A stretch of 64,000 nucleotides of DNA, taken from contig JADHML010000005.1 of NCBI GenBank assembly GCA_016780065.1, forward strand, positions 1-64,000, written 5' to 3'. The notes beneath the pieces were generated by a model that ran no database searches, was not told the origin of the DNA, and saw nothing but the letters and a program-made list of their open reading frames with translations. Of the stretch, positions 1 through 64,000 are shown in pieces. How positions within the stretch are numbered: the stretch's first letter is position 1; each line of letters begins with the position of its first letter. A program made the position numbers and the translations under genes. The DNA comes from Flavobacteriaceae bacterium (GTDB lineage Bacteria; Bacteroidota; Bacteroidia; Flavobacteriales; Flavobacteriaceae).

Positions 1-2356
1 CGGCTTGGTCGGCCTCACTTTGCTGCCATACACCTTCAAATAAAAAGTCAAAGTTGGCAGTGATGGGTTTGCCGATAAACAAACCACTCGCTACATCGTC
101 TACCTCACCATTTTGTCCAAGTCCCAATGAAACAATTTCATTGTGAATGGACGTAAAATTGAAGTTGGCATTCCAAGTAAATTCATCAGCAATTTTTTGT
201 GTAGTAGTTAACACAAGTTCAAAACCAGAATTTTCTGTTTCACCAATGTTGTCTGTAATGAAGCCAATTCCTTGTACAGGTGAAATTGTTCTATTCAACA
301 ACAAGTCCGTTGTATTAGTATGGAAATAGTTAACGCTTCCTGAAACACTGTTGTTCAATAATCCAAAATCCATTCCTATATTTAAAGATCTACTTGTCTC
401 CCAACTAAGCGCTGTATTCGCAAGGTTTTGTGGAAGCACACCAGGAAGTGAGGTACTACCGTCCACAAAGTTTTGCTCTTTAAACTTTGCAATAGATAAA
501 TATGGATCTAGTGCTTGGTTTCCATTCTCACCATAAGAGGCTCTTAACTTAAGAAAGTTGAGCGTATTACTTACTGGGAAAAAGGGTTCATTAGAAATAA
601 TCCATGCTCCAGCAACGGTTCCAAATTTCCCCCATTTATTATCGTTTCCAAAACCAGAATATCCGTCTCTTCTTCCTGTTAAGGTAATAAAATACTTCTC
701 ATTAAACCCATAATTGAGCCGTAGCATAGAAGAAATTAAATCGGTACGGAAAAAAGTAAATGAAGGCATAACAACTGAAGCTTGTGCAGGATTATAATAA
801 CTAGTGATATCGTTAGGGAAGCCTTGTGCTTCTAGGATGTCAGAAGTTGACTGGTCCTTTTGGTAGCTATATAATGCCGTCACACCAACAAAGTGCTTAT
901 CAAATGTGCGGTTGTAATCCAAAATATTTTCAATAACTGTAGAAGTGAATCTAGAAGTTTGCACCTCAGCCATTCCGCCAGCAGCCAAGCCAACCTGTGT
1001 ATTACGGCCAGCATAAGTACTTTGATTTACAGCACGTTCAGTTATACCTGAGTTAAGACGATAGCTTAAGCCCTGAATAAATGGCACATCAACCAATAAG
1101 TAATTATTTGTAATTAATTGTCTAGACTCGTCTGTATTTTGATAGTTAATAGGCTCTAGTGGATTGCCAATATCTGTGAATGTTGGCCAAGGAAAAATAC
1201 TTAACTCACCGTTATCCTGGTATGGATTGATAAGCGGATTCTTTCTTCCTAAATCACTGAAACTTGGGCTTAAACCGCTCATATCATCTGCTGAAAACTG
1301 TGTACGAGTTCCAACTCTAAGCCAATCGGTAACCTGAACATCCAAATTAACTCGACCAAGCGATCTTTCATAATCATCGTTGATTGCAACCCCTTTTACA
1401 TCAAGGTAGCTTCCTCCAAAGTAGTAGCTCACCGGTCCTGATGTTCCAGAAACTGATAAATTGTGTTGCTGACTTTGGCCAGTTCGAACACCTAGCTCCT
1501 GCCAATCAACAAAGTTTCCATTATCAAAATTTTCTTGCTCTGTTGTTGTAACGTTGCCTGGCTCACGTGCTTCTTTAAATGCAAAAAATTCTTGTGCATT
1601 CATGTAGTTAGGGAGTCGATCGTATTGTTGAGTAGCAAATCGACTGTCAAAAGTCACTAATGGTTTACCCTCTGTACCTTTTTTTGTGGTAATAAGAATT
1701 ACTCCATTTGCTCCTCTCGATCCATAGATTGCAGTTGCTGAAGCATCTTTTAATACTTGAAGGGACTCAATATCATTTACGTTAATGTCCCTAAGCTGAC
1801 CATTGTATGGAATGCGGTCTACAATAATTAGCGGACTATTATTAGCGAGGATAGAATTTCTCCCACGAACAATAATGGATTCTTCTGAGGCTGCACCAGC
1901 CTGATTAGTCGTAACATTAATTCCTGGAATTGCACCCTGAATAGCTTGAGTAACATTTAAATTTGGAACTTTTTCCAAACGCTGAGTAGATAAAGATGAT
2001 ACTGAACCCGTATAATCTCTTAGCTTTTGAGAACCATATCCCACAACGATTACTTCTTGGAGCACTTCCGTATCTTTCTGAAGTGAAATATTGAAAGACG
2101 TATTTTCTCCAATTAGTATGTCTGTTGAAAGGAAGCCAACATAAGAGATGGTTAGTTTTTCTGAACCTTCAGGGACTGAAAGGGAGAAAGTTCCGTCAAT
2201 ATCAGTAATACTTGTTATTCCTGATGGACTAACAATTACAGTAGCTCCAGGTAAAGGAATATTGTCATTATCCAACACCTGGCCTTTTAATATGCTAGTC
2301 TGTGCACTGACAACCAGACAAGACAAAATAAATAATGTCGTAATTAGTTTTTTCAT
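1..2356 (-). CDS. SusC/RagA-family TonB-linked outer membrane protein (partial, runs off left edge)
   Basis: Minus-strand translation from ATG at 2356: MKKLITTLFILSCLVVSAQTSILKGQVLDNDNIPLPGATVIV..., carboxypeptidase-regulatory-like domain followed by TonB plug (EVIVVGYGSQK, IQGAIPGINV, ILIRG/VRGRNS-like, YGSRGANGVILITTKKG). Confidence 0.93.
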   Translation of the reverse strand, partial: MKKLITTLFILSCLVVSAQTSILKGQVLDNDNIPLPGATVIVSPSGITSITDIDGTFSLSVPEGSEKLTISYVGFLSTDILIGENTSFNISLQKDTEVLQEVIVVGYGSQKLRDYTGSVSSLSTQRLEKVPNLNVTQAIQGAIPGINVTTNQAGAASEESIIVRGRNSILANNSPLIIVDRIPYNGQLRDINVNDIESLQVLKDASATAIYGSRGANGVILITTKKGTEGKPLVTFDSRFATQQYDRLPNYMNAQEFFAFKEAREPGNVTTTEQENFDNGNFVDWQELGVRTGQSQQHNLSVSGTSGPVSYYFGGSYLDVKGVAINDDYERSLGRVNLDVQVTDWLRVGTRTQFSADDMSGLSPSFSDLGRKNPLINPYQDNGELSIFPWPTFTDIGNPLEPINYQNTDESRQLITNNYLLVDVPFIQGLSYRLNSGITERAVNQSTYAGRNTQVGLAAGGMAEVQTSRFTSTVIENILDYNRTFDKHFVGVTALYSYQKDQSTSDILEAQGFPNDITSYYNPAQASVVMPSFTFFRTDLISSMLRLNYGFNEKYFITLTGRRDGYSGFGNDNKWGKFGTVAGAWIISNEPFFPVSNTLNFLKLRASYGENGNQALDPYLSIAKFKEQNFVDGSTSLPGVLPQNLANTALSWETSRSLNIGMDFGLLNNSVSGSVNYFHTNTTDLLLNRTISPVQGIGFITDNIGETENSGFELVLTTTQKIADEFTWNANFNFTSIHNEIVSLGLGQNGEVDDVASGLFIGKPITANFDFLFEGVWQQSEADQA

Positions 2357-2680
2357 TGTTTTAGTTATTGTGTGAGAAATTAAGTTGTTTCATATTGTAA
2401 ATTTGAAACACCAATAAAGACATATAACATTATCCTAAAGCTATCTCATTGTTAAAAATAAATTTTATTTGTGTTTGAAAATAGTTATACAAATGTTTTA
2501 AAATCTTTAAATGAAAAGTTGTGTTTATGCAACTTGTTTTTTATCAATGCCTTGTGAAAAAAATAATTTAAGATTCATTAATATTGGAGTAAAACCAATG
2601 TTTTGAACCAAGCCGGAAAACTCTTACTAAGGGTCCGTAATTTATGATAAAGGATAAGCCAATTCCTGTCTGAATAGTGA

Positions 2681-3640
2681 TTATGGCAAAATTTCAGCCA
2701 CTACAAACAAACTTCCACCCACAAAAATCAAATCGTTTCTAGAAGCTGCTGTTTTGGCTGCCTCAAAAGCCTTTTGTACACTATCGTGTGTACTAAAACT
2801 GAAGTCATTCTTAATAAATTCAACTGCCAGTTCAGACGTATTCATTGCTCTAGGAACATTTGCGGTACATAAATAGTAATGCGCTTTTTTGGGAAGGAAT
2901 GTTGTTATTTCACTTACTTTTTTATCAGAAACTACTCCAAAAATAATATGCAATTTATCAGATTGTTCCTTTTTTAATTGTGCAAAAACGGCTTGCAATC
3001 CTGCTGGATTATGCGCCACATCAGCTATAATTTTGGGCTGATTATCGAGTATTTCCCATCTCCCACGCAAACCTGTGTTTTTGACAACCCGTTGTAGTCC
3101 ATCTATTATGTGTAGCTTAGAAACTGAAAACTGTGATAGCACATGCAATAGTGAAATCACCCCGGTGATATTTTGTTTTTGATAATCACCCAATAAATCG
3201 GTGGTAAATTGACGCTGGGAAGCCAAGTGTAAGGATGCGTTTTTCTCTTGCGCTATTGCTTCAAAAACGGGAAAGGTTTCAGCATCGAGCTCCACCACAC
3301 CCACAGTCGTTCTGGGTTTGATGATTCCTGCCTTTTCTGCCGCTATTTCAGCTCGGGTAGTCCCTAAAAACTGCTGGTGATCTAAACTGATATTGGTAAT
3401 CAAGCAAGCTTCTGGGGAAATCACATTGGTAGCGTCCAATCGTCCACCCAAACCAACTTCAATTACCGCTACATCAACCTGTTGAGAAGCGAAATAATCA
3501 AAGGCAAGTGCTACTGTCATTTCGAAAAACGAAAAAGCTTCGGCTTCAAAAAATGACTTGTTGTTTTGCACAAAAGAAACAATAAATTCCTCAGCTACTG
3601 GCGTACCATTTATTCGGATGCGCTCTCTAAAGTCTTTCAA
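2681..3640 (-). pseudogene. folC: FolC (folylpolyglutamate/dihydrofolate synthase) C-terminal fragment; N-terminal P-loop region absent
   Basis: ORF begins at (TTG)KDFRERIRING, which aligns with the internal FolC motif SPHLKDFRERIRING; the upstream in-frame codons are TAG CTT CCA CAT. No GTNGKGS motif, and only about 100 bp separate it from the tmRNA. The downstream Mur-ligase-like core (VIEVGLGGRLDATN, SLDHQQFLG, EKAGIIKP) is intact. Confidence 0.75.
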
Positions 3641-3744
3641 ATGTGGAAGCTAGGGGAGTAAAATCGAACTATTTCGGTCAAGACTTAACCATTTTACTAA
3701 AAAGTTATTTCCAAGAATAAATTATTATTCCCGGAAATAATTTG

Positions 3745-4141
3745 TGGAGTCGGAGGGAATCGAACCCTCGTCCAAACAAGTGAAGGAACAGCTTTCTACA
3801 AGTTTAGTTCTCGTTTGGTTTTCGAATATAGACTGACCGAAAACCGCCTATCTACACCTTATCTTCTTTATTTTAAAACCCAGCCGAAGCATCCGGATTT
3901 CTATGTTGACTTTGATGGTGCCTTGAAGTGTGATGCCGTCAACAAGGGCCTCACCAAGACATCTCGCCTTCCCGCCTAGCGGGACTAGGGCCTGGACTTA
4001 CTATAATTCAGTCGATTAGGCTGCAAGAGCGTAGTTATTCTCGCCATTTAAAATGGTGGTACTATGAGATTTACGAGCTGTAGTCCAGCGCTCGACTTGC
4101 TTACCGTTTCATCAGGCTTGCTGTCAAAACCAGTCGACCCC
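3745..4141 (-). ncRNA. ssrA: tmRNA (transfer-messenger RNA), encoded tag GENNYALAA
   Basis: Reverse complement starts GGGGTCGACTGGTTTTGACAGC and ends GGACGAGGGTTCGATTCCCTCCGACTCCA; the acceptor ends pair; internal reading frame GGC GAG AAT AAC TAC GCT CTT GCA GCC TAA = GENNYALAA*. Confidence 0.96.
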
Positions 4142-4177
4142 GATGTGTTTCAATGAACCATTTCCCAAAGTGGGATG

Positions 4178-4185
4178 CAAAGTTA
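4178..4185 (-). promoter_or_regulatory. Bacteroidetes -7 element (TAACTTTG) upstream of tmRNA
   Basis: Reverse complement TAACTTTG matches TAnnTTTG, about 37 bp upstream of the tmRNA 5' end. Confidence 0.5.
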
Positions 4186-4210
4186 GGTATTTTTAAGATG
4201 AATCTGTGGG

Positions 4211-5023
4211 CTACAAAGAAGCCATCGCTTCCTTGAGTCGAGACAAACGTGTGAGTAATCCCTCGGCCAGTTCGAGAGGGAGCATATTTGCACCGTCACT
4301 TTTAGCATTTTTAGGATCAAAATGGGTTTCCATAAATAGGCCATCCACACCGGCAGCAATTCCTGCGCGAGCCATGGTTTCAATAAGTTCAGGTCTACCT
4401 CCTGTCACACCACTCGATTGGTTGGGTTGTTGCAAGGAGTGGGTCACATCTAGAATGGTGGGGCCAAATTGCCTCATGGTTGGAATACTTCTAAAATCAA
4501 CCACCATGTCCTGATATCCAAACATGGTCCCTCTGTCGGTGAGCCAAGCATGAGGGTTTCCAGCATCGTGCACTTTTCGAACGGCATGTTGCATGCTTTC
4601 CGGACTCATAAATTGTCCTTTTTTAAGATTTACCACTTTGCCAGTCTCAGCTGCTGCAACGACTAGGTCTGTCTGTCGCACCAAAAAAGCAGGAATCTGT
4701 AAAACATCAACATATTCGGCTGCTCTAGCAGCGTCTTCTGTTTGATGGATGTCTGTAACCGTTGGAACGCCATGGATTTGATTTACTTTCTGTAGAATCT
4801 TCAAGGCTTTTTCATCTCCAATCCCTGTAAAACTATCTATGCGACTTCGGTTTGCTTTTTTAAAACTTCCCTTAAAAACCAAAGGAATTTCAAGTTTGTC
4901 GCAAATAGTTGAGAGTTGTTCTGCGATACGCAGGGCCATTTCTTCTCCTTCTATGGCACAAGGTCCAGCCAGTAGAAAAAAACGATTAGATGGGGTATTG
5001 ACAAACTCCTGGACATTCTTCAT
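4211..5023 (-). CDS. kdsA: 3-deoxy-8-phosphooctulonate synthase
   Basis: MKNVQEFVNTPSNRFFLLAGPCAIEGEEMA...VFKGSFKKANRSR...LTDRGTMFGYQDMVVDFRSIP; classical KdsA motifs. Confidence 0.96.
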   Translation of the reverse strand: MKNVQEFVNTPSNRFFLLAGPCAIEGEEMALRIAEQLSTICDKLEIPLVFKGSFKKANRSRIDSFTGIGDEKALKILQKVNQIHGVPTVTDIHQTEDAARAAEYVDVLQIPAFLVRQTDLVVAAAETGKVVNLKKGQFMSPESMQHAVRKVHDAGNPHAWLTDRGTMFGYQDMVVDFRSIPTMRQFGPTILDVTHSLQQPNQSSGVTGGRPELIETMARAGIAAGVDGLFMETHFDPKNAKSDGANMLPLELAEGLLTRLSRLKEAMASL

Positions 5024-5077
5024 GCTGTAAAAATACAATATATAGTCGTTGAGGGGTAAAAGATTTTAAAATTAGGG

Positions 5078-5085
5078 TACATTTG
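5078..5085 (+). promoter_or_regulatory. -7 element TACATTTG upstream of typA
   Basis: Exact TAnnTTTG match 18 bp upstream of the typA ATG; -33 element not well spaced. Confidence 0.45.
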
Positions 5086-5102
5086 CAGCCTTGAATAAAG
5101 CT

Positions 5103-6908
5103 ATGGAAAACCTGAAAAACATCGCCATTATCGCTCACGTTGATCATGGAAAGACCACACTGGTTGATAAGATTTTACACCACTGTCAGTTGTTTCGAGA
5201 CAACCAAGAAACAGGAGAATTGATTTTAGATAACAACGATTTGGAGAGAGAGCGTGGCATCACGATTTTATCCAAAAACGTTTCTGTTCAATACAAATCC
5301 ACTAAAATCAACATCATCGACACGCCTGGTCACGCTGATTTTGGAGGAGAGGTAGAACGTGTGCTTAACATGGCAGATGGTGTGTTGTTATTAGTAGATG
5401 CTTTTGAAGGGCCTATGCCGCAAACTCGTTTTGTATTGCAAAAAGCCTTGAATTTAGGACTAAAGCCCATCGTTGTCATTAATAAAGTAGACAAAGAAAA
5501 CTGTACTCCTGATGAGGTGCATGAAGCTGTTTTTGACTTAATGTTTGAGCTGGGCGCTGAGGAGTGGCAATTGGATTTCCCAGTGCTTTATGGGTCTGCT
5601 AAAAACAATTGGATGGGTCTGGATTGGAAAAATCCTACAAATACCATTGAGCCATTGCTGGATGCTGTTGTAACACATATTCCATCACCAAAGACTGAAG
5701 AGGGTAGTCTGCAGATGCTTATCACTTCTTTAGATTTTTCATCATATACAGGTCGCATTGCCATTGGAAGGTTGCAGCGAGGCACATTAAAGGCCAATAT
5801 GCCGATTAGCCTTTGCAAGCGAGACGGATCTGTAGCAAAAGTACGTACCAAAGAATTGTTTGTTTTTGATGGTTTAGGTCGAAAAAAAGTAGAAGAAGTT
5901 TATCCAGGAGATTTGTGTGCTGTTACAGGTCTCGAAGGTTTTGAAATTGGAGACAGTTTGGCCGATTTAGAGCATCCTGAAGCTTTGCCATCCATAGCCA
6001 TAGACGAGCCGACGATGAGCATGTTGTTCACGATCAACGACTCGCCTTTTTTTGGAAAAGATGGCAAGTTTGTGACCTCACGACACATTAAGGAACGTTT
6101 AGAAAAAGAATTAGAACGCAACTTGGCCATGCGCCTTGAGACAACAGGTTCTGCGGACAAGTTTATTGTGTACGGAAGAGGCGTATTGCATTTATCTGTA
6201 CTCATTGAAACCATGCGTCGAGAAGGTTATGAATTGCAAATTGGTCAGCCGCAGGTCATTGTTAAAGAAGTTGACGGTGTCAAGTGCGAGCCTGTAGAAG
6301 AACTAACGATAGATCTTCCCGAGGAAGTTTCAGGTAAAGCTGTAGAGATGGTCAGCCTCCGTAAGGGAGAGATGACAGCCATAGAGCCGCGAGGTTCTCG
6401 AATGATCTGTTCTTTTTTAATTCCATCAAGAGGTATTATTGGGTTGAGAAATCAACTCCTCACAGCCACTGCTGGAGAGGCAATCATGAACCACCGATTT
6501 GTTTCTTATGAACCCCTTAAAGGAGATATTCCAGAACGCAACAATGGTTCGCTCATTTCTATGGAAAACGGTATAGCTATTCCATATTCTTTAGACAAAC
6601 TTCAGGAGAGAGGCAAGTTTTTTATTCATCCAGGGGACGACATTTACACAGGTCAGGTGATCGGGGAGAATTCACGTGGTGATGATATGGTTGTCAATGT
6701 GACCAAAACAAAAAAGTTGTCCAATGTCCGTGCTGCTGGCTCTGATGATAAGGTAAAACTGGCACCCCCCATTCAGTTTACGCTAGAAGAAGCTTTAGAG
6801 TACATTCAAAAAGATGAGTATGTGGAGGTCACACCAGCCTCGTTGCGGTTGCGTAAAATATACCTAGACGAAAACGAGCGCAAACGCCGCGGCAAGCAAG
6901 TCGGGTAA
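5103..6908 (+). CDS. typA: GTP-binding translational GTPase TypA/BipA
   Basis: [27 protein letters not shown]...[12 protein letters not shown]...[17 protein letters not shown]-terminal BipA domain [22 protein letters not shown]. Confidence 0.97.
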
Positions 6909-6939
6909 TTTATTTGCTATGTTTGCGTTTTAGTATTGA

Positions 6940-7908
6940 ATGAAGAAACTTCACGTTCAGCGGTATAGCGCATCAAACAAACAAACATGGGACACTTTTG
7001 TTTCCGATGTAGAAGCGCACAGTATTCTTTTTTACCGCGATTTTATGGAGTACCATAGTGATCGTTTTCAAGACTACTCACTTTTGGTTTTTCAAGAAAA
7101 AAAACTAATTGCGATATTCCCAGCAAACATTGATGGTGAAGGGATTGTGCATTCGCATCAAGGCTTGAGTTATGGGGGGTTATTGTTTAAGCCTTTTACT
7201 TCTTTAGCGCTTCGATTGGAGGCATATATTTTCACATTAAAATTTTTAGAAGAAAAGCATGTTTCCGATCTTTTTGTGAAGGAAATTCCGCAATGTTACT
7301 CCAATGACAGCTCAAATAGATTGATTTTTCAATGGCTTAACGGAACTTGCATCCGAACAGATATTTACTCATACTTACCAAAAGCCTTTTACCAAAAGCC
7401 AAATCGAAATAGACTTCGATATTTGGAGAAAGTAAGGGACTTAAATATTGTAGTGAAACCCATGGAATCGTATTCAGAATTTTGGGAACACGTATTGATT
7501 CCAAACCTCAAACAACGATTTGAGGTAAACCCAGTACACACAGTTGATGAAATAGAAGGTTTGGCTAATCAGTTTAACAAACAAATTCGTCTTTATGGTG
7601 CCCATCAAAGCGATTCAATTCGCGCAGGTGTTGTGCTTTTTATACACCGAGATGTGGTGCACGCTCAATATAGTGCCGGAGATGAAGGAAGGTCGGATGG
7701 ATCATTAGACTATTTGATTGATTTTGTTATTAAAAAATATAACTCTGCCAAAATATTTAGTTTTGGAACGTCCTCGGAAGATCAAGGCAAACAAGTAAAT
7801 GGTGGATTATTGTATTGGAAGGAAAGTTTTAGGTCGGTACATGATGTACAGCACTTTTTTAACATCAAAACGGCAAACCACACCGCATTAATAAATCGAT
7901 TACGATGA
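6940..7908 (+). CDS. FemAB/GNAT-like acyltransferase, probably polysaccharide-related
   Basis: 322 aa; N-terminal HSILFYRDFMEYHSDRFQDYSLLVF and C-terminal FGTSSEDQGKQVNGGLLYWKESF resemble FemAB-type GNAT proteins; start/stop overlaps the aminotransferase gene. Confidence 0.6.
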   Translation: MKKLHVQRYSASNKQTWDTFVSDVEAHSILFYRDFMEYHSDRFQDYSLLVFQEKKLIAIFPANIDGEGIVHSHQGLSYGGLLFKPFTSLALRLEAYIFTLKFLEEKHVSDLFVKEIPQCYSNDSSNRLIFQWLNGTCIRTDIYSYLPKAFYQKPNRNRLRYLEKVRDLNIVVKPMESYSEFWEHVLIPNLKQRFEVNPVHTVDEIEGLANQFNKQIRLYGAHQSDSIRAGVVLFIHRDVVHAQYSAGDEGRSDGSLDYLIDFVIKKYNSAKIFSFGTSSEDQGKQVNGGLLYWKESFRSVHDVQHFFNIKTANHTALINRLR

Positions 7909-9005
7909 TCCCGTTCTTTAATATAAAAGCCGAAAACGCACCCTACGCAAAAAAGTTCACAGAAGAGCTCTCGCTTTTTTTGGAAAGTGGTCAGTATATT
8001 TTAGGCGATGCAGTAACAAACTTTGAACGTCAATTTGCTGCTTTTTGTGGCACAGATTATTGTGTTGGAACGAGTAATGGACTAGACGCATTACGACTCA
8101 TTTTTGAAGGATATAAATCATTAGGATTGATTGCAGAAGGAGACGAGGTGCTGGTTGCAGCACACACCTACATTGCCTCTGTTTTGGCGGTAGTTCAAGC
8201 AAACTTAACGCCTGTGTTCGTAGAGCCAGAAGACGGATCTTTTGGAATGGATATTAATGAAGCTCAGCGCTTGACATCTTCTAAAGTAAAGGCTTGTCTA
8301 GTGGTACACCTCTATGGTGAACTAGTCGATGTAGAAGCATTTCAAAATTTTGCACAGCAACATAATTTGCTATTAATTGAAGACGCCGCACAGGCACATG
8401 GAGCTGTCAATCAAAAAGGCATTAAAGCTGGAGCTTTAGGCGATGCCGCTGCCTTTAGTTTTTATCCAACAAAAAATATTGGCGCATTGGGGGATGCAGG
8501 TGCAGTGACGACTCATGATCATAATTTAGAACGAATTATTCGTCAACTCCAGAATTATGGTTCAACAAAGAAAAATCAACACGATTTATTAGGGTTTAAT
8601 ATGCGTTTAGACTCGCTTCAGGCACGTTTTTTATCATCCAAACTTGAAGTCTATCCAAATCAATTAAAGCGACGTCAGGAAATTGCAAAACGCTATTTAA
8701 ATGAGGTAAATAATCCTAAACTTTCCTTACCTAAGTACCTAGGTGACGGAAGTCATGTTTTTCATTTGTTTGTTGTTCGAGTAAAAGACCGAAAACAATT
8801 TACCAATTTTTTAACACGTCATAATATTGGCAGTTTAATTCACTATCCAATTCCTCCTCACAAACAAAAATCTCTTAAAGATTTCAATAATCTTTCGCTG
8901 CCTATCACAGAACTATATCACAAAGAAGTGGTTAGTATTCCATTGTACCCAAGCTTAGCAGATGAAAAAATTACTTCCATCATAGAAATATTAAATACGT
9001 ACTAG
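7905..9005 (+). CDS. DegT/DnrJ/EryC1/StrS aminotransferase (FdtB-like dTDP-sugar transaminase)
   Basis: MIPFFNIKAENAPYAKKFTEEL...GTSNGLDALRLIFEGY...EDAAQAHGA...FSFYPTKNIGALGDAGAVTT. Confidence 0.9.
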   Translation: MIPFFNIKAENAPYAKKFTEELSLFLESGQYILGDAVTNFERQFAAFCGTDYCVGTSNGLDALRLIFEGYKSLGLIAEGDEVLVAAHTYIASVLAVVQANLTPVFVEPEDGSFGMDINEAQRLTSSKVKACLVVHLYGELVDVEAFQNFAQQHNLLLIEDAAQAHGAVNQKGIKAGALGDAAAFSFYPTKNIGALGDAGAVTTHDHNLERIIRQLQNYGSTKKNQHDLLGFNMRLDSLQARFLSSKLEVYPNQLKRRQEIAKRYLNEVNNPKLSLPKYLGDGSHVFHLFVVRVKDRKQFTNFLTRHNIGSLIHYPIPPHKQKSLKDFNNLSLPITELYHKEVVSIPLYPSLADEKITSIIEILNTY

Positions 9006-9010
9006 AAATT

Positions 9011-10276
9011 TTGATTCGGGATTTAAAAAAAAACATTCTATTTAACATAATTGGATATACAGGTTTCACGGGTGTACTACGTGTGATTATCGGAGTTGTA
9101 TCTCAAAAAGTAATTGCTGTTTTTTTAGGCGCATCTGGGCTTGCAATCCTTGCGAGTTTTCGAAATTTGATAGAAATTTTAACATCATTTTCATCTGTTG
9201 GTTCTCGCAGTGGAATTATATCCAAAACAGCTTCAGAAAAAAACAGAGGTACTGCTAGAGTCTTTTTAAATTCTGTAGTTTCTCTTTTTTTATGTGCATC
9301 ATTTTTTTTAGGGCTGATTTTGTTATGGAACAAAAAATGGGTTCTAGAGAGTCTTCAACTGGGATTTGAACACATTAAACTAATTCAAGTAATCGTGTTC
9401 ATTGTTCCTTTTATGGCTCTTAGTGTTTTGATGGAAGCTGTTTTAAGTGGGCTTAAGGCATATAAGCCTGTCGCAAATATTCAATTGTTGATTGCTTTTA
9501 TTACAACCATTTTTATGGTTGTTTTGATATACTTTTTTGGACTTTATGGAGCCTTAACAGCATTGGTTTGTCGTCCTGTGTTTAGTTTTTTGTTTTATTT
9601 GGTCTATTTTAAAAAATCGTACGCTTTGGTTTCTTTTTTAAAGAATTATAAACCTGATTTTTCAAAAGTAAAAGACCTACTGCCTTACATTTCAATGACT
9701 TTGATTTCTGCAGGTTTTGTTCAGGTTATTGAAATATGGCTTCGAAACTTAATTTCAAGTGAAATAGATTTAGAATCAGCAGGTTTTTGGACTGCAATGA
9801 ATAATATTTCATCTCATTATTTCACCTTTGTTTCTTTCGTGTTTACACTCTATGTATTGCCTAAATTTTCCGAAAACAATCTCACTTTTAAATTGTATTC
9901 TGAATCTAAATTGATTTTAAAAACACTTTTATCTTTTGTCACACCAGCTTTATGTTTACTTTATTTTTTCAGAACTCCTATCGTTCAATTGTTGTACTCT
10001 AGTGATTTTCTTGAGATAACTCCCTTGTTCAAATGGCAACTTACAGCAGACTGGTTTCGTGTGATTTTTCTTGTGTTTGCCTATTACATTGTCGCAAAGA
10101 GACGTTTGGTAGATTATTTTATCATAGAATTATTTTCTTTTTCGGTTTTTATAGGGCTATCCACTTCTTTAGTCAATCCTTACGGAATTGAAGGTGTTGT
10201 TATGGCAAATGCCATCCGTTATGCAGGATGTTTAATTTTGATTGTATTTTTGTTACGCAAAAAGTTATTCAGCTAA
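9011..10276 (+). CDS. O-antigen/polysaccharide flippase (Wzx-like)
   Basis: 421 aa polytopic membrane protein, GVVSQKVIAVFLGASGLAILASFRNLIEILTSFSSVGSRSGII, typical of Wzx O-antigen translocases; TTG start. Confidence 0.85.
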   Translation: MIRDLKKNILFNIIGYTGFTGVLRVIIGVVSQKVIAVFLGASGLAILASFRNLIEILTSFSSVGSRSGIISKTASEKNRGTARVFLNSVVSLFLCASFFLGLILLWNKKWVLESLQLGFEHIKLIQVIVFIVPFMALSVLMEAVLSGLKAYKPVANIQLLIAFITTIFMVVLIYFFGLYGALTALVCRPVFSFLFYLVYFKKSYALVSFLKNYKPDFSKVKDLLPYISMTLISAGFVQVIEIWLRNLISSEIDLESAGFWTAMNNISSHYFTFVSFVFTLYVLPKFSENNLTFKLYSESKLILKTLLSFVTPALCLLYFFRTPIVQLLYSSDFLEITPLFKWQLTADWFRVIFLVFAYYIVAKRRLVDYFIIELFSFSVFIGLSTSLVNPYGIEGVVMANAIRYAGCLILIVFLLRKKLFS

Positions 10277-10669
10277 GTGGAGATAAAGTGGATTGACATA
10301 CCAAGTATCAACGACCCAAGAGGCAATCTAGCAGTTTTAGAAAACAGTAAACTCCCTTTTAAAGTCAAAAGAGTCTATTATTTGTATGATGTTCCTAGTG
10401 GTAGTAAACGTGGCGGTCATGCACACAGGAATCTTCTTCAGCTTATAGTTCCTTTAAGTGGAAGTTTTGAGCTCGTGTTAAAAGATGGTAGTGATGAGAA
10501 AATAGCTTTATTAAACAATCCCACAAGAGGAGTATTAATACCAAACATGACATGGCGCGAACTGCGTAACTTTTCCGCCGGTGCAGTTTGTTTGGTTTTA
10601 GCTTCTGATGAATATAAAGAAAGTGATTACATCCGAAAATGGGACGAGTTTGTCAATCTTAGCGCATAG
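10277..10669 (+). CDS. Cupin-fold sugar 3,4-ketoisomerase (FdtA/QdtA/WxcM-like)
   Basis: DPRGNLAVLENSKLPFKVKRVYYLYDVPSGSKRGGHAHRNLLQLIVPLSGSFELVLKDG; hallmark FdtA motif RGGHAH. Confidence 0.9.
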   Translation: MEIKWIDIPSINDPRGNLAVLENSKLPFKVKRVYYLYDVPSGSKRGGHAHRNLLQLIVPLSGSFELVLKDGSDEKIALLNNPTRGVLIPNMTWRELRNFSAGAVCLVLASDEYKESDYIRKWDEFVNLSA

Positions 10670-11795
10670 TTTTTAACCAAGCATCAATATAGGCCTGAGC
10701 TATTTTATGGGAATCGTGATGTTCTTCAATGAATGCTCTTGCATTTTTTCCGATTCTCTCTAATTCTGATGGGTTATTAATCAAAAAGTTGAGTTTTTTC
10801 ACTAAATATTCAACGTCCGGCAAAGCATTTATGGCAACTTCATCTTCTTTGAGGTTGTAGTAAGAAAGGAATTCTTTTTCAGCGCCCGTAAAAACAACCT
10901 TCCCCATAGCCATAGCCTCCAATGCGTTGTAGCCTTGATCATATCCGTAAACTTGGTCCAATAAAACATCAGCCTTGCTCAACTCTTTTAAATATTTAGA
11001 AAAGGGTAAGTTTTTTGTTGTTTTGATGACAATATTAGGGTGTTTCTTTCTGATTTCTTCCAAAGCACACTCAAAATAATTGATTCCTTTCTTATGATAA
11101 TTTGAAGTATTGATTCCAAGCAAAATCCTAATATTCGAGTTTTTTTTTGGTTTCACCTTATCTAGGATTACAGGGTTGGGGATCATCCCTAGATAATTGT
11201 TCTTTCTTCTTAACGGTAAATGATAGTCTATATCCGAGGCTATGATTCCGGAGGAAATTTGATCAATCCCTTTACTCAATCGTTCAAAGGGCTTTGTTAG
11301 ATATTTAAGAGAGTATGAGTAGGCCGATTTTAGTTTCTTGTCTTTTAAATAAGGGGTCATAATGGAATACTTTAAGTTAGTTGAGTTGAAATAGTAACTC
11401 ACCGAATTAAAATCTTCACCACAACACAATAAAAAAAGACCTCCATTTTGTTTTTTTAGTTGCTTTATTTGACGAAGTTCTATCCAAGGAACGCCTCCAA
11501 TTGCATGTTCGTTGATCAATTGAACCACATCGAAACCTCTAAGTTTTGGAATTATCATTTGAAAACGGAGACTCTTCGAAAAAAAACTAAATGGGTGGCC
11601 AAAGATATTTTTGAAAATATTTTTCAAAAAATATGGCATGTGTGATCTGAGTGTGTTTTTTAATTGAATGTCTGATGAATACTCCTTAAAACCGTCTCCT
11701 GTAGATACTAGAGTTACTTCATGGCCGAGTTCGATCAACCCCTTTTTTAGACTGTTGTGTAGATTGCTGTATTCACCGACAAGTAGAATTTTCAT
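10659..11795 (-). CDS. Glycosyltransferase, GT4-like
   Basis: MKILLVGEYSNLHNSLKKGLIELGHEVTLVSTGDGF...DQGYNALEAMAMGKVVFTGAEKEFLSYY...ARAFIEEHHDSHKIAQAY. Confidence 0.8.
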   Translation of the reverse strand: MKILLVGEYSNLHNSLKKGLIELGHEVTLVSTGDGFKEYSSDIQLKNTLRSHMPYFLKNIFKNIFGHPFSFFSKSLRFQMIIPKLRGFDVVQLINEHAIGGVPWIELRQIKQLKKQNGGLFLLCCGEDFNSVSYYFNSTNLKYSIMTPYLKDKKLKSAYSYSLKYLTKPFERLSKGIDQISSGIIASDIDYHLPLRRKNNYLGMIPNPVILDKVKPKKNSNIRILLGINTSNYHKKGINYFECALEEIRKKHPNIVIKTTKNLPFSKYLKELSKADVLLDQVYGYDQGYNALEAMAMGKVVFTGAEKEFLSYYNLKEDEVAINALPDVEYLVKKLNFLINNPSELERIGKNARAFIEEHHDSHKIAQAYIDAWLKTMR

Positions 11796-12752
11796 CTAGT
11801 AGGAAGTTAGATTTAACCCAAGTTTTTTTAACATTACAAGTTTGACCTTTAAAATAAATAAATACAATGGTTGTGGTGAATAAATCATGACAATTTTTAA
11901 AATACTTAGCTTTTTGAAAACAAGCTTTTTTCGGTATTGATTCACCGCGTTATAATCCCCCTCATTCTTTTTTCGCCTGCAAAAACAATACAAATAAAAA
12001 TGAATAAAATTATCTAGTGATTGGGTTTTATTGCAATATTTTTCTATATCAGGATAACATTTGTCTAATGTTGAACTGTTGGATAGGCTTCCTGTCACAA
12101 TTTTTTTTGTAACTAGGGGGGTGTCTATATACACCAAAGAATATTTGCTAAAACATCTGATGTAAAAGTCTATATCCTCAGCAAATGTAATTTTTGAATT
12201 GTATAAACCAATCTTTGAAAACACATCTTTGTGCATTGTTAAAGAACTTTGGGTTATGATTAGTTTACTTAGATTCATTGAAAAAAAATCATCAATTATT
12301 GAAATGTTTTTTCTCGCACTGGTTATCAATTTATTTCTTTTGAAAAAAGTCTTTCCATTATAATCTTCTTGGTAGGATGTGCCGAAAATTTGTTCGGATG
12401 GATGTTGAATTATAAGCAATTTTATATTTGTTAAGTAATCGCTTTGCCAATAATCATCAGCATCCAAAAAAGCGATGTATGGATTTTTTGCCTCTTTAAT
12501 GCCGCTGTTTCTTGCAGCAGAAAGACCTTTGTTTTTATCATGACAAATAATATTTATATCATGATTGTTTAATGATCTTACAAGCTGTAAACTTTTGTCT
12601 GTTGACCCGTCATCCACTATAATGATTTCATAGTGAGGATATTCCTGAGAAAATACACTAGAAAGGGTGTCTAGGATATAATTTTCTTTATTGTAGAGCG
12701 GTATGACAATACTAAATGCTGGATTCATTTTAAAGGATTTTTTATAAACCAA
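11796..12752 (-). CDS. Glycosyltransferase family 2
   Basis: FSIVIPLYNKENYILDTLSSVFSQEYPHYEIIIVDDGSTDKS...GLSAARNSGIKEA...IAFLDADDYW. Confidence 0.93.
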   Translation of the reverse strand: MVYKKSFKMNPAFSIVIPLYNKENYILDTLSSVFSQEYPHYEIIIVDDGSTDKSLQLVRSLNNHDINIICHDKNKGLSAARNSGIKEAKNPYIAFLDADDYWQSDYLTNIKLLIIQHPSEQIFGTSYQEDYNGKTFFKRNKLITSARKNISIIDDFFSMNLSKLIITQSSLTMHKDVFSKIGLYNSKITFAEDIDFYIRCFSKYSLVYIDTPLVTKKIVTGSLSNSSTLDKCYPDIEKYCNKTQSLDNFIHFYLYCFCRRKKNEGDYNAVNQYRKKLVFKKLSILKIVMIYSPQPLYLFILKVKLVMLKKLGLNLTSY

Positions 12753-13609
12753 TACAATCTATAAAAATCAAATAAAAATAATGGAGCACTCCCTGTGAAA
12801 AGTAATTTTTCAATCGGTTTGATTATAAGCTTGCTCATTGCTTTAAAAAAACCTAACAATTTAAACCTTTGCAACCATTGGAGTGTTTTGACCAATTGAC
12901 TTTGATCTTTTGTTATAAGACTCTTTTGGTACAACCAATATATTGTCTTTGCGCCTTCTTTGCTTTTTTCAAGAAAGATCTTATTGTTTTCCAAACCGTT
13001 ATGATAAACCTCATTATCAATATGTGATGGCACAACTGCAAGGCTTTGGAGTTGTGCTGAAAACAAGGGATCCAATCCATACCTATTTTGAAGCAGAGTG
13101 TTTGCTTCCAAAAACAATGATTTTTTGATTAACATATTTCCTGAGAGCACATTTTTGTAAGGATTTTCAACACGCTTGGAAGCAGATATTTCTTCTCTAT
13201 TTTTTCCATATCTATAACGTAACAATCCCTTTGGTTGATTTAGATTTTTGTAAGCATATCCCCCAAAAACAACCTCTCTTTCAGCAGGTTCTTCCATGCA
13301 TAAAAGGTAGTTTTTTATAAATTGATCACTTTTAGGGATCATGTCAGCATCCACAAAAAGAAGCCAATCATAAATTGCGTCACTAGCAAGTTTTTGCCTT
13401 GTGGCAGTTCTACCAATATTGGTTGAAGACTTTTTAAAAACCACATTTGATAAAGAATCAATTTCATTGTTTTCTTCCTCATAAAGGGTTGAACCATCAT
13501 CATAACATAGAACTTCAAAGTCAACACCCTCTTTTTTAAATTGGTTTACAATTTCTTTTGATAATGGTAAGGCATTGTAATTATAAACAGGGATTAAAAC
13601 AGAAAGCAT
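12725..13609 (-). CDS. Glycosyltransferase family 2
   Basis: MLSVLIPVYNYNALPLSKEIVNQFKKEGVDFEVLCYDDGST...NIGRTATRQKLASDAIYDWLLFVDADMIP. Confidence 0.9.
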   Translation of the reverse strand: MLSVLIPVYNYNALPLSKEIVNQFKKEGVDFEVLCYDDGSTLYEEENNEIDSLSNVVFKKSSTNIGRTATRQKLASDAIYDWLLFVDADMIPKSDQFIKNYLLCMEEPAEREVVFGGYAYKNLNQPKGLLRYRYGKNREEISASKRVENPYKNVLSGNMLIKKSLFLEANTLLQNRYGLDPLFSAQLQSLAVVPSHIDNEVYHNGLENNKIFLEKSKEGAKTIYWLYQKSLITKDQSQLVKTLQWLQRFKLLGFFKAMSKLIIKPIEKLLFTGSAPLFLFDFYRLYWFIKNPLK

Positions 13610-13619
13610 GATTAAAAAA

Positions 13620-14300
13620 CTATGAATTTTTCTTGATCTCAGATAGTTTCCCTTCTTCACATTTATAAGTCGTGTTAGGGTATTTCGAGATCAGGTTATA
13701 GTCGTGAGTGGCCATAAGGATGGTCGTGCCCTTTTGGTTAATATTGCGCAGTAACTCCATGACCTCCAAACTCGTGATGGGGTCTAGGTTGCCGGTGGGT
13801 TCATCAGCCAGTATAATCTCTGGGTCATTCAACAATGCACGAGCAATCGCAATGCGCTGTTGTTCTCCTCCAGAAAGTGCATTTGGAAATTGCTTTCTTC
13901 GATCTTTAAGGCCCACCAAATCCAGTACAGCATCAATTTTGTCATTTCGCTCTTGCGTGTTTTTCCACCCAGTAGCTCGTAACACAAAGTCAAGGTTGCG
14001 CTCAATGCTTCGATCAGGAAGTAATTGAAAATCTTGAAAGACCACCCCTATTTTTCGGCGTAAATCCGGAATTTTCCGATCTTTAAGTTTGGCCAAATCA
14101 AAACCCGCTATAGATCCTTCCCCTTGTTGTAGCTTCAGATCGCCGTACAAGGTCTTCAGTAAACTGCTTTTTCCGCTTCCAGTGCGACCAATAAGGTACA
14201 CAAAGGAACCTTGTAAAATGCCAAAGCTAAGATCAGATAGCACAGCTTTTTTGTACTGATTTATGGTGGCATTCTTAAATAAAATGATGGCTTCTTTCAT
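13620..14300 (-). CDS. ftsE: ABC transporter ATP-binding protein, FtsE-like
   Basis: Walker A GRTGSGKSSLLKTLYGD, signature LSGGEQQRIAIARALL, Walker B IILADEPTGNLD; FtsE-type sequence. Confidence 0.85.
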   Translation of the reverse strand: MKEAIILFKNATINQYKKAVLSDLSFGILQGSFVYLIGRTGSGKSSLLKTLYGDLKLQQGEGSIAGFDLAKLKDRKIPDLRRKIGVVFQDFQLLPDRSIERNLDFVLRATGWKNTQERNDKIDAVLDLVGLKDRRKQFPNALSGGEQQRIAIARALLNDPEIILADEPTGNLDPITSLEVMELLRNINQKGTTILMATHDYNLISKYPNTTYKCEEGKLSEIKKNS

Positions 14301-14480
14301 GTTTAGACCCTAAAAATAACAAGTCTTAAAGAAACAAAATAAAACTTTTTTAATTTAAATGATTTATTTAGATTTAATATTTTAATCATATTGTATAAAA
14401 TACTTTATATCTTATATTATTTCAATGATTATGCATATATATTCTAAACCATAAACATATATTTGCTAAAAATTATTACA

Positions 14481-16148
14481 ATGTGTGGAATTGTTTGTGC
14501 ATTTAACGAAAAAGAGGACATCAAAGAGTTGAGATCTCAACTGTTGGAAATGTCTAAACGCATCCGTCACCGTGGACCCGACTGGAGCGGAATACATGTT
14601 TCTGACCACGCTGTGCTGGCTCATGAAAGACTCGCCATCGTTGATCCTGCTTCAGGAAAGCAACCTCTGTTTAGCAAAGATGGTCAACTGATTTTAGCCG
14701 CCAATGGTGAAATTTACAACCACCGTGAACTACGCCAACAGACGCCCAGCTATCCCTATCAAACAGGATCTGACTGTGAGGTTATTTTGGCTCTTTACAG
14801 TGAGAAAGGGGTCGATTTTATGGATGACCTCAATGGTATTTTTGGCTTTGTTTTATATGACCAAGCAAACAATCGTTTAATAGCCGCTAGAGACCACATG
14901 GGAATCATTCCACTTTACATGGGTTGGGACTTTGAGGGAACCCTATACGTGGCTTCTGAGTTAAAAGCACTTGAGGGTTTTTGCAACAAAATTGAAGTAT
15001 TCCCTCCAGGGCATTTTTATGACAGCCAAAAAGGAGAGCTAGAGTTATGGTACAAGCGTGACTGGCGTTCTTACGAAACAGTTAAAGACAATCCAACTAG
15101 TATTGATGATTTGGGACAGGCGTTAGAAGATGCCGTTCATCGTCAATTGATGAGCGATGTTCCTTATGGAGTGTTACTGTCGGGTGGTCTTGATTCTTCG
15201 ATCACTTCTGCCTTGGCTAAAAAATTTGCCAAAAACCGCATTGAGTCCGATGATCAAAATGAAGCTTGGTGGCCGCAATTACATTCTTTTTCTATTGGCC
15301 TTGATGGTTCACCAGATCTGGCTGCTGCCCAAAAAGTGGCAGATCATATCGGCACGGTTCACCACGAGGTTACATTTACCATTCAAGAGGGTTTAGATGC
15401 AATTCGTGATGTGATATATCACCTAGAAACCTATGACATCACCACCGTTCGTGCATCTACGCCTATGTATTTGTTGGCTCGTGTGATTAAGTCAATGGGC
15501 ATCAAAATGGTGTTATCGGGAGAAGGAGCAGATGAGGTCTTTGGTGGTTATTTGTATTTCCACAAGGCACCCAATGCGCAAGAATTTCATGAAGAGACCG
15601 TTAGAAAACTCGACAAACTTTATCAGTACGATTGTTTGCGTGCCAATAAATCCTTGGCAGCATGGGGTATAGAGGGTCGTGTGCCTTTTCTCGATAAAGA
15701 GTTTTTGGATGTCGCTATGCGCATCAATCCTACTGACAAGATGATCACGGAAGATCGAATGGAAAAATGGGTCGTCCGTAAGGCTTTTGAAGATTACCTT
15801 CCTGAGAGTGTTGCTTGGCGACAAAAAGAGCAGTTTAGCGATGGTGTTGGATATAACTGGATTGACACTCTCAAAGAGGTGGTTAACAGAGAAGTAACTG
15901 ATACACAGATGGAAACAGCTCAGCATCGTTTTCCTGTTCAAACGCCACGAACGAAAGAAGAGTACTTTTATCGAAGTATTTTTGAAGAACATTTTCCTTC
16001 GGACACAGCTGCTTTGACAGTTCCTTCCGTGCCTTCTGTGGCGTGCAGTACACCAACTGCGCTTGCATGGGACGCTTCTTTCCAGAACATGAACGAGCCC
16101 TCCGGAAGAGCTATTGGTCAGGTGCATCTTGACGCCTATAAGGAATAA
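14481..16148 (+). CDS. asnB: Asparagine synthase (glutamine-hydrolysing) B
   Basis: MCGIVCAFNEKED...RHRGPDWSG...VLLSGGLDSSITSALA...VLSGEGADEVFGGYLYF. Confidence 0.96.
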   Translation: MCGIVCAFNEKEDIKELRSQLLEMSKRIRHRGPDWSGIHVSDHAVLAHERLAIVDPASGKQPLFSKDGQLILAANGEIYNHRELRQQTPSYPYQTGSDCEVILALYSEKGVDFMDDLNGIFGFVLYDQANNRLIAARDHMGIIPLYMGWDFEGTLYVASELKALEGFCNKIEVFPPGHFYDSQKGELELWYKRDWRSYETVKDNPTSIDDLGQALEDAVHRQLMSDVPYGVLLSGGLDSSITSALAKKFAKNRIESDDQNEAWWPQLHSFSIGLDGSPDLAAAQKVADHIGTVHHEVTFTIQEGLDAIRDVIYHLETYDITTVRASTPMYLLARVIKSMGIKMVLSGEGADEVFGGYLYFHKAPNAQEFHEETVRKLDKLYQYDCLRANKSLAAWGIEGRVPFLDKEFLDVAMRINPTDKMITEDRMEKWVVRKAFEDYLPESVAWRQKEQFSDGVGYNWIDTLKEVVNREVTDTQMETAQHRFPVQTPRTKEEYFYRSIFEEHFPSDTAALTVPSVPSVACSTPTALAWDASFQNMNEPSGRAIGQVHLDAYKE

Positions 16149-16290
16149 TCGGTTTTACTCTTTTAAAATCTCTTTATTTTCCACAATAAATGTTGATAAC
16201 TTAGCCTTATTACGGCTTTTATTTTCAGTCCTAATCCTCTAGATATGGGTATATTTGGTAGAATGTGATTTTGCTAAAAAAACAAACTAA

Positions 16291-18234
<1,944 letters not shown>

Positions 18235-18297
18235 CATCAAGTTGGTTTTTCATGATAAATCCGTACAAACTATTTTTTAAAATTTAATAACATTAAA

Positions 18298-19236
18298 ATG
18301 AAAGTCACTATCATTGGCGCCGGTAACGTAGGTGCTACATGTGCCGACGCCATAGCATTTCAGCGTATGGCTAGCGAAGTTGTTTTACTAGACATCAAAG
18401 AAGGTTTTGCGGAAGGTAAAGCTCTAGATATGATGCAAACGGCCACGACACTCGGTTTTAACACACGTATTGTTGGAACTACTGGAGATTATAGCAAAAC
18501 CGCCAACAGCGACGTGGTGGTTATTACTTCAGGTATCCCTAGAAAACCGGGAATGACCCGAGAAGAACTAATAGGAATCAATGCTGGTATCGTAAAAAGT
18601 GTAGCCGATCAAGTGCTAGAGCACTCTCCAGATGCTGTGATTGTCGTGGTTTCTAACCCTATGGACACCATGACCTATTTAACACTTAAAGCCACAGGAT
18701 TGCCAAAAAACCGCATCATTGGAATGGGAGGTGCTTTGGACAGCAGTCGCTTTAAAACCTACTTATCTCTAGCCTTAGAAAAGCCTGCCAACGACATACA
18801 TGGAATGGTTATTGGTGGACACGGAGACACAACCATGATTCCGCTAACTCGCTTGGCGTCTTATAACGGATTGCCTGTAAGTCAAATTTTGTCCAAAGCC
18901 CAACTCGATCAAGTGGCTGCAGATACCATGGTCGGAGGAGCCACATTGACAAAACTCTTGGGTACATCCGCTTGGTATGCTCCTGGTGCTTCTGTTGCTT
19001 ATTTGGTAGATAGCATTTTAAATGATCAAAAAAGAATCATTCCTTGTTCTGTGATGCTTGAAGGAGAATATGGACAATCTGACATTTGCATAGGTGTACC
19101 CACTATCATCGGTAAATCTGGCTGGGAAAGTATTGTAGATTTGGAGCTGAATGAAGAAGAACAAAAGAAGTTTAACCAAAGTGCTGATGCCGTGCGTAAT
19201 ATGAACGGAGCACTCTCTCAAGTTTTGGGCGGATAA
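18298..19236 (+). CDS. mdh: Malate dehydrogenase
   Basis: MKVTIIGAGNVGATCADAIAF...VVITSGIPRKPGMTREELIGINAGIVKS...VVSNPMDTMTYLT...GMVIGGHGDTTMIP. Confidence 0.96.
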   Translation: MKVTIIGAGNVGATCADAIAFQRMASEVVLLDIKEGFAEGKALDMMQTATTLGFNTRIVGTTGDYSKTANSDVVVITSGIPRKPGMTREELIGINAGIVKSVADQVLEHSPDAVIVVVSNPMDTMTYLTLKATGLPKNRIIGMGGALDSSRFKTYLSLALEKPANDIHGMVIGGHGDTTMIPLTRLASYNGLPVSQILSKAQLDQVAADTMVGGATLTKLLGTSAWYAPGASVAYLVDSILNDQKRIIPCSVMLEGEYGQSDICIGVPTIIGKSGWESIVDLELNEEEQKKFNQSADAVRNMNGALSQVLGG

Positions 19237-19321
19237 GTAAAAGGTGTTTGACCTAGGCATTCAAAAAGAATCCTTAGGAAACCCTATATTTGCCTGCCTT
19301 TAATAAATTAAAACAAACATC

Positions 19322-22255
19322 ATGCAGAATAACGGACTGGTAAAAGTTTTTGCCTTTTTGTTCGGATTGGCCAGTTTGTATCAACTGTCCTTTACATTTA
19401 TTGTCAATCAAACCGAAAAGCAAGCGCAAATTTATGCTGAAGCACAAGTTGACTCTGACTCAAAGAACTATTTTGAGTCGTTAGACGAATATCAACAAAC
19501 TTATTTAGACTCTATTGGCAACAACAGTTTGTATGGCTTTACAACTTACAACAGTGCCAAAGCTCGAGAGCTTAACAAAGGTCTTGACCTTAAAGGAGGG
19601 ATCAATGTCATACTGCAAATTTCGGTCAAAGACATACTCAAAGGTTTGGCAGACAACACACGTAATCCACTGTTTAATCAGTCGATTTTGGAAGCAGATG
19701 AATTACAAAAGTCAACAGACGAGAGTTATGTAGAAAGCTTTTTTAAGGCCTTTGATAATCTCAAAGGAGACGAAGTACTTGCAAGTCCTGATATTTTCGC
19801 CAACCGAACGCTTAGTGATGAGATCAATTTTAACATGACAGATGATGAGGTGAAACCCATCATTAGTAGAAAAATTGATGAATCTATCGTATCTGCTTTT
19901 GAAGTCCTTCGAAAAAGGATTGACAAATTTGGAGTGACCCAACCCAATATTCAACGTCTTGGAAACTCGGGTCGTATTCTTGTTGAGTTGCCTGGTGCAC
20001 GAGATATTGATCGTGTGAAAAATTTATTACAGAGTACTGCCCAACTCGAATTTTGGGAAACAGAGTCAAATGATAAGTACTTTACTTTTTTGGCGCAAGC
20101 CAATGAAACCCTCAAAGGTCTCGTTGAGCTAACGGTTGATGAAGCAAGCGAAAAATCTGAAATTGATGACCTCTTGGCGGACGTGGAAGCCCAACAAGAT
20201 TCTGTGTCTTTAAACCAGAATCCACTATATGATCTGATCGTTGGTTCAGGCTTTCAGGGTGGTCCTGTTTTAGCGCAATTTGCTGCCAAAGACCAGCAAA
20301 AAGTTACCGGATACCTCAATATGCCTGAAGTACGTGCTCTGCTCCCTTCAGAACTACGTTACACCAGATTCTTATGGGGTAAATCTGAGAAAGACTCCGA
20401 ACTTTTAGATTTATATGCCATTCGATCGAACCGAACCAATCAACCTCCTCTGAGCGGAAGTGTCATTGTGGACGCTGCACAAACCTATGATCAAGTGGGT
20501 AGTCCTGCAGTTAGCATGCAGATGAACGGAAAGGGTGCCCGTAGTTGGGAAGATATGACAGGCAAAGCATTCCGTGAAAGAAGCAACATTGCCATCGTTT
20601 TGGATGATGTGGTTTATTCTGCTCCTGGAGTTTCTAAAGGAGCTATCTCGGGAGGACGCTCAGAAATTTCTGGACAGTTCACCCTGAATGAAGCCATCGA
20701 TTTAGCAAACGTACTTCGTGCTGGTAAGTTACCTGCTTCTGCTGAAATTATTCAATCCGAAATTGTCGGACCCTCTTTAGGTGCTGAAGCCATTCGGAGT
20801 GGTGTAAATTCTTTCGCGATTGCGTTGCTGCTAGTTCTTGTTTGGATGATGTTCTATTATGGACGTGCCGGACTGTACGCTGATATCGCATTGACTTTAA
20901 ATATTGTGTTGATTTTCGGAATCCTAGCAGGGCTAGGTGCCGTACTCACACTTCCTGGAATTGCAGGTATCGTCTTAACAATTGGTATGTCTGTAGATGC
21001 CAATGTGCTCATCTTTGAACGCGTTCGGGAAGAGCTCGTTCGTGAAAAAGGGCAAAAACAAGCTGTTGCCGATGGTTTTCAAAATGCACTTTCATCAATC
21101 CTAGATGCCAATATCACTACTGGACTGACAGCTTTGATTCTATTTGTATTTGGTACAGGACCTATTAAAGGGTTTGCCACCACCTTACTTATTGGTATTG
21201 CAACTTCTTTATTTACGGCCATTTTTATTACAAGAATTTTAGTGGATGGTCACCTCCAAAGAAAGAACAGTTTGCAATTTGCTACAGGACTTACTAAAAA
21301 CCTATTTAGAAACTTGAGCATTGTCTTTCTAGGAAAGCGAACAATTGCATACATCGTTTCAGGGACTCTTATAACAGTTGCTGTTTTTTCTTTATTTACC
21401 AATGGGTTGAATGAAGGGGTAGATTTTGTGGGTGGTCGATCTTATACGGTCCGTTTTGATCAGGCTGTGAATTCTTCTGAAGTACAGTCCGATTTGTCTG
21501 CGGTTTTAGGTAGTGTTGAGGCCAAAACATATGGTAAAGAAAATCAGTTGAAAATAACGACCAACTACAAGGTAGATGTAGAAGGCGTCGCTGTGGATAA
21601 TGAAATCCAAGGATTGATTTTTACTACTTTGCAACCCTATTTGCCTGCAGGACTCTCCTTGGACAATTTTGTCAGTGGAAGTGAGGACAAGCAAGTGGGT
21701 ATTATGTCATCCATCAAAGTAGGTCCTACGATTGCTGATGATATTAAAAAGAATTCTTTCTTAGCTGTTTTTGGATCGCTCATCGTTGTGTTTTTATACA
21801 TTCTTTTACGCTTCCGTAAGTGGCAGTACTCTCTTGGTGCTGTAGCCGCTGTATTCCATGACGTTTTGGTTGTTCTAGGGATCTTCTCATTGACCTATAC
21901 TTTTATGCCCTTCAGCATGGAGATTAACCAAGCCTTTATTGCAGCAATCTTGACTGTTATCGGTTACTCACTCAATGATACTGTAGTTGTGTTTGACCGC
22001 ATACGAGAATTTGCTCGTGCTCACAGTAGTTGGCCTTTTGGACGTACCGTAAATAGTGCCTTGAACAGCACACTTAGTCGTACACTTAACACCTCATTGA
22101 CTACTTTGGTTGTGTTGTTATCTATTTTCTTGTTTGGTGGGGAAGCAATTCGTGGGTTTATGTTTGCTCTGATTGTAGGAGTACTGGTAGGAACTTACTC
22201 CTCCATGTTTATAGCCACTCCAATCATGTATGATACTTTGAACAAGAAAAAGTAG
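19322..22255 (+). CDS. secDF: Fused protein translocase subunits SecD/SecF
   Basis: 977 aa; GLDLKGGINVILQISV, SVDANVLIFERVREE, GVDFVGGRSYTVRF, GYSLNDTVVVFDRIRE. Confidence 0.96.
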   Translation: MQNNGLVKVFAFLFGLASLYQLSFTFIVNQTEKQAQIYAEAQVDSDSKNYFESLDEYQQTYLDSIGNNSLYGFTTYNSAKARELNKGLDLKGGINVILQISVKDILKGLADNTRNPLFNQSILEADELQKSTDESYVESFFKAFDNLKGDEVLASPDIFANRTLSDEINFNMTDDEVKPIISRKIDESIVSAFEVLRKRIDKFGVTQPNIQRLGNSGRILVELPGARDIDRVKNLLQSTAQLEFWETESNDKYFTFLAQANETLKGLVELTVDEASEKSEIDDLLADVEAQQDSVSLNQNPLYDLIVGSGFQGGPVLAQFAAKDQQKVTGYLNMPEVRALLPSELRYTRFLWGKSEKDSELLDLYAIRSNRTNQPPLSGSVIVDAAQTYDQVGSPAVSMQMNGKGARSWEDMTGKAFRERSNIAIVLDDVVYSAPGVSKGAISGGRSEISGQFTLNEAIDLANVLRAGKLPASAEIIQSEIVGPSLGAEAIRSGVNSFAIALLLVLVWMMFYYGRAGLYADIALTLNIVLIFGILAGLGAVLTLPGIAGIVLTIGMSVDANVLIFERVREELVREKGQKQAVADGFQNALSSILDANITTGLTALILFVFGTGPIKGFATTLLIGIATSLFTAIFITRILVDGHLQRKNSLQFATGLTKNLFRNLSIVFLGKRTIAYIVSGTLITVAVFSLFTNGLNEGVDFVGGRSYTVRFDQAVNSSEVQSDLSAVLGSVEAKTYGKENQLKITTNYKVDVEGVAVDNEIQGLIFTTLQPYLPAGLSLDNFVSGSEDKQVGIMSSIKVGPTIADDIKKNSFLAVFGSLIVVFLYILLRFRKWQYSLGAVAAVFHDVLVVLGIFSLTYTFMPFSMEINQAFIAAILTVIGYSLNDTVVVFDRIREFARAHSSWPFGRTVNSALNSTLSRTLNTSLTTLVVLLSIFLFGGEAIRGFMFALIVGVLVGTYSSMFIATPIMYDTLNKKK

Positions 22256-22262
22256 GCGAAGT

Positions 22263-23114
22263 TTAAGTGTTTTTCTGAGCGCGGTAAGCAAAAATCAGTC
22301 CTGTTAGAATTAGGGGAATGCTCAACCATTGTCCCGTAGAAAGAAGACCTAAGGCAGATTCAAAACCGCCTTGGCTTTCTTTGACAAACTCAACCACAAA
22401 ACGAACGCTGAACATGAGTGCCAAAAAAGCTCCAAACAGAAATCCTGATTGATCTTTTCTTTGCGTGTTCCAATACATGTGTCGGAGAATCAAAAACACA
22501 AAAACATACCCAAGAGATTCATATAATTGAGCAGGATGTCTGGGTAAAATTTCCCCACGATTTTCAAACACGACCCCGAAGTTACTACCTGTATATTTTC
22601 CGACTATTTCTGAATTAAAAAAGTTTCCGATTCTAATAAAAATCGCTCCAAAACTCACGGGAATAACAATGCGGTCTAAAATCCAAATCACAGTTTTGTA
22701 GGGGTATTTTTTTCTGTATAAAATCATGGCCGTGATGATGCCTATGGCAGCACCATGACTGGCTAACCCCCTGTATCCTGTAAATTCCCAACCTTGAATC
22801 AAACCAAACAACATACTTCCATCGGTTACTTCTTTCACAGGTAAAAGAATTTCAACAAGGTGGTCCTGAAAATAATCCCAATTATAAAAAAACACCTCTC
22901 CCAAGCGTGCGCCTATCAATGTGCCTAACACTGTATAGATGAACAATGGTTCCAGAAAATGATCAGACACTCCTTCATTCTTATACATTTTTTTCATGAT
23001 GTAATAGCCTATTGCAAAAGCAATAATGAACATCAGGCTGTAGTAATGAATACCTAAAGAGCCAATTTTAATAAAAACTTCATCAGGCGCCCAATTGAAT
23101 TTTAATAAGACCAT
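22263..23114 (-). CDS. lgt: Prolipoprotein diacylglyceryl transferase
   Basis: GARLGEVFFYNWDYF, GLASHGAAIGIITAM, GNFFNSEIVGKYT, RHPAQLYESLGY. Confidence 0.95.
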   Translation of the reverse strand: MVLLKFNWAPDEVFIKIGSLGIHYYSLMFIIAFAIGYYIMKKMYKNEGVSDHFLEPLFIYTVLGTLIGARLGEVFFYNWDYFQDHLVEILLPVKEVTDGSMLFGLIQGWEFTGYRGLASHGAAIGIITAMILYRKKYPYKTVIWILDRIVIPVSFGAIFIRIGNFFNSEIVGKYTGSNFGVVFENRGEILPRHPAQLYESLGYVFVFLILRHMYWNTQRKDQSGFLFGAFLALMFSVRFVVEFVKESQGGFESALGLLSTGQWLSIPLILTGLIFAYRAQKNT

Positions 23115-23157
23115 GTTTTGATTTTTGTAAATATAAGATTTTGATTGTCACTCAAAC

Positions 23158-23379
23158 TTACGGCACCGGATCATGTCCTTTACCGCCCCAAGGATGGCAC
23201 TTGCCAATACGTTTTATTGTTAACCAGAGCCCTTTAAGTGGCCCATGTTTTTGAAATGCTTCTAGGGCATACGAGGAACACGTAGGGGAAAATCGACAGC
23301 TTGCCGGAAAAAAAGGGGATATCAATGTCTGGTATACCTTAATAATCACGACAAAAGGAAAAATAAGAATTTGTTTCAC
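23158..23379 (-). CDS. yidD: Membrane protein insertion efficiency factor YidD
   Basis: [58 protein letters not shown]. Confidence 0.95.
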
Positions 23380-24861
23380 TTAACTGAGGTTGTAAGTGGT
23401 TCCATCTTTGCCGTCTTTAAGTTCAATCCCAGCTTCTTTTAGTTGATCTCTTATTAGATCAGAAGTGCTAAAATCTTTGCGTTTACGAGCTTCCTCCCTT
23501 AATTGAATAAGTAATTTCATCGCCCCTGAAAGATGTTGGTCATCTTGGTTTTGGATTTCTTCGCTGAGCCCCAACACATCAAACACAAAATGTATAAATA
23601 CGGTGTGTAGGCGTTCCCGATCTTTTAATGTGATGGATTGAGTTCCGTCAGAAACTGCTTGTACAAATTTGACTCCCTCAAATAGTGTTGCGATCAAGAT
23701 AGGCGTGTTGAAGTCATCGTTCATGGCGTCGTAACAGCGCTGCTCCCAATTTGCAATGTCGATTCCTGTTGTTTCAGTGGTTGTTGGCAGTTTATGTGTG
23801 TCTGAAATTGCTTGCATGAGTTTTCGAAAACCTTTTTCGGAAGCAGAAAGCGCAACACTGCTTAGATCTAAAACAGATCTATAGTGGGCTTGAAGCATAA
23901 AAAAACGAACCACTGAGGGAGAAAATGCTTTATCAATGTTCGGGTTGGATCCAGAAAACATTTCATGGGGAAGGATGTTGTTGCCCGTTGACTTGGCCAT
24001 TTTTTTACCATTTAGAGTCAACATGTTTGCGTGCAACCAATAATTTACAGGTTTTTTGGTTCCGAAAGCCTCTGCTTGAGCTATTTCACATTCGTGGTGT
24101 GGGAACTTCAAATCCATCCCACCTCCGTGTATGTCAAACTGTTCTCCAAGATACTTTGTACTCATGGCTGTACATTCTAAATGCCAACCAGGGAAACCTT
24201 CTCCCCATGGGGAGGGCCAACGCATGATATGGGTTGCTTCAGCTTTTTTCCAAAGGGCAAAATCTTGAGGGTTTCTTTTGTCACCCTGACCGCTGGTTTC
24301 ACGAGTGTTGTGAATCATGTCTTCGAGCTTGCGGCCACTCAACTTTCCATAATCGGAAGAGTCGTTAAAGGCTTTTACATCAAAATAAACAGATCCATTT
24401 ACTTGGTAAGCAAATCCGTTCTCGATGATTTGCTTAACAATTTCGATTTGTTCGAGTATGTGTCCTGTAGCAGTCGGCTCAATACTTGGAGGTAAGTTGT
24501 TGAATGCCGCCATAGTATTGTGGAAATCCACTGTGTATTTTTGAACCACCTCCATAGGTTCAATTTGCTCAAGACGAGCTTTTTTAGCGATTTTGTCTTC
24601 ACCTTGATCCGCATCGTCTTCCAGATGGCCTGCATCTGTTATGTTTCGGACATACCGCACTTTATAACCCAAATGCCTTAGATATCTAAATATCATATCA
24701 AAAGAGATAAAAGTTCGGCAGTTGCCCAGATGTACATTGCTATATACAGTTGGTCCACAGACATACATCCCTACATTGCCTTCACTGATGGGCCTGAAAA
24801 TTTCTTTCTTGCCGCTCAAAGAATTGTAGATAGAAAGGGGTTGTTTGCTGTAAAGCGCCAT
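23380..24861 (-). CDS. cysS: Cysteine--tRNA ligase
   Basis: [24 protein letters not shown]...[20 protein letters not shown]...[37 protein letters not shown]...KMAKSTGN. Confidence 0.97.
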
Positions 24862-24864
24862 GTT

Positions 24865-25551
24865 TTATTTAAAGGTAGTCTCTAAACGAAGGTACTCCAA
24901 AAATTCCTTTTTTACTTCTGGCTTGTTGAATTGGCCTCCAAATTCTGCAGTAATGGTGCTAGAATCGATATCACGTATTCCACGAGAATTCACACAAAGG
25001 TGTTTGGCATCTATCACACAGGCCACATCTTTTGTATTGAGTGCTTCCTGCATCATTTGAACCACCTGGCGTGTAAGACGTTCTTGTACTTGAGGACGTT
25101 TTGCAAAATAATCTACTATGCGATTCATTTTTGATAAACCGATCACAGTGCCATTGGAAATATAAGCTACATGAGCCTTACCTACTATGGGAAGCAAGTG
25201 ATGTTCGCAAGTAGAGTAGAGGGTGATGTTTTTTTCTACGAGCATCTGACCATATTTGTACTTGTTGTCAAAAGTGGAAGCTTTGGGTGCTCGATCAGGA
25301 TGAAGTCCTCCAAAAATTTCTGTTACAAACATTTTAGCCACTCGTCTAGGAGTGCCTCTAAGGCTGTCATCGGTCATGTCCATACCGAGTGTTTCTAAGA
25401 TGTTCGCCATGTCTTTTTCGATACGTTTGATTTTTTCTGCGTCAGAAAGTTCAAATGCATCATCACGTAAGGGAGTGTCTATGGCGCCTCCAACATGATC
25501 GTCTCCATTTAAATCTGTCAAGGTATCCTCTAAAATTCTATCGATTTTCAT
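24865..25551 (-). CDS. folE: GTP cyclohydrolase I
   Basis: TLGMDMTDDSLRGTPRRVAKMFVTEIFGGL...CEHHLLPIVGKAHVAYI...RPQVQERLTRQV. Confidence 0.95.
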   Translation of the reverse strand: MKIDRILEDTLTDLNGDDHVGGAIDTPLRDDAFELSDAEKIKRIEKDMANILETLGMDMTDDSLRGTPRRVAKMFVTEIFGGLHPDRAPKASTFDNKYKYGQMLVEKNITLYSTCEHHLLPIVGKAHVAYISNGTVIGLSKMNRIVDYFAKRPQVQERLTRQVVQMMQEALNTKDVACVIDAKHLCVNSRGIRDIDSSTITAEFGGQFNKPEVKKEFLEYLRLETTFK

Positions 25552-25611
25552 TGCAATAATTTCTAACACAAATATACTTAATTCAAAATTTAAGTATCAA
25601 CTTCGATTTTT

Positions 25612-27123
25612 TTAAAATTTAAAGTTCATGCCAAGGGTAATTCTTGATACAGAACTGTTGATTTGAGCCGTATCGGTCAGACCTACATCGTAGAGTCGGT
25701 GTTTGCTGTTTCTTTCGCTGTTGACATAAGCAATATCGAATGTGTTATTACCAAAATTAAAGCCCAACCCAAGGGAAAAACCAGTAAGGTCTCCAAAAGA
25801 TTCTGTGTTGGTGTAAGGAGACTCGTCCATGTGATACCCGCCCCGAAGGCTGATGCCACCCAAGCGCCATTCTGTTCCAAATCGATAACTGTTTCCAACA
25901 TCCCATTGACTTTCTATCTGATTGTTGATCTCTCTAAAAAGATCATTGTCGCTAGGCCCAATATTCGAATCCTGATAGTTCTTACGCATATAGTCAAAGG
26001 AAACCAACCCTTGCCTGCCAAACACATAGGCTATGCTGCTTCTAAACTGAGCTGGACTTTTGATGGTGTACTCTTCATACACATTGACCACATTGGGGTT
26101 GATAAATCGGTCAAATCGTGTGTTTTCTTCATCTGTATTGATGGTTTCGATGTATTGTGTAAGCTCCTCATCCAAAGAATACCATGTTGGTGTTGTATAA
26201 TTCAATCCGATTCGCAAAGATTTAGAGGGTTTTAAAATGGCTCCAAATTGTAGAGAAACTCCACCTCCGAAAGTACTTAAATAATTTTCAAAGTAAACCT
26301 CTTTCAGATAGGACTCATTTAAGTAACCATTTTCTACCGTTTTAGTCTGTTGTGTCAACTCAATGGTGTGGATGTTAATATTTGTACCAAGAATCAACCA
26401 ATCTTTGTACTGAGCCGAAAAATTCAAGGCAATCGCCCAGTGGTTTCCTCTGCTTTGGTATTGGTGGTTGTGGTTTACACTATCGTACAAAGCACTAGAA
26501 ACATATGAATTTGTATCAGATTCGTAGTCAAATATATAAGATTGGAAACCCAAAAATGCTTGTTGGTAACCAAAACCCTGATTGCTGCCTAAGTAGGCAT
26601 AACGCCCAGATATGGTTTTTCCATCAAACACCCTTAACTCCTCAAAATCAGTGCCAGCGGCATAGTTCAAAAAATATTCATCTAAGCCATGTTGGTTGTT
26701 AAGCCCCTGTATGTTTATAGAATTGTCAAATGAGTTTTTCATCTCTGCGTTCACTCCAAAAGCCAATTTTTTCCAAGCACCATTTCCAGCATTTTCCAAT
26801 ACAATCACAGCTCCGAGTTGATTTAGCTCTAACTGAAGATCGTCATCTGTCGTTTTGGTTCCAAAATAATTGGCTCTGTTATTTGTATTGATAAAACCAA
26901 TACTTCCTCCAAATTCAATGTGTTGAAATACGCTAGAGGCGGCAGGATTGACCATTATGGATGACAAGTCTCCACCCAAAGCTCCAAAGGCACCAGAAAG
27001 CGCCTGAAAACGCGCAGACCCACCAAGTTCATCTTGAGTAAAAAAACGAACATGTTCAAGGTTTTGTGCTTGACTATAAAAGATACCCAAACCTGCAAAC
27101 AGGATAACAAACAATTGTTTCAT
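25612..27123 (-). CDS. Outer membrane protein transport protein (OmpP1/FadL-like)
   Basis: Signal peptide; QDELGGSARFQALSGAFGALGGDLSSIMVNPAASSVF; beta-barrel ending in F (ITLGMNFKF). Confidence 0.8.
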   Translation of the reverse strand: MKQLFVILFAGLGIFYSQAQNLEHVRFFTQDELGGSARFQALSGAFGALGGDLSSIMVNPAASSVFQHIEFGGSIGFINTNNRANYFGTKTTDDDLQLELNQLGAVIVLENAGNGAWKKLAFGVNAEMKNSFDNSINIQGLNNQHGLDEYFLNYAAGTDFEELRVFDGKTISGRYAYLGSNQGFGYQQAFLGFQSYIFDYESDTNSYVSSALYDSVNHNHQYQSRGNHWAIALNFSAQYKDWLILGTNINIHTIELTQQTKTVENGYLNESYLKEVYFENYLSTFGGGVSLQFGAILKPSKSLRIGLNYTTPTWYSLDEELTQYIETINTDEENTRFDRFINPNVVNVYEEYTIKSPAQFRSSIAYVFGRQGLVSFDYMRKNYQDSNIGPSDNDLFREINNQIESQWDVGNSYRFGTEWRLGGISLRGGYHMDESPYTNTESFGDLTGFSLGLGFNFGNNTFDIAYVNSERNSKHRLYDVGLTDTAQINSSVSRITLGMNFKF

Positions 27124-27143
27124 AATCTTCTTTTCTTATTTTT

Positions 27144-28271
27144 TTACCTTCTTCCACTGCTTGAGGATCGTGAAGACCCTGAAGACGACCGTCCGCTAGA
27201 TGATGAACTTGACCTAGAACGTCCAGAACTGTAAGAAGGAGAGCTAGATCGAGAGTTCGAGCTTTTGTACGTAGGGCTGTAGTTAGATTGTGATCTTTGT
27301 GATGTGTATTTCGAACTTTGACTACTCTGTGATGCCTTGTTACTGGTAGTGTTTACTCTGTAAGATCGCACTTGATAATTGCTACCGCTGTTGTTTGACC
27401 GACCAGCACTCACTGTTTTTCTTCCATCTTCACGTTTTGATATACGACGGTTTGAATAATCACGATTCATAAAGTTTGATGTCGATCTTCCTTCTGTATT
27501 TGTTGAAGCTGACCTGTTCTCCCTTCCTGAAACATCCCTATTTGTAGATTCGTAACGCCTAGACGAAGAACTCGAATCAGTAGAGGAACCATATGAGTAT
27601 TCGGATACACTTCGTGGGGTAATAGAATTCCTAGGTGAAGCAGTACTTGCACTCCCGCGTCGCCCTTTAGATTTGCTGTAAACAACACCTGAAGGTTGGT
27701 AGCCGTAATTACGGTTGTAATTGTTGTAATAAGTAGGGTAGTGGTAAGGGTGGTGTCCGTAATAATAGGGGGTATAATGGTGATACCAACTGTAATAATA
27801 GCTAGGATGATGGTAATAAGACCATGATCGCCAAGGTCTGTAGCGGTGTCTCCACCATGGACGATAATGCACATCCCAGTAGTGATAGTTGTAGTAGGGA
27901 GAATAACTAAAATGATATGGGGAATACCCGTTTATGGTAATATTTATTTGATCTGTTTGATCGCCCCAATTCCCATAAGTTTGTTGTTGAGTGTTGTCAG
28001 GCTCATCAACTTGTGTGTTGCTATAACCTGCAGGGTCTGTAAATAAAACGGAATCTTGATCAGCCTTATCCATTTTTTGATCGAAATACTTTTTGTAATA
28101 ATTTCCGTTGGTGGTTTTATTAGGTTTTTGATGAGTCATTGCCTCATCACCATAAATGCCATCATTGTAATATGAAACAGTCTCAAAGGAACCACATCCA
28201 ATAAGTAACATCGATAAGGACATTATAGATAAGATGGTCATTTGTCGAATGGTGGGTTGTGGTTTCATTTC
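27144..28271 (-). CDS. Putative lipoprotein with Tyr/His-rich and Ser-rich low-complexity regions
   Basis: Lipobox-like LLIGC; long YHYWDVHYRPWWRHRYRPW...YYYGHHPYHYPTYY tract, then SSSGRSSSGSSRSSSSGRR tail. Start chosen at MKPQPTIRQ (longest ORF starts at 28289). Confidence 0.7.
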   Translation of the reverse strand, partial: EMKPQPTIRQMTILSIMSLSMLLIGCGSFETVSYYNDGIYGDEAMTHQKPNKTTNGNYYKKYFDQKMDKADQDSVLFTDPAGYSNTQVDEPDNTQQQTYGNWGDQTDQINITINGYSPYHFSYSPYYNYHYWDVHYRPWWRHRYRPWRSWSYYHHPSYYYSWYHHYTPYYYGHHPYHYPTYYNNYNRNYGYQPSGVVYSKSKGRRGSASTASPRNSITPRSVSEYSYGSSTDSSSSSRRYESTNRDVSGRENRSASTNTEGRSTSNFMNRDYSNRRISKREDGRKTVSAGRSNNSGSNYQVRSYRVNTTSNKASQSSQSSKYTSQRSQSNYSPTYKSSNSRSSSPSYSSGRSRSSSSSSGRSSSGSSRSSSSGRR

Positions 28272-28355
28272 ATAAAAATTAGTGTTCAACTCTGTAAATT
28301 TAGTTAGATTTGCCTAACACATGGTTCATAACCAAAATTTATGCCAAAATAGTTT

Positions 28356-29834
28356 ATGGGTAACAATTTAACAAAAAGAAGCCAAGATTACTCGAAGTGG
28401 TACAACGAATTGGTCGTTAAAGCTGACTTAGCAGAAAATGCAGCGGTTCGAGGCTGTATGGTCATCAAGCCTTATGGCTATGCTATTTGGGAACGTATGC
28501 AGGCGGAGCTGGATCGCATGTTTAAAGAAACAGGTCACTCCAACGCCTATTTCCCATTATTTGTTCCAAAAAGTTTGTTTGAAGCAGAAGAGAAAAATGC
28601 TGAAGGCTTTGCCAAAGAATGCGCAATTGTAACTCATTATCGGCTAGAAAATGACCCTGATCATGCAGGAAAGCTGCGTGTTGATCCCAAAGCCAAGCTA
28701 GAAGAAGAGCTGATCGTTCGTCCAACGAGCGAGGCAATCATTTGGAATACATACAAAAACTGGATTCAGTCCTACAGAGACCTACCCATTTTACTCAATC
28801 AATGGGCAAATGTTGTTCGTTGGGAAATGCGAACACGTCTTTTCTTGCGGACCGCTGAGTTTTTATGGCAAGAGGGACATACGGCTCATGCTACCAAACA
28901 AGAAGCTTTAGACGAAGCTGTCTTAATGAATGATGTTTATGCACGTTTTGTTGAAGGCTTTATGGGAATCCCAGTGATTCAAGGTACTAAATCAGAAAGT
29001 GAGCGCTTTGCAGGTGCTGTTGAGACCTATTGTATAGAAGCCTTGATGCAAGATGGTAAGGCACTTCAGGCTGGAACTTCACATTTTTTAGGTCAAAATT
29101 TTGCAAAGGCTTTTGATGTAAAATTTGCAAACAAAGAAGGTGGTTTAGAGCATGTTTGGGCCACCTCATGGGGTGTGTCTACACGTTTGATGGGCGCTCT
29201 GATTATGACGCACAGTGATGATCAAGGATTGGTATTGCCTCCCAACCTAGCTCCACATCAAGTAGTTGTGGTGCCTATTTATCGAGGGGAGGAGGAACGC
29301 AGCCGTGTGATTGATGCAGCCTCTGAGCTTGCTAAGTCACTAAAAGAGGCAGGTATTAGGGTACATCTAGACAGTCGGGATACTCACAAACCAGGTTTCA
29401 AGTTCAATGAATATGAGCTCAAAGGAGTCCCACTTCGTATTGGGATAGGGCCCAAAGACATTGAGAAGGGCACAGTTGAATTAGCGCGTAGGGACAACCT
29501 AAGCAAATCTTTTGTTGCTCAAGAAGGTTTGGCAACTCATGTCGCAGGTCTATTAGACGAAATACAACAAAACCTATTTGATCGTGCGCTTACGTTTAGA
29601 AATGACCACATCACGGAAGTAGATAGCTACACAGACTTTAAAAAAGTACTAAAGGAAAAAGGTGGATTTGTGTCTGCACATTGGGATGGGACTACCGAAA
29701 CAGAAAACAAGATTAAACAAGAAACCAAGGCGACAATAAGATGCATCCCTTTAAACAACCCATCAGAGGAGGGTGTTTGCGTTTTCAGTGGCGCACCATC
29801 AAATCAGCGCGTCTTGTTTGCAAAAGCGTATTGA
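28356..29834 (+). CDS. proS: Proline--tRNA ligase (short, archaeal/eukaryotic-type)
   Basis: [36 protein letters not shown]...[10 protein letters not shown]...[25 protein letters not shown]. Confidence 0.95.
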
Positions 29835-29853
29835 TTTTTTTATTTTTTTACTG

Positions 29854-29884
29854 TTGCAAGTTTCTAATCTATCATTTACATTTG
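29854..29884 (+). promoter_or_regulatory. Promoter for tRNA-Glu (-33 TTG, -7 TACATTTG)
   Basis: TTG at 29854-29856, 20 bp spacer, TACATTTG at 29877-29884, 14 bp upstream of the tRNA. Confidence 0.6.
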
Positions 29885-29898
29885 CAACCGCAATAATA

Positions 29899-29970
29899 GG
29901 CCCGTTCGTCTATCGGCTAGGACGCCAGGTTTTCATCCTGGTAAGAGGGGTTCGATTCCCCTACGGGCTA
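29899..29970 (+). tRNA. tRNA-Glu (anticodon TTC)
   Basis: GGCCCGTTCGTCTATCGGCTAGGACGCCAGGTTTTCATCCTGGTAAGAGGGGTTCGATTCCCCTACGGGCT; cloverleaf pairs, anticodon loop TTTTCAT. Confidence 0.95.
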
Positions 29971-29983
29971 CAAAATATAAATT

Positions 29984-30235
29984 ATGGCTAATCATAAGTC
30001 TGCATTAAAAAACATCCGTTCTGACGAAACCAAGCGTTTACGCAATCGTCTACAGCACAAAACTACGAGAAACGCCATTCGTAAGTTTCAGGAGCTCACA
30101 ACCAAAAAGCAAGCTCAAAAAGCATTGCCAGACTTGGTTTCTAAAATTGATAAGTTGGCCAAACGAAATATCATTCATGCCAACAAGGCGGCTAACCTAA
30201 AGTCAAAATTGACTAAGCACGCTGCTTCATTGTAG
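29984..30235 (+). CDS. rpsT: 30S ribosomal protein S20
   Basis: MANHKSALKNIRSDETKRLRNRLQHKTTRNAIRKF...HANKAANLKSKLTKH. Confidence 0.96.
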   Translation: MANHKSALKNIRSDETKRLRNRLQHKTTRNAIRKFQELTTKKQAQKALPDLVSKIDKLAKRNIIHANKAANLKSKLTKHAASL

Positions 30236-30252
30236 TAAAAAAACACATCCAT

Positions 30253-30283
30253 AAAAAAAGGCTTCCCGAGGGAAGCCTTTTTT
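30253..30283. terminator. Bidirectional rho-independent terminator between rpsT and rho
   Basis: AAAAAAAGGCTTCC-CGAG-GGAAGCCTTTTTT, perfect inverted repeat between convergent genes. Confidence 0.9.
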
Positions 30284-30303
30284 GTTTTATGCTTATTTTA
30301 AGT

Positions 30304-31821
30304 TTATTGATTCATCGAAATCAAAAACTCTTCGTTGTTGTGGGTACGTTTGATACGATCTTCAATAAATTCCATGGCTTCCACAGGATTCATATCAGCA
30401 AGATATTTTCGCATAATCCACATACGTTGAACTGTATTTTCGTCGAGAAGCATGTCGTCACGACGTGTGCTTGAAGAAACCAAATCAATGGCAGGGAAGA
30501 TACGTCGATTCGAGATGCGTCGATCCAATTGTAGTTCCATGTTTCCAGTTCCTTTAAACTCTTCGAAAATTACCTCATCCATTTTAGAGCCTGTTTCTGT
30601 CAAAGCTGTTGCGATGATAGAGAGTGATCCTCCATTTTCAATATTTCTTGCTGCTCCAAAAAAGCGCTTGGGTTTGTGTAAGGCATTGGCATCAACTCCA
30701 CCACTTAAGATTTTACCAGATGCTGGCTGAACAGTATTGTATGCTCGTGCAAGGCGAGTAATAGAATCCAAAAGGATGACCACATCATGTCCGCACTCTA
30801 CCAATCTTTTTGCCTTCTCCAAAACAATATTAGCAACTTTAACATGGCGATCTGCAGGTTCGTCAAAAGTAGAGGCTACTACCTCTCCTTTTACGTTACG
30901 TTGCATATCTGTTACTTCCTCAGGTCTTTCATCAATGAGCAGAATAATCTGATATACCTCTGGATGATTGGCCGCAATTGCGTTTGCGACGTCTTTAAGC
31001 AACATAGTTTTTCCCGTCTTAGGTTGAGATACAATCATACCCCTTTGTCCTTTTCCAATGGGTGAAAACAAATCCATAATCCTTGTAGATATGGTGCTTT
31101 GTTTTTCAGCAATATTGAATTTTTCATTTGGAAAAAGAGGGGTAAGGTGTTCGAATGAAACACGATCTCTTACCACATCGGGTGTGAGACCATTAATAAG
31201 CGAGACCTTTATTAAGGGGAAATATTTCTCCCCCTCTTTTGGGGGTCTTACGTGCCCCAAAACGGTGTCTCCCGTCTTTAAACCAAACAAACGGACTTGA
31301 GATTGAGAAACATAAATATCGTCAGGAGATGATAAATAGTTGTAATCTGATGAGCGTAAAAAGCCGTAACCTTCGTTCATCATTTCTAGGACACCTTCGC
31401 TTTCAATAATGCCATCGAACTCATAATCTGGTTGACGGTAGCGATTTCTAGTGTCTTTGTTGTGTTTGTTTTCGCTTTTGTCCATGTTTTTATCTACCCC
31501 ATTAGAGCGTTTTTGCTCTTTGTCCCCATTATTATGGTCGTTTTTGCGATTTTGATTTTGGAATTTTTGCTTGGAACGCTGACGTTGAGGCGGTTTGTTC
31601 TCTTGTTTTGTTTTGGCCTTTTCATCTTCTTCAGAAGATTTAGCTTCTTTACTCTGCTCTTGGTTTTCCTCTTTAGTATCAGGAAGTCTCGACATATGGT
31701 CGATAATGCTGTATGCTAAATCGAGTTTTTTAAGGCCAGTAATAGGTTTTACACCGAGGGATTTGGCTAGTTCCTGCAATTCAGGAAGCTTTTTTGCTTT
31801 TAGTTCAGAAATTTCAAACAT
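30304..31821 (-). CDS. rho: Transcription termination factor Rho
   Basis: [24 protein letters not shown]...[25 protein letters not shown]...[15 protein letters not shown]...[11 protein letters not shown]; start placed at the Rho_N domain Met. Contains a polar K/N/D/R-rich insertion after the N-terminal SAP-like domain. Confidence 0.96.
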
Positions 31822-31933
31822 TATATGTGTTGAGTGGATAATATAAAAAAAGGAATAAAAGAATTCTATGAAAGGGGGCTGAATTCTTGTAGCGAATATA
31901 CAACTTTTTTTATTTTTAAACGAAATTTCACTA

Positions 31934-32338
31934 ATGATACAACGCATACAATCCCTCTATTTGATTCTTTCTGCACTTCTTCAAGGTCTGGGTCTGATAT
32001 TTTATCCCAAACGCCTGCTATTCAGCGCTCAAGAGGTTGCTTACGATCAACATTATTTAATGCTTATTGTGTTTGTCTTGATGACCGCAGGCCCTGTGGC
32101 AGTTGTTTTTTTATTTAAAAACCGACAGTTGCAGTTTGTGTTAAACCGTTTGTTGATAGCCGCTACCCTTGTTGTATGGGCAATTCATATTATAGGTTAT
32201 GTCAAATTAGAAAAAGCCGATTTATTACATATGGCTCCCATGCTTGTCTATCTGTTTTATATGCTGTTATTGGTCATGGCTAATAAAGCCATAAAGCGCG
32301 ACGAGGACTTGGTAAGGGCTTCAGATCGTATTAGATAG
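31934..32338 (+). CDS. DUF4293-type membrane protein
   Basis: [30 protein letters not shown]; resembles the flavobacterial DUF4293 family, next to rho. Confidence 0.75.
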
Positions 32339-32340
32339 TT

Positions 32341-32877
32341 ATGTATAGATATACTCCTAAAAAAAGATATAAGAAAACCTTGTCTTTCTTCGAGCAATAT
32401 GTGCGGGAAAAGTCTGTAATTCTGGATATTGGTATTGAAAACCCGCTGGCTCTTAAACTAAAAGCTCTAGGACATGACGTTCATAACACACATGGAGAGG
32501 ATCTTGATGTAAACTTTTCTGCAGTTAAGAACTCAAAATACGATGTGGTTACTGCTTTTGAAATACTTGAACACCTAGTCTCGCCCTATCCATTACTTAA
32601 AGCAATAAAAGCTCCTAAATTGGTGGTCAGTGTGCCGCTAAGACTATGGTTTGCTGCTGCCTATCGAAGCAAATCAGACCTAAGAGACAGACATTATCAC
32701 GAGTTTGAATCATGGCAATTCGACTGGTTGCTAGAAAAAGCGGGCTGGCGCATTGTAGCTTCAGAAAAATGGACCAACCCAGGACGTTTTACGCTAGGTA
32801 TTCGCCCTTTACTTCGTTGGTTTACACCACGCTACTACATTGTGTATGCTGAAAGAACCATGGATTCTGTAACATGA
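32341..32877 (+). CDS. SAM-dependent methyltransferase
   Basis: VREKSVILDIGIENPLALKLKALGHDVHNTHGEDLDVNF...VVTAFEILEHLVSPYPLLKAI; class I methyltransferase pattern. Confidence 0.75.
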   Translation: MYRYTPKKRYKKTLSFFEQYVREKSVILDIGIENPLALKLKALGHDVHNTHGEDLDVNFSAVKNSKYDVVTAFEILEHLVSPYPLLKAIKAPKLVVSVPLRLWFAAAYRSKSDLRDRHYHEFESWQFDWLLEKAGWRIVASEKWTNPGRFTLGIRPLLRWFTPRYYIVYAERTMDSVT

Positions 32878-33716
32878 AAATTGGTATCATCATCCCTGCT
32901 CATAACGAAGCTGCCTTTATCAAAGACACTTTGGATTCTTTGGTCTCTCAGACTCGATTACCAGATGTGTTGTGTGTTGTAGACGATAATTCTACAGATG
33001 AAACATCTGATATTATAGCTTCCTATTCACACAAACATCCATGGTTACTCAATATAAAGACACAATCATCTGATCAACATTTGCCTGGCGCCAAAGTAAT
33101 TCGGGCATGGAAGCATGGATTGAATTTTGTCTCTGATTGCGATGTTATATGTAAGTTCGATGCAGACCTTGTTTTTCCTCCTGATTACTTGATGCGCATG
33201 TTGGAACGGTTTAAGAATCAATCAAACCTTGGAATGTTTGCTGGGGTACTTCAAGTGATAGATGAGGATGGTGCTTGGATAGATGAGAGCATATCAAACC
33301 CGAATCATATTCGCGGCCCCATTAAAGCTTACAGAAAAAAATGTTTAGATCAGATAGGAGGTCTCAGGGAAGCCCTAGGTTGGGACACTCTCGATGTTTT
33401 GTTGTCACAATATCATGGTTGGGAAACCATTACTGACCCAAACCTCAAAGTAAAACACCTCAGACCTACAGGATCTGGGTATACCTCACCAAAACATATG
33501 GAGGTGTTTTATGCGCTTCGCTACGGGTATTTATTGAGTATGTTGGCGACATTCAAACAACAATCCTTTAACGTTAGGACATTGTGTCGAGCTCATCGAA
33601 CCTATTTTAAAGCGAAATCAAACAATCTCTATTTTTTAGTTAACAAAAAAGAAGGAATCTTTATAAGGCGTTTAAGATGGCGGGGTGTTTGGAAACGCTT
33701 ATTTTCTGGGCGCTAA
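32874..33716 (+). CDS. Glycosyltransferase family 2
   Basis: MKIGIIIPAHNEAAFIKDTLDSLVSQTRLPDVLCVVDDNSTDETSDII...DVICKFDADLVFPPDYL. Confidence 0.9.
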   Translation: MKIGIIIPAHNEAAFIKDTLDSLVSQTRLPDVLCVVDDNSTDETSDIIASYSHKHPWLLNIKTQSSDQHLPGAKVIRAWKHGLNFVSDCDVICKFDADLVFPPDYLMRMLERFKNQSNLGMFAGVLQVIDEDGAWIDESISNPNHIRGPIKAYRKKCLDQIGGLREALGWDTLDVLLSQYHGWETITDPNLKVKHLRPTGSGYTSPKHMEVFYALRYGYLLSMLATFKQQSFNVRTLCRAHRTYFKAKSNNLYFLVNKKEGIFIRRLRWRGVWKRLFSGR

Positions 33717-34196
33717 CTCAATGGCTTCCAGATCTTTGATATCTCCTTGATCAAGGGTAAAGCGCAATAGGGTTCTGATTTTATGAAATCCTTTTTTACC
33801 CACAGCACCTGGATTGAGATAAAGGGTTTGATGTTTTTTATCGAATTGTACTTTGAGAATATGAGAATGTCCACAAACAAACAGCTTCGGTTTTTTTTGA
33901 ATGAGTAGTTCCGAAACACCTTTGGAGTATCGACCGGGTCTACCTCCTATATGTCTCATATATACCTTTACTTGTTCACATTCAAAAAAAAGACTTTCTG
34001 GAAATTCTGTTCGGATTTCTGAGCCGTCTATATTTCCATAAACAGCTCTCAGGGGTTTTGTTTTTTGTAAAGCATCAGTTACTGAAAAATCTCCGATGTC
34101 TCCCGCATGCCAAACTTCATCTGCTTGACTTACATATTTTAAAATATGCGAGTCCATATGTCCATGAGTGTCTGAAAGGAGAAGTATTTTTTTCAT
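33699..34196 (-). CDS. YfcE/MJ0936-family metallophosphoesterase
   Basis: MKKILLLSDTHGHMD...VWHAGDIGDF...AVYGNIDGSEIR...FVCGHSHILKV...LNPGAVGKKG. Confidence 0.9.
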   Translation of the reverse strand: MKKILLLSDTHGHMDSHILKYVSQADEVWHAGDIGDFSVTDALQKTKPLRAVYGNIDGSEIRTEFPESLFFECEQVKVYMRHIGGRPGRYSKGVSELLIQKKPKLFVCGHSHILKVQFDKKHQTLYLNPGAVGKKGFHKIRTLLRFTLDQGDIKDLEAIELAPRK

Positions 34197-34257
34197 TTAA
34201 AACAACTTCAAGAGCTTGATTAGAAACAATATCTTTGCAAAACAAAAGTAGTATTCC

Positions 34258-35010
34258 TTGCGCTATTTTATTGAACTTTCATATGACGGTTCTGCCTATC
34301 ACGGATGGCAGCGACAACCTAATGGTGTTAGCATACAATCTACACTAGAAGACGGACTAACTAAATTGCTGGGTGAAACAACAACTGTTATAGGGGCTGG
34401 ACGCACAGATGCTGGGGTGCATGCGCGCCAAATCTTTGCTCATGTAGACGTAAAAGACCCTATCAAAGAAAATTTTAAGTACAGGCTCAATCAGTTTTTA
34501 CCTAAAGACATTGCCATAAAGGCGATTCGCTTAGTTCACAACGACTCACATGCTCGTTTCGACGCCACATCTCGTTCTTATGAGTATCGCTTAACCACTG
34601 CTAAAAACCCTTTTTTAGTCTCTTATGCGTATAGTTTAGGGAAACCTTTGAACATCTCTTCCATGAACCAAGCTGCTAAATTGTTGCTCAGTCACACAGA
34701 TTTTAAATGTTTTTCCAAGTCCAAAACAGATGTAAAAACTTACGATTGTAACATCACAAATGCCGAGTGGGTAAGGAATGGATCTGACTGGGTGTTTTAT
34801 ATCAGTGCAAACCGATTTTTAAGAAATATGGTGCGTGCCATTGTAGGCACACTTATTGAAGTGGGTTTAGGAAAATTGACTTTAGAAGGATTTGAACAAG
34901 TACTCATCAGTAGGTCACGCAGTCAGGCGGGTTACTCTGTTCCTGCTCACGGTTTGTACTTAACTCAAATTGATTATCCAAACACTATATTTGTGAACCA
35001 TGCGTCCTAA
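34258..35010 (+). CDS. truA: tRNA pseudouridine(38-40) synthase
   Basis: (TTG)RYFIELSYDGSAYHGWQRQPNGVSIQSTLE...GAGRTDAGVHARQ...NRFLRNMVRAIVGTLIEVG. Confidence 0.95.
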   Translation: MRYFIELSYDGSAYHGWQRQPNGVSIQSTLEDGLTKLLGETTTVIGAGRTDAGVHARQIFAHVDVKDPIKENFKYRLNQFLPKDIAIKAIRLVHNDSHARFDATSRSYEYRLTTAKNPFLVSYAYSLGKPLNISSMNQAAKLLLSHTDFKCFSKSKTDVKTYDCNITNAEWVRNGSDWVFYISANRFLRNMVRAIVGTLIEVGLGKLTLEGFEQVLISRSRSQAGYSVPAHGLYLTQIDYPNTIFVNHAS

Positions 35011-36775
35011 GGCTAGCGGTTCAATATTAGACACCTCCCTTTTTAAAAGGTTGATGCGTTACACACGTCCATACAAATTCACTTTTTTGTTTGTGTTAAC
35101 GGCAGCCATACTTCTGTCAGCTTTTTCGACACTCAACCCTTATTTATTAAAAATAACGGTTGATGATTATATCACCCTAAAAGACTATGAGGGAATGCTC
35201 GTTTTGATTGCTATGATGGGTGGGGTTTTATTGATGGAAGTTATTTTCCAATTTTCTTTCATCTATTATGCCAATTGGTTAGGTCAGCAAGTTGTTTATG
35301 ATCTTCGTACTCAACTCTTTAAAAAGTTGATTGGCTTTAGGATGGCTTTTTTTGACAAATCAGCCGTTGGTCGATTGGTGACTAGAGCTGTAAATGATAT
35401 CGAAACCATTGCTGGAATATTCAGTCAAGGTTTGTTTATGATTATTGCAGATTTGCTCAAAATGATTATCGTGGTGGTTGTGATGCTCAGTGTCAGTTGG
35501 AAACTTTCATTGATTGTGTTTGCTGTTCTCCCTTTGATTCTTTTTGCTACACGAAAATTCCAAAAGGCAATGAAATTTGCCTTTGATGATGTTAGAACCC
35601 AAGTAGCCAATCTCAATTCATTTGTTCAAGAACGTATTTCAGGGATGAAAATCGTTCAACTTTTTGCACGTGAACAACAAGAGTTTAGGGCTTTTCAAGC
35701 CATCAACGAGCGACATAAAAAAGCATGGTTAAAAACCGTATGGTACAACTCTATCTTTTTTCCTATTGCCGAACTTTCAACCTCTATTACAATAGGCTTG
35801 TTGGTGTGGTATGGAGGTTTACAAGTTGTTGCCCAAGCCAATGGCATCACATTGGGGGCTATCTTCTTGTTTATCCAACTCTCCCAAATGCTTTTTAGAC
35901 CTCTACGTCAGATTGCCGACAAGTTTAACACCCTACAAATGGGTATGGTAGCTGTGCAACGTGTTTTTGGAGTGATGGACACAGACAGTCATATCCAAGA
36001 TTCAGGTTCGATCGAAGCAGGTCAGCTCAAGGGTACCTTGCAATTTCAAAATGTAGATTTTGCTTACAAAGCTGATGAACCGGTTTTAAAAAACATATCC
36101 TTTGAGGTGGCTCCCGGTGACACGGTTGCGATTGTTGGCGCTACCGGAGCGGGTAAAACCACAATCATCAACCTTTTGGGACGCTTTTATGACATCCAAA
36201 AAGGGGTTATAAAAATTGATGATACTGACATTAAAGATTTTACGCTGTCCTCATTGAGGAGTAACATTGCCATTGTGCTTCAGGACGTATTCTTGTTTGC
36301 AGATTCTATCTACAACAACATTACTCTTTGGGATTCGAACATCACTGAAGAAATGGTGGTAGAGGCGGCCAAGAAAATAGGCGTACATGATTTTATCATG
36401 AACTTACCTGGTCAATACCACTACAATGTTAAGGAACGAGGCGCCCTTCTTTCGGGAGGTCAACGTCAATTGATTGCTTTTTTAAGAGCTTATGTGAGCA
36501 AGCCTGCTCTTCTTGTTTTAGACGAAGCGACTTCTTCAGTTGACACAGATGCTGAGCGTTTAATTCAAAATGCTACAGAGCAAGTTACAAAAGATAAAAC
36601 GGCGATTGTAATTGCACATCGTTTGGTAACCGTTCAGCGAGCAGACAAGATTATTGTTTTGGACAAAGGGAATATCGTTGAAATAGGCACCCATAAACAG
36701 CTTCTGAGAAAAAAGAATGGATACTATCGAAAGCTTTACGAAGTACAGTTTAGCAAGAAAGAAGAAATTGCCTAA
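35000..36775 (+). CDS. ABC transporter, fused permease/ATP-binding (MsbA-like exporter)
   Basis: N-terminal 6-TM domain, Walker A GATGAGKTTIINLLGRFY, LLSGGQRQLIAFLRAYV, LLVLDEATSSVD. Confidence 0.92.
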   Translation: MRPKASGSILDTSLFKRLMRYTRPYKFTFLFVLTAAILLSAFSTLNPYLLKITVDDYITLKDYEGMLVLIAMMGGVLLMEVIFQFSFIYYANWLGQQVVYDLRTQLFKKLIGFRMAFFDKSAVGRLVTRAVNDIETIAGIFSQGLFMIIADLLKMIIVVVVMLSVSWKLSLIVFAVLPLILFATRKFQKAMKFAFDDVRTQVANLNSFVQERISGMKIVQLFAREQQEFRAFQAINERHKKAWLKTVWYNSIFFPIAELSTSITIGLLVWYGGLQVVAQANGITLGAIFLFIQLSQMLFRPLRQIADKFNTLQMGMVAVQRVFGVMDTDSHIQDSGSIEAGQLKGTLQFQNVDFAYKADEPVLKNISFEVAPGDTVAIVGATGAGKTTIINLLGRFYDIQKGVIKIDDTDIKDFTLSSLRSNIAIVLQDVFLFADSIYNNITLWDSNITEEMVVEAAKKIGVHDFIMNLPGQYHYNVKERGALLSGGQRQLIAFLRAYVSKPALLVLDEATSSVDTDAERLIQNATEQVTKDKTAIVIAHRLVTVQRADKIIVLDKGNIVEIGTHKQLLRKKNGYYRKLYEVQFSKKEEIA

Positions 36776-37557
36776 CTGAGATCTTCCTCAATGATTTCTT
36801 GAAGTTGTTCATGGGAATCAAAGGGCACAAACTCTCCATTCTTTAGATAAGAAATGTTGCCGCTTTCCTCAGATACTACTAAAGCTGTAGCATCTGTTTT
36901 TTCTGTAATTCCCAAAGCAGCCCTATGTCGAAGTCCGTACCTAGAAGGAATGTTTTTTTGGTCGCTGAGCGGAAGTGCAACACGCGCCGCAGTAATCCGG
37001 TTGTGATCTATAATAATCGCTCCATCATGTAAGGGTCCTCCCTTAAAAAAAATACTTTCTAGAACGGGTACAGAAACCTCCATATCTACTTCGTCGCCTG
37101 TGGTTCTCACAAAATCCATACTGGTATTGCGCTCAAGAACCATCAATGCACCTACTTTATGAGTGCTAAGCTGCGCACATGCTTTGACCAATCGATCCGC
37201 AACATTGTTTTGAGAAACACGCTTATTGGTGATAAAATTCCAATAACGTTTGATGTTTCTGCGATTGGCCAGATTCGAAGACCCTACCAATAACAACAAC
37301 TTTCGGATTTCCTGCTGAAAAACCACAATCAATGCAAAAACTCCGACACTGATAAACCCACCTAAAATATTACTAAGGACCTTCATTTGTAATACATCAG
37401 TAACCTTCCATATAAGATAGACAATCACAATCCCTATAAAAATATTGATAGCTGCAGTTCCTTTGACCAATCTGTATACATAGTAAAGCAAGATGGCTAC
37501 CAATACAATATCTAAAATATCAATGATGCGGATGTCTAGAAAGTCGAGTGGATTCAA
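36772..37557 (-). CDS. cdaA: Diadenylate cyclase CdaA
   Basis: N-terminal 3 TM; DAC motifs GGPLHDGAIII and RHRAALGITEKTDATALVVSEESG. Confidence 0.94.
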   Translation of the reverse strand: MNPLDFLDIRIIDILDIVLVAILLYYVYRLVKGTAAINIFIGIVIVYLIWKVTDVLQMKVLSNILGGFISVGVFALIVVFQQEIRKLLLLVGSSNLANRRNIKRYWNFITNKRVSQNNVADRLVKACAQLSTHKVGALMVLERNTSMDFVRTTGDEVDMEVSVPVLESIFFKGGPLHDGAIIIDHNRITAARVALPLSDQKNIPSRYGLRHRAALGITEKTDATALVVSEESGNISYLKNGEFVPFDSHEQLQEIIEEDLS

Positions 37558-37594
37558 ATTAAATTTTTTATAAAACTACTAAAATTGGAACTAC

Positions 37595-38449
37595 CTATGT
37601 TTTTGAATCAATTCTTTTTTCGGGGTTATGTACTTGATTTACCAGTTGCACCACCTCTTTCGCCTCTTTCACATCGTGTACGCGAAGTATATGAGCTCCT
37701 TTGGAAAGCGCCAGGGTGTGTAAAACAGAACTGCCATGGAGAGCCTCTTGAGCGGACACTCCAAGTACTCTTTGTATCATAGATTTTCTTGAAAGTCCTA
37801 CAAGAATAGGGGTGTTCAGATGGCGAAATTCTTCTAGGTGTTTTAACAGTTCAAAATTGTGATAAACCGTCTTTCCGAACCCAAACCCAGGGTCGATAAT
37901 TACATCATCAATGCCTTTGCTGTAAGCTTTTTCAATGGTTTGAGCCAACAAGTGTTGGATCTCGATCCATACATTTTTGTATTGTGGGTTGTTTTGCATG
38001 TTTTGTGGGGTTCCTTGCATGTGCATAGCAATGTATGGGACTCCCAAATCACCAACAACCTCAAGCATTTTGGAGTCTGAGTTTCCAGCAGAAATATCAT
38101 TGACAAGCATCGCTCCCGCTTTTACAGCTTCTGTTGCTACACGACTCCTAGTTGTATCAATGGAAACTATCGCATCTGGATGTTTGTCTAAGACAGCTTG
38201 TATGGCAGGTAATACTCGCTGCAATTCTTCCTTTTCTGGAACAGGAATTGCTCCAGGCTTTGAGCTAGCACCGCCAATATCCAAAAAATCAGCACCTTTA
38301 TCGATCAGCTTTGTCGCTTGTTGTACAAGTAGTTCAATGTTTTCAAACTGACCTCCGTCAAAAAATGAATCTGGGGTCACATTGAGAATGCCCATAATTT
38401 TGGGCTGGTCGAGATTGACAAGTCGTCCGTTGCAATTTAAGCTAAACAT
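37595..38449 (-). CDS. folP: Dihydropteroate synthase
   Basis: KIMGILNVTPDSFFDGGQF...ADFLDIGGASSKPGA...VSIDTTRSRVATEAVKAGAMLVNDIS...DPGFGFGKT. Confidence 0.95.
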   Translation of the reverse strand: MFSLNCNGRLVNLDQPKIMGILNVTPDSFFDGGQFENIELLVQQATKLIDKGADFLDIGGASSKPGAIPVPEKEELQRVLPAIQAVLDKHPDAIVSIDTTRSRVATEAVKAGAMLVNDISAGNSDSKMLEVVGDLGVPYIAMHMQGTPQNMQNNPQYKNVWIEIQHLLAQTIEKAYSKGIDDVIIDPGFGFGKTVYHNFELLKHLEEFRHLNTPILVGLSRKSMIQRVLGVSAQEALHGSSVLHTLALSKGAHILRVHDVKEAKEVVQLVNQVHNPEKRIDSKT

Positions 38450-38516
38450 AAATTCGTCAGGTAAATAAGATAAGAAATGATTAAATTTGATCGAAATTTA
38501 CGCAAAAGTTTAAACC

Positions 38517-39056
38517 TTGTCCAATACCAGCCAACAATACGACGCTGCCGTGGCACTTTGCCAAGCTTTATTTGAAAAGAAAATGCACGATTATGGTTGC
38601 GCATGGCGTATTTTAAGAACTCCTTCCCTAACTGATCAGATTTTTATAAAAGCCCAGCGGATACGCACCTTGCAGAAAAACAAAACTCAAAAGGTTGAAG
38701 AGGGACAAGTGTCAGAATTTATTGGAATTGTCAATTACTGTGTTATGGCAATCATTCAGCTCGAACAAGGAGTTGCTGAACAACCTGACATGGATGCTGA
38801 AACAGTTATGAATCACTACACACACCAGTTGGCCCAAACCAAAGCCTTAATGGAGGCAAAAAACCATGACTATGGCGAGGCTTGGCGTGATATGAGAGTG
38901 AGTTCGCTAACCGACTTGATTTTACAAAAATTGCTAAGAGTTAAGCAAATCGAAGACAACGACGGAATAACATTGGTTAGTGAAGGGTTAGAAGCCAATT
39001 ATCAAGACATGATAAATTACGCCTTGTTCGCCCTGATCCATATGGAGGCCATATGA
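38517..39056 (+). CDS. DUF1599-type protein with an internally duplicated domain
   Basis: Two similar modules: EKKMHDYGCAWRILRTPSLTDQIFIKAQRIRTLQ and EAKNHDYGEAWRDMRVSSLTDLILQKLLRVKQIE; TTG start. Confidence 0.85.
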   Translation: MSNTSQQYDAAVALCQALFEKKMHDYGCAWRILRTPSLTDQIFIKAQRIRTLQKNKTQKVEEGQVSEFIGIVNYCVMAIIQLEQGVAEQPDMDAETVMNHYTHQLAQTKALMEAKNHDYGEAWRDMRVSSLTDLILQKLLRVKQIEDNDGITLVSEGLEANYQDMINYALFALIHMEAI

Positions 39057-40120
39057 GAATACTAAAAAAACTCCTTACTTTTTTTGCCACCCTTTGGGGT
39101 GTTGCTACGGTAATTTTCTTTTTGTTTTCTGTGATGCCTGGTGACCCTGCCCAGATGATGCTGGGTCAAAACGAAAACAGTGAAGAGCTGGCATTGATTC
39201 AAAAAAAATATGGTTTTGATCAACCTATATTCAAGCAATATACGAGCTATCTGAATGACTTAAGCCTCATTTCTTGGCACCCTAAAGGGGGTGGTTTTAA
39301 CAGCTTGGATACAGGAAACTATCATTACACACCCCTTCTTGATTTTCAATCCAAAGCTTTGGTGATTAAGTGGCCATACCTACGTGAATCCTACCAAAAA
39401 AACGATATGGGTGTAAGTCAAATCATTGCCGATACCTTGCCAAATACCGTTGTTTTGGCCATAGCTGCCTTGCTAATCGCAATTATTTTGGGGCTGCTTC
39501 TGGGTGTCCTCTCTGCCATACGTGTCAATACCTGGCTCGACCGATTGATACAGTGGGTTAGCACCATCGGAATGAGTACCCCCTCTTTCTTTAGTGCAAT
39601 TCTAGCGGCATGGATTTTTGGATTTTTACTACAGTCTTACACAGGCTTGAATATGACAGGCAGCCTTTATGAATTAGACGACATGGGTACTTCATTTCAT
39701 ATTGCATGGAAAAATCTGATATTACCATCATTGGTATTAGGTATTCGTCCACTTGCCGTAGTTACGCAACTGATGCGAAATGCATTGCTAGACGAATGGA
39801 GCCGAGATTATGTAAGAACTGCACGCGCCAAAGGTCTAACCGAAGCACAAGTGCTTTGGCGTCATGTTGTTAAAAATGCACTGAACCCTGTGGTAACAGC
39901 TCTGTCTGGTTGGTTTGCCAGCATGCTCGCAGGAGCTGTTTTTGTAGAATATATTTTTGGTTGGAATGGAATCGGCAAAGAAATTGTCAATTCCTTGAAC
40001 GTATTGGATGTACCAGTACTTATGGGTTCTGTTTTGACCGTGTCATCTCTATTTATCTTAATCAACCTCTTAGTCGATCAAATTTATATTTATTTAGATC
40101 CTAAAATTAAATCAACTTAA
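39053..40120 (+). CDS. DppB/OppB-type ABC transporter permease (no partner genes adjacent)
   Basis: WGVATVIFFLFSVMPGDPAQMMLG...IRPLAVVTQLMRNALLDEWSRDYVRTARAKGLTEAQVLWRHVVKNALNPVVTAL; BPD_transp_1 EAA loop. Confidence 0.92.
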   Translation: MRILKKLLTFFATLWGVATVIFFLFSVMPGDPAQMMLGQNENSEELALIQKKYGFDQPIFKQYTSYLNDLSLISWHPKGGGFNSLDTGNYHYTPLLDFQSKALVIKWPYLRESYQKNDMGVSQIIADTLPNTVVLAIAALLIAIILGLLLGVLSAIRVNTWLDRLIQWVSTIGMSTPSFFSAILAAWIFGFLLQSYTGLNMTGSLYELDDMGTSFHIAWKNLILPSLVLGIRPLAVVTQLMRNALLDEWSRDYVRTARAKGLTEAQVLWRHVVKNALNPVVTALSGWFASMLAGAVFVEYIFGWNGIGKEIVNSLNVLDVPVLMGSVLTVSSLFILINLLVDQIYIYLDPKIKST

Positions 40121-40131
40121 AAACTCGTTAT

Positions 40132-40887
40132 ATGAAAAAGCATATTGTTGCAGGAAACTGGAAAATGAACAAAACAGCGACCGAAACGGACGCTCTTATT
40201 GAAGAACTACTTGAACAAGACTTAGACCCTAATGTGGAAGTTATTATAGCACCTACTTCTATTCATTTATCACAAGCCACTCAGGCAACTAATGGCAGCC
40301 GTATAAGTGTGGCTGCTCAAAACATGCATCAAGCCGAAAGTGGCGCATTTACAGGTGAAATATCTGCGTCTATGTTGTTAGGTGTGGGCGTCCAGCACGT
40401 TATTTTGGGCCACTCTGAACGCAGAGCGTACTTTGGTGAAAACGATTCACTTTTGGCAGAAAAAGTTCAAGCAGCCTTGAAAAATAATTTGGAAGTTATC
40501 TTTTGTTTTGGGGAGGAATTATCGGATCGTCAACAAAACAAGCATTTTGATTTAGTCGAAAGCCAATTGCGTAACGCTTTATTTGATTTACCTGCAGAAT
40601 CATGGGAACACATCGTTTTGGCTTATGAGCCTGTTTGGGCTATTGGAACTGGTGAAACTGCCAGCCCCGAACAAGCTCAAGAGATGCATGCTTTTATACG
40701 TCAGTTATTAGTAGATCAATATGGAAATGACTGCGCACAATCCGTATCTATTCTTTACGGAGGAAGTGTCAAGCCTGCCAATGCCGCTGAAATTTTTGCC
40801 AAACCTGATGTTGATGGCGGTTTGATTGGGGGAGCCTCACTCAATGCAACTGACTTTGCAGCCATAGTCAATGGATTCAAATCCTAG
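40132..40887 (+). CDS. tpiA: Triose-phosphate isomerase
   Basis: KHIVAGNWKMNKTATETD...HVILGHSERRAYFGE...AYEPVWAIGTG...LYGGSVKPANA. Confidence 0.97.
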   Translation: MKKHIVAGNWKMNKTATETDALIEELLEQDLDPNVEVIIAPTSIHLSQATQATNGSRISVAAQNMHQAESGAFTGEISASMLLGVGVQHVILGHSERRAYFGENDSLLAEKVQAALKNNLEVIFCFGEELSDRQQNKHFDLVESQLRNALFDLPAESWEHIVLAYEPVWAIGTGETASPEQAQEMHAFIRQLLVDQYGNDCAQSVSILYGGSVKPANAAEIFAKPDVDGGLIGGASLNATDFAAIVNGFKS

Positions 40888-41713
40888 TTTTTACTACGAA
40901 ATACAATTTGTAGTTTCTCCTCATTCGTTGGGGACAGAACTTCTTTTGGCTCAACTTAGCCAGACGGTATGTGAAAGTTTTGAAGTAACCGCATTGGGTC
41001 TAAATGCTTATATAAGAAGTGAAGATTGGTCTCAATTCCATATAGAAAATCTTGAGCTTTTGTCTGACCCAAATTTTAAAGTTTCCCACTCAGTACACAG
41101 CATTCCTATGGAAAACTGGAATGCCCAATGGGAGGCGTCTTTTCAACCTATCGTAGTGGGTGAATACACCATTCGCGCTCCTTTTCACCCACCCACCCAA
41201 ACACCTTATGAGTTAATCATTGAACCCAAAATGTCTTTCGGCACAGGACATCACCAAACAACTCGTTTGATGTTAGAGTCGATATTGGAGTTAGATGTTC
41301 AGGCGCAAAAAGTGTTAGACATGGGCTGTGGGACAGGGATATTGGCCATCGTAGCAGCTCAAAGAGGTGCGCTTCATGTAGATGCGTTTGATATCGAGCC
41401 TTGGTGTGTGGAAAACACCACAGAAAACGCATTGAGAAACCATTGTGGCGACAAGGTTGTTGCAAGTTGTGGGGATATTGAAAAGACAGATTCAAATTAT
41501 GATTTGATTATGGCAAATATCAACCGAAATGTGCTGTTGGAACACTTACCCCACTACGCAAACAAACTTCGTAAAGGAGGAACTTTATTACTCAGTGGGT
41601 TTTTTGAATCAGATGTAGAATTTCTTCATAAAGTTTGTGTTCAAAACTACTTAACACAGGTTTCAGTGGCTCAATTAGATCGTTGGATATGCTTAAATTA
41701 TGTATCTTCATGA
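40871..41713 (+). CDS. prmA: Ribosomal protein L11 methyltransferase
   Basis: PKMSFGTGHHQTTRLMLESIL...KVLDMGCGTGILAIVAAQRGA...DLIMANINRNVLLEHLP. Confidence 0.94.
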   Translation: MDSNPSFYYEIQFVVSPHSLGTELLLAQLSQTVCESFEVTALGLNAYIRSEDWSQFHIENLELLSDPNFKVSHSVHSIPMENWNAQWEASFQPIVVGEYTIRAPFHPPTQTPYELIIEPKMSFGTGHHQTTRLMLESILELDVQAQKVLDMGCGTGILAIVAAQRGALHVDAFDIEPWCVENTTENALRNHCGDKVVASCGDIEKTDSNYDLIMANINRNVLLEHLPHYANKLRKGGTLLLSGFFESDVEFLHKVCVQNYLTQVSVAQLDRWICLNYVSS

Positions 41714-42006
41714 CTGTGAATATTCGTTTTCATCAAAACGACGAGCAAACGCAAGCCGAAACCGATGTTCTTGTTGACACTCAGCGAGAGCACGAGATTG
41801 TGTTGTTTAATGATGACGTGAATACTTTTGACCACGTGATTGCTACTTTGATTACCGTTTGTGAGCATACGCCCGAACAAGCTGAACAGTGTGCGCTGAT
41901 TGTTCATTACAATGGCAAATGCACAGTAAAATCAGGAAGTTATGCAGAGCTAGAACCCAAGTGTTTGCGTCTTTTGGATGCAGGCTTGAGCGCAGAAATT
42001 GTATAG
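41710..42006 (+). CDS. clpS: ATP-dependent Clp protease adaptor ClpS
   Basis: REHEIVLFNDDVNTFDHVIATLITVCEHTPEQAEQCALIVHYNGKCTVKSG. Confidence 0.93.
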   Translation: MTVNIRFHQNDEQTQAETDVLVDTQREHEIVLFNDDVNTFDHVIATLITVCEHTPEQAEQCALIVHYNGKCTVKSGSYAELEPKCLRLLDAGLSAEIV

Positions 42007-42062
42007 GTTTTTCTTCAAATAACCCGACTTGTTTGAGATTTAATACTTTTGTCTAAAAAAGA

Positions 42063-42617
42063 ATGAAAAAGATTGCGACTTGGGTCGGGGTTTTTTGTTG
42101 TATGACATCCTCATTTCAGGCCCAAAATAAAATTATGAACACAAGTATTTACCAATATGTAGTTGCTGATATTAACGGTGACGATTTTGATTTCAGTTCA
42201 CTCAAAGGAAAGAAAATTATGGTGGTCAATACGGCATCTAAATGTGGCTTAACCCCCCAATACAAAAAACTACAAGCACTTTATGACAGATTCAAAGACA
42301 GTGGTTTTGTTGTAATCGGATTTCCGTCCAATAATTTCCTTTGGCAAGAGCCTGGAACAAATGAGGATATTAATACTTTTTGTGAAAAAAATTATGGTGT
42401 GAGCTTTCCAATGATGTCAAAAATAAATGTAAAAGGAAGTAAAAAGCACCCTGTATATCAATTTTTGACTCAGAAAAACAAGAATGGCCTCAGAGATTCT
42501 AGTGTGAGCTGGAATTTTCAAAAGTACCTTATAGACGAAGAAGGACAACTGGTTGATGTTGTAGGGCCTCGAACCCAACCAGACGATGAAAAAATTCTTA
42601 ATTGGATAAAAAGTTAA
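42063..42617 (+). CDS. Glutathione peroxidase family protein (secreted)
   Basis: Signal peptide; KKIMVVNTASKCGLTPQYKKLQALYDRF...GFPSNNFLWQEPGTNEDI...VSWNFQKYLID. Confidence 0.93.
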   Translation: MKKIATWVGVFCCMTSSFQAQNKIMNTSIYQYVVADINGDDFDFSSLKGKKIMVVNTASKCGLTPQYKKLQALYDRFKDSGFVVIGFPSNNFLWQEPGTNEDINTFCEKNYGVSFPMMSKINVKGSKKHPVYQFLTQKNKNGLRDSSVSWNFQKYLIDEEGQLVDVVGPRTQPDDEKILNWIKS

Positions 42618-42619
42618 AC

Positions 42620-43342
42620 ATGACAACAGGCCTTGATATACTCGCTTTTGGTGCCCATCCCGATGATGTAGAGTTGGGCTGTGGAGGTACTTTACTCAAA
42701 GAAATTTCCTTTAATAAAAGTGTGGGTATTATAGATCTCACAAGAGGTGAATTGGGGACTCGAGGAACTGCAGAAATCAGAGATAAAGAAGCCGCCCAAG
42801 CAGCTGATATCCTAGGGGTAAAGCTTAGGGAAAATCTTGGCTTTAGGGATGGTTTTTTCAAAAATGATGAAGCTCATCAAATGGAAGTGATCCGTGTAAT
42901 TCGAAAGTATCGTCCCCGTTGGGTGTTATGCAATGCCCAAAACGACCGACATATCGATCATGGCCGTGCGGCAGCTCTTGTTCATGAAGCTTGTTTTTTG
43001 AGTGGGTTGCAAAAGATTGAATCCCATGACGGTGGAAAGTTTCAAGACCCTTGGCGTCCAAAACAAGTCTATCATTATATGCAATGGAACAACGATGCTG
43101 TTGATTTTGCTGTGGATATAAGTGGTTTTATGGAGCAAAAATTAAAAGCAGTTCAGGCCTATGCGTCTCAGTTTTACGATCCAAATTCAGATGAGCCTGA
43201 AACGCCTATTAGCAGTAAGAATTTTTTAGAAAGTATTCGCAACCGTGCAGCCGATTTGGGTCGCTTGGTGGGTGTGAATTACGCCGAAGGTTTTACCACT
43301 CAAAGACAATTGGGAGTGGGTAGTCTTTCAGATTTGATATAG
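42620..43342 (+). CDS. bshB1: Bacillithiol biosynthesis deacetylase BshB1
   Basis: TGLDILAFGAHPDDVELGCGGTLLKEI...IIDLTRGELGTRGTAEIRDKEAAQAADILG...NDRHIDHGRAA. Confidence 0.93.
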   Translation: MTTGLDILAFGAHPDDVELGCGGTLLKEISFNKSVGIIDLTRGELGTRGTAEIRDKEAAQAADILGVKLRENLGFRDGFFKNDEAHQMEVIRVIRKYRPRWVLCNAQNDRHIDHGRAAALVHEACFLSGLQKIESHDGGKFQDPWRPKQVYHYMQWNNDAVDFAVDISGFMEQKLKAVQAYASQFYDPNSDEPETPISSKNFLESIRNRAADLGRLVGVNYAEGFTTQRQLGVGSLSDLI

Positions 43343-43350
43343 CTGTAAAA

Positions 43351-43385
43351 TTTTTTGAAGCAAATTGTAAAAACCCGTACATTTG
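43351..43385 (+). promoter_or_regulatory. Promoter for tRNA-His (-33 TTTTTTG, -7 TACATTTG)
   Basis: TTTTTTG 43351-43357, 20 bp spacer, TACATTTG 43378-43385; same architecture and same -7 octamer as the tRNA-Glu promoter. Confidence 0.6.
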
Positions 43386-43396
43386 CGGCCAGTTAT

Positions 43397-43471
43397 GGTG
43401 GTTGTAGCTCAGTTGGTTAGAGCGCTAGATTGTGGTTCTAGAGGTCGCCGGTTCGAGACCGGTCTTCCACC
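43397..43471 (+). tRNA. tRNA-His (anticodon GTG)
   Basis: GGTGGTTGTAGCTCAGTTGGTTAGAGCGCTAGATTGTGGTTCTAGAGGTCGCCGGTTCGAGACCGGTCTTCCACC(CA); G-1:C73 present, anticodon loop TTGTGGT. Confidence 0.93.
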
Positions 43472-43476
43472 CATCA

Positions 43477-43504
43477 AAAACCCTTCGAGATATCGAGGGG
43501 TTTT
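43477..43504 (+). terminator. Rho-independent terminator after tRNA-His
   Basis: AAAACCCTTCGA-GATA-TCGAGGGGTTTT followed by CTTCTTT. Confidence 0.8.
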
Positions 43505-43631
43505 CTTCTTTAAACGCCCTGAGTTATTTATTTAGATAGTTTAGAAATGGAGCTGTCCAAAAAAACAAATAAGGCATTTATCGCACCTCATTATCAAACA
43601 CTTTTAGGTAGGGTGTGTTAGCAAGCTGCCA

Positions 43632-43973
43632 TCAACTGTATACCTGCAAATAAATAATCATTACACACAATAGGATATAAGCAATGGCAGGCAAAATGTC
43701 AGAGATGTTGTCTCTAATTCGAATTCTCACAACAATAGCAACAAGCATCATGACAATGATGAAAAGCGTACTGATGATTACAGCAATGTCAAATTCAAAC
43801 CCGAGCATTAAACCTAGACCGCCAATAAATTGACACGCACCAATTTTTTTTCGTTGATCTGCCAATCCCCAGCGTTTAAATTCACGAATCATTCTTTTTG
43901 AAATAAAAGAGTTGATCCCATAGGCAATAAAAGAGACGCCTGTAAAGGCAGAAATAATGGTAATTAGCTCCAT
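43632..43973 (-). CDS. Small 4-TM DoxX-like membrane protein
   Basis: 113 aa; IREFKRWGLADQRKKIGACQFIGGLGLMLGFEFD resembles the DoxX-like family. Confidence 0.65.
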   Translation of the reverse strand: MELITIISAFTGVSFIAYGINSFISKRMIREFKRWGLADQRKKIGACQFIGGLGLMLGFEFDIAVIISTLFIIVMMLVAIVVRIRIRDNISDILPAIAYILLCVMIIYLQVYS

Positions 43974-43976
43974 TGA

Positions 43977-44321
43977 CTAGATTAAACCACAATCAAAAGC
44001 AGCAACAAACAACGACATCAATAGAAATACCAACGAGGGAAGCCGCTGTTTGAAGGGGTTTTTAACCCTAAGATGGGTAATCTGGGCGCTTAACATGAAA
44101 AAAGCCATTCCAATAGCCGCATATTGTGTTATGTCATTATACCACAGCCCTATAATTAGAAGTGCTGAAATAGACATTTTAGCTGCTCCAACAAAATTTC
44201 TAAATACATCTGAATAGCCAAACTGTTTGAATTCAGCAACCACATTATGGTATCTAAAAATCCACACAAAATATACCGAAACCGATACTATGATTTGAAA
44301 TAATAAAGAAACGTGATCCAT
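43977..44321 (-). CDS. Small 4-TM DoxX-like membrane protein (tandem paralogue)
   Basis: 114 aa; VAEFKQFGYSDVFRNFVGAAKMSISALLIIGLWYNDI matches the layout of the neighbouring ORF. Confidence 0.6.
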   Translation of the reverse strand: MDHVSLLFQIIVSVSVYFVWIFRYHNVVAEFKQFGYSDVFRNFVGAAKMSISALLIIGLWYNDITQYAAIGMAFFMLSAQITHLRVKNPFKQRLPSLVFLLMSLFVAAFDCGLI

Positions 44322-44513
44322 ATTAGAATTTTACTAAAGTTACAAATAATTCCTATTATGGAGATTTTACACCAAACTTTTAAGCAATCATACGGTCAAA
44401 TTCAATCCGTTTTAGTGAATTTAAATGTTTTGTTTTGTGTAATGGTTTATTAATGAAAAGTCACGTGTCGATTTTTTTTTTTACTTTTAGATACTAACAA
44501 AAAACAAACTAAC

Positions 44514-44933
44514 ATGTTACCACAAATTATCATTGCTTCGTTGTGTATTCTCATTACACTTATTGGAGTACTTAAAAAAAACAGGGTTTATTTTAACATC
44601 GGCTATTTTGTATATGGTCTTCTTGTTGTTTTTTCAGAACTCGGTTTTTATGCTGACAACAGTGAGACAATCCACTTAGCTGTTGCTTCTTTATGGGTGA
44701 TCCAAAGCATTTTGACAATCCCCAACAAGTTGCCATATGATGGCGGAAAACTTGCCAAATCTGCTGCTGTTAAAATTTACAGCTCTTTGGCCGTCATAAA
44801 TTTATTTGGCGCTTACATTGTATGTGCGAGCGAAATCCCTGACTTTGTTTCTTATTTCCATATCGTATTGGCTGTCTTGCCAATTGTGGCTATATATATG
44901 GTTATAACTGATAAAGTAGCGATTAGTAAGTAA
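44514..44933 (+). CDS. Hypothetical polytopic membrane protein
   Basis: 139 aa, four or more hydrophobic segments; no family recognised. Confidence 0.6.
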   Translation: MLPQIIIASLCILITLIGVLKKNRVYFNIGYFVYGLLVVFSELGFYADNSETIHLAVASLWVIQSILTIPNKLPYDGGKLAKSAAVKIYSSLAVINLFGAYIVCASEIPDFVSYFHIVLAVLPIVAIYMVITDKVAISK

Positions 44934-44952
44934 GAAATTCATTTGAATTTCA

Positions 44953-44992
44953 AAACAAAAGGCGGTGTCTTTGGCACTGCTTTTTTTGTTTT
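44953..44992. terminator. Terminator hairpin between convergent genes
   Basis: AAACAAAAGGCGGTG-TCTTTGG-CACTGCTTTTTTTGTTT inverted repeat with G-T pairs. Confidence 0.65.
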
Positions 44993-44993
44993 C

Positions 44994-45539
44994 CTAAAAA
45001 GAAACCTCCACCAAGACTTCGTTGCGTCGGTTGTAGAACTTGTAGGGGCTGTCATATGATAATACAACAACCTCACCTAATGTTTTGATTTCTTCCTTTT
45101 GCAACTCATTTAGTAACTGTTCGGTATGCATTTGAACCTTGGTTTCATTGCTATACCCACCATATCTTAGGGCAGCAAAGTAACCAGATTTGGAGGTGTA
45201 TATTTTTATGTTTGAGTCTGTGGGTATGGGTGCAGTATTTTGATTGTATTTTTTAGGCAATACAAATGCCATACGGTTGTTTTTTTCATCACTTTGCATG
45301 TGAACCGGTGTGGTCATTGCAATTTCTTCACTTCGAGCATTATTCCCTGTAATGTATCTAAACAAATCAGAAAAATTATTATTGGAGTTTTTAGCTGATT
45401 GTACCTCAGCCATGACAGCAGGTGGATAGTAGCGAACTTCCACGTTTTCAAGATTTTTTACTACCTCGTAAGATTGTGATTCGTATTTCTGACCCATTAC
45501 AATAGCACTAAAAACAAAACAAAAGATAAAAGTTTTCAT
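44994..45539 (-). CDS. SOUL-family heme-binding protein
   Basis: YESQSYEVVKNLENVEVRYYPPAVMAEVQS...IAMTTPVHM...ALRYGGYSNETKVQMHTEQLLNEL. Confidence 0.9.
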   Translation of the reverse strand: MKTFIFCFVFSAIVMGQKYESQSYEVVKNLENVEVRYYPPAVMAEVQSAKNSNNNFSDLFRYITGNNARSEEIAMTTPVHMQSDEKNNRMAFVLPKKYNQNTAPIPTDSNIKIYTSKSGYFAALRYGGYSNETKVQMHTEQLLNELQKEEIKTLGEVVVLSYDSPYKFYNRRNEVLVEVSF

Positions 45540-46567
45540 TTGATTACATTATTTTTTTTGTCCAATCGAATGCGGTCTTCTCTGTTTGCGATCGCCCATG
45601 CTGTATGGAAAATCAATTTTGTGCGTCTTTCGAGCAGATGATAATCAATTTTTTCGACCGTATCTGTGGGAGCGTGGTAATCGGCATGGGTGCCATTAAA
45701 GTAGAAAATAGCAGGAATGTTGTTTTTGATAAAATGGTAATGGTCTGATCGGTAGTAATAGTTGTTTTCACGATAGCGACCTCGCTCCCAAACCAAAGTG
45801 GTAGGGTCGTTGTATCGATAGTCTAAATTGAGTTGAACATACGCTTGGTTGGCAGCCTCAGAAACCTCGTGTAAGTCATCAGAAAGTATGTCCGAGCCAA
45901 TTAAATATAGATAATCAGGTTGGTCCAGATGCAAGGAATCAACACGTCCTATCATGTCAATGTTAAGGTTGGTCACGGTGTTTTTGAGTGGATAAACTGG
46001 GTGATCTGTGTAATATTTAGAACCTAACAATCCTTTTTCTTCTCCAGACACATGAAGAAATAAAATGGATCTTCGCGGCCCATCTCCGTTTGCAACGGCT
46101 TCTTGAAAAGCTTCAGCAATTTCCATCATGGCGACTGTGCCCGAGCCATCATCATCCGCACCGTTGTTGATTTGTCCATCGGGTTCAACCCCTATATGAT
46201 CTAAGTGTGAGGTGATCACTAAAACCTCATCTTTTTTGTCACTACCAGGAATATATGCCAATACGTTGGTGCCGTTTAGGGTTTTCCCTCGTCTTGTGGA
46301 AAGCACCATGTTTTGAAAATAAGTCTTGTTGTTGTTTCCTCCTTGTACTCCAATAGACTGGTAATAGTCTTTTAGAAAATGGATGGCTTTTTGCTCACCT
46401 TCCGTACCAGTTTCTCTGCCTGCAAACTCATCTGAAGCATACACATATAAATGTTCTTTTAGTTCTTGAAGTGTAATCGACGAGGCATAATCAGCTGGGT
46501 TTTGCGCAACAACATAAGTGATGTTCATTAGCCCAATACAGAAAGGTAAAAAAGATCGTTTTTTCAT
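45536..46567 (-). CDS. M28-family metallopeptidase
   Basis: DEFAGRETGTEGEQKAIHFLKDYY...VITSHLDHIG...NGADDDGSGTVAMMEIAEAF...HVSGEEKGLLGSKYY. Confidence 0.93.
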   Translation of the reverse strand: MKKRSFLPFCIGLMNITYVVAQNPADYASSITLQELKEHLYVYASDEFAGRETGTEGEQKAIHFLKDYYQSIGVQGGNNNKTYFQNMVLSTRRGKTLNGTNVLAYIPGSDKKDEVLVITSHLDHIGVEPDGQINNGADDDGSGTVAMMEIAEAFQEAVANGDGPRRSILFLHVSGEEKGLLGSKYYTDHPVYPLKNTVTNLNIDMIGRVDSLHLDQPDYLYLIGSDILSDDLHEVSEAANQAYVQLNLDYRYNDPTTLVWERGRYRENNYYYRSDHYHFIKNNIPAIFYFNGTHADYHAPTDTVEKIDYHLLERRTKLIFHTAWAIANREDRIRLDKKNNVIK

Positions 46568-46603
46568 GTTGATGAAAGTTTAAGAACCCTAAAATATGAT
46601 TTT

Positions 46604-47377
46604 TTAGCCAACAATTTGGACCGGAAGCAGTTCATCTGCAATACCATCCCACAGATTAATTCTTGCTTCTAGTGCCTTACATGCTGCATCCATCGCCTCT
46701 TGATGACGTGCAGGATCATCCCCGCACAATTCATCTATCATCTGCAACGCCATGGGGCCATGTGTGTCCCCATCAACCTCAATATGGCGCTCTAAGTAAT
46801 AGAGTAGGGTAGCAGCTCCTGACTCGGCCTCTTGCGACAAACTTCGAACCAGTTCTATAAAAACGTCTGGAATTAGATCCTCTCTCCCAAACGTAAATAC
46901 ACCAGCAACCACGTGTACCTTGCCTTCTTCGACACACTCCATTGTTGACGTAACAAAATCCACGGCTGCTTTAGGGGCTTTTGAGATTGTAAGCGCATCT
47001 TTCCATGACACCCCTTTTTGGATTTGGCTAACGAAGTTTTTTATCGGTTGGGTGTCAGCACCAACATCTGACATCGCTTTCAAATACAATTCAAAGTGAC
47101 TTATTGGATTTCCTTGCGCATCTACATCACTTTCTTCTCCCCAGACGATCTCATTGATCAATCTTCGAGTGGATGGGCTTCCAACGGGCACCCACGGAAT
47201 TTGTACGCAAGTAAGCTCACGTTGTAAAAACTTGACAAGGGTCATAAAGTCCCATACCGCAAACACATGTATCTCCATAAAAGACCTGATGGCATTGAGA
47301 CTTCGAAGTTGACTGTAGAGAGGGTGTTGAATAAGTTGTACGCTCAGTGATTTGAGCTTTTCATTGTGATAGTCCAT
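46604..47377 (-). CDS. DUF3050-type (heme-oxygenase-like) protein
   Basis: LNAIRSFMEIHVFAVWDFMTLVKFLQRELTCVQIPWVP...YYLERHIEVDGDTHGPMALQMIDELCG; conserved E/H residues. Confidence 0.85.
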   Translation of the reverse strand: MDYHNEKLKSLSVQLIQHPLYSQLRSLNAIRSFMEIHVFAVWDFMTLVKFLQRELTCVQIPWVPVGSPSTRRLINEIVWGEESDVDAQGNPISHFELYLKAMSDVGADTQPIKNFVSQIQKGVSWKDALTISKAPKAAVDFVTSTMECVEEGKVHVVAGVFTFGREDLIPDVFIELVRSLSQEAESGAATLLYYLERHIEVDGDTHGPMALQMIDELCGDDPARHQEAMDAACKALEARINLWDGIADELLPVQIVG

Positions 47378-47466
47378 TAATTTTCCTTTTTCGCTTACAA
47401 AAATACGTAGAACGATTCAATCTTAAAAACCACCATCATTCGAATGAAAATAATTACATTTGATGC

Positions 47467-48330
47467 ATGTCTTCCCCAAAAATCATTGAATGTCCAAGAG
47501 ATGCCATGCAGGGGATAAAAACCTTTATTCCAACCTCAAAAAAGGTAAGCTATTTGCAATCACTTTTAGATGTAGGTTTTGACACCTTAGATTTTGGGAG
47601 TTTTGTCTCACCTCGTGCTGTGCCTCAAATGCAAGATACTGAGGCCGTATTGAACGACTTAGATCTATCTAAAACAAACACCCGCTTGCTCGCCATCGTT
47701 GCCAATCTTCGTGGAGCTCAAAAAGCTTGTAGTTTCAAAAAAATTGATTTTTTAGGTTATCCATTTTCTATCTCAGAGAATTTTCAAATGCGAAACACCC
47801 ACAAAACCATTTCGGAATCTCTTATAGTTCTTGAACGTATTTTGGAGTTGACTCGCTTACACAATAAGTCTCTGATAGTGTATCTGTCGATGGGTTTTGG
47901 CAATCCCTATGGTGACCCTTGGAACGTTGATATTGTTGGCTCTTGGACCGAGACACTAGCTAAAATGGGGGTAAAGATTGTTTCGCTTTCGGATACCGTA
48001 GGCACTGCACGTACCGATGACATTTCGTATTTATTTTCAAAACTGATCACCCAATTTCCGGGTCTTGAGTTTGGCGCCCATTTTCATACCCACCCAAAGC
48101 AATGGTTTGAAAAGGTCGACGCTGCTTTTAACGCAGGTTGCCTTCGTTTCGATGGAGCTGTTCAAGGATATGGAGGTTGCCCAATGGCCAAAGATGATCT
48201 TACTGGCAACATGCCCACCGAAAAATTGATCAATTACTTTTCAGAAAAACAACTTTCTACCGGATTAAATCTTGCTCATTTTGAGTCAGCCTACAACAAG
48301 GCTACCCAGGTGTTTTCATCTTACAAATAA
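47467..48330 (+). CDS. Hydroxymethylglutaryl-CoA lyase-like protein
   Basis: IIECPRDAMQGIKTFIPTSKKVSYLQSLLDVGFDTLDFGSFVSPRAVPQMQDTEAVL...SDTVGTA...CLRFDGAVQGYGGCPMAKDDLTGNMPTE. Confidence 0.9.
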   Translation: MSSPKIIECPRDAMQGIKTFIPTSKKVSYLQSLLDVGFDTLDFGSFVSPRAVPQMQDTEAVLNDLDLSKTNTRLLAIVANLRGAQKACSFKKIDFLGYPFSISENFQMRNTHKTISESLIVLERILELTRLHNKSLIVYLSMGFGNPYGDPWNVDIVGSWTETLAKMGVKIVSLSDTVGTARTDDISYLFSKLITQFPGLEFGAHFHTHPKQWFEKVDAAFNAGCLRFDGAVQGYGGCPMAKDDLTGNMPTEKLINYFSEKQLSTGLNLAHFESAYNKATQVFSSYK

Positions 48331-48421
48331 CTTTATTTAAAATAATTCTAAATAAACTTGTGCTAATGAGGGTTCAAGTGTATATTTGCCATTATTTTTA
48401 CTTAATCTAAATAAATTAAAC

Positions 48422-49558
48422 ATGAGGTTCCTTACCTACACTTTTCTTTTCATCTTTACTCAAGTTATGTTTGCCCAACAAGATTTCAATAGCGCCCAAA
48501 CTCAACTAGACAATCTTTCTAATCAGTCATCGGGATTAAGCATAGGGGGTTATGCTGAAATCACTTACAACAATGTCAACGGATCCGAAACAGCTGCTGA
48601 ACTGGATGTGCAGCGTTTGGTCATGTTGTTTGCGTATAAGTTTGACGATCGCACCCAGTTTGTTACCGAAATAGAATACGAACATGTTCAAGAAGTGTTT
48701 GTAGAACAAGCATTTTTAAATTACAGCATTTCTGACGGAGTGAACCTTCGCGGTGGTTTGATGCTGGTGCCAATGGGTATTATAAATGAATATCATGAGC
48801 CTACGACTTTTAACGGAGTAGAACGTCCTAGTCTAGATGGTGAAGTAGTTCCAACCACTTGGAGAGAAATTGGATTTGGTGTTTCTGGGCGTTTGAACAG
48901 TGCCTCAGTTCGTTACCAAGCTTATTTGATGACAGGTTCGGCTTCTCACTTAAACGATGCTTATGTTTTGCGAGGTTCAGATGGACTGCGTAAAGGCCGT
49001 CAAAAGGGTGCTCGTTCTGTAGGGTCTGATGTTAATTTTGCTGCCAAAGTAGAATACTACGGAATTCCAGGATTGAAGTTGGATGCGTCTGCATACTTAG
49101 GAAACACTCAAACGGATCGCCCAGACTTGGATTCTACCCAAGTAGGTTTGAGCATGTTTGGATTGGATTATCGTTACACTCGGGGGCGTTTTTCTTCCAG
49201 AGGACAGTATATAACCAGCACATTGTCTGATACTGAAGAATACAACACAGCTGGGAACAGTGATTTAGGGTCTGCCATGCAAGGTTTTTATGTAGAGGGA
49301 GCTTACAATCTATTGCCTGTAAATAAAAAACAAAAGTTAGATGCTTTTGTCCGTTACGAAAACTTTGACACTCATGCAGATACCGCTGGTTCCTTGGCTG
49401 TAAATGACGCATATCACAGAGATGAATTCACCTATGGTTTTTCATATCATCTAGCCAATGGCGCCGTGTTTAAAGCGGATTATCAGTCCAAAGGAAATGC
49501 CGTTGAAGGTGCTGATCGTGTTGGTCAATTCAACATGGGAATCGGAGTATTCTTTTAA
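48422..49558 (+). CDS. Outer-membrane beta-barrel porin-like protein
   Basis: Signal peptide; LSIGGYAEITYNNVNGSETAAELDVQRLVMLFAYKFDDRTQFVTEIEYEHVQEVFVEQAFLNY...; C-terminal MGIGVFF. Confidence 0.8.
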   Translation: MRFLTYTFLFIFTQVMFAQQDFNSAQTQLDNLSNQSSGLSIGGYAEITYNNVNGSETAAELDVQRLVMLFAYKFDDRTQFVTEIEYEHVQEVFVEQAFLNYSISDGVNLRGGLMLVPMGIINEYHEPTTFNGVERPSLDGEVVPTTWREIGFGVSGRLNSASVRYQAYLMTGSASHLNDAYVLRGSDGLRKGRQKGARSVGSDVNFAAKVEYYGIPGLKLDASAYLGNTQTDRPDLDSTQVGLSMFGLDYRYTRGRFSSRGQYITSTLSDTEEYNTAGNSDLGSAMQGFYVEGAYNLLPVNKKQKLDAFVRYENFDTHADTAGSLAVNDAYHRDEFTYGFSYHLANGAVFKADYQSKGNAVEGADRVGQFNMGIGVFF

Positions 49559-49570
49559 TATATTTGCCGC

Positions 49571-50077
49571 GTGATAGGAAAAATACTTGTGCAACTGTTT
49601 TTATGCGTATTCACTACGGTGGTAGTTGGCCAAACACCCAGTCCATCGTTGGTAAAAAAGATGAGCAAAGCAGTTGCACAAAACTTTCCTGAAAGTCAAA
49701 TACAACTCAGGGATGTTTCAGGTGATGTCAACTTTGAATACGGTCAGTTGTTCCAAGTTCTCGGCCAAAATGAATTGCTTCTAGGTTATGCCTTTTTAGG
49801 TAATGCCCCGAGCAAAACAGACACGTTTGATTATTTGGTTGTATTCGACAAAACATTTATCATTAAAAATATTAAGGTATTGGTCTACCGTGAAGATTAC
49901 GGAGGAGAGATTGGCAGTAAAAGATGGTTAAGGCAGTTTACTGGAAAAGACCTGAGTGCCCACTTTGATTATGGTCAAAATATTGCAGCCATTTCAGGAG
50001 CTACCATCTCTGTTCGTTCCATGACTCGAGCCATTAATTCCTTATTGTCTGATATCCTAAAAAGTCCTTTGTACTAA
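49571..50077 (+). CDS. Secreted FMN-binding-domain protein with a flavinylation-like motif
   Basis: Signal peptide; FDYGQNIAAISGATISVRSMTRAIN contains D-x(n)-SGAT-x-S, the pattern of ApbE-modified FMN-binding domains; GTG start. Confidence 0.8.
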   Translation: MIGKILVQLFLCVFTTVVVGQTPSPSLVKKMSKAVAQNFPESQIQLRDVSGDVNFEYGQLFQVLGQNELLLGYAFLGNAPSKTDTFDYLVVFDKTFIIKNIKVLVYREDYGGEIGSKRWLRQFTGKDLSAHFDYGQNIAAISGATISVRSMTRAINSLLSDILKSPLY

Positions 50078-50577
50078 TGAAATCCATCTACATAGGAGAT
50101 TTGAGTTACGCACTTCGGTTGATGATCGGCAGTTTTTTAGTGGTCCTTTCAGTTGGTTTTTTTACAGGAATTTCGTTTGTTGGACAAACCGATAGTATGA
50201 CACCCGAAGGCATGGTGGAAAACTATAATGGTAATGCTGATCAAGACGATACCATGGTGATGAAATTTAAAAAGAGCCCTCGTGAAATGCTCACAATTAT
50301 TCACACACATGTATTGAGCTTGTCTTTTATCTTTTTTCTTACAGGTATCCTCCTAGGATTTTCTAAAATCAACAGACGCATCCAGATTTTTTTAATGGTT
50401 GAGCCTTTTGTTTCAATCTTACTCACTTTTGGGGGTATTTACTTGGTTTGGTTGGGTTACGAATGGGTAAAATATATAGTCATTATTTCTGGAATTGCCA
50501 TGACGATTGCCTATATAGCGAGTGTGCTCATTCTTTTTTCGAGACTAAATCTTCACAAAGGGGATACTTCCTCTTAA
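50077..50577 (+). CDS. Four-TM membrane protein of unknown function
   Basis: 166 aa, four hydrophobic helices, periplasmic-type loop after TM1, HTH pair at the start of TM2 (MLTIIHTHVLSLSFIF). Confidence 0.65.
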   Translation: MKSIYIGDLSYALRLMIGSFLVVLSVGFFTGISFVGQTDSMTPEGMVENYNGNADQDDTMVMKFKKSPREMLTIIHTHVLSLSFIFFLTGILLGFSKINRRIQIFLMVEPFVSILLTFGGIYLVWLGYEWVKYIVIISGIAMTIAYIASVLILFSRLNLHKGDTSS

Positions 50578-50617
50578 ATTTGTATCTTTGCATGCAACTA
50601 ATTTTAAAACGGTTGCC

Positions 50618-52090
50618 ATGTCATCATTGCCTTCAAAAATCAGCTCTTTAGGACTCACTTACGATGACGTCTTGCTCGTCCCGAACTACTCTGAAGTGCT
50701 TCCACGTGACGTAAGTATTAAATCTTATTTTTCTCGAAACATACCATTAAATGTTCCCATTGTTTCTGCAGCCATGGATACGGTAACAGAGAGTCAAATG
50801 GCCATCGCCATGGCACGTGAAGGAGGAATTGGAGTGTTGCACAAAAACATGACCATTACGGCACAAGCCGAAAAAGTGCGCAAAGTAAAGCGTTCGGAGT
50901 CTGGTATGATCATCGATCCAGTTACCTTACCCACAACCGCCTTGGTTGCGGATGCTAAGCAACTTATGAACGAGTATCGAATAGGTGGAATACCAATCGT
51001 TGATGATCATCAAAAACTAATCGGTATTGTTACCAATAGAGATTTGCGTTTTGAAAAAAACGACGCCCGTCCATTGATGGAGGTCATGACGACAGAAAAC
51101 CTTGTTACTGCCAAGGAGGGTATTTCTATGGATGATGCTGAAAGTATTTTACAAGCTCATAAAATTGAAAAACTTCCTGTTATAGACGATAACAACCGCT
51201 TAGTAGGCCTGATAACCTTTAGAGACATTACCAAACTTACGCTCAAACCCAATTCAAACAAAGATCGATATGGGAGGCTAAGAGTTGCAGCTGCTATTGG
51301 TGTAACTGCTGATGCGGTTGATCGTTGCGCTGCATTGGTGCAAGCAGGTGTAGATGCGGTAGTCATTGATACAGCTCACGGACATACAAAAGGGGTTGTT
51401 GAGGTGCTCAAAAAAATTAAATCAAAGTTCAAAAGCTTAGATGTAGTTGTCGGAAACATCGCAACTGCTGAAGCTGCTGCTTTTTTAGCCGAAGCTGGCG
51501 CTGATGGGATTAAAGTTGGGATTGGACCAGGTTCAATATGTACAACTCGCGTTGTAGCCGGGGTTGGATACCCTCAATTATCTGCTATTTTGGAAGTTTC
51601 CAAAGTCCTAAGCAAGCACAACATACCACTAATTGCTGACGGAGGTGTTCGCTATACAGGCGATATTGTTAAAGCGATTGCTGCTGGTGCACAGGCTGTA
51701 ATGTTGGGCTCTATGTTGGCTGGTACAAAAGAATCCCCGGGAGAGACCATCATTTTTGAAGGTCGAAAGTTTAAAACCTATCGTGGAATGGGTTCAGTAG
51801 AAGCCATGAAAAAAGGGAGTAAAGATCGGTATTTCCAAGATGTTGAAGATGATATTAAAAAATTAGTTCCCGAAGGAATTGTAGGTCGTGTTCCTTACAA
51901 AGGGGAGCTTTATGAAAGCATTCACCAGTTTGTGGGGGGGCTTCGTGCAGGTATGGGTTATTGTGGCGCCAGTGACATCCCTGTTTTGCAAAAAAACGCA
52001 AACTTTGTTCAAATTACTTCCTCAGGTATACAAGAAAGTCATCCACACAACGTTGCTATTACTAAAGAGGCACCCAATTATTCTAGATAA
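50618..52090 (+). CDS. guaB: IMP dehydrogenase
   Basis: [26 protein letters not shown]...[28 protein letters not shown]; two CBS domains; [19 protein letters not shown]. Confidence 0.97.
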
Positions 52091-52093
52091 TTC

Positions 52094-52936
52094 ATGAAAG
52101 GACTGGCACTGTTGACATTTGTTTTTTTATCTACATGTAGCTTCAATGGTGATACATCCGAAGATGTCGTAGCAAGAGTTGGCAATGATTACCTTACAAG
52201 AGCCGAACTTTCTTATCAAATAGGGGCTCAATACTCTTATGCAGACAGCGCATTGATTGCTTCAAATTATATCAATGAATGGGCCAAACAAAAACTATTG
52301 CTTGAGAAGGCTGTTTTTAATTTGTCTGAATCAGAACAGAACACTTTGGACGAATTGGTTCAAGCCTACCGTAGTGATTTGTATATCAAATCGTACATAG
52401 AGAAAGTGGTACAATCACAGATTGACACTCTGTTAACAGACTCTCTCATAGCACAATATTACAACCTTAATAGAGAAAACTTTAAAACAAACAGAGATCT
52501 TGTCAAAGGAAGATATATTAGAGTACGTAAAGAAAACTATAACCTCAGAACCATAAAAAGGAGTTTTAATAGATTCAACAGCTATGATGAATCCTTGTTA
52601 GACTCCATAGCTTTGCAGTTTACCACATATTCTTTAAACGACTCCATGTGGATACAGGCGGACCAATTTTTTGAAAAGATTTTGCCTCTGAAAAATAGTT
52701 CTAAAAAGAATTATTTAAAAAAGAATAAAAACTTTGAATTAGAAGACTCTTTAGAAGTATATTTGGTTGCTGTAAATGAGGTCATCAAGCGAAATGAAAC
52801 CGCACCCTTGTCCTATGTGCGCCCAACGCTCAAACAGATTCTCATTAACAAAAGAAAATTAGAGTTAATGCAACAGTTTGATAAGGCTGTCTTTGAAGAA
52901 GCCGCTCAGAAAAACATTTTTGAAGTCTATGAATAA
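52094..52936 (+). CDS. Putative lipoprotein with SurA_N-like region, upstream of surA-like PPIase
   Basis: LSTCSFNGDTSEDVVARVGNDYLTRAELSYQIGAQYSYADSALIASNYINEWAKQKLLLEKA. Confidence 0.7.
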   Translation: MKGLALLTFVFLSTCSFNGDTSEDVVARVGNDYLTRAELSYQIGAQYSYADSALIASNYINEWAKQKLLLEKAVFNLSESEQNTLDELVQAYRSDLYIKSYIEKVVQSQIDTLLTDSLIAQYYNLNRENFKTNRDLVKGRYIRVRKENYNLRTIKRSFNRFNSYDESLLDSIALQFTTYSLNDSMWIQADQFFEKILPLKNSSKKNYLKKNKNFELEDSLEVYLVAVNEVIKRNETAPLSYVRPTLKQILINKRKLELMQQFDKAVFEEAAQKNIFEVYE

Positions 52937-54302
52937 AAAAAGATTGATACATATTGTTTTTTTTGCGTTTCTCTTCTGTGGTCCATATCTTATGGGTCAG
53001 GCTGGTGCTAACCAAAGAATCAAAATCGATGGAGTGGCTGCTGTAATTGGGGATTATGTGATTCTAGAATCTGATATTGATAAAGCCTATGTAGATCTTC
53101 AGTCACAGGGAATTCCTATCAAAAACATAGAGCGTTGTAGCCTCTTGGGTAAGTTGATGGAAGACAAACTGTACGCCCACCATGCAGAGCAAGACAGTCT
53201 ACAAGTAAGTGATGCAGAAGTCAACGATTATGTAGGCAGAACAATAGATTATTTCGTTCAAGAACTTGGTAGCATGGAAAAAGTACTTGAGTTCTACAAA
53301 AAACCAAACGAACAAGCCTTTCGAGATGAGTTATTTGACATCAACAAAGTCCAACAACTGTCTCAAAAAATGCAGGCAAAAATTGTTGAGGAAATTGAAA
53401 TCACACCCGACGAGGTACGTCAATTTTTTGACAACATACCAGCAGATGAGCTTCCTGTTTTTGGTGCAGAGTTAGAGATTGCACAGATTGTAATAGAGCC
53501 TATACCCACTTCTGAAGAAGAAGACCGCATCGTTAGGCAGCTCGAAAGCATGCGCAATGATGTGTTAGAAAATGGCTCGAGTTTTTCTTCAAAAGCCATT
53601 CTTTACTCACAAGACCCTGGTTCTAGGTCTCGTGGAGGTCGATACACATTGGACCGTAAAAGACCTATGATGGTCAAAGAATTTAGAGATCAAGCCTACA
53701 GACTCCGTGAAGGTGAAATATCACAACCATTTAAGACCGATTTTGGCTGGCATATTGTGACTGTTGATAAGGTTCGTGGCCAACTCCTCGACGTAAGACA
53801 TGTGTTGTTAGTGCCTGATGTAACCAATGTGGAGCTTGCCAAAGCTAAAAGCGAGCTAGAGTTGATTCGAAAACGCATTCAAGATGGAGAGATTAGTTTT
53901 GATCAAGCCGCAATAGAGTTTTCTGATGATAAGGATACACGTTCTAACGGAGGAGTTCTTATCAACCCAGCGACGGGAGACACTCGGTTTGAGTTGACTA
54001 AATTAGACCCAACCCTATACAACCAAATATTAAAACTTGAAGAGGATCAGATATCTATTCCACTTCTAGATGAAGAACGTTCGGGTAAAAGAAAATACAA
54101 AATCATCAAAGTCACCAACCGTTTTGATCAACATGTAGCGGATTATGCTCAAGACTATGTGAAAATCAAAGACTTGGCTTTAAAAGAAAAACAATTGGAT
54201 GCGATTCAAAAATGGATGGCTGAAAAAATCACAGACACCTATGTCAGTGTCAATAGAGTACATAAAGCATGTGATTTTGCTAATAAATGGATAAAAGAAT
54301 AA
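52929..54302 (+). CDS. SurA-like peptidylprolyl isomerase
   Basis: [29 protein letters not shown]; two parvulin-type repeats ([67 protein letters not shown]). Confidence 0.92.
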
Positions 54303-54315
54303 TTTAAGTTTGAAC

Positions 54316-56577
54316 ATGATTTTTAATTTTGACATGATAAAAGAGGTGTATGCACAACTATCAGAGAAAGTTGATGCAGCACGAAAGCTCACTAACAAAC
54401 CTCTAACTCTCTCAGAAAAAATTCTTTATGCCCACTTATGGGACAATGCAGACAAAGCTTTTACAAGGGGAGAGGACTATGTAGATTTTGCTCCTGACCG
54501 CATTGCTTGTCAAGACGCGACGGCTCAAATGGCGTTGTTGCAGTTTATGCAAGCAGGAAAGTCAAAGGTAGCCGTACCTACAACAGTGCATTGCGACCAC
54601 TTGATTCAGGCCAAAGTTGGTGCTGACAAGGATTTACAGTCAGCCTTAAACAGCAGCAACGAGGTTTTTAATTTTCTTGAATCTGTATCAAACAAGTATG
54701 GCATAGGTTTTTGGAAGCCTGGAGCTGGAATTATTCATCAAGTTGTATTAGAAAACTACGCATTTCCAGGGGGTATGATGATCGGAACGGACTCGCATAC
54801 AGTAAATGCTGGAGGTCTTGGTATGCTCGCCATCGGAGTTGGGGGAGCAGATGCAGTTGATGTCATGGCTGGTATGCCTTGGGAGCTTAAGTTTCCAAAG
54901 CTTATTGGCGTAAAACTTACAGGTAAATTGTCTGGTTGGACTGCGCCCAAAGATGTTATCCTTAAAGTAGCAGGTTTGTTAACTGTTAAGGGTGGAACAG
55001 GGGCTATTGTTGAATATTTCGGAGAAGGCGCACAAAACCTGTCATGTACTGGAAAAGGAACCATTTGTAACATGGGTGCCGAGGTTGGTGCCACTACATC
55101 GACGTTTGGTTACGACGCTGCTATGGAACGTTATTTACGTGCCACAGGCAGAGATGCTGTAGCCGATGCTGCTAACGAAGTCAAAGAACACCTAACGGGT
55201 GACCCTGAGGTCTATGAAAACCCTGAGCAATATTTTGATCAGGTAATAGAGATTGACCTTTCAGAACTAAAACCACATCTCAACGGTCCGTTCTCACCAG
55301 ATATCGCAACGCCTGTACAACTTATGAGTGACAAAGCTGCTGAAAATGATTGGCCTTTGAAAGTAGAGTGGGGACTTATAGGATCATGTACGAACTCTTC
55401 CTATGAAGACCTGTCTCGTGCGGCATCGATTGCGCAACAAGCCGTAGACAAAAATCTTAAAACCAAAGCTGATTTTGGAATCAATCCTGGCTCTGAGCAA
55501 GTTAGATATACCGCTGAGCGCGACGGGCTGTTATCTATTTTTGAGTCTTTAGATGCTAAGATTTTCACCAATGCCTGTGGGCCATGTATAGGTCAGTGGG
55601 ATCGTGAAGGAGCGGATAAGCAAGAAAAAAACACCATTGTGCATTCTTTTAATAGAAACTTTGCTAAGCGTGCTGATGGCAATCCGAATACGCATGCTTT
55701 TGTGGCTTCGCCCGAAATGGTGGCTGCAGTGGCAATCGCAGGTCGTTTAGATTTTAACCCTATGACCGACAAGTTGATCAATGAAGCAGGCCAAGAAGTA
55801 ATGCTTGACGAGCCAACCGGATGGGAGCTCCCTCCAAAAGGTTTTGATGTCAAGGATAACGGATATTTAGCACCTCTTTCAGACGGCAGTGGAGTAGAGG
55901 TCAAAGTAAGCCCTTCTTCGGAACGTTTAGAGCTTTTAACGCCCTTTTTGCCTTGGGATGGTCAAAACATAATGTCTGCAAAGTTGCTTATCAAAGCGCA
56001 TGGAAAATGTACTACAGACCACATCTCCATGGCGGGTCCTTGGTTGAGATATCGTGGTCATTTGGACAATATTTCTAACAACTGTTTGATCGGAGCGGTC
56101 AATGCATTTAATCAAAAAACAAACTTTGTCAAAAACCAGATGGATGGTCAATATGGTGGAGTTCCTGACACCCAACGCCAATACAAAGCCGCAGGTATTC
56201 CGACGGTTGTTGTAGGTGATCACAACTATGGTGAAGGTTCATCCAGAGAACATGCAGCAATGGAGCCACGTCATTTAGGTGTTAAGGTGGTTTTGGTGAA
56301 GTCTTTTGCCCGTATTCACGAGACCAACCTTAAAAAACAAGGGATGTTAGGTCTAACTTTTGCCAATGAGAATGATTATGATCTCATTCAGGAGGATGAT
56401 ACGTTCAATTTTGTTGACCTAGTCAACTTTGCTCCTGGCAAACCCTTAACTATTGAATTGGTGCACGGCGATGGATCTATTGACCAGATTACAGCCAACC
56501 ATTCTTACAATACAGCACAAATTGAATGGTACAAAGCAGGTTCTGCGTTGAACCTGATCAAAGAGCAAAACGCTTAG
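54316..56577 (+). CDS. Aconitate hydratase
   Basis: [21 protein letters not shown]...[35 protein letters not shown]...[15 protein letters not shown]...[12 protein letters not shown]; mitochondrial-type aconitase. Confidence 0.95.
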
Positions 56578-56628
56578 AAACAATAGGAAAATACCCTTTT
56601 ATACGCTAATTTTGAAAAAAAATTAGCT

Positions 56629-59600
56629 ATGATCCGTCTTCATAATTGGGTGCGTATTTTATTCTCTACTCGCCTGACAGCGGTTCTGTTTATTGTCTTT
56701 TGCGTGGCCATGGCCGTAGGTACTTTTGTTGAGAGTGTCCATGATACGGCGACCGCTCGAATTTGGATCTACAATGCTTGGTGGTTTGAGGCGATTATGG
56801 GGGTATTTGTACTCAATTTTTTAGGCAACATCAAGCGTTACCAGCTTTTAAGCTTTCAAAAATGGCCTGTTCTTTTGCTTCACTTATCCTGGATTTTAAT
56901 CATATTGGGAGCTTTCGTTACCCGTTATTTTGGATATGAAGGGGTGATGCCCATACGTGAAAACACCAGTAGTAACACCTTTTTTAGCGAAAAAACCTAT
57001 TTGACCATACTCGTTGATGGTGAAATGAATGGGCAAGCCATGCGGAAGAAATTGCAAGACGATTTTCTGCTAGCTGAGCCTACAAACAATGATTTTAAAT
57101 GGAAATCAGATTTTAATGGACAAGACCTGACCATTTCATATGTTGACTTTATGACGAGTGCTTCTGAAGGGCTGATTGAGGATCCGAATGGGGAATATTT
57201 TTTAAAAATAGTTGAAGCAGGAGATGGTAACCGACATGAGCATTACATACAGTTTGGCGAAGTTGTGAGCATCCACAATGTGTTATTTGCGTTTAACAAA
57301 CCTACCCAAGGCGCCATTAATGTTCAATGGGACGAAGACGATTTCTCGATATCATCACCTTTTGAGGGGACAGTCATGGCGATGGCTACTCAAAACATGA
57401 CAGAGGTGGCTATCGATCAAGAACTCCCGCTTCAATTTAGATCCCTATACAATCTTGCCGGAATGCAATTTGTTTTTCCCGACCCCCCCTTGAGAGGGTC
57501 TTACGGAGTGGTCTCCGACGAGGATTCTCCGCAAGATGCTTTAACCGTAGCTATTTCGACGGCAGGTGAAACGGAAACAGTTCAAGTTTTAGGAGCCAAA
57601 GGGGTCACCAACGATCCAAAAAAAGTATCAGTTGGAGGTTTGGACTTTTGGGTTCAATATGGTTCCCTACAAAATGAACTTCCTTTTGCCATTCAGCTCG
57701 ATGATTTTATTGCTGAAAAATACCCTGGAACCGAAAAGAGCTACAGCAGTTTTATGAGTAAAGTTCGTGTGATTGACGAGGCTCCCTTTGACTATGACAT
57801 TTACATGAATCATATTCTTAATCATAAAGGGTATCGCTTTTTTCAAGCTTCTTTTGATCCAGACGAAAAAGGCACCATTCTTTCTGTAAATCATGATTTT
57901 TGGGGTACATGGATCACTTACCTTGGTTATTTTTTACTTTACGCAGGTTTGATGGGCATATTGTTTTTTGGTAAAACTAGGTTTAGAAGCCTCGCAACTA
58001 CATTAGAAAAAATTCGTCAAAAGAAGTCGGCACTCACTGCCTTTGTTTTATTTTTCAGCCTTGGATTGTGGGCACAAGATCATCAACACAGTTCCTCTAA
58101 AACTACCCAAAACATAGACTCTTTGATCCAAAACCAAGCGATACCTGCCCCACAAGCTGCTAAGTTTGGCAAGTTGGTTATTCAAGACTTAGGAGGTCGA
58201 ATGAAACCAGCAAATACATTTGCTTCGGAACTGGTGCGTAAGGTGAGCAAATCGGATCATTATCAGTCATTAGATGCCAATCAGGTGTTGTTGTCCATTC
58301 AACAGAACCCTTTGTTATGGTATCAAGTACCCTTTATTTATCTCAAGCGAGGCAATGACAGCCTTCGAGCATTGGCAGGGGTTGCTTCAAAAGCGAAGTA
58401 TGCTTCTTTTGTTGATTTTTTTGATGGAGCAGGAAATTACAAACTTGCCCCTGTTTTGGAAGAGGCTTACAGGTCTTCGACTCCAAATCAATTTCAGAAA
58501 GACTTTATTGAAACCGATCGCAGAGTCAATTTGCTCTACAGTGCTCTGGAAGGGAAGGTGTTACGAATTTTTCCAGTCCCAAATGACCCCAACAACAAAT
58601 GGATTTCTGTGCCCGAGCTGTCTGACTTCTCCTTTGAAGGGGTAGATTCTCTTTATGTACGCAATGTAATGCCCTTGTATTTAGGTGCGTTACGCCAAGG
58701 CACATACGATCAGGCGGATCAATTACTGGAAAGTATTTCAGGTTTTCAGCATAAATATGGCTCGGATATAATGACTAGCGAAAAAAAAATTCAAGCGGAG
58801 GTTTTATACAATGAGTATGACATCTTCAAGCGTTTGTTTTCTTGGTATATGTATGTCGGAGCAGTGATGTTTTTGCTCTTGATTTTAAAAATATTATTTG
58901 ACTATAAAGGACTCAAACTTATAATCAACCTTTGTACAGCTGCCATCGTTGTGTTGTTTGTAGCTCAAACGGTAGGAATGGGTGCTCGTTGGTACATATC
59001 GGGTCATGCACCTTGGAGCGACGCCTATGAATCGATGCTATACGTGGCCTGGGCTACAGTGGGTATGGGCTTGGCGTTCGGACGAAAATCCAACCTCACG
59101 ATCGCTGCCACTGCCTTTGTGGCGTCTATGATTTTGATGATTGCCCATTGGAACTGGATGGATCCTGAAATTGCCAATCTTGTCCCTGTTTTAGATAGTT
59201 ATTGGCTGATGATTCATGTTGCTGTCATTGTTGGTAGTTACGGCCCTTTTGCTTTAGGTATGATTTTAGTTGTGTTTTCTATGTTACTTATGATTTTGAC
59301 CAACTCAAAAAACAAAGCACGTATGAAACTCAACATCAGCGAACTCACCGTTGTTAATGAGTTGGCACTTACTGTGGGTGTAGTCATGCTCACCATTGGG
59401 AATTTTTTGGGCGGTCAATGGGCTAATGAAAGTTGGGGTCGTTATTGGGGCTGGGACCCCAAAGAGACTTGGGCCCTAATTAGTATTCTGGTATATGCTT
59501 TTGTTATCCATATGCGCATCATACCCGGGCTTAGAGGCAAATGGCTTTTTAACTTATTGTCTGTAGTCGCATTCGCAAGTATTATAATGACCTATTTTGG

Positions 59601-59745
59601 TGTCAATTTTTATCTGGTTGGTTTACATTCATACGCCAGTGGCGACAAGGTGATCACTCCTGACTTTGTTTATTATTCAATAGGGGTAGTTTTTGTTCTT
59701 GGCTTGTTGTCTTATTATCAAAACAAAAAACACTACGGTGGCTAG
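56629..59745 (+). CDS. Fused cytochrome c biogenesis protein (ResB/CcsB + CcsA)
   Basis: N-terminal ResB-like region (FCVAMAVGTFVESVHDTATARIWIYNAWWFEAIM), C-terminal CcsA region with GQWANESWGRYWGWDPKETWALISILVYAFVIHMR (WWD-type motif). Confidence 0.92.
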   Translation: MIRLHNWVRILFSTRLTAVLFIVFCVAMAVGTFVESVHDTATARIWIYNAWWFEAIMGVFVLNFLGNIKRYQLLSFQKWPVLLLHLSWILIILGAFVTRYFGYEGVMPIRENTSSNTFFSEKTYLTILVDGEMNGQAMRKKLQDDFLLAEPTNNDFKWKSDFNGQDLTISYVDFMTSASEGLIEDPNGEYFLKIVEAGDGNRHEHYIQFGEVVSIHNVLFAFNKPTQGAINVQWDEDDFSISSPFEGTVMAMATQNMTEVAIDQELPLQFRSLYNLAGMQFVFPDPPLRGSYGVVSDEDSPQDALTVAISTAGETETVQVLGAKGVTNDPKKVSVGGLDFWVQYGSLQNELPFAIQLDDFIAEKYPGTEKSYSSFMSKVRVIDEAPFDYDIYMNHILNHKGYRFFQASFDPDEKGTILSVNHDFWGTWITYLGYFLLYAGLMGILFFGKTRFRSLATTLEKIRQKKSALTAFVLFFSLGLWAQDHQHSSSKTTQNIDSLIQNQAIPAPQAAKFGKLVIQDLGGRMKPANTFASELVRKVSKSDHYQSLDANQVLLSIQQNPLLWYQVPFIYLKRGNDSLRALAGVASKAKYASFVDFFDGAGNYKLAPVLEEAYRSSTPNQFQKDFIETDRRVNLLYSALEGKVLRIFPVPNDPNNKWISVPELSDFSFEGVDSLYVRNVMPLYLGALRQGTYDQADQLLESISGFQHKYGSDIMTSEKKIQAEVLYNEYDIFKRLFSWYMYVGAVMFLLLILKILFDYKGLKLIINLCTAAIVVLFVAQTVGMGARWYISGHAPWSDAYESMLYVAWATVGMGLAFGRKSNLTIAATAFVASMILMIAHWNWMDPEIANLVPVLDSYWLMIHVAVIVGSYGPFALGMILVVFSMLLMILTNSKNKARMKLNISELTVVNELALTVGVVMLTIGNFLGGQWANESWGRYWGWDPKETWALISILVYAFVIHMRIIPGLRGKWLFNLLSVVAFASIIMTYFGVNFYLVGLHSYASGDKVITPDFVYYSIGVVFVLGLLSYYQNKKHYGG

Positions 59746-59947
59746 TCTTCAAAAAAAATGGTTCTGGTATGCAATACTCGGTCTTGTTTTGGTAGGATCA
59801 GGATTAAGTGTTTTGGGAGAGGCAATCATATCCAAATATGAAGGACGGGCATGGTTTTTGTTTGGTACTATTGCATTGATTTTGGTAAATTCGGGCTTAT
59901 GTTTTTTTGGAACCGGTGTAGTTTTACGTTACAGCAAGTCAGCTTAA
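59738..59947 (+). CDS. Small two-TM hypothetical protein
   Basis: GTG start; ASLQKKWFWYAILGLVLVGSGLSVLGEAIISKYEGRAWFLFGTIALILVNSGLCFFGTGVVLRY. Confidence 0.6.
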   Translation: MASLQKKWFWYAILGLVLVGSGLSVLGEAIISKYEGRAWFLFGTIALILVNSGLCFFGTGVVLRYSKSA

Positions 59948-60537
59948 CTCTATTAAGCTTATTGTGTACAGCACTCTTGTACTCACAAGAAAACTCATTC
60001 GAAAACCCATTTGAAACGCCAAACAAACCGATTTTAGGGTTGTTAAACTCAGGCAGTTCAGTTGAAGATTATTCTTTTTTAGACAAAAAAGAAGAACCAA
60101 AATCTACTCTTTTTGATCAAGAACGATTTATCGACAACTCCGCGCCATATCTAAAACGCCTACGCGAACGCGAAGAGTCAAATGCCAATTTGGGTTACTT
60201 AGGGGATACTTACTTGGGAGATGTTAAAACCAATTCTAAAACCGCTGTGATAGTTTGCAGGGACTTTGAATATGAGGATGGAGATCGTGTGGCGATTTCA
60301 CTGAATGATGAAGTTTTACTACCCAATTTGTATTTAAAAAATAAATTTTTTGTCTTTGAAATAGAGCTAAAACCAGGCTTTAATAAATTCGACTTTCAAG
60401 CACTTAACCAAGGATCCTCTGGCCCGAACACTGCCGAACTACGAGTCTATGACGAGCATAAAAAATTGTTGGCCTCCAATCAATGGAACCTCTCCACAGG
60501 TGCTACGGCTACTTTCATAGTGGTAAAACAAATGTAG
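59899..60537 (+). CDS. Hypothetical secreted protein
   Basis: Signal-peptide-like LTLLSLLCTALLYSQENSFENPF, then a soluble domain ending STGATATFIVVKQM; start uncertain, overlaps the upstream gene. Confidence 0.6.
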   Translation: MFFWNRCSFTLQQVSLTLLSLLCTALLYSQENSFENPFETPNKPILGLLNSGSSVEDYSFLDKKEEPKSTLFDQERFIDNSAPYLKRLREREESNANLGYLGDTYLGDVKTNSKTAVIVCRDFEYEDGDRVAISLNDEVLLPNLYLKNKFFVFEIELKPGFNKFDFQALNQGSSGPNTAELRVYDEHKKLLASNQWNLSTGATATFIVVKQM

Positions 60538-60684
60538 TTTCTATCTTCTTCTTCATTCGAATAATGTTTTTTAACATTGAAACTTAAATAGATAAATAAC
60601 TTAAAGGCTGTTTGAAAACCTCTGGATTATAGTAGGATTCAATACAAATACTTAAATTAGTGTCGAAAAACTAAAAGTACTCAA

Positions 60685-63303
60685 TTGAACTATCAATCCA
60701 ACACTCATTTTCTGTGTCTAATCTCTATATGGCTTTTAGCGCCTTTCCTTCATCAGTCACAAGCACAATCCCATTGGGAAACAGTCGTATCTCCTGGAAC
60801 AACCTGGGATTATGTGGTGCCATCTGACCTAATGCTCAACAGTTGGAAAGATCAAGGTTTTGATGCTTCATCTTGGAGCCAAGGCCCGTCAGGCATTGGT
60901 TATGGTGACGGAGATGACGCCACAATCATTGATCCTGCCATTTCTGTTTACATGCGAAAAGAGTTTCAAATAATAGATTTGTCTCAAATCAACAGAGTTG
61001 TTTTAGACATCGATTATGACGATGGTTATATTGCTTATTTGAATGGTGTAGAAATTGGCAGAGACCAATTAACAGGAGATAACATCTCATACAACACATC
61101 AGCTGACTCGTACCGCGAAGCCATGCTTTATCAAGGTAATACACCAGAACGAATTTTTGTTGATTTGTCTCTTTTACAAAACGGAACCAACACTTTGGCG
61201 GTTCAGGTTCATAATTATGGTGTAGATTCGTCTGATATGACTGCACTGCCCGTGCTCTCAGTGGAAGTTCTGGGAAGTGATCAAGTATATGACCAAACCC
61301 CTGTTTGGTTTCAAGACCCTGATCCTGCTCCTGTTCAATATAATTTTACCTCTTCTAATCTACCCATTGTACTTCTTGATACGGATGGAAGTCAAGTCAT
61401 ACCCGATGAGCCTAAAATTGGCGCCCAGATGAAAATCATCAAGCGCCCCAATGGTGAGCGTAATCTGGTATCTGACGCAGACAACCCAACGTATTTTGAT
61501 TTTAATGGTCCTATTCAAATTGAAATTCGGGGATCCAGTTCACAATATTTTTCTAAAAAACAATATGCATTGACCACCTATAATAATTTAGGTGATAAAG
61601 AAAATGTGAATCTTTTAGATATGCCCAAAGAAAACGATTGGATTTTAAGTGGCTTGGCATTTGACACCGCCTTTGTACGTGACTATGTTAGCTATAAATT
61701 GTCCAATTCATTAGACCAATACGCAGCCAGAGCGGAGTATTGCGAACTTGTTTTAAATGGTGAATACAAAGGAATTTATATGCTGTTGGAAAAACTGAAA
61801 GCAGATGACAGCCGCATTAACATAAAAAAATTAGATATAATTGATAACGAATTACCCAATCTCAGCGGTGGGTACATCTCTAAGTCTGATAAAATTGAAG
61901 GCGAGGAAATTTTAGGTTGGACCATGGATGGTTATGGATGGGGCCCAGCAAAATTCGCCCATGAACAACCCAAACCTACTGAAATTACTAATCAACAAGA
62001 TCTTTACATTCAAGAGGTTTTTTCTGATTTGGCATCAACCTCTTCTTTGAATAACACATCGCTTACAGAGGGCTACCCTTCTTTAATCGATATCCCTTCT
62101 TTTGTTGATTTTATTATCATGGCAGAATTGACATCAAACCCAGACTCATATATGTTCAGTACTTTTTTTCATAAGGACAGAAGAGGAAAGCTACGCGCTG
62201 GCCCTGTATGGGATTATAACCTGACTTTTGGGAATGATCTACTGCTTTGGGGATTTGACCGAAGCAAAACAGATATTTGGCAAATTTTCAATGGAAATAT
62301 GGGGGCTACTTTTTGGCAAGATTTGTTTAACGACCCTTACTTCAAATGTTATTTGACAAAACGTTGGTACGAAGTTATTGCACCGGGTCAGCCCCTTTCT
62401 GAGAACAAAATCCATGAACTCATAGATCAAACTGTTATCCTTATTGATGAGGCTGTTTCCAGACAAAACGAACTATGGACAGGTGTTGATATAGAATTTG
62501 ACACCAGAATTGCGAACATGAAAAACTTTGTCTCTCAACGTATTGCGTGGATATCATCTCAATTAGCAGATACATCTTTATGTGATCAAATAACAACCCC
62601 ACCTCTTGTTATTAGCAAAATCAATTATCATCCAAGTATTGTAGACGATGACAATTATGAATTTATAGAAGTTACAAACAACAGCAATTCTCAATGGGAC
62701 CTAACAGGGGTTTATTTTGGAAGGAAATTAGGTTTGTCGTATCAATTTCCTGCAGGATTCAATATCGCACCCTACCAATCTGTTGTCATTGCAAATAATG
62801 CAGAGGTTTTTTCATCTCATTATGGGTTTTCACCTTTTGATGAATATTCTAGAAAATTATCTAATGGCAGTGAAGAAATCACTCTACTTGATGGTTTTGG
62901 CAATCTTATTGATATGGTTGTTTATGATGATGAAGCACCATGGCCCACACAAGCTGATGGGGGAGGTGGTTATTTAAATCTTTCGGATTTAGATGCAGAC
63001 AACAGCTTGCCTACAAGTTGGACAGCCTCTTTTGATTACAACAGTCTTTCTCTTGATGAGGAAATTGATAGCCGACTGTTTGTTTACCCTAATCCGGTAA
63101 ACAAGTACGCTCATGTAAGCCTAACAAATGGTAACATTATTCAAAAAGTCAATGTATATAGCATGACAGGTAAGTTGGTAGCATCTTATCAATCATCTAA
63201 AAACAGGGATGTTTTTAATTTGGAGAGTTTGGCTAAAGGTGCCTATTTTATGGAAGTGATAACAGACTCACAGACGTTTACAAAAAGAATCATTCGTAAA
63301 TAA
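60685..63303 (+). CDS. CotH-kinase-family protein with lamin-tail-like domain and T9SS type A sorting domain
   Basis: CotH features (IEIRGSSSQYFSKKQYALTTYN, MLLEKLKADDSRINIKKL, AGPVWDYNLTFGN), LTD-like ISKINYHPSIVDDDNYEFIEVTNNS, C-terminal LFVYPNPVNKYAHVSL...GAYFMEVITDSQTFTKRIIRK. Confidence 0.9.
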   Translation: MNYQSNTHFLCLISIWLLAPFLHQSQAQSHWETVVSPGTTWDYVVPSDLMLNSWKDQGFDASSWSQGPSGIGYGDGDDATIIDPAISVYMRKEFQIIDLSQINRVVLDIDYDDGYIAYLNGVEIGRDQLTGDNISYNTSADSYREAMLYQGNTPERIFVDLSLLQNGTNTLAVQVHNYGVDSSDMTALPVLSVEVLGSDQVYDQTPVWFQDPDPAPVQYNFTSSNLPIVLLDTDGSQVIPDEPKIGAQMKIIKRPNGERNLVSDADNPTYFDFNGPIQIEIRGSSSQYFSKKQYALTTYNNLGDKENVNLLDMPKENDWILSGLAFDTAFVRDYVSYKLSNSLDQYAARAEYCELVLNGEYKGIYMLLEKLKADDSRINIKKLDIIDNELPNLSGGYISKSDKIEGEEILGWTMDGYGWGPAKFAHEQPKPTEITNQQDLYIQEVFSDLASTSSLNNTSLTEGYPSLIDIPSFVDFIIMAELTSNPDSYMFSTFFHKDRRGKLRAGPVWDYNLTFGNDLLLWGFDRSKTDIWQIFNGNMGATFWQDLFNDPYFKCYLTKRWYEVIAPGQPLSENKIHELIDQTVILIDEAVSRQNELWTGVDIEFDTRIANMKNFVSQRIAWISSQLADTSLCDQITTPPLVISKINYHPSIVDDDNYEFIEVTNNSNSQWDLTGVYFGRKLGLSYQFPAGFNIAPYQSVVIANNAEVFSSHYGFSPFDEYSRKLSNGSEEITLLDGFGNLIDMVVYDDEAPWPTQADGGGGYLNLSDLDADNSLPTSWTASFDYNSLSLDEEIDSRLFVYPNPVNKYAHVSLTNGNIIQKVNVYSMTGKLVASYQSSKNRDVFNLESLAKGAYFMEVITDSQTFTKRIIRK

Positions 63304-63327
63304 TTCATACGAACAACCAAAAAGAAC

Positions 63328-64000
63328 TTACATATACACTTCAAGAATTTCTGATTCTTGACTTGGAGTAATTTTTAAATGATTCAGACTAGCTGGCAAC
63401 AACAAAGTCTCTCCTTTTTTTAGTGAGAAAGAACCCTGATCGGTTATAAGCTCTAGAGCACCATCTGTACATAAATAGATAACAAAAGAGTCTATACCTG
63501 AGTAATCCTTTTTTATACTTTGATCGATTGTAAGGATGTTAGACCTAAAGTAATCGGTATGTATCAGCTGATTGCTGGTATTTGGTTTGTTGTCATATTT
63601 GGTTTTATAACTATCATGGACAGCAAAATCAATGACATCTAGGGCTAAATCGTTATGTAACTCTCGGGTTTTCCCAGTGGCTTTGTCAACCCTGTTGTAA
63701 TCGTATATCCGATAGGTCACATCGGAGGTTTGTTGTATTTCTGCAAGCAATACCCCAGCACCAATGGCATGTACCCTTCCTGTTGGGATATAAAACGCAT
63801 CTCCTGCTGAGGTTTGCTCTTTGTTGAGTACCTCCAAAAGGGTTTCGTTTTGAAGTTGTTCGGCGTAGCTTTCTTTGGTGAGTTCTTTGTTAAAACCTAC
63901 AATAATTTCAGCATCATCATCAGCATCCATGATGTACCACATTTCATTTTTCCCAAAAGAATCATGACGCTTTTTGGCAATGTGGTCGTGTGGGTGTACT
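63328..64000 (-). CDS. manA: Mannose-6-phosphate isomerase, class I (partial, runs off right edge)
   Basis: Frame stays open to 64000 (YTHPHDHIAKKRHDSFGKNEMWYIMDADDDAEIIVGFNKELT); GDAFYIPTGRVHAIGAGVLLAEIQQTSDVTYRIYDYNR. Confidence 0.9.
   Translation of the reverse strand, partial: VHPHDHIAKKRHDSFGKNEMWYIMDADDDAEIIVGFNKELTKESYAEQLQNETLLEVLNKEQTSAGDAFYIPTGRVHAIGAGVLLAEIQQTSDVTYRIYDYNRVDKATGKTRELHNDLALDVIDFAVHDSYKTKYDNKPNTSNQLIHTDYFRSNILTIDQSIKKDYSGIDSFVIYLCTDGALELITDQGSFSLKKGETLLLPASLNHLKITPSQESEILEVYM

Follow-up and report, generated by a model that had tools for sequence, protein, structure and literature searches.

A 5′-truncated folC fragment of foreign origin adjoins a tmRNA-end-like border motif behind ssrA in a flavobacterial contig

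The window analyzed here is the first 64 kb of a 74,099-bp contig (C14) from an assembly (G000) of 1.02 Mb in 23 contigs, with an estimated completeness of 58%. Close to the start of the contig, the minus strand reads from the tmRNA through a spacer of ~100 bp into a folC frame; the gene for a SusC-type receptor comes next, after 324 bp without coding sequence. The identities of nhaD, gltB, kdsA, and typA used below were assigned by eye from the sequence, without a model. A comparison of GC content (37.6% vs. 38.7%) is uninformative. The features, all on the minus strand, are as follows.

2..2356, minus strand: SusC-type TonB-dependent receptor, incomplete because the contig ends at window position 1, 99.2% identical to that of UBA7446 (L104)
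2586..2611, minus strand: 26-bp stretch weakly similar to the central part of tRNA-Val (its score is reached by 1 of 500 shuffles)
2681..3646, minus strand: 5′-truncated folC fragment, foreign to the genus, covering codons 81–401 of a 401-codon gene, without an ATG start and without the P-loop
3642..3647, minus strand: TCCACA, the 6-bp core and junction point, present alike in the border motif, at the 3′ end of the tmRNA, and in the intact folC gene of L108
3642..3675, minus strand: border motif GAAATAGTTCGATTTTACTCCCCTAGCTTCCACA, a member of a dispersed family with 55 distinct copies
3647..3742, minus strand: ~96-bp cargo-less border unit, 93% identical to a copy in G427:C76
3744..4141, minus strand: tmRNA (ssrA), intact
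4211..5038, minus strand: kdsA, the native neighbor of ssrA, named by eye

The first-pass annotation described a folC gene that has lost its 5′ end together with the P-loop, that is preceded by an in-frame TAG, and that lies about 100 bp from the tmRNA, and each of these points holds. The match of the frame to the FolC profile TIGR01499 runs from position 53/54 to 397 of 400, and alignment to full-length relatives places its first residues at 81–82 (P-H-LKDFRERIRING), so residues 1–80, including the GTNGKGS P-loop of the N-terminal ATP-binding part, are missing. The TAG is at 3652–3650, just before (L)PHL. In likeness to a functional FolC, the fragment has intact middle and C-terminal Mur ligase domains (PF08245 and PF02875, both above cut-off), but it differs from one in having neither the P-loop domain nor a usual start codon, and it is probably a dead passenger. 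Its substitutions are 13 nonsynonymous and 8 synonymous, and tests for the neutral decay expected of an old truncation are not significant.

In the same-genus loci that we read, folC is full length and lies away from ssrA, in the order nhaD-folC-tRNA-Val(tac) and near the glutamate synthase gene gltB, and the ssrA-kdsA-typA order of the window is conserved in relatives. Because folC is found elsewhere in these relatives, a folC beside ssrA is out of its usual place. The protein encoded by the fragment is only 50–52% identical to same-genus FolC, whereas members of the genus are 69–94% identical among themselves; its best matches, at 76–89%, belong to another clade that includes G194 (genus g183), MED-G59, UBA7446, and others. 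With these values we rejected vertical divergence of the resident gene. The annotation had read the break as a scar of site-specific integration and deletion at ssrA that removed the front of the resident folC. A break at a site resembling the tmRNA end fits that model, and two of its elements survive, namely the attachment-like motif at the break and the variability of the ssrA locus. The deletion itself is not supported: folC is not beside ssrA in the relatives read, the fragment is far more distant from the genus gene than genus members are from each other, and DNA like that of UBA7446 follows the fragment. We therefore regard removal of a resident folC front at ssrA as very improbable.

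A second folC was not found in the assembly, where the 2681–3646 frame is the only one, and the assembly is itself 58% complete. Searches of the assembly for nhaD, gltB, and tRNA-Val(tac) also found none of the three, with no positive control within the genome. Since these neighbors are missing from the assembly, the full-length resident gene is probably carried by the unassembled 42%. With the neighbors equally absent, there is no ground for saying that the organism has lost folC. More generally, when a metagenome contig ends in a truncated essential gene, the organism may still possess that gene.

Judged by sequence identity, the foreign stretch is not limited to folC, and the window from 1 to 3647 is foreign to the genus. 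Piece by piece, its DNA is about 97–99% identical to three species of the donor clade: 3647–3255 is ~97% identical to L108 (the same sequence as G194), 3254–2691 is 98% identical to MED-G59, and 2690–1 is 92–100% identical to UBA7446. The folC gene is intact in all three species, and in UBA7446 the full-length gene stands between nhaD and the same SusC gene as in the window. From 3741 on, the window is ~73–77% identical to both clades near ssrA (ssrA-kdsA-typA). The switch between two parents near 3256 lies in only 4 bp common to both, and other folC genes of the donor clade are a similar patchwork. From these two observations the mosaic looks like natural exchange and not an assembly path switch, a cause that we rejected given the 4 bp shared at the switch. 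Viral carriage was likewise rejected, as the viral contigs contained neither a related folC nor a copy of the border motif.

The point at which the foreign gene begins is sharply defined. Identity to the L108 folC starts at 3647, inside TCCACA (3647–3642), so that the window reads CCCCTAGCTTCCACATTTG where the intact gene of L108 reads CCTCTCCACATTTG; the tmRNA 3′ end carries the same hexamer in the context ACTCCACA. The resemblance of the break to the tmRNA 3′ end, which had been pointed out from the sequence of the window, is borne out against shuffled spacers, with p = 0.014 under strict gaps and p = 0.0005 under permissive gaps, although a strict local alignment to the tmRNA end alone is thus only modestly significant. 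The exact ~20-bp repeat of the ssrA 3′ end is absent from the boundary; the border is only tRNA-end-like, sharing GTTCGAT and TCCACA. A closer match is to an independently defined dispersed motif, from which the break differs at 1 of 31 positions (0.00 matches expected in shuffled windows), and which shares GTTCGA and CTCCAC with the tmRNA end. The border pattern matches once in the 64-kb window, again with 0.00 expected.

The 55 distinct copies of this motif give the consensus AAAATAGTTCGAYTTYACTCCCYTnnnCTCCAC, AAAATAGTTCGAnTTnACTCCCnTnnnCTCCAC, and all of them diverge after CTCCAC, which is exactly where folC begins in the window. Allowing 1 mismatch, AGTTCGAYTTYACTCCCCT has matches in 10 of 13 genomes of the genus, with zero for a reversed-pattern control. 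The exact sequence AGTTCGAYTTYACTCCCYT occurs in 12 of 400 genomes of the family and in 7 of 237 sampled genera, in assemblies all of 1.0–2.7 Mb. The window unit consists of a hairpin with a 16-bp stem (3740–3705), then T5, a second hairpin, and the border motif, and it folds as a terminator-like hairpin plus the second hairpin with a z-score of −4.0. Its closest match outside the window is the donor-clade copy in G427:C76, and same-genus copies are 83–85% identical. This best match in the donor clade suggests that the unit and the folC fragment may have arrived together.

Elsewhere the borders delimit cassettes. At least four successive borders, mostly 1.6–6 kb apart, occur in each of two contigs, G007:C15 and G010:C23, with variable cargo between the tRNA-end-like repeats; the window itself contains one border. 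In the genomes read, the cargo between or beside borders includes sulfatases, SusC/D, TonB receptors, phytase, PhoX, and GDPD, as well as a glycosyltransferase, CotH, and YHYH proteins. None of the other border copies read is fused to a core gene. Consecutive ~101-bp cargo-less units, each with a terminator-like hairpin, stand in tandem at G003:C8:37456-37676 (L189), and a sequence like the left-end hairpin lies behind tRNA-Ala in two genomes.

What is established is that folC is truncated and foreign, that its junction lies at the point where the border copies diverge, that the border family is genus-wide, and that the cargo varies. For how these came together, we give an even chance to the reading that recombination at the 6-bp TCCACA core attached donor-clade DNA behind ssrA. 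The donor would belong to a different clade of marine flavobacteria, related to UBA7446, MED-G59, and G194, and the transferred stretch would consist of the border unit, folC codons 81–401, and the SusC gene onward. TCCACA occurs at the 3′ end of the tmRNA, where the border motif ends, and by chance at folC codons 80–82; the candidate site types are the tmRNA end, the border motif, and TCTCCACA, and recombination at the core would place the donor-clade DNA at the ssrA border. The junction would have been made in a living cell by a site-specific recombinase, a candidate being the large serine recombinase that relatives carry at ssrA.

A joining in the cell could also have been unrelated to the border system, if foreign DNA was taken up and joined illegitimately at a 6-bp microhomology. 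Just 6 bp are common at the junction, and the clade often exchanges DNA within folC by homologous recombination, both of which are in keeping with such an event. It would leave to coincidence that the break falls at the divergence point of 55 border copies, and we consider it improbable.

The main rival is that the contig is chimeric, its last 3.7 kb coming from another organism of the donor clade in the sample. We take this as a real possibility, though clearly less likely than not. The repeated ~96-bp border unit, a dispersed repeat, could have let the assembler or DNA amplification link ssrA to the other organism. The foreign part matches other species at ~97–99% identity and ends at the contig start, and the flanking ssrA-kdsA-typA region is only 73–77% identical to both clades; a foreign stretch at the very end of a contig from an incomplete assembly is in the usual place of a misjoin and counts against joining in the cell. 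The junction was seen in no other genome, and this also weighs against joining in the cell, as do the failure to find a recombinase in the assembly and the lack of core-gene fusions among the other border copies read. Against a chimera, the border/folC junction shares only 6 bp, not enough overlap for a join in an assembly graph, which means that the junction must exist on some molecule; the cut falls exactly at the motif end; and the switch near 3256, with its 4 bp and with mosaics in other clade members, is not an assembly path switch. If the join was made inside the 96-bp unit, the border/folC junction may then be real in another organism.

Recombination at TCCACA would need an enzyme, and the ssrA locus of the genus offers one type. 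Among seven genus members read, the DNA behind ssrA differs and encodes, among other things, a permease, TonB receptors, or a large serine recombinase. The large serine recombinase is beside ssrA in G007, and remnants are beside ssrA in G004 and G370; G296 has one next to tRNA-Met and also a decayed copy that stops at a border. Tyrosine integrases had been anticipated near ssrA in sister strains, and what is seen there is only of the serine type. No recombinase was found in the window's own assembly (58% complete), and the ORFs scanned in the arrays included no tyrosine recombinase and no integration module.

Several known systems resemble this arrangement. The ssrA-specific genomic islands of Dehalococcoides carry tandem cargo downstream of ssrA bounded by repeats of the ssrA 3′ end, with serine recombinases as integrases, many islands without an integrase of their own, and a conserved motif beside the repeat (PMC3146451). 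The variable DNA directly downstream of ssrA in the seven genus members is similar. For a serine recombinase next to ssrA the picture is mixed: G007 has one, G004 and G370 have remnants, and G000, at 58% completeness, yielded none. Unlike those islands, the flavobacterial borders are only tRNA-end-like (GTTCGA, CTCCAC) and are spread over many loci other than ssrA and tRNA-Ala, the family includes cargo-less units of ~101 bp, and the arrays read yielded no integration module. In aquatic bacteria, additive flexible genomic islands grow by site-directed addition of cassettes marked by repeated tRNA 3′ ends (PMC10872708, PMC5217437). The flavobacterial cassettes are likewise separated by repeated tRNA-end-like motifs and vary in cargo, but their border is not an exact copy of a tRNA or tmRNA end and their hosts are small-genome flavobacteria. 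Tycheposons are tRNA-linked cargo carriers of streamlined marine bacteria with a tyrosine recombinase (PMC10872708). The flavobacterial elements share the tRNA-linked carriage of cargo in such bacteria, but a tyrosine recombinase was not found in the arrays read, one integrase-like protein lying ~3 kb from borders in G328. Full-text literature searches returned nothing specific on a flavobacterial version of the border system, which is weak evidence.

A broader extension, which we offer tentatively and hold to be rather doubtful, is that at least seven genera of small-genome marine flavobacteria share a cassette-shuffling system that can also use TCCACA sites in core genes. If so, borders mimicking the end of an alanine-type tRNA or tmRNA would move polysaccharide- and phosphorus-scavenging genes, which vary strongly between marine flavobacteria, from genus to genus, and chance TCCACA cores in core genes such as folC would let chromosomal pieces travel along. 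A compact motif that marks, and perhaps drives, cross-genus exchange would be a handle for predicting cassette boundaries and for finding the recombinase.

Some further observations concern the neighborhoods of folC, ssrA, and the borders. In most relatives, tRNA-Val is the gene behind folC, and the 26-bp stretch at 2586..2611 is possibly a remnant of it. Behind folC in UBA7446 (L104:3963-4290) and in the window (2357–2680), tRNA-Val was not found and a SusC gene takes its place, which makes the position a possible further site of insertion. In G010, the tRNA-Val(tac) behind folC is broken after ~50 bases (L027, G010:C44). The folC alleles of the marine clade (L103–L108) are patchworks with sharp switches between ~95% and 60–70% identity, which suggests frequent exchange inside this essential gene. 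In G007:C10, the large serine recombinase directly behind ssrA (L067:10321-11907, minus strand) lies in a region that looks like an integrated restriction-modification island and that encodes an N6_N4_Mtase DNA methylase as well as a ResIII helicase. The integrase-like protein of G328 (L203:13766-15064, minus strand, in G328:C2) carries Arm-DNA-bind_5 and Phage_int_SAM_5 domains and has two border motifs at that distance of ~3 kb.
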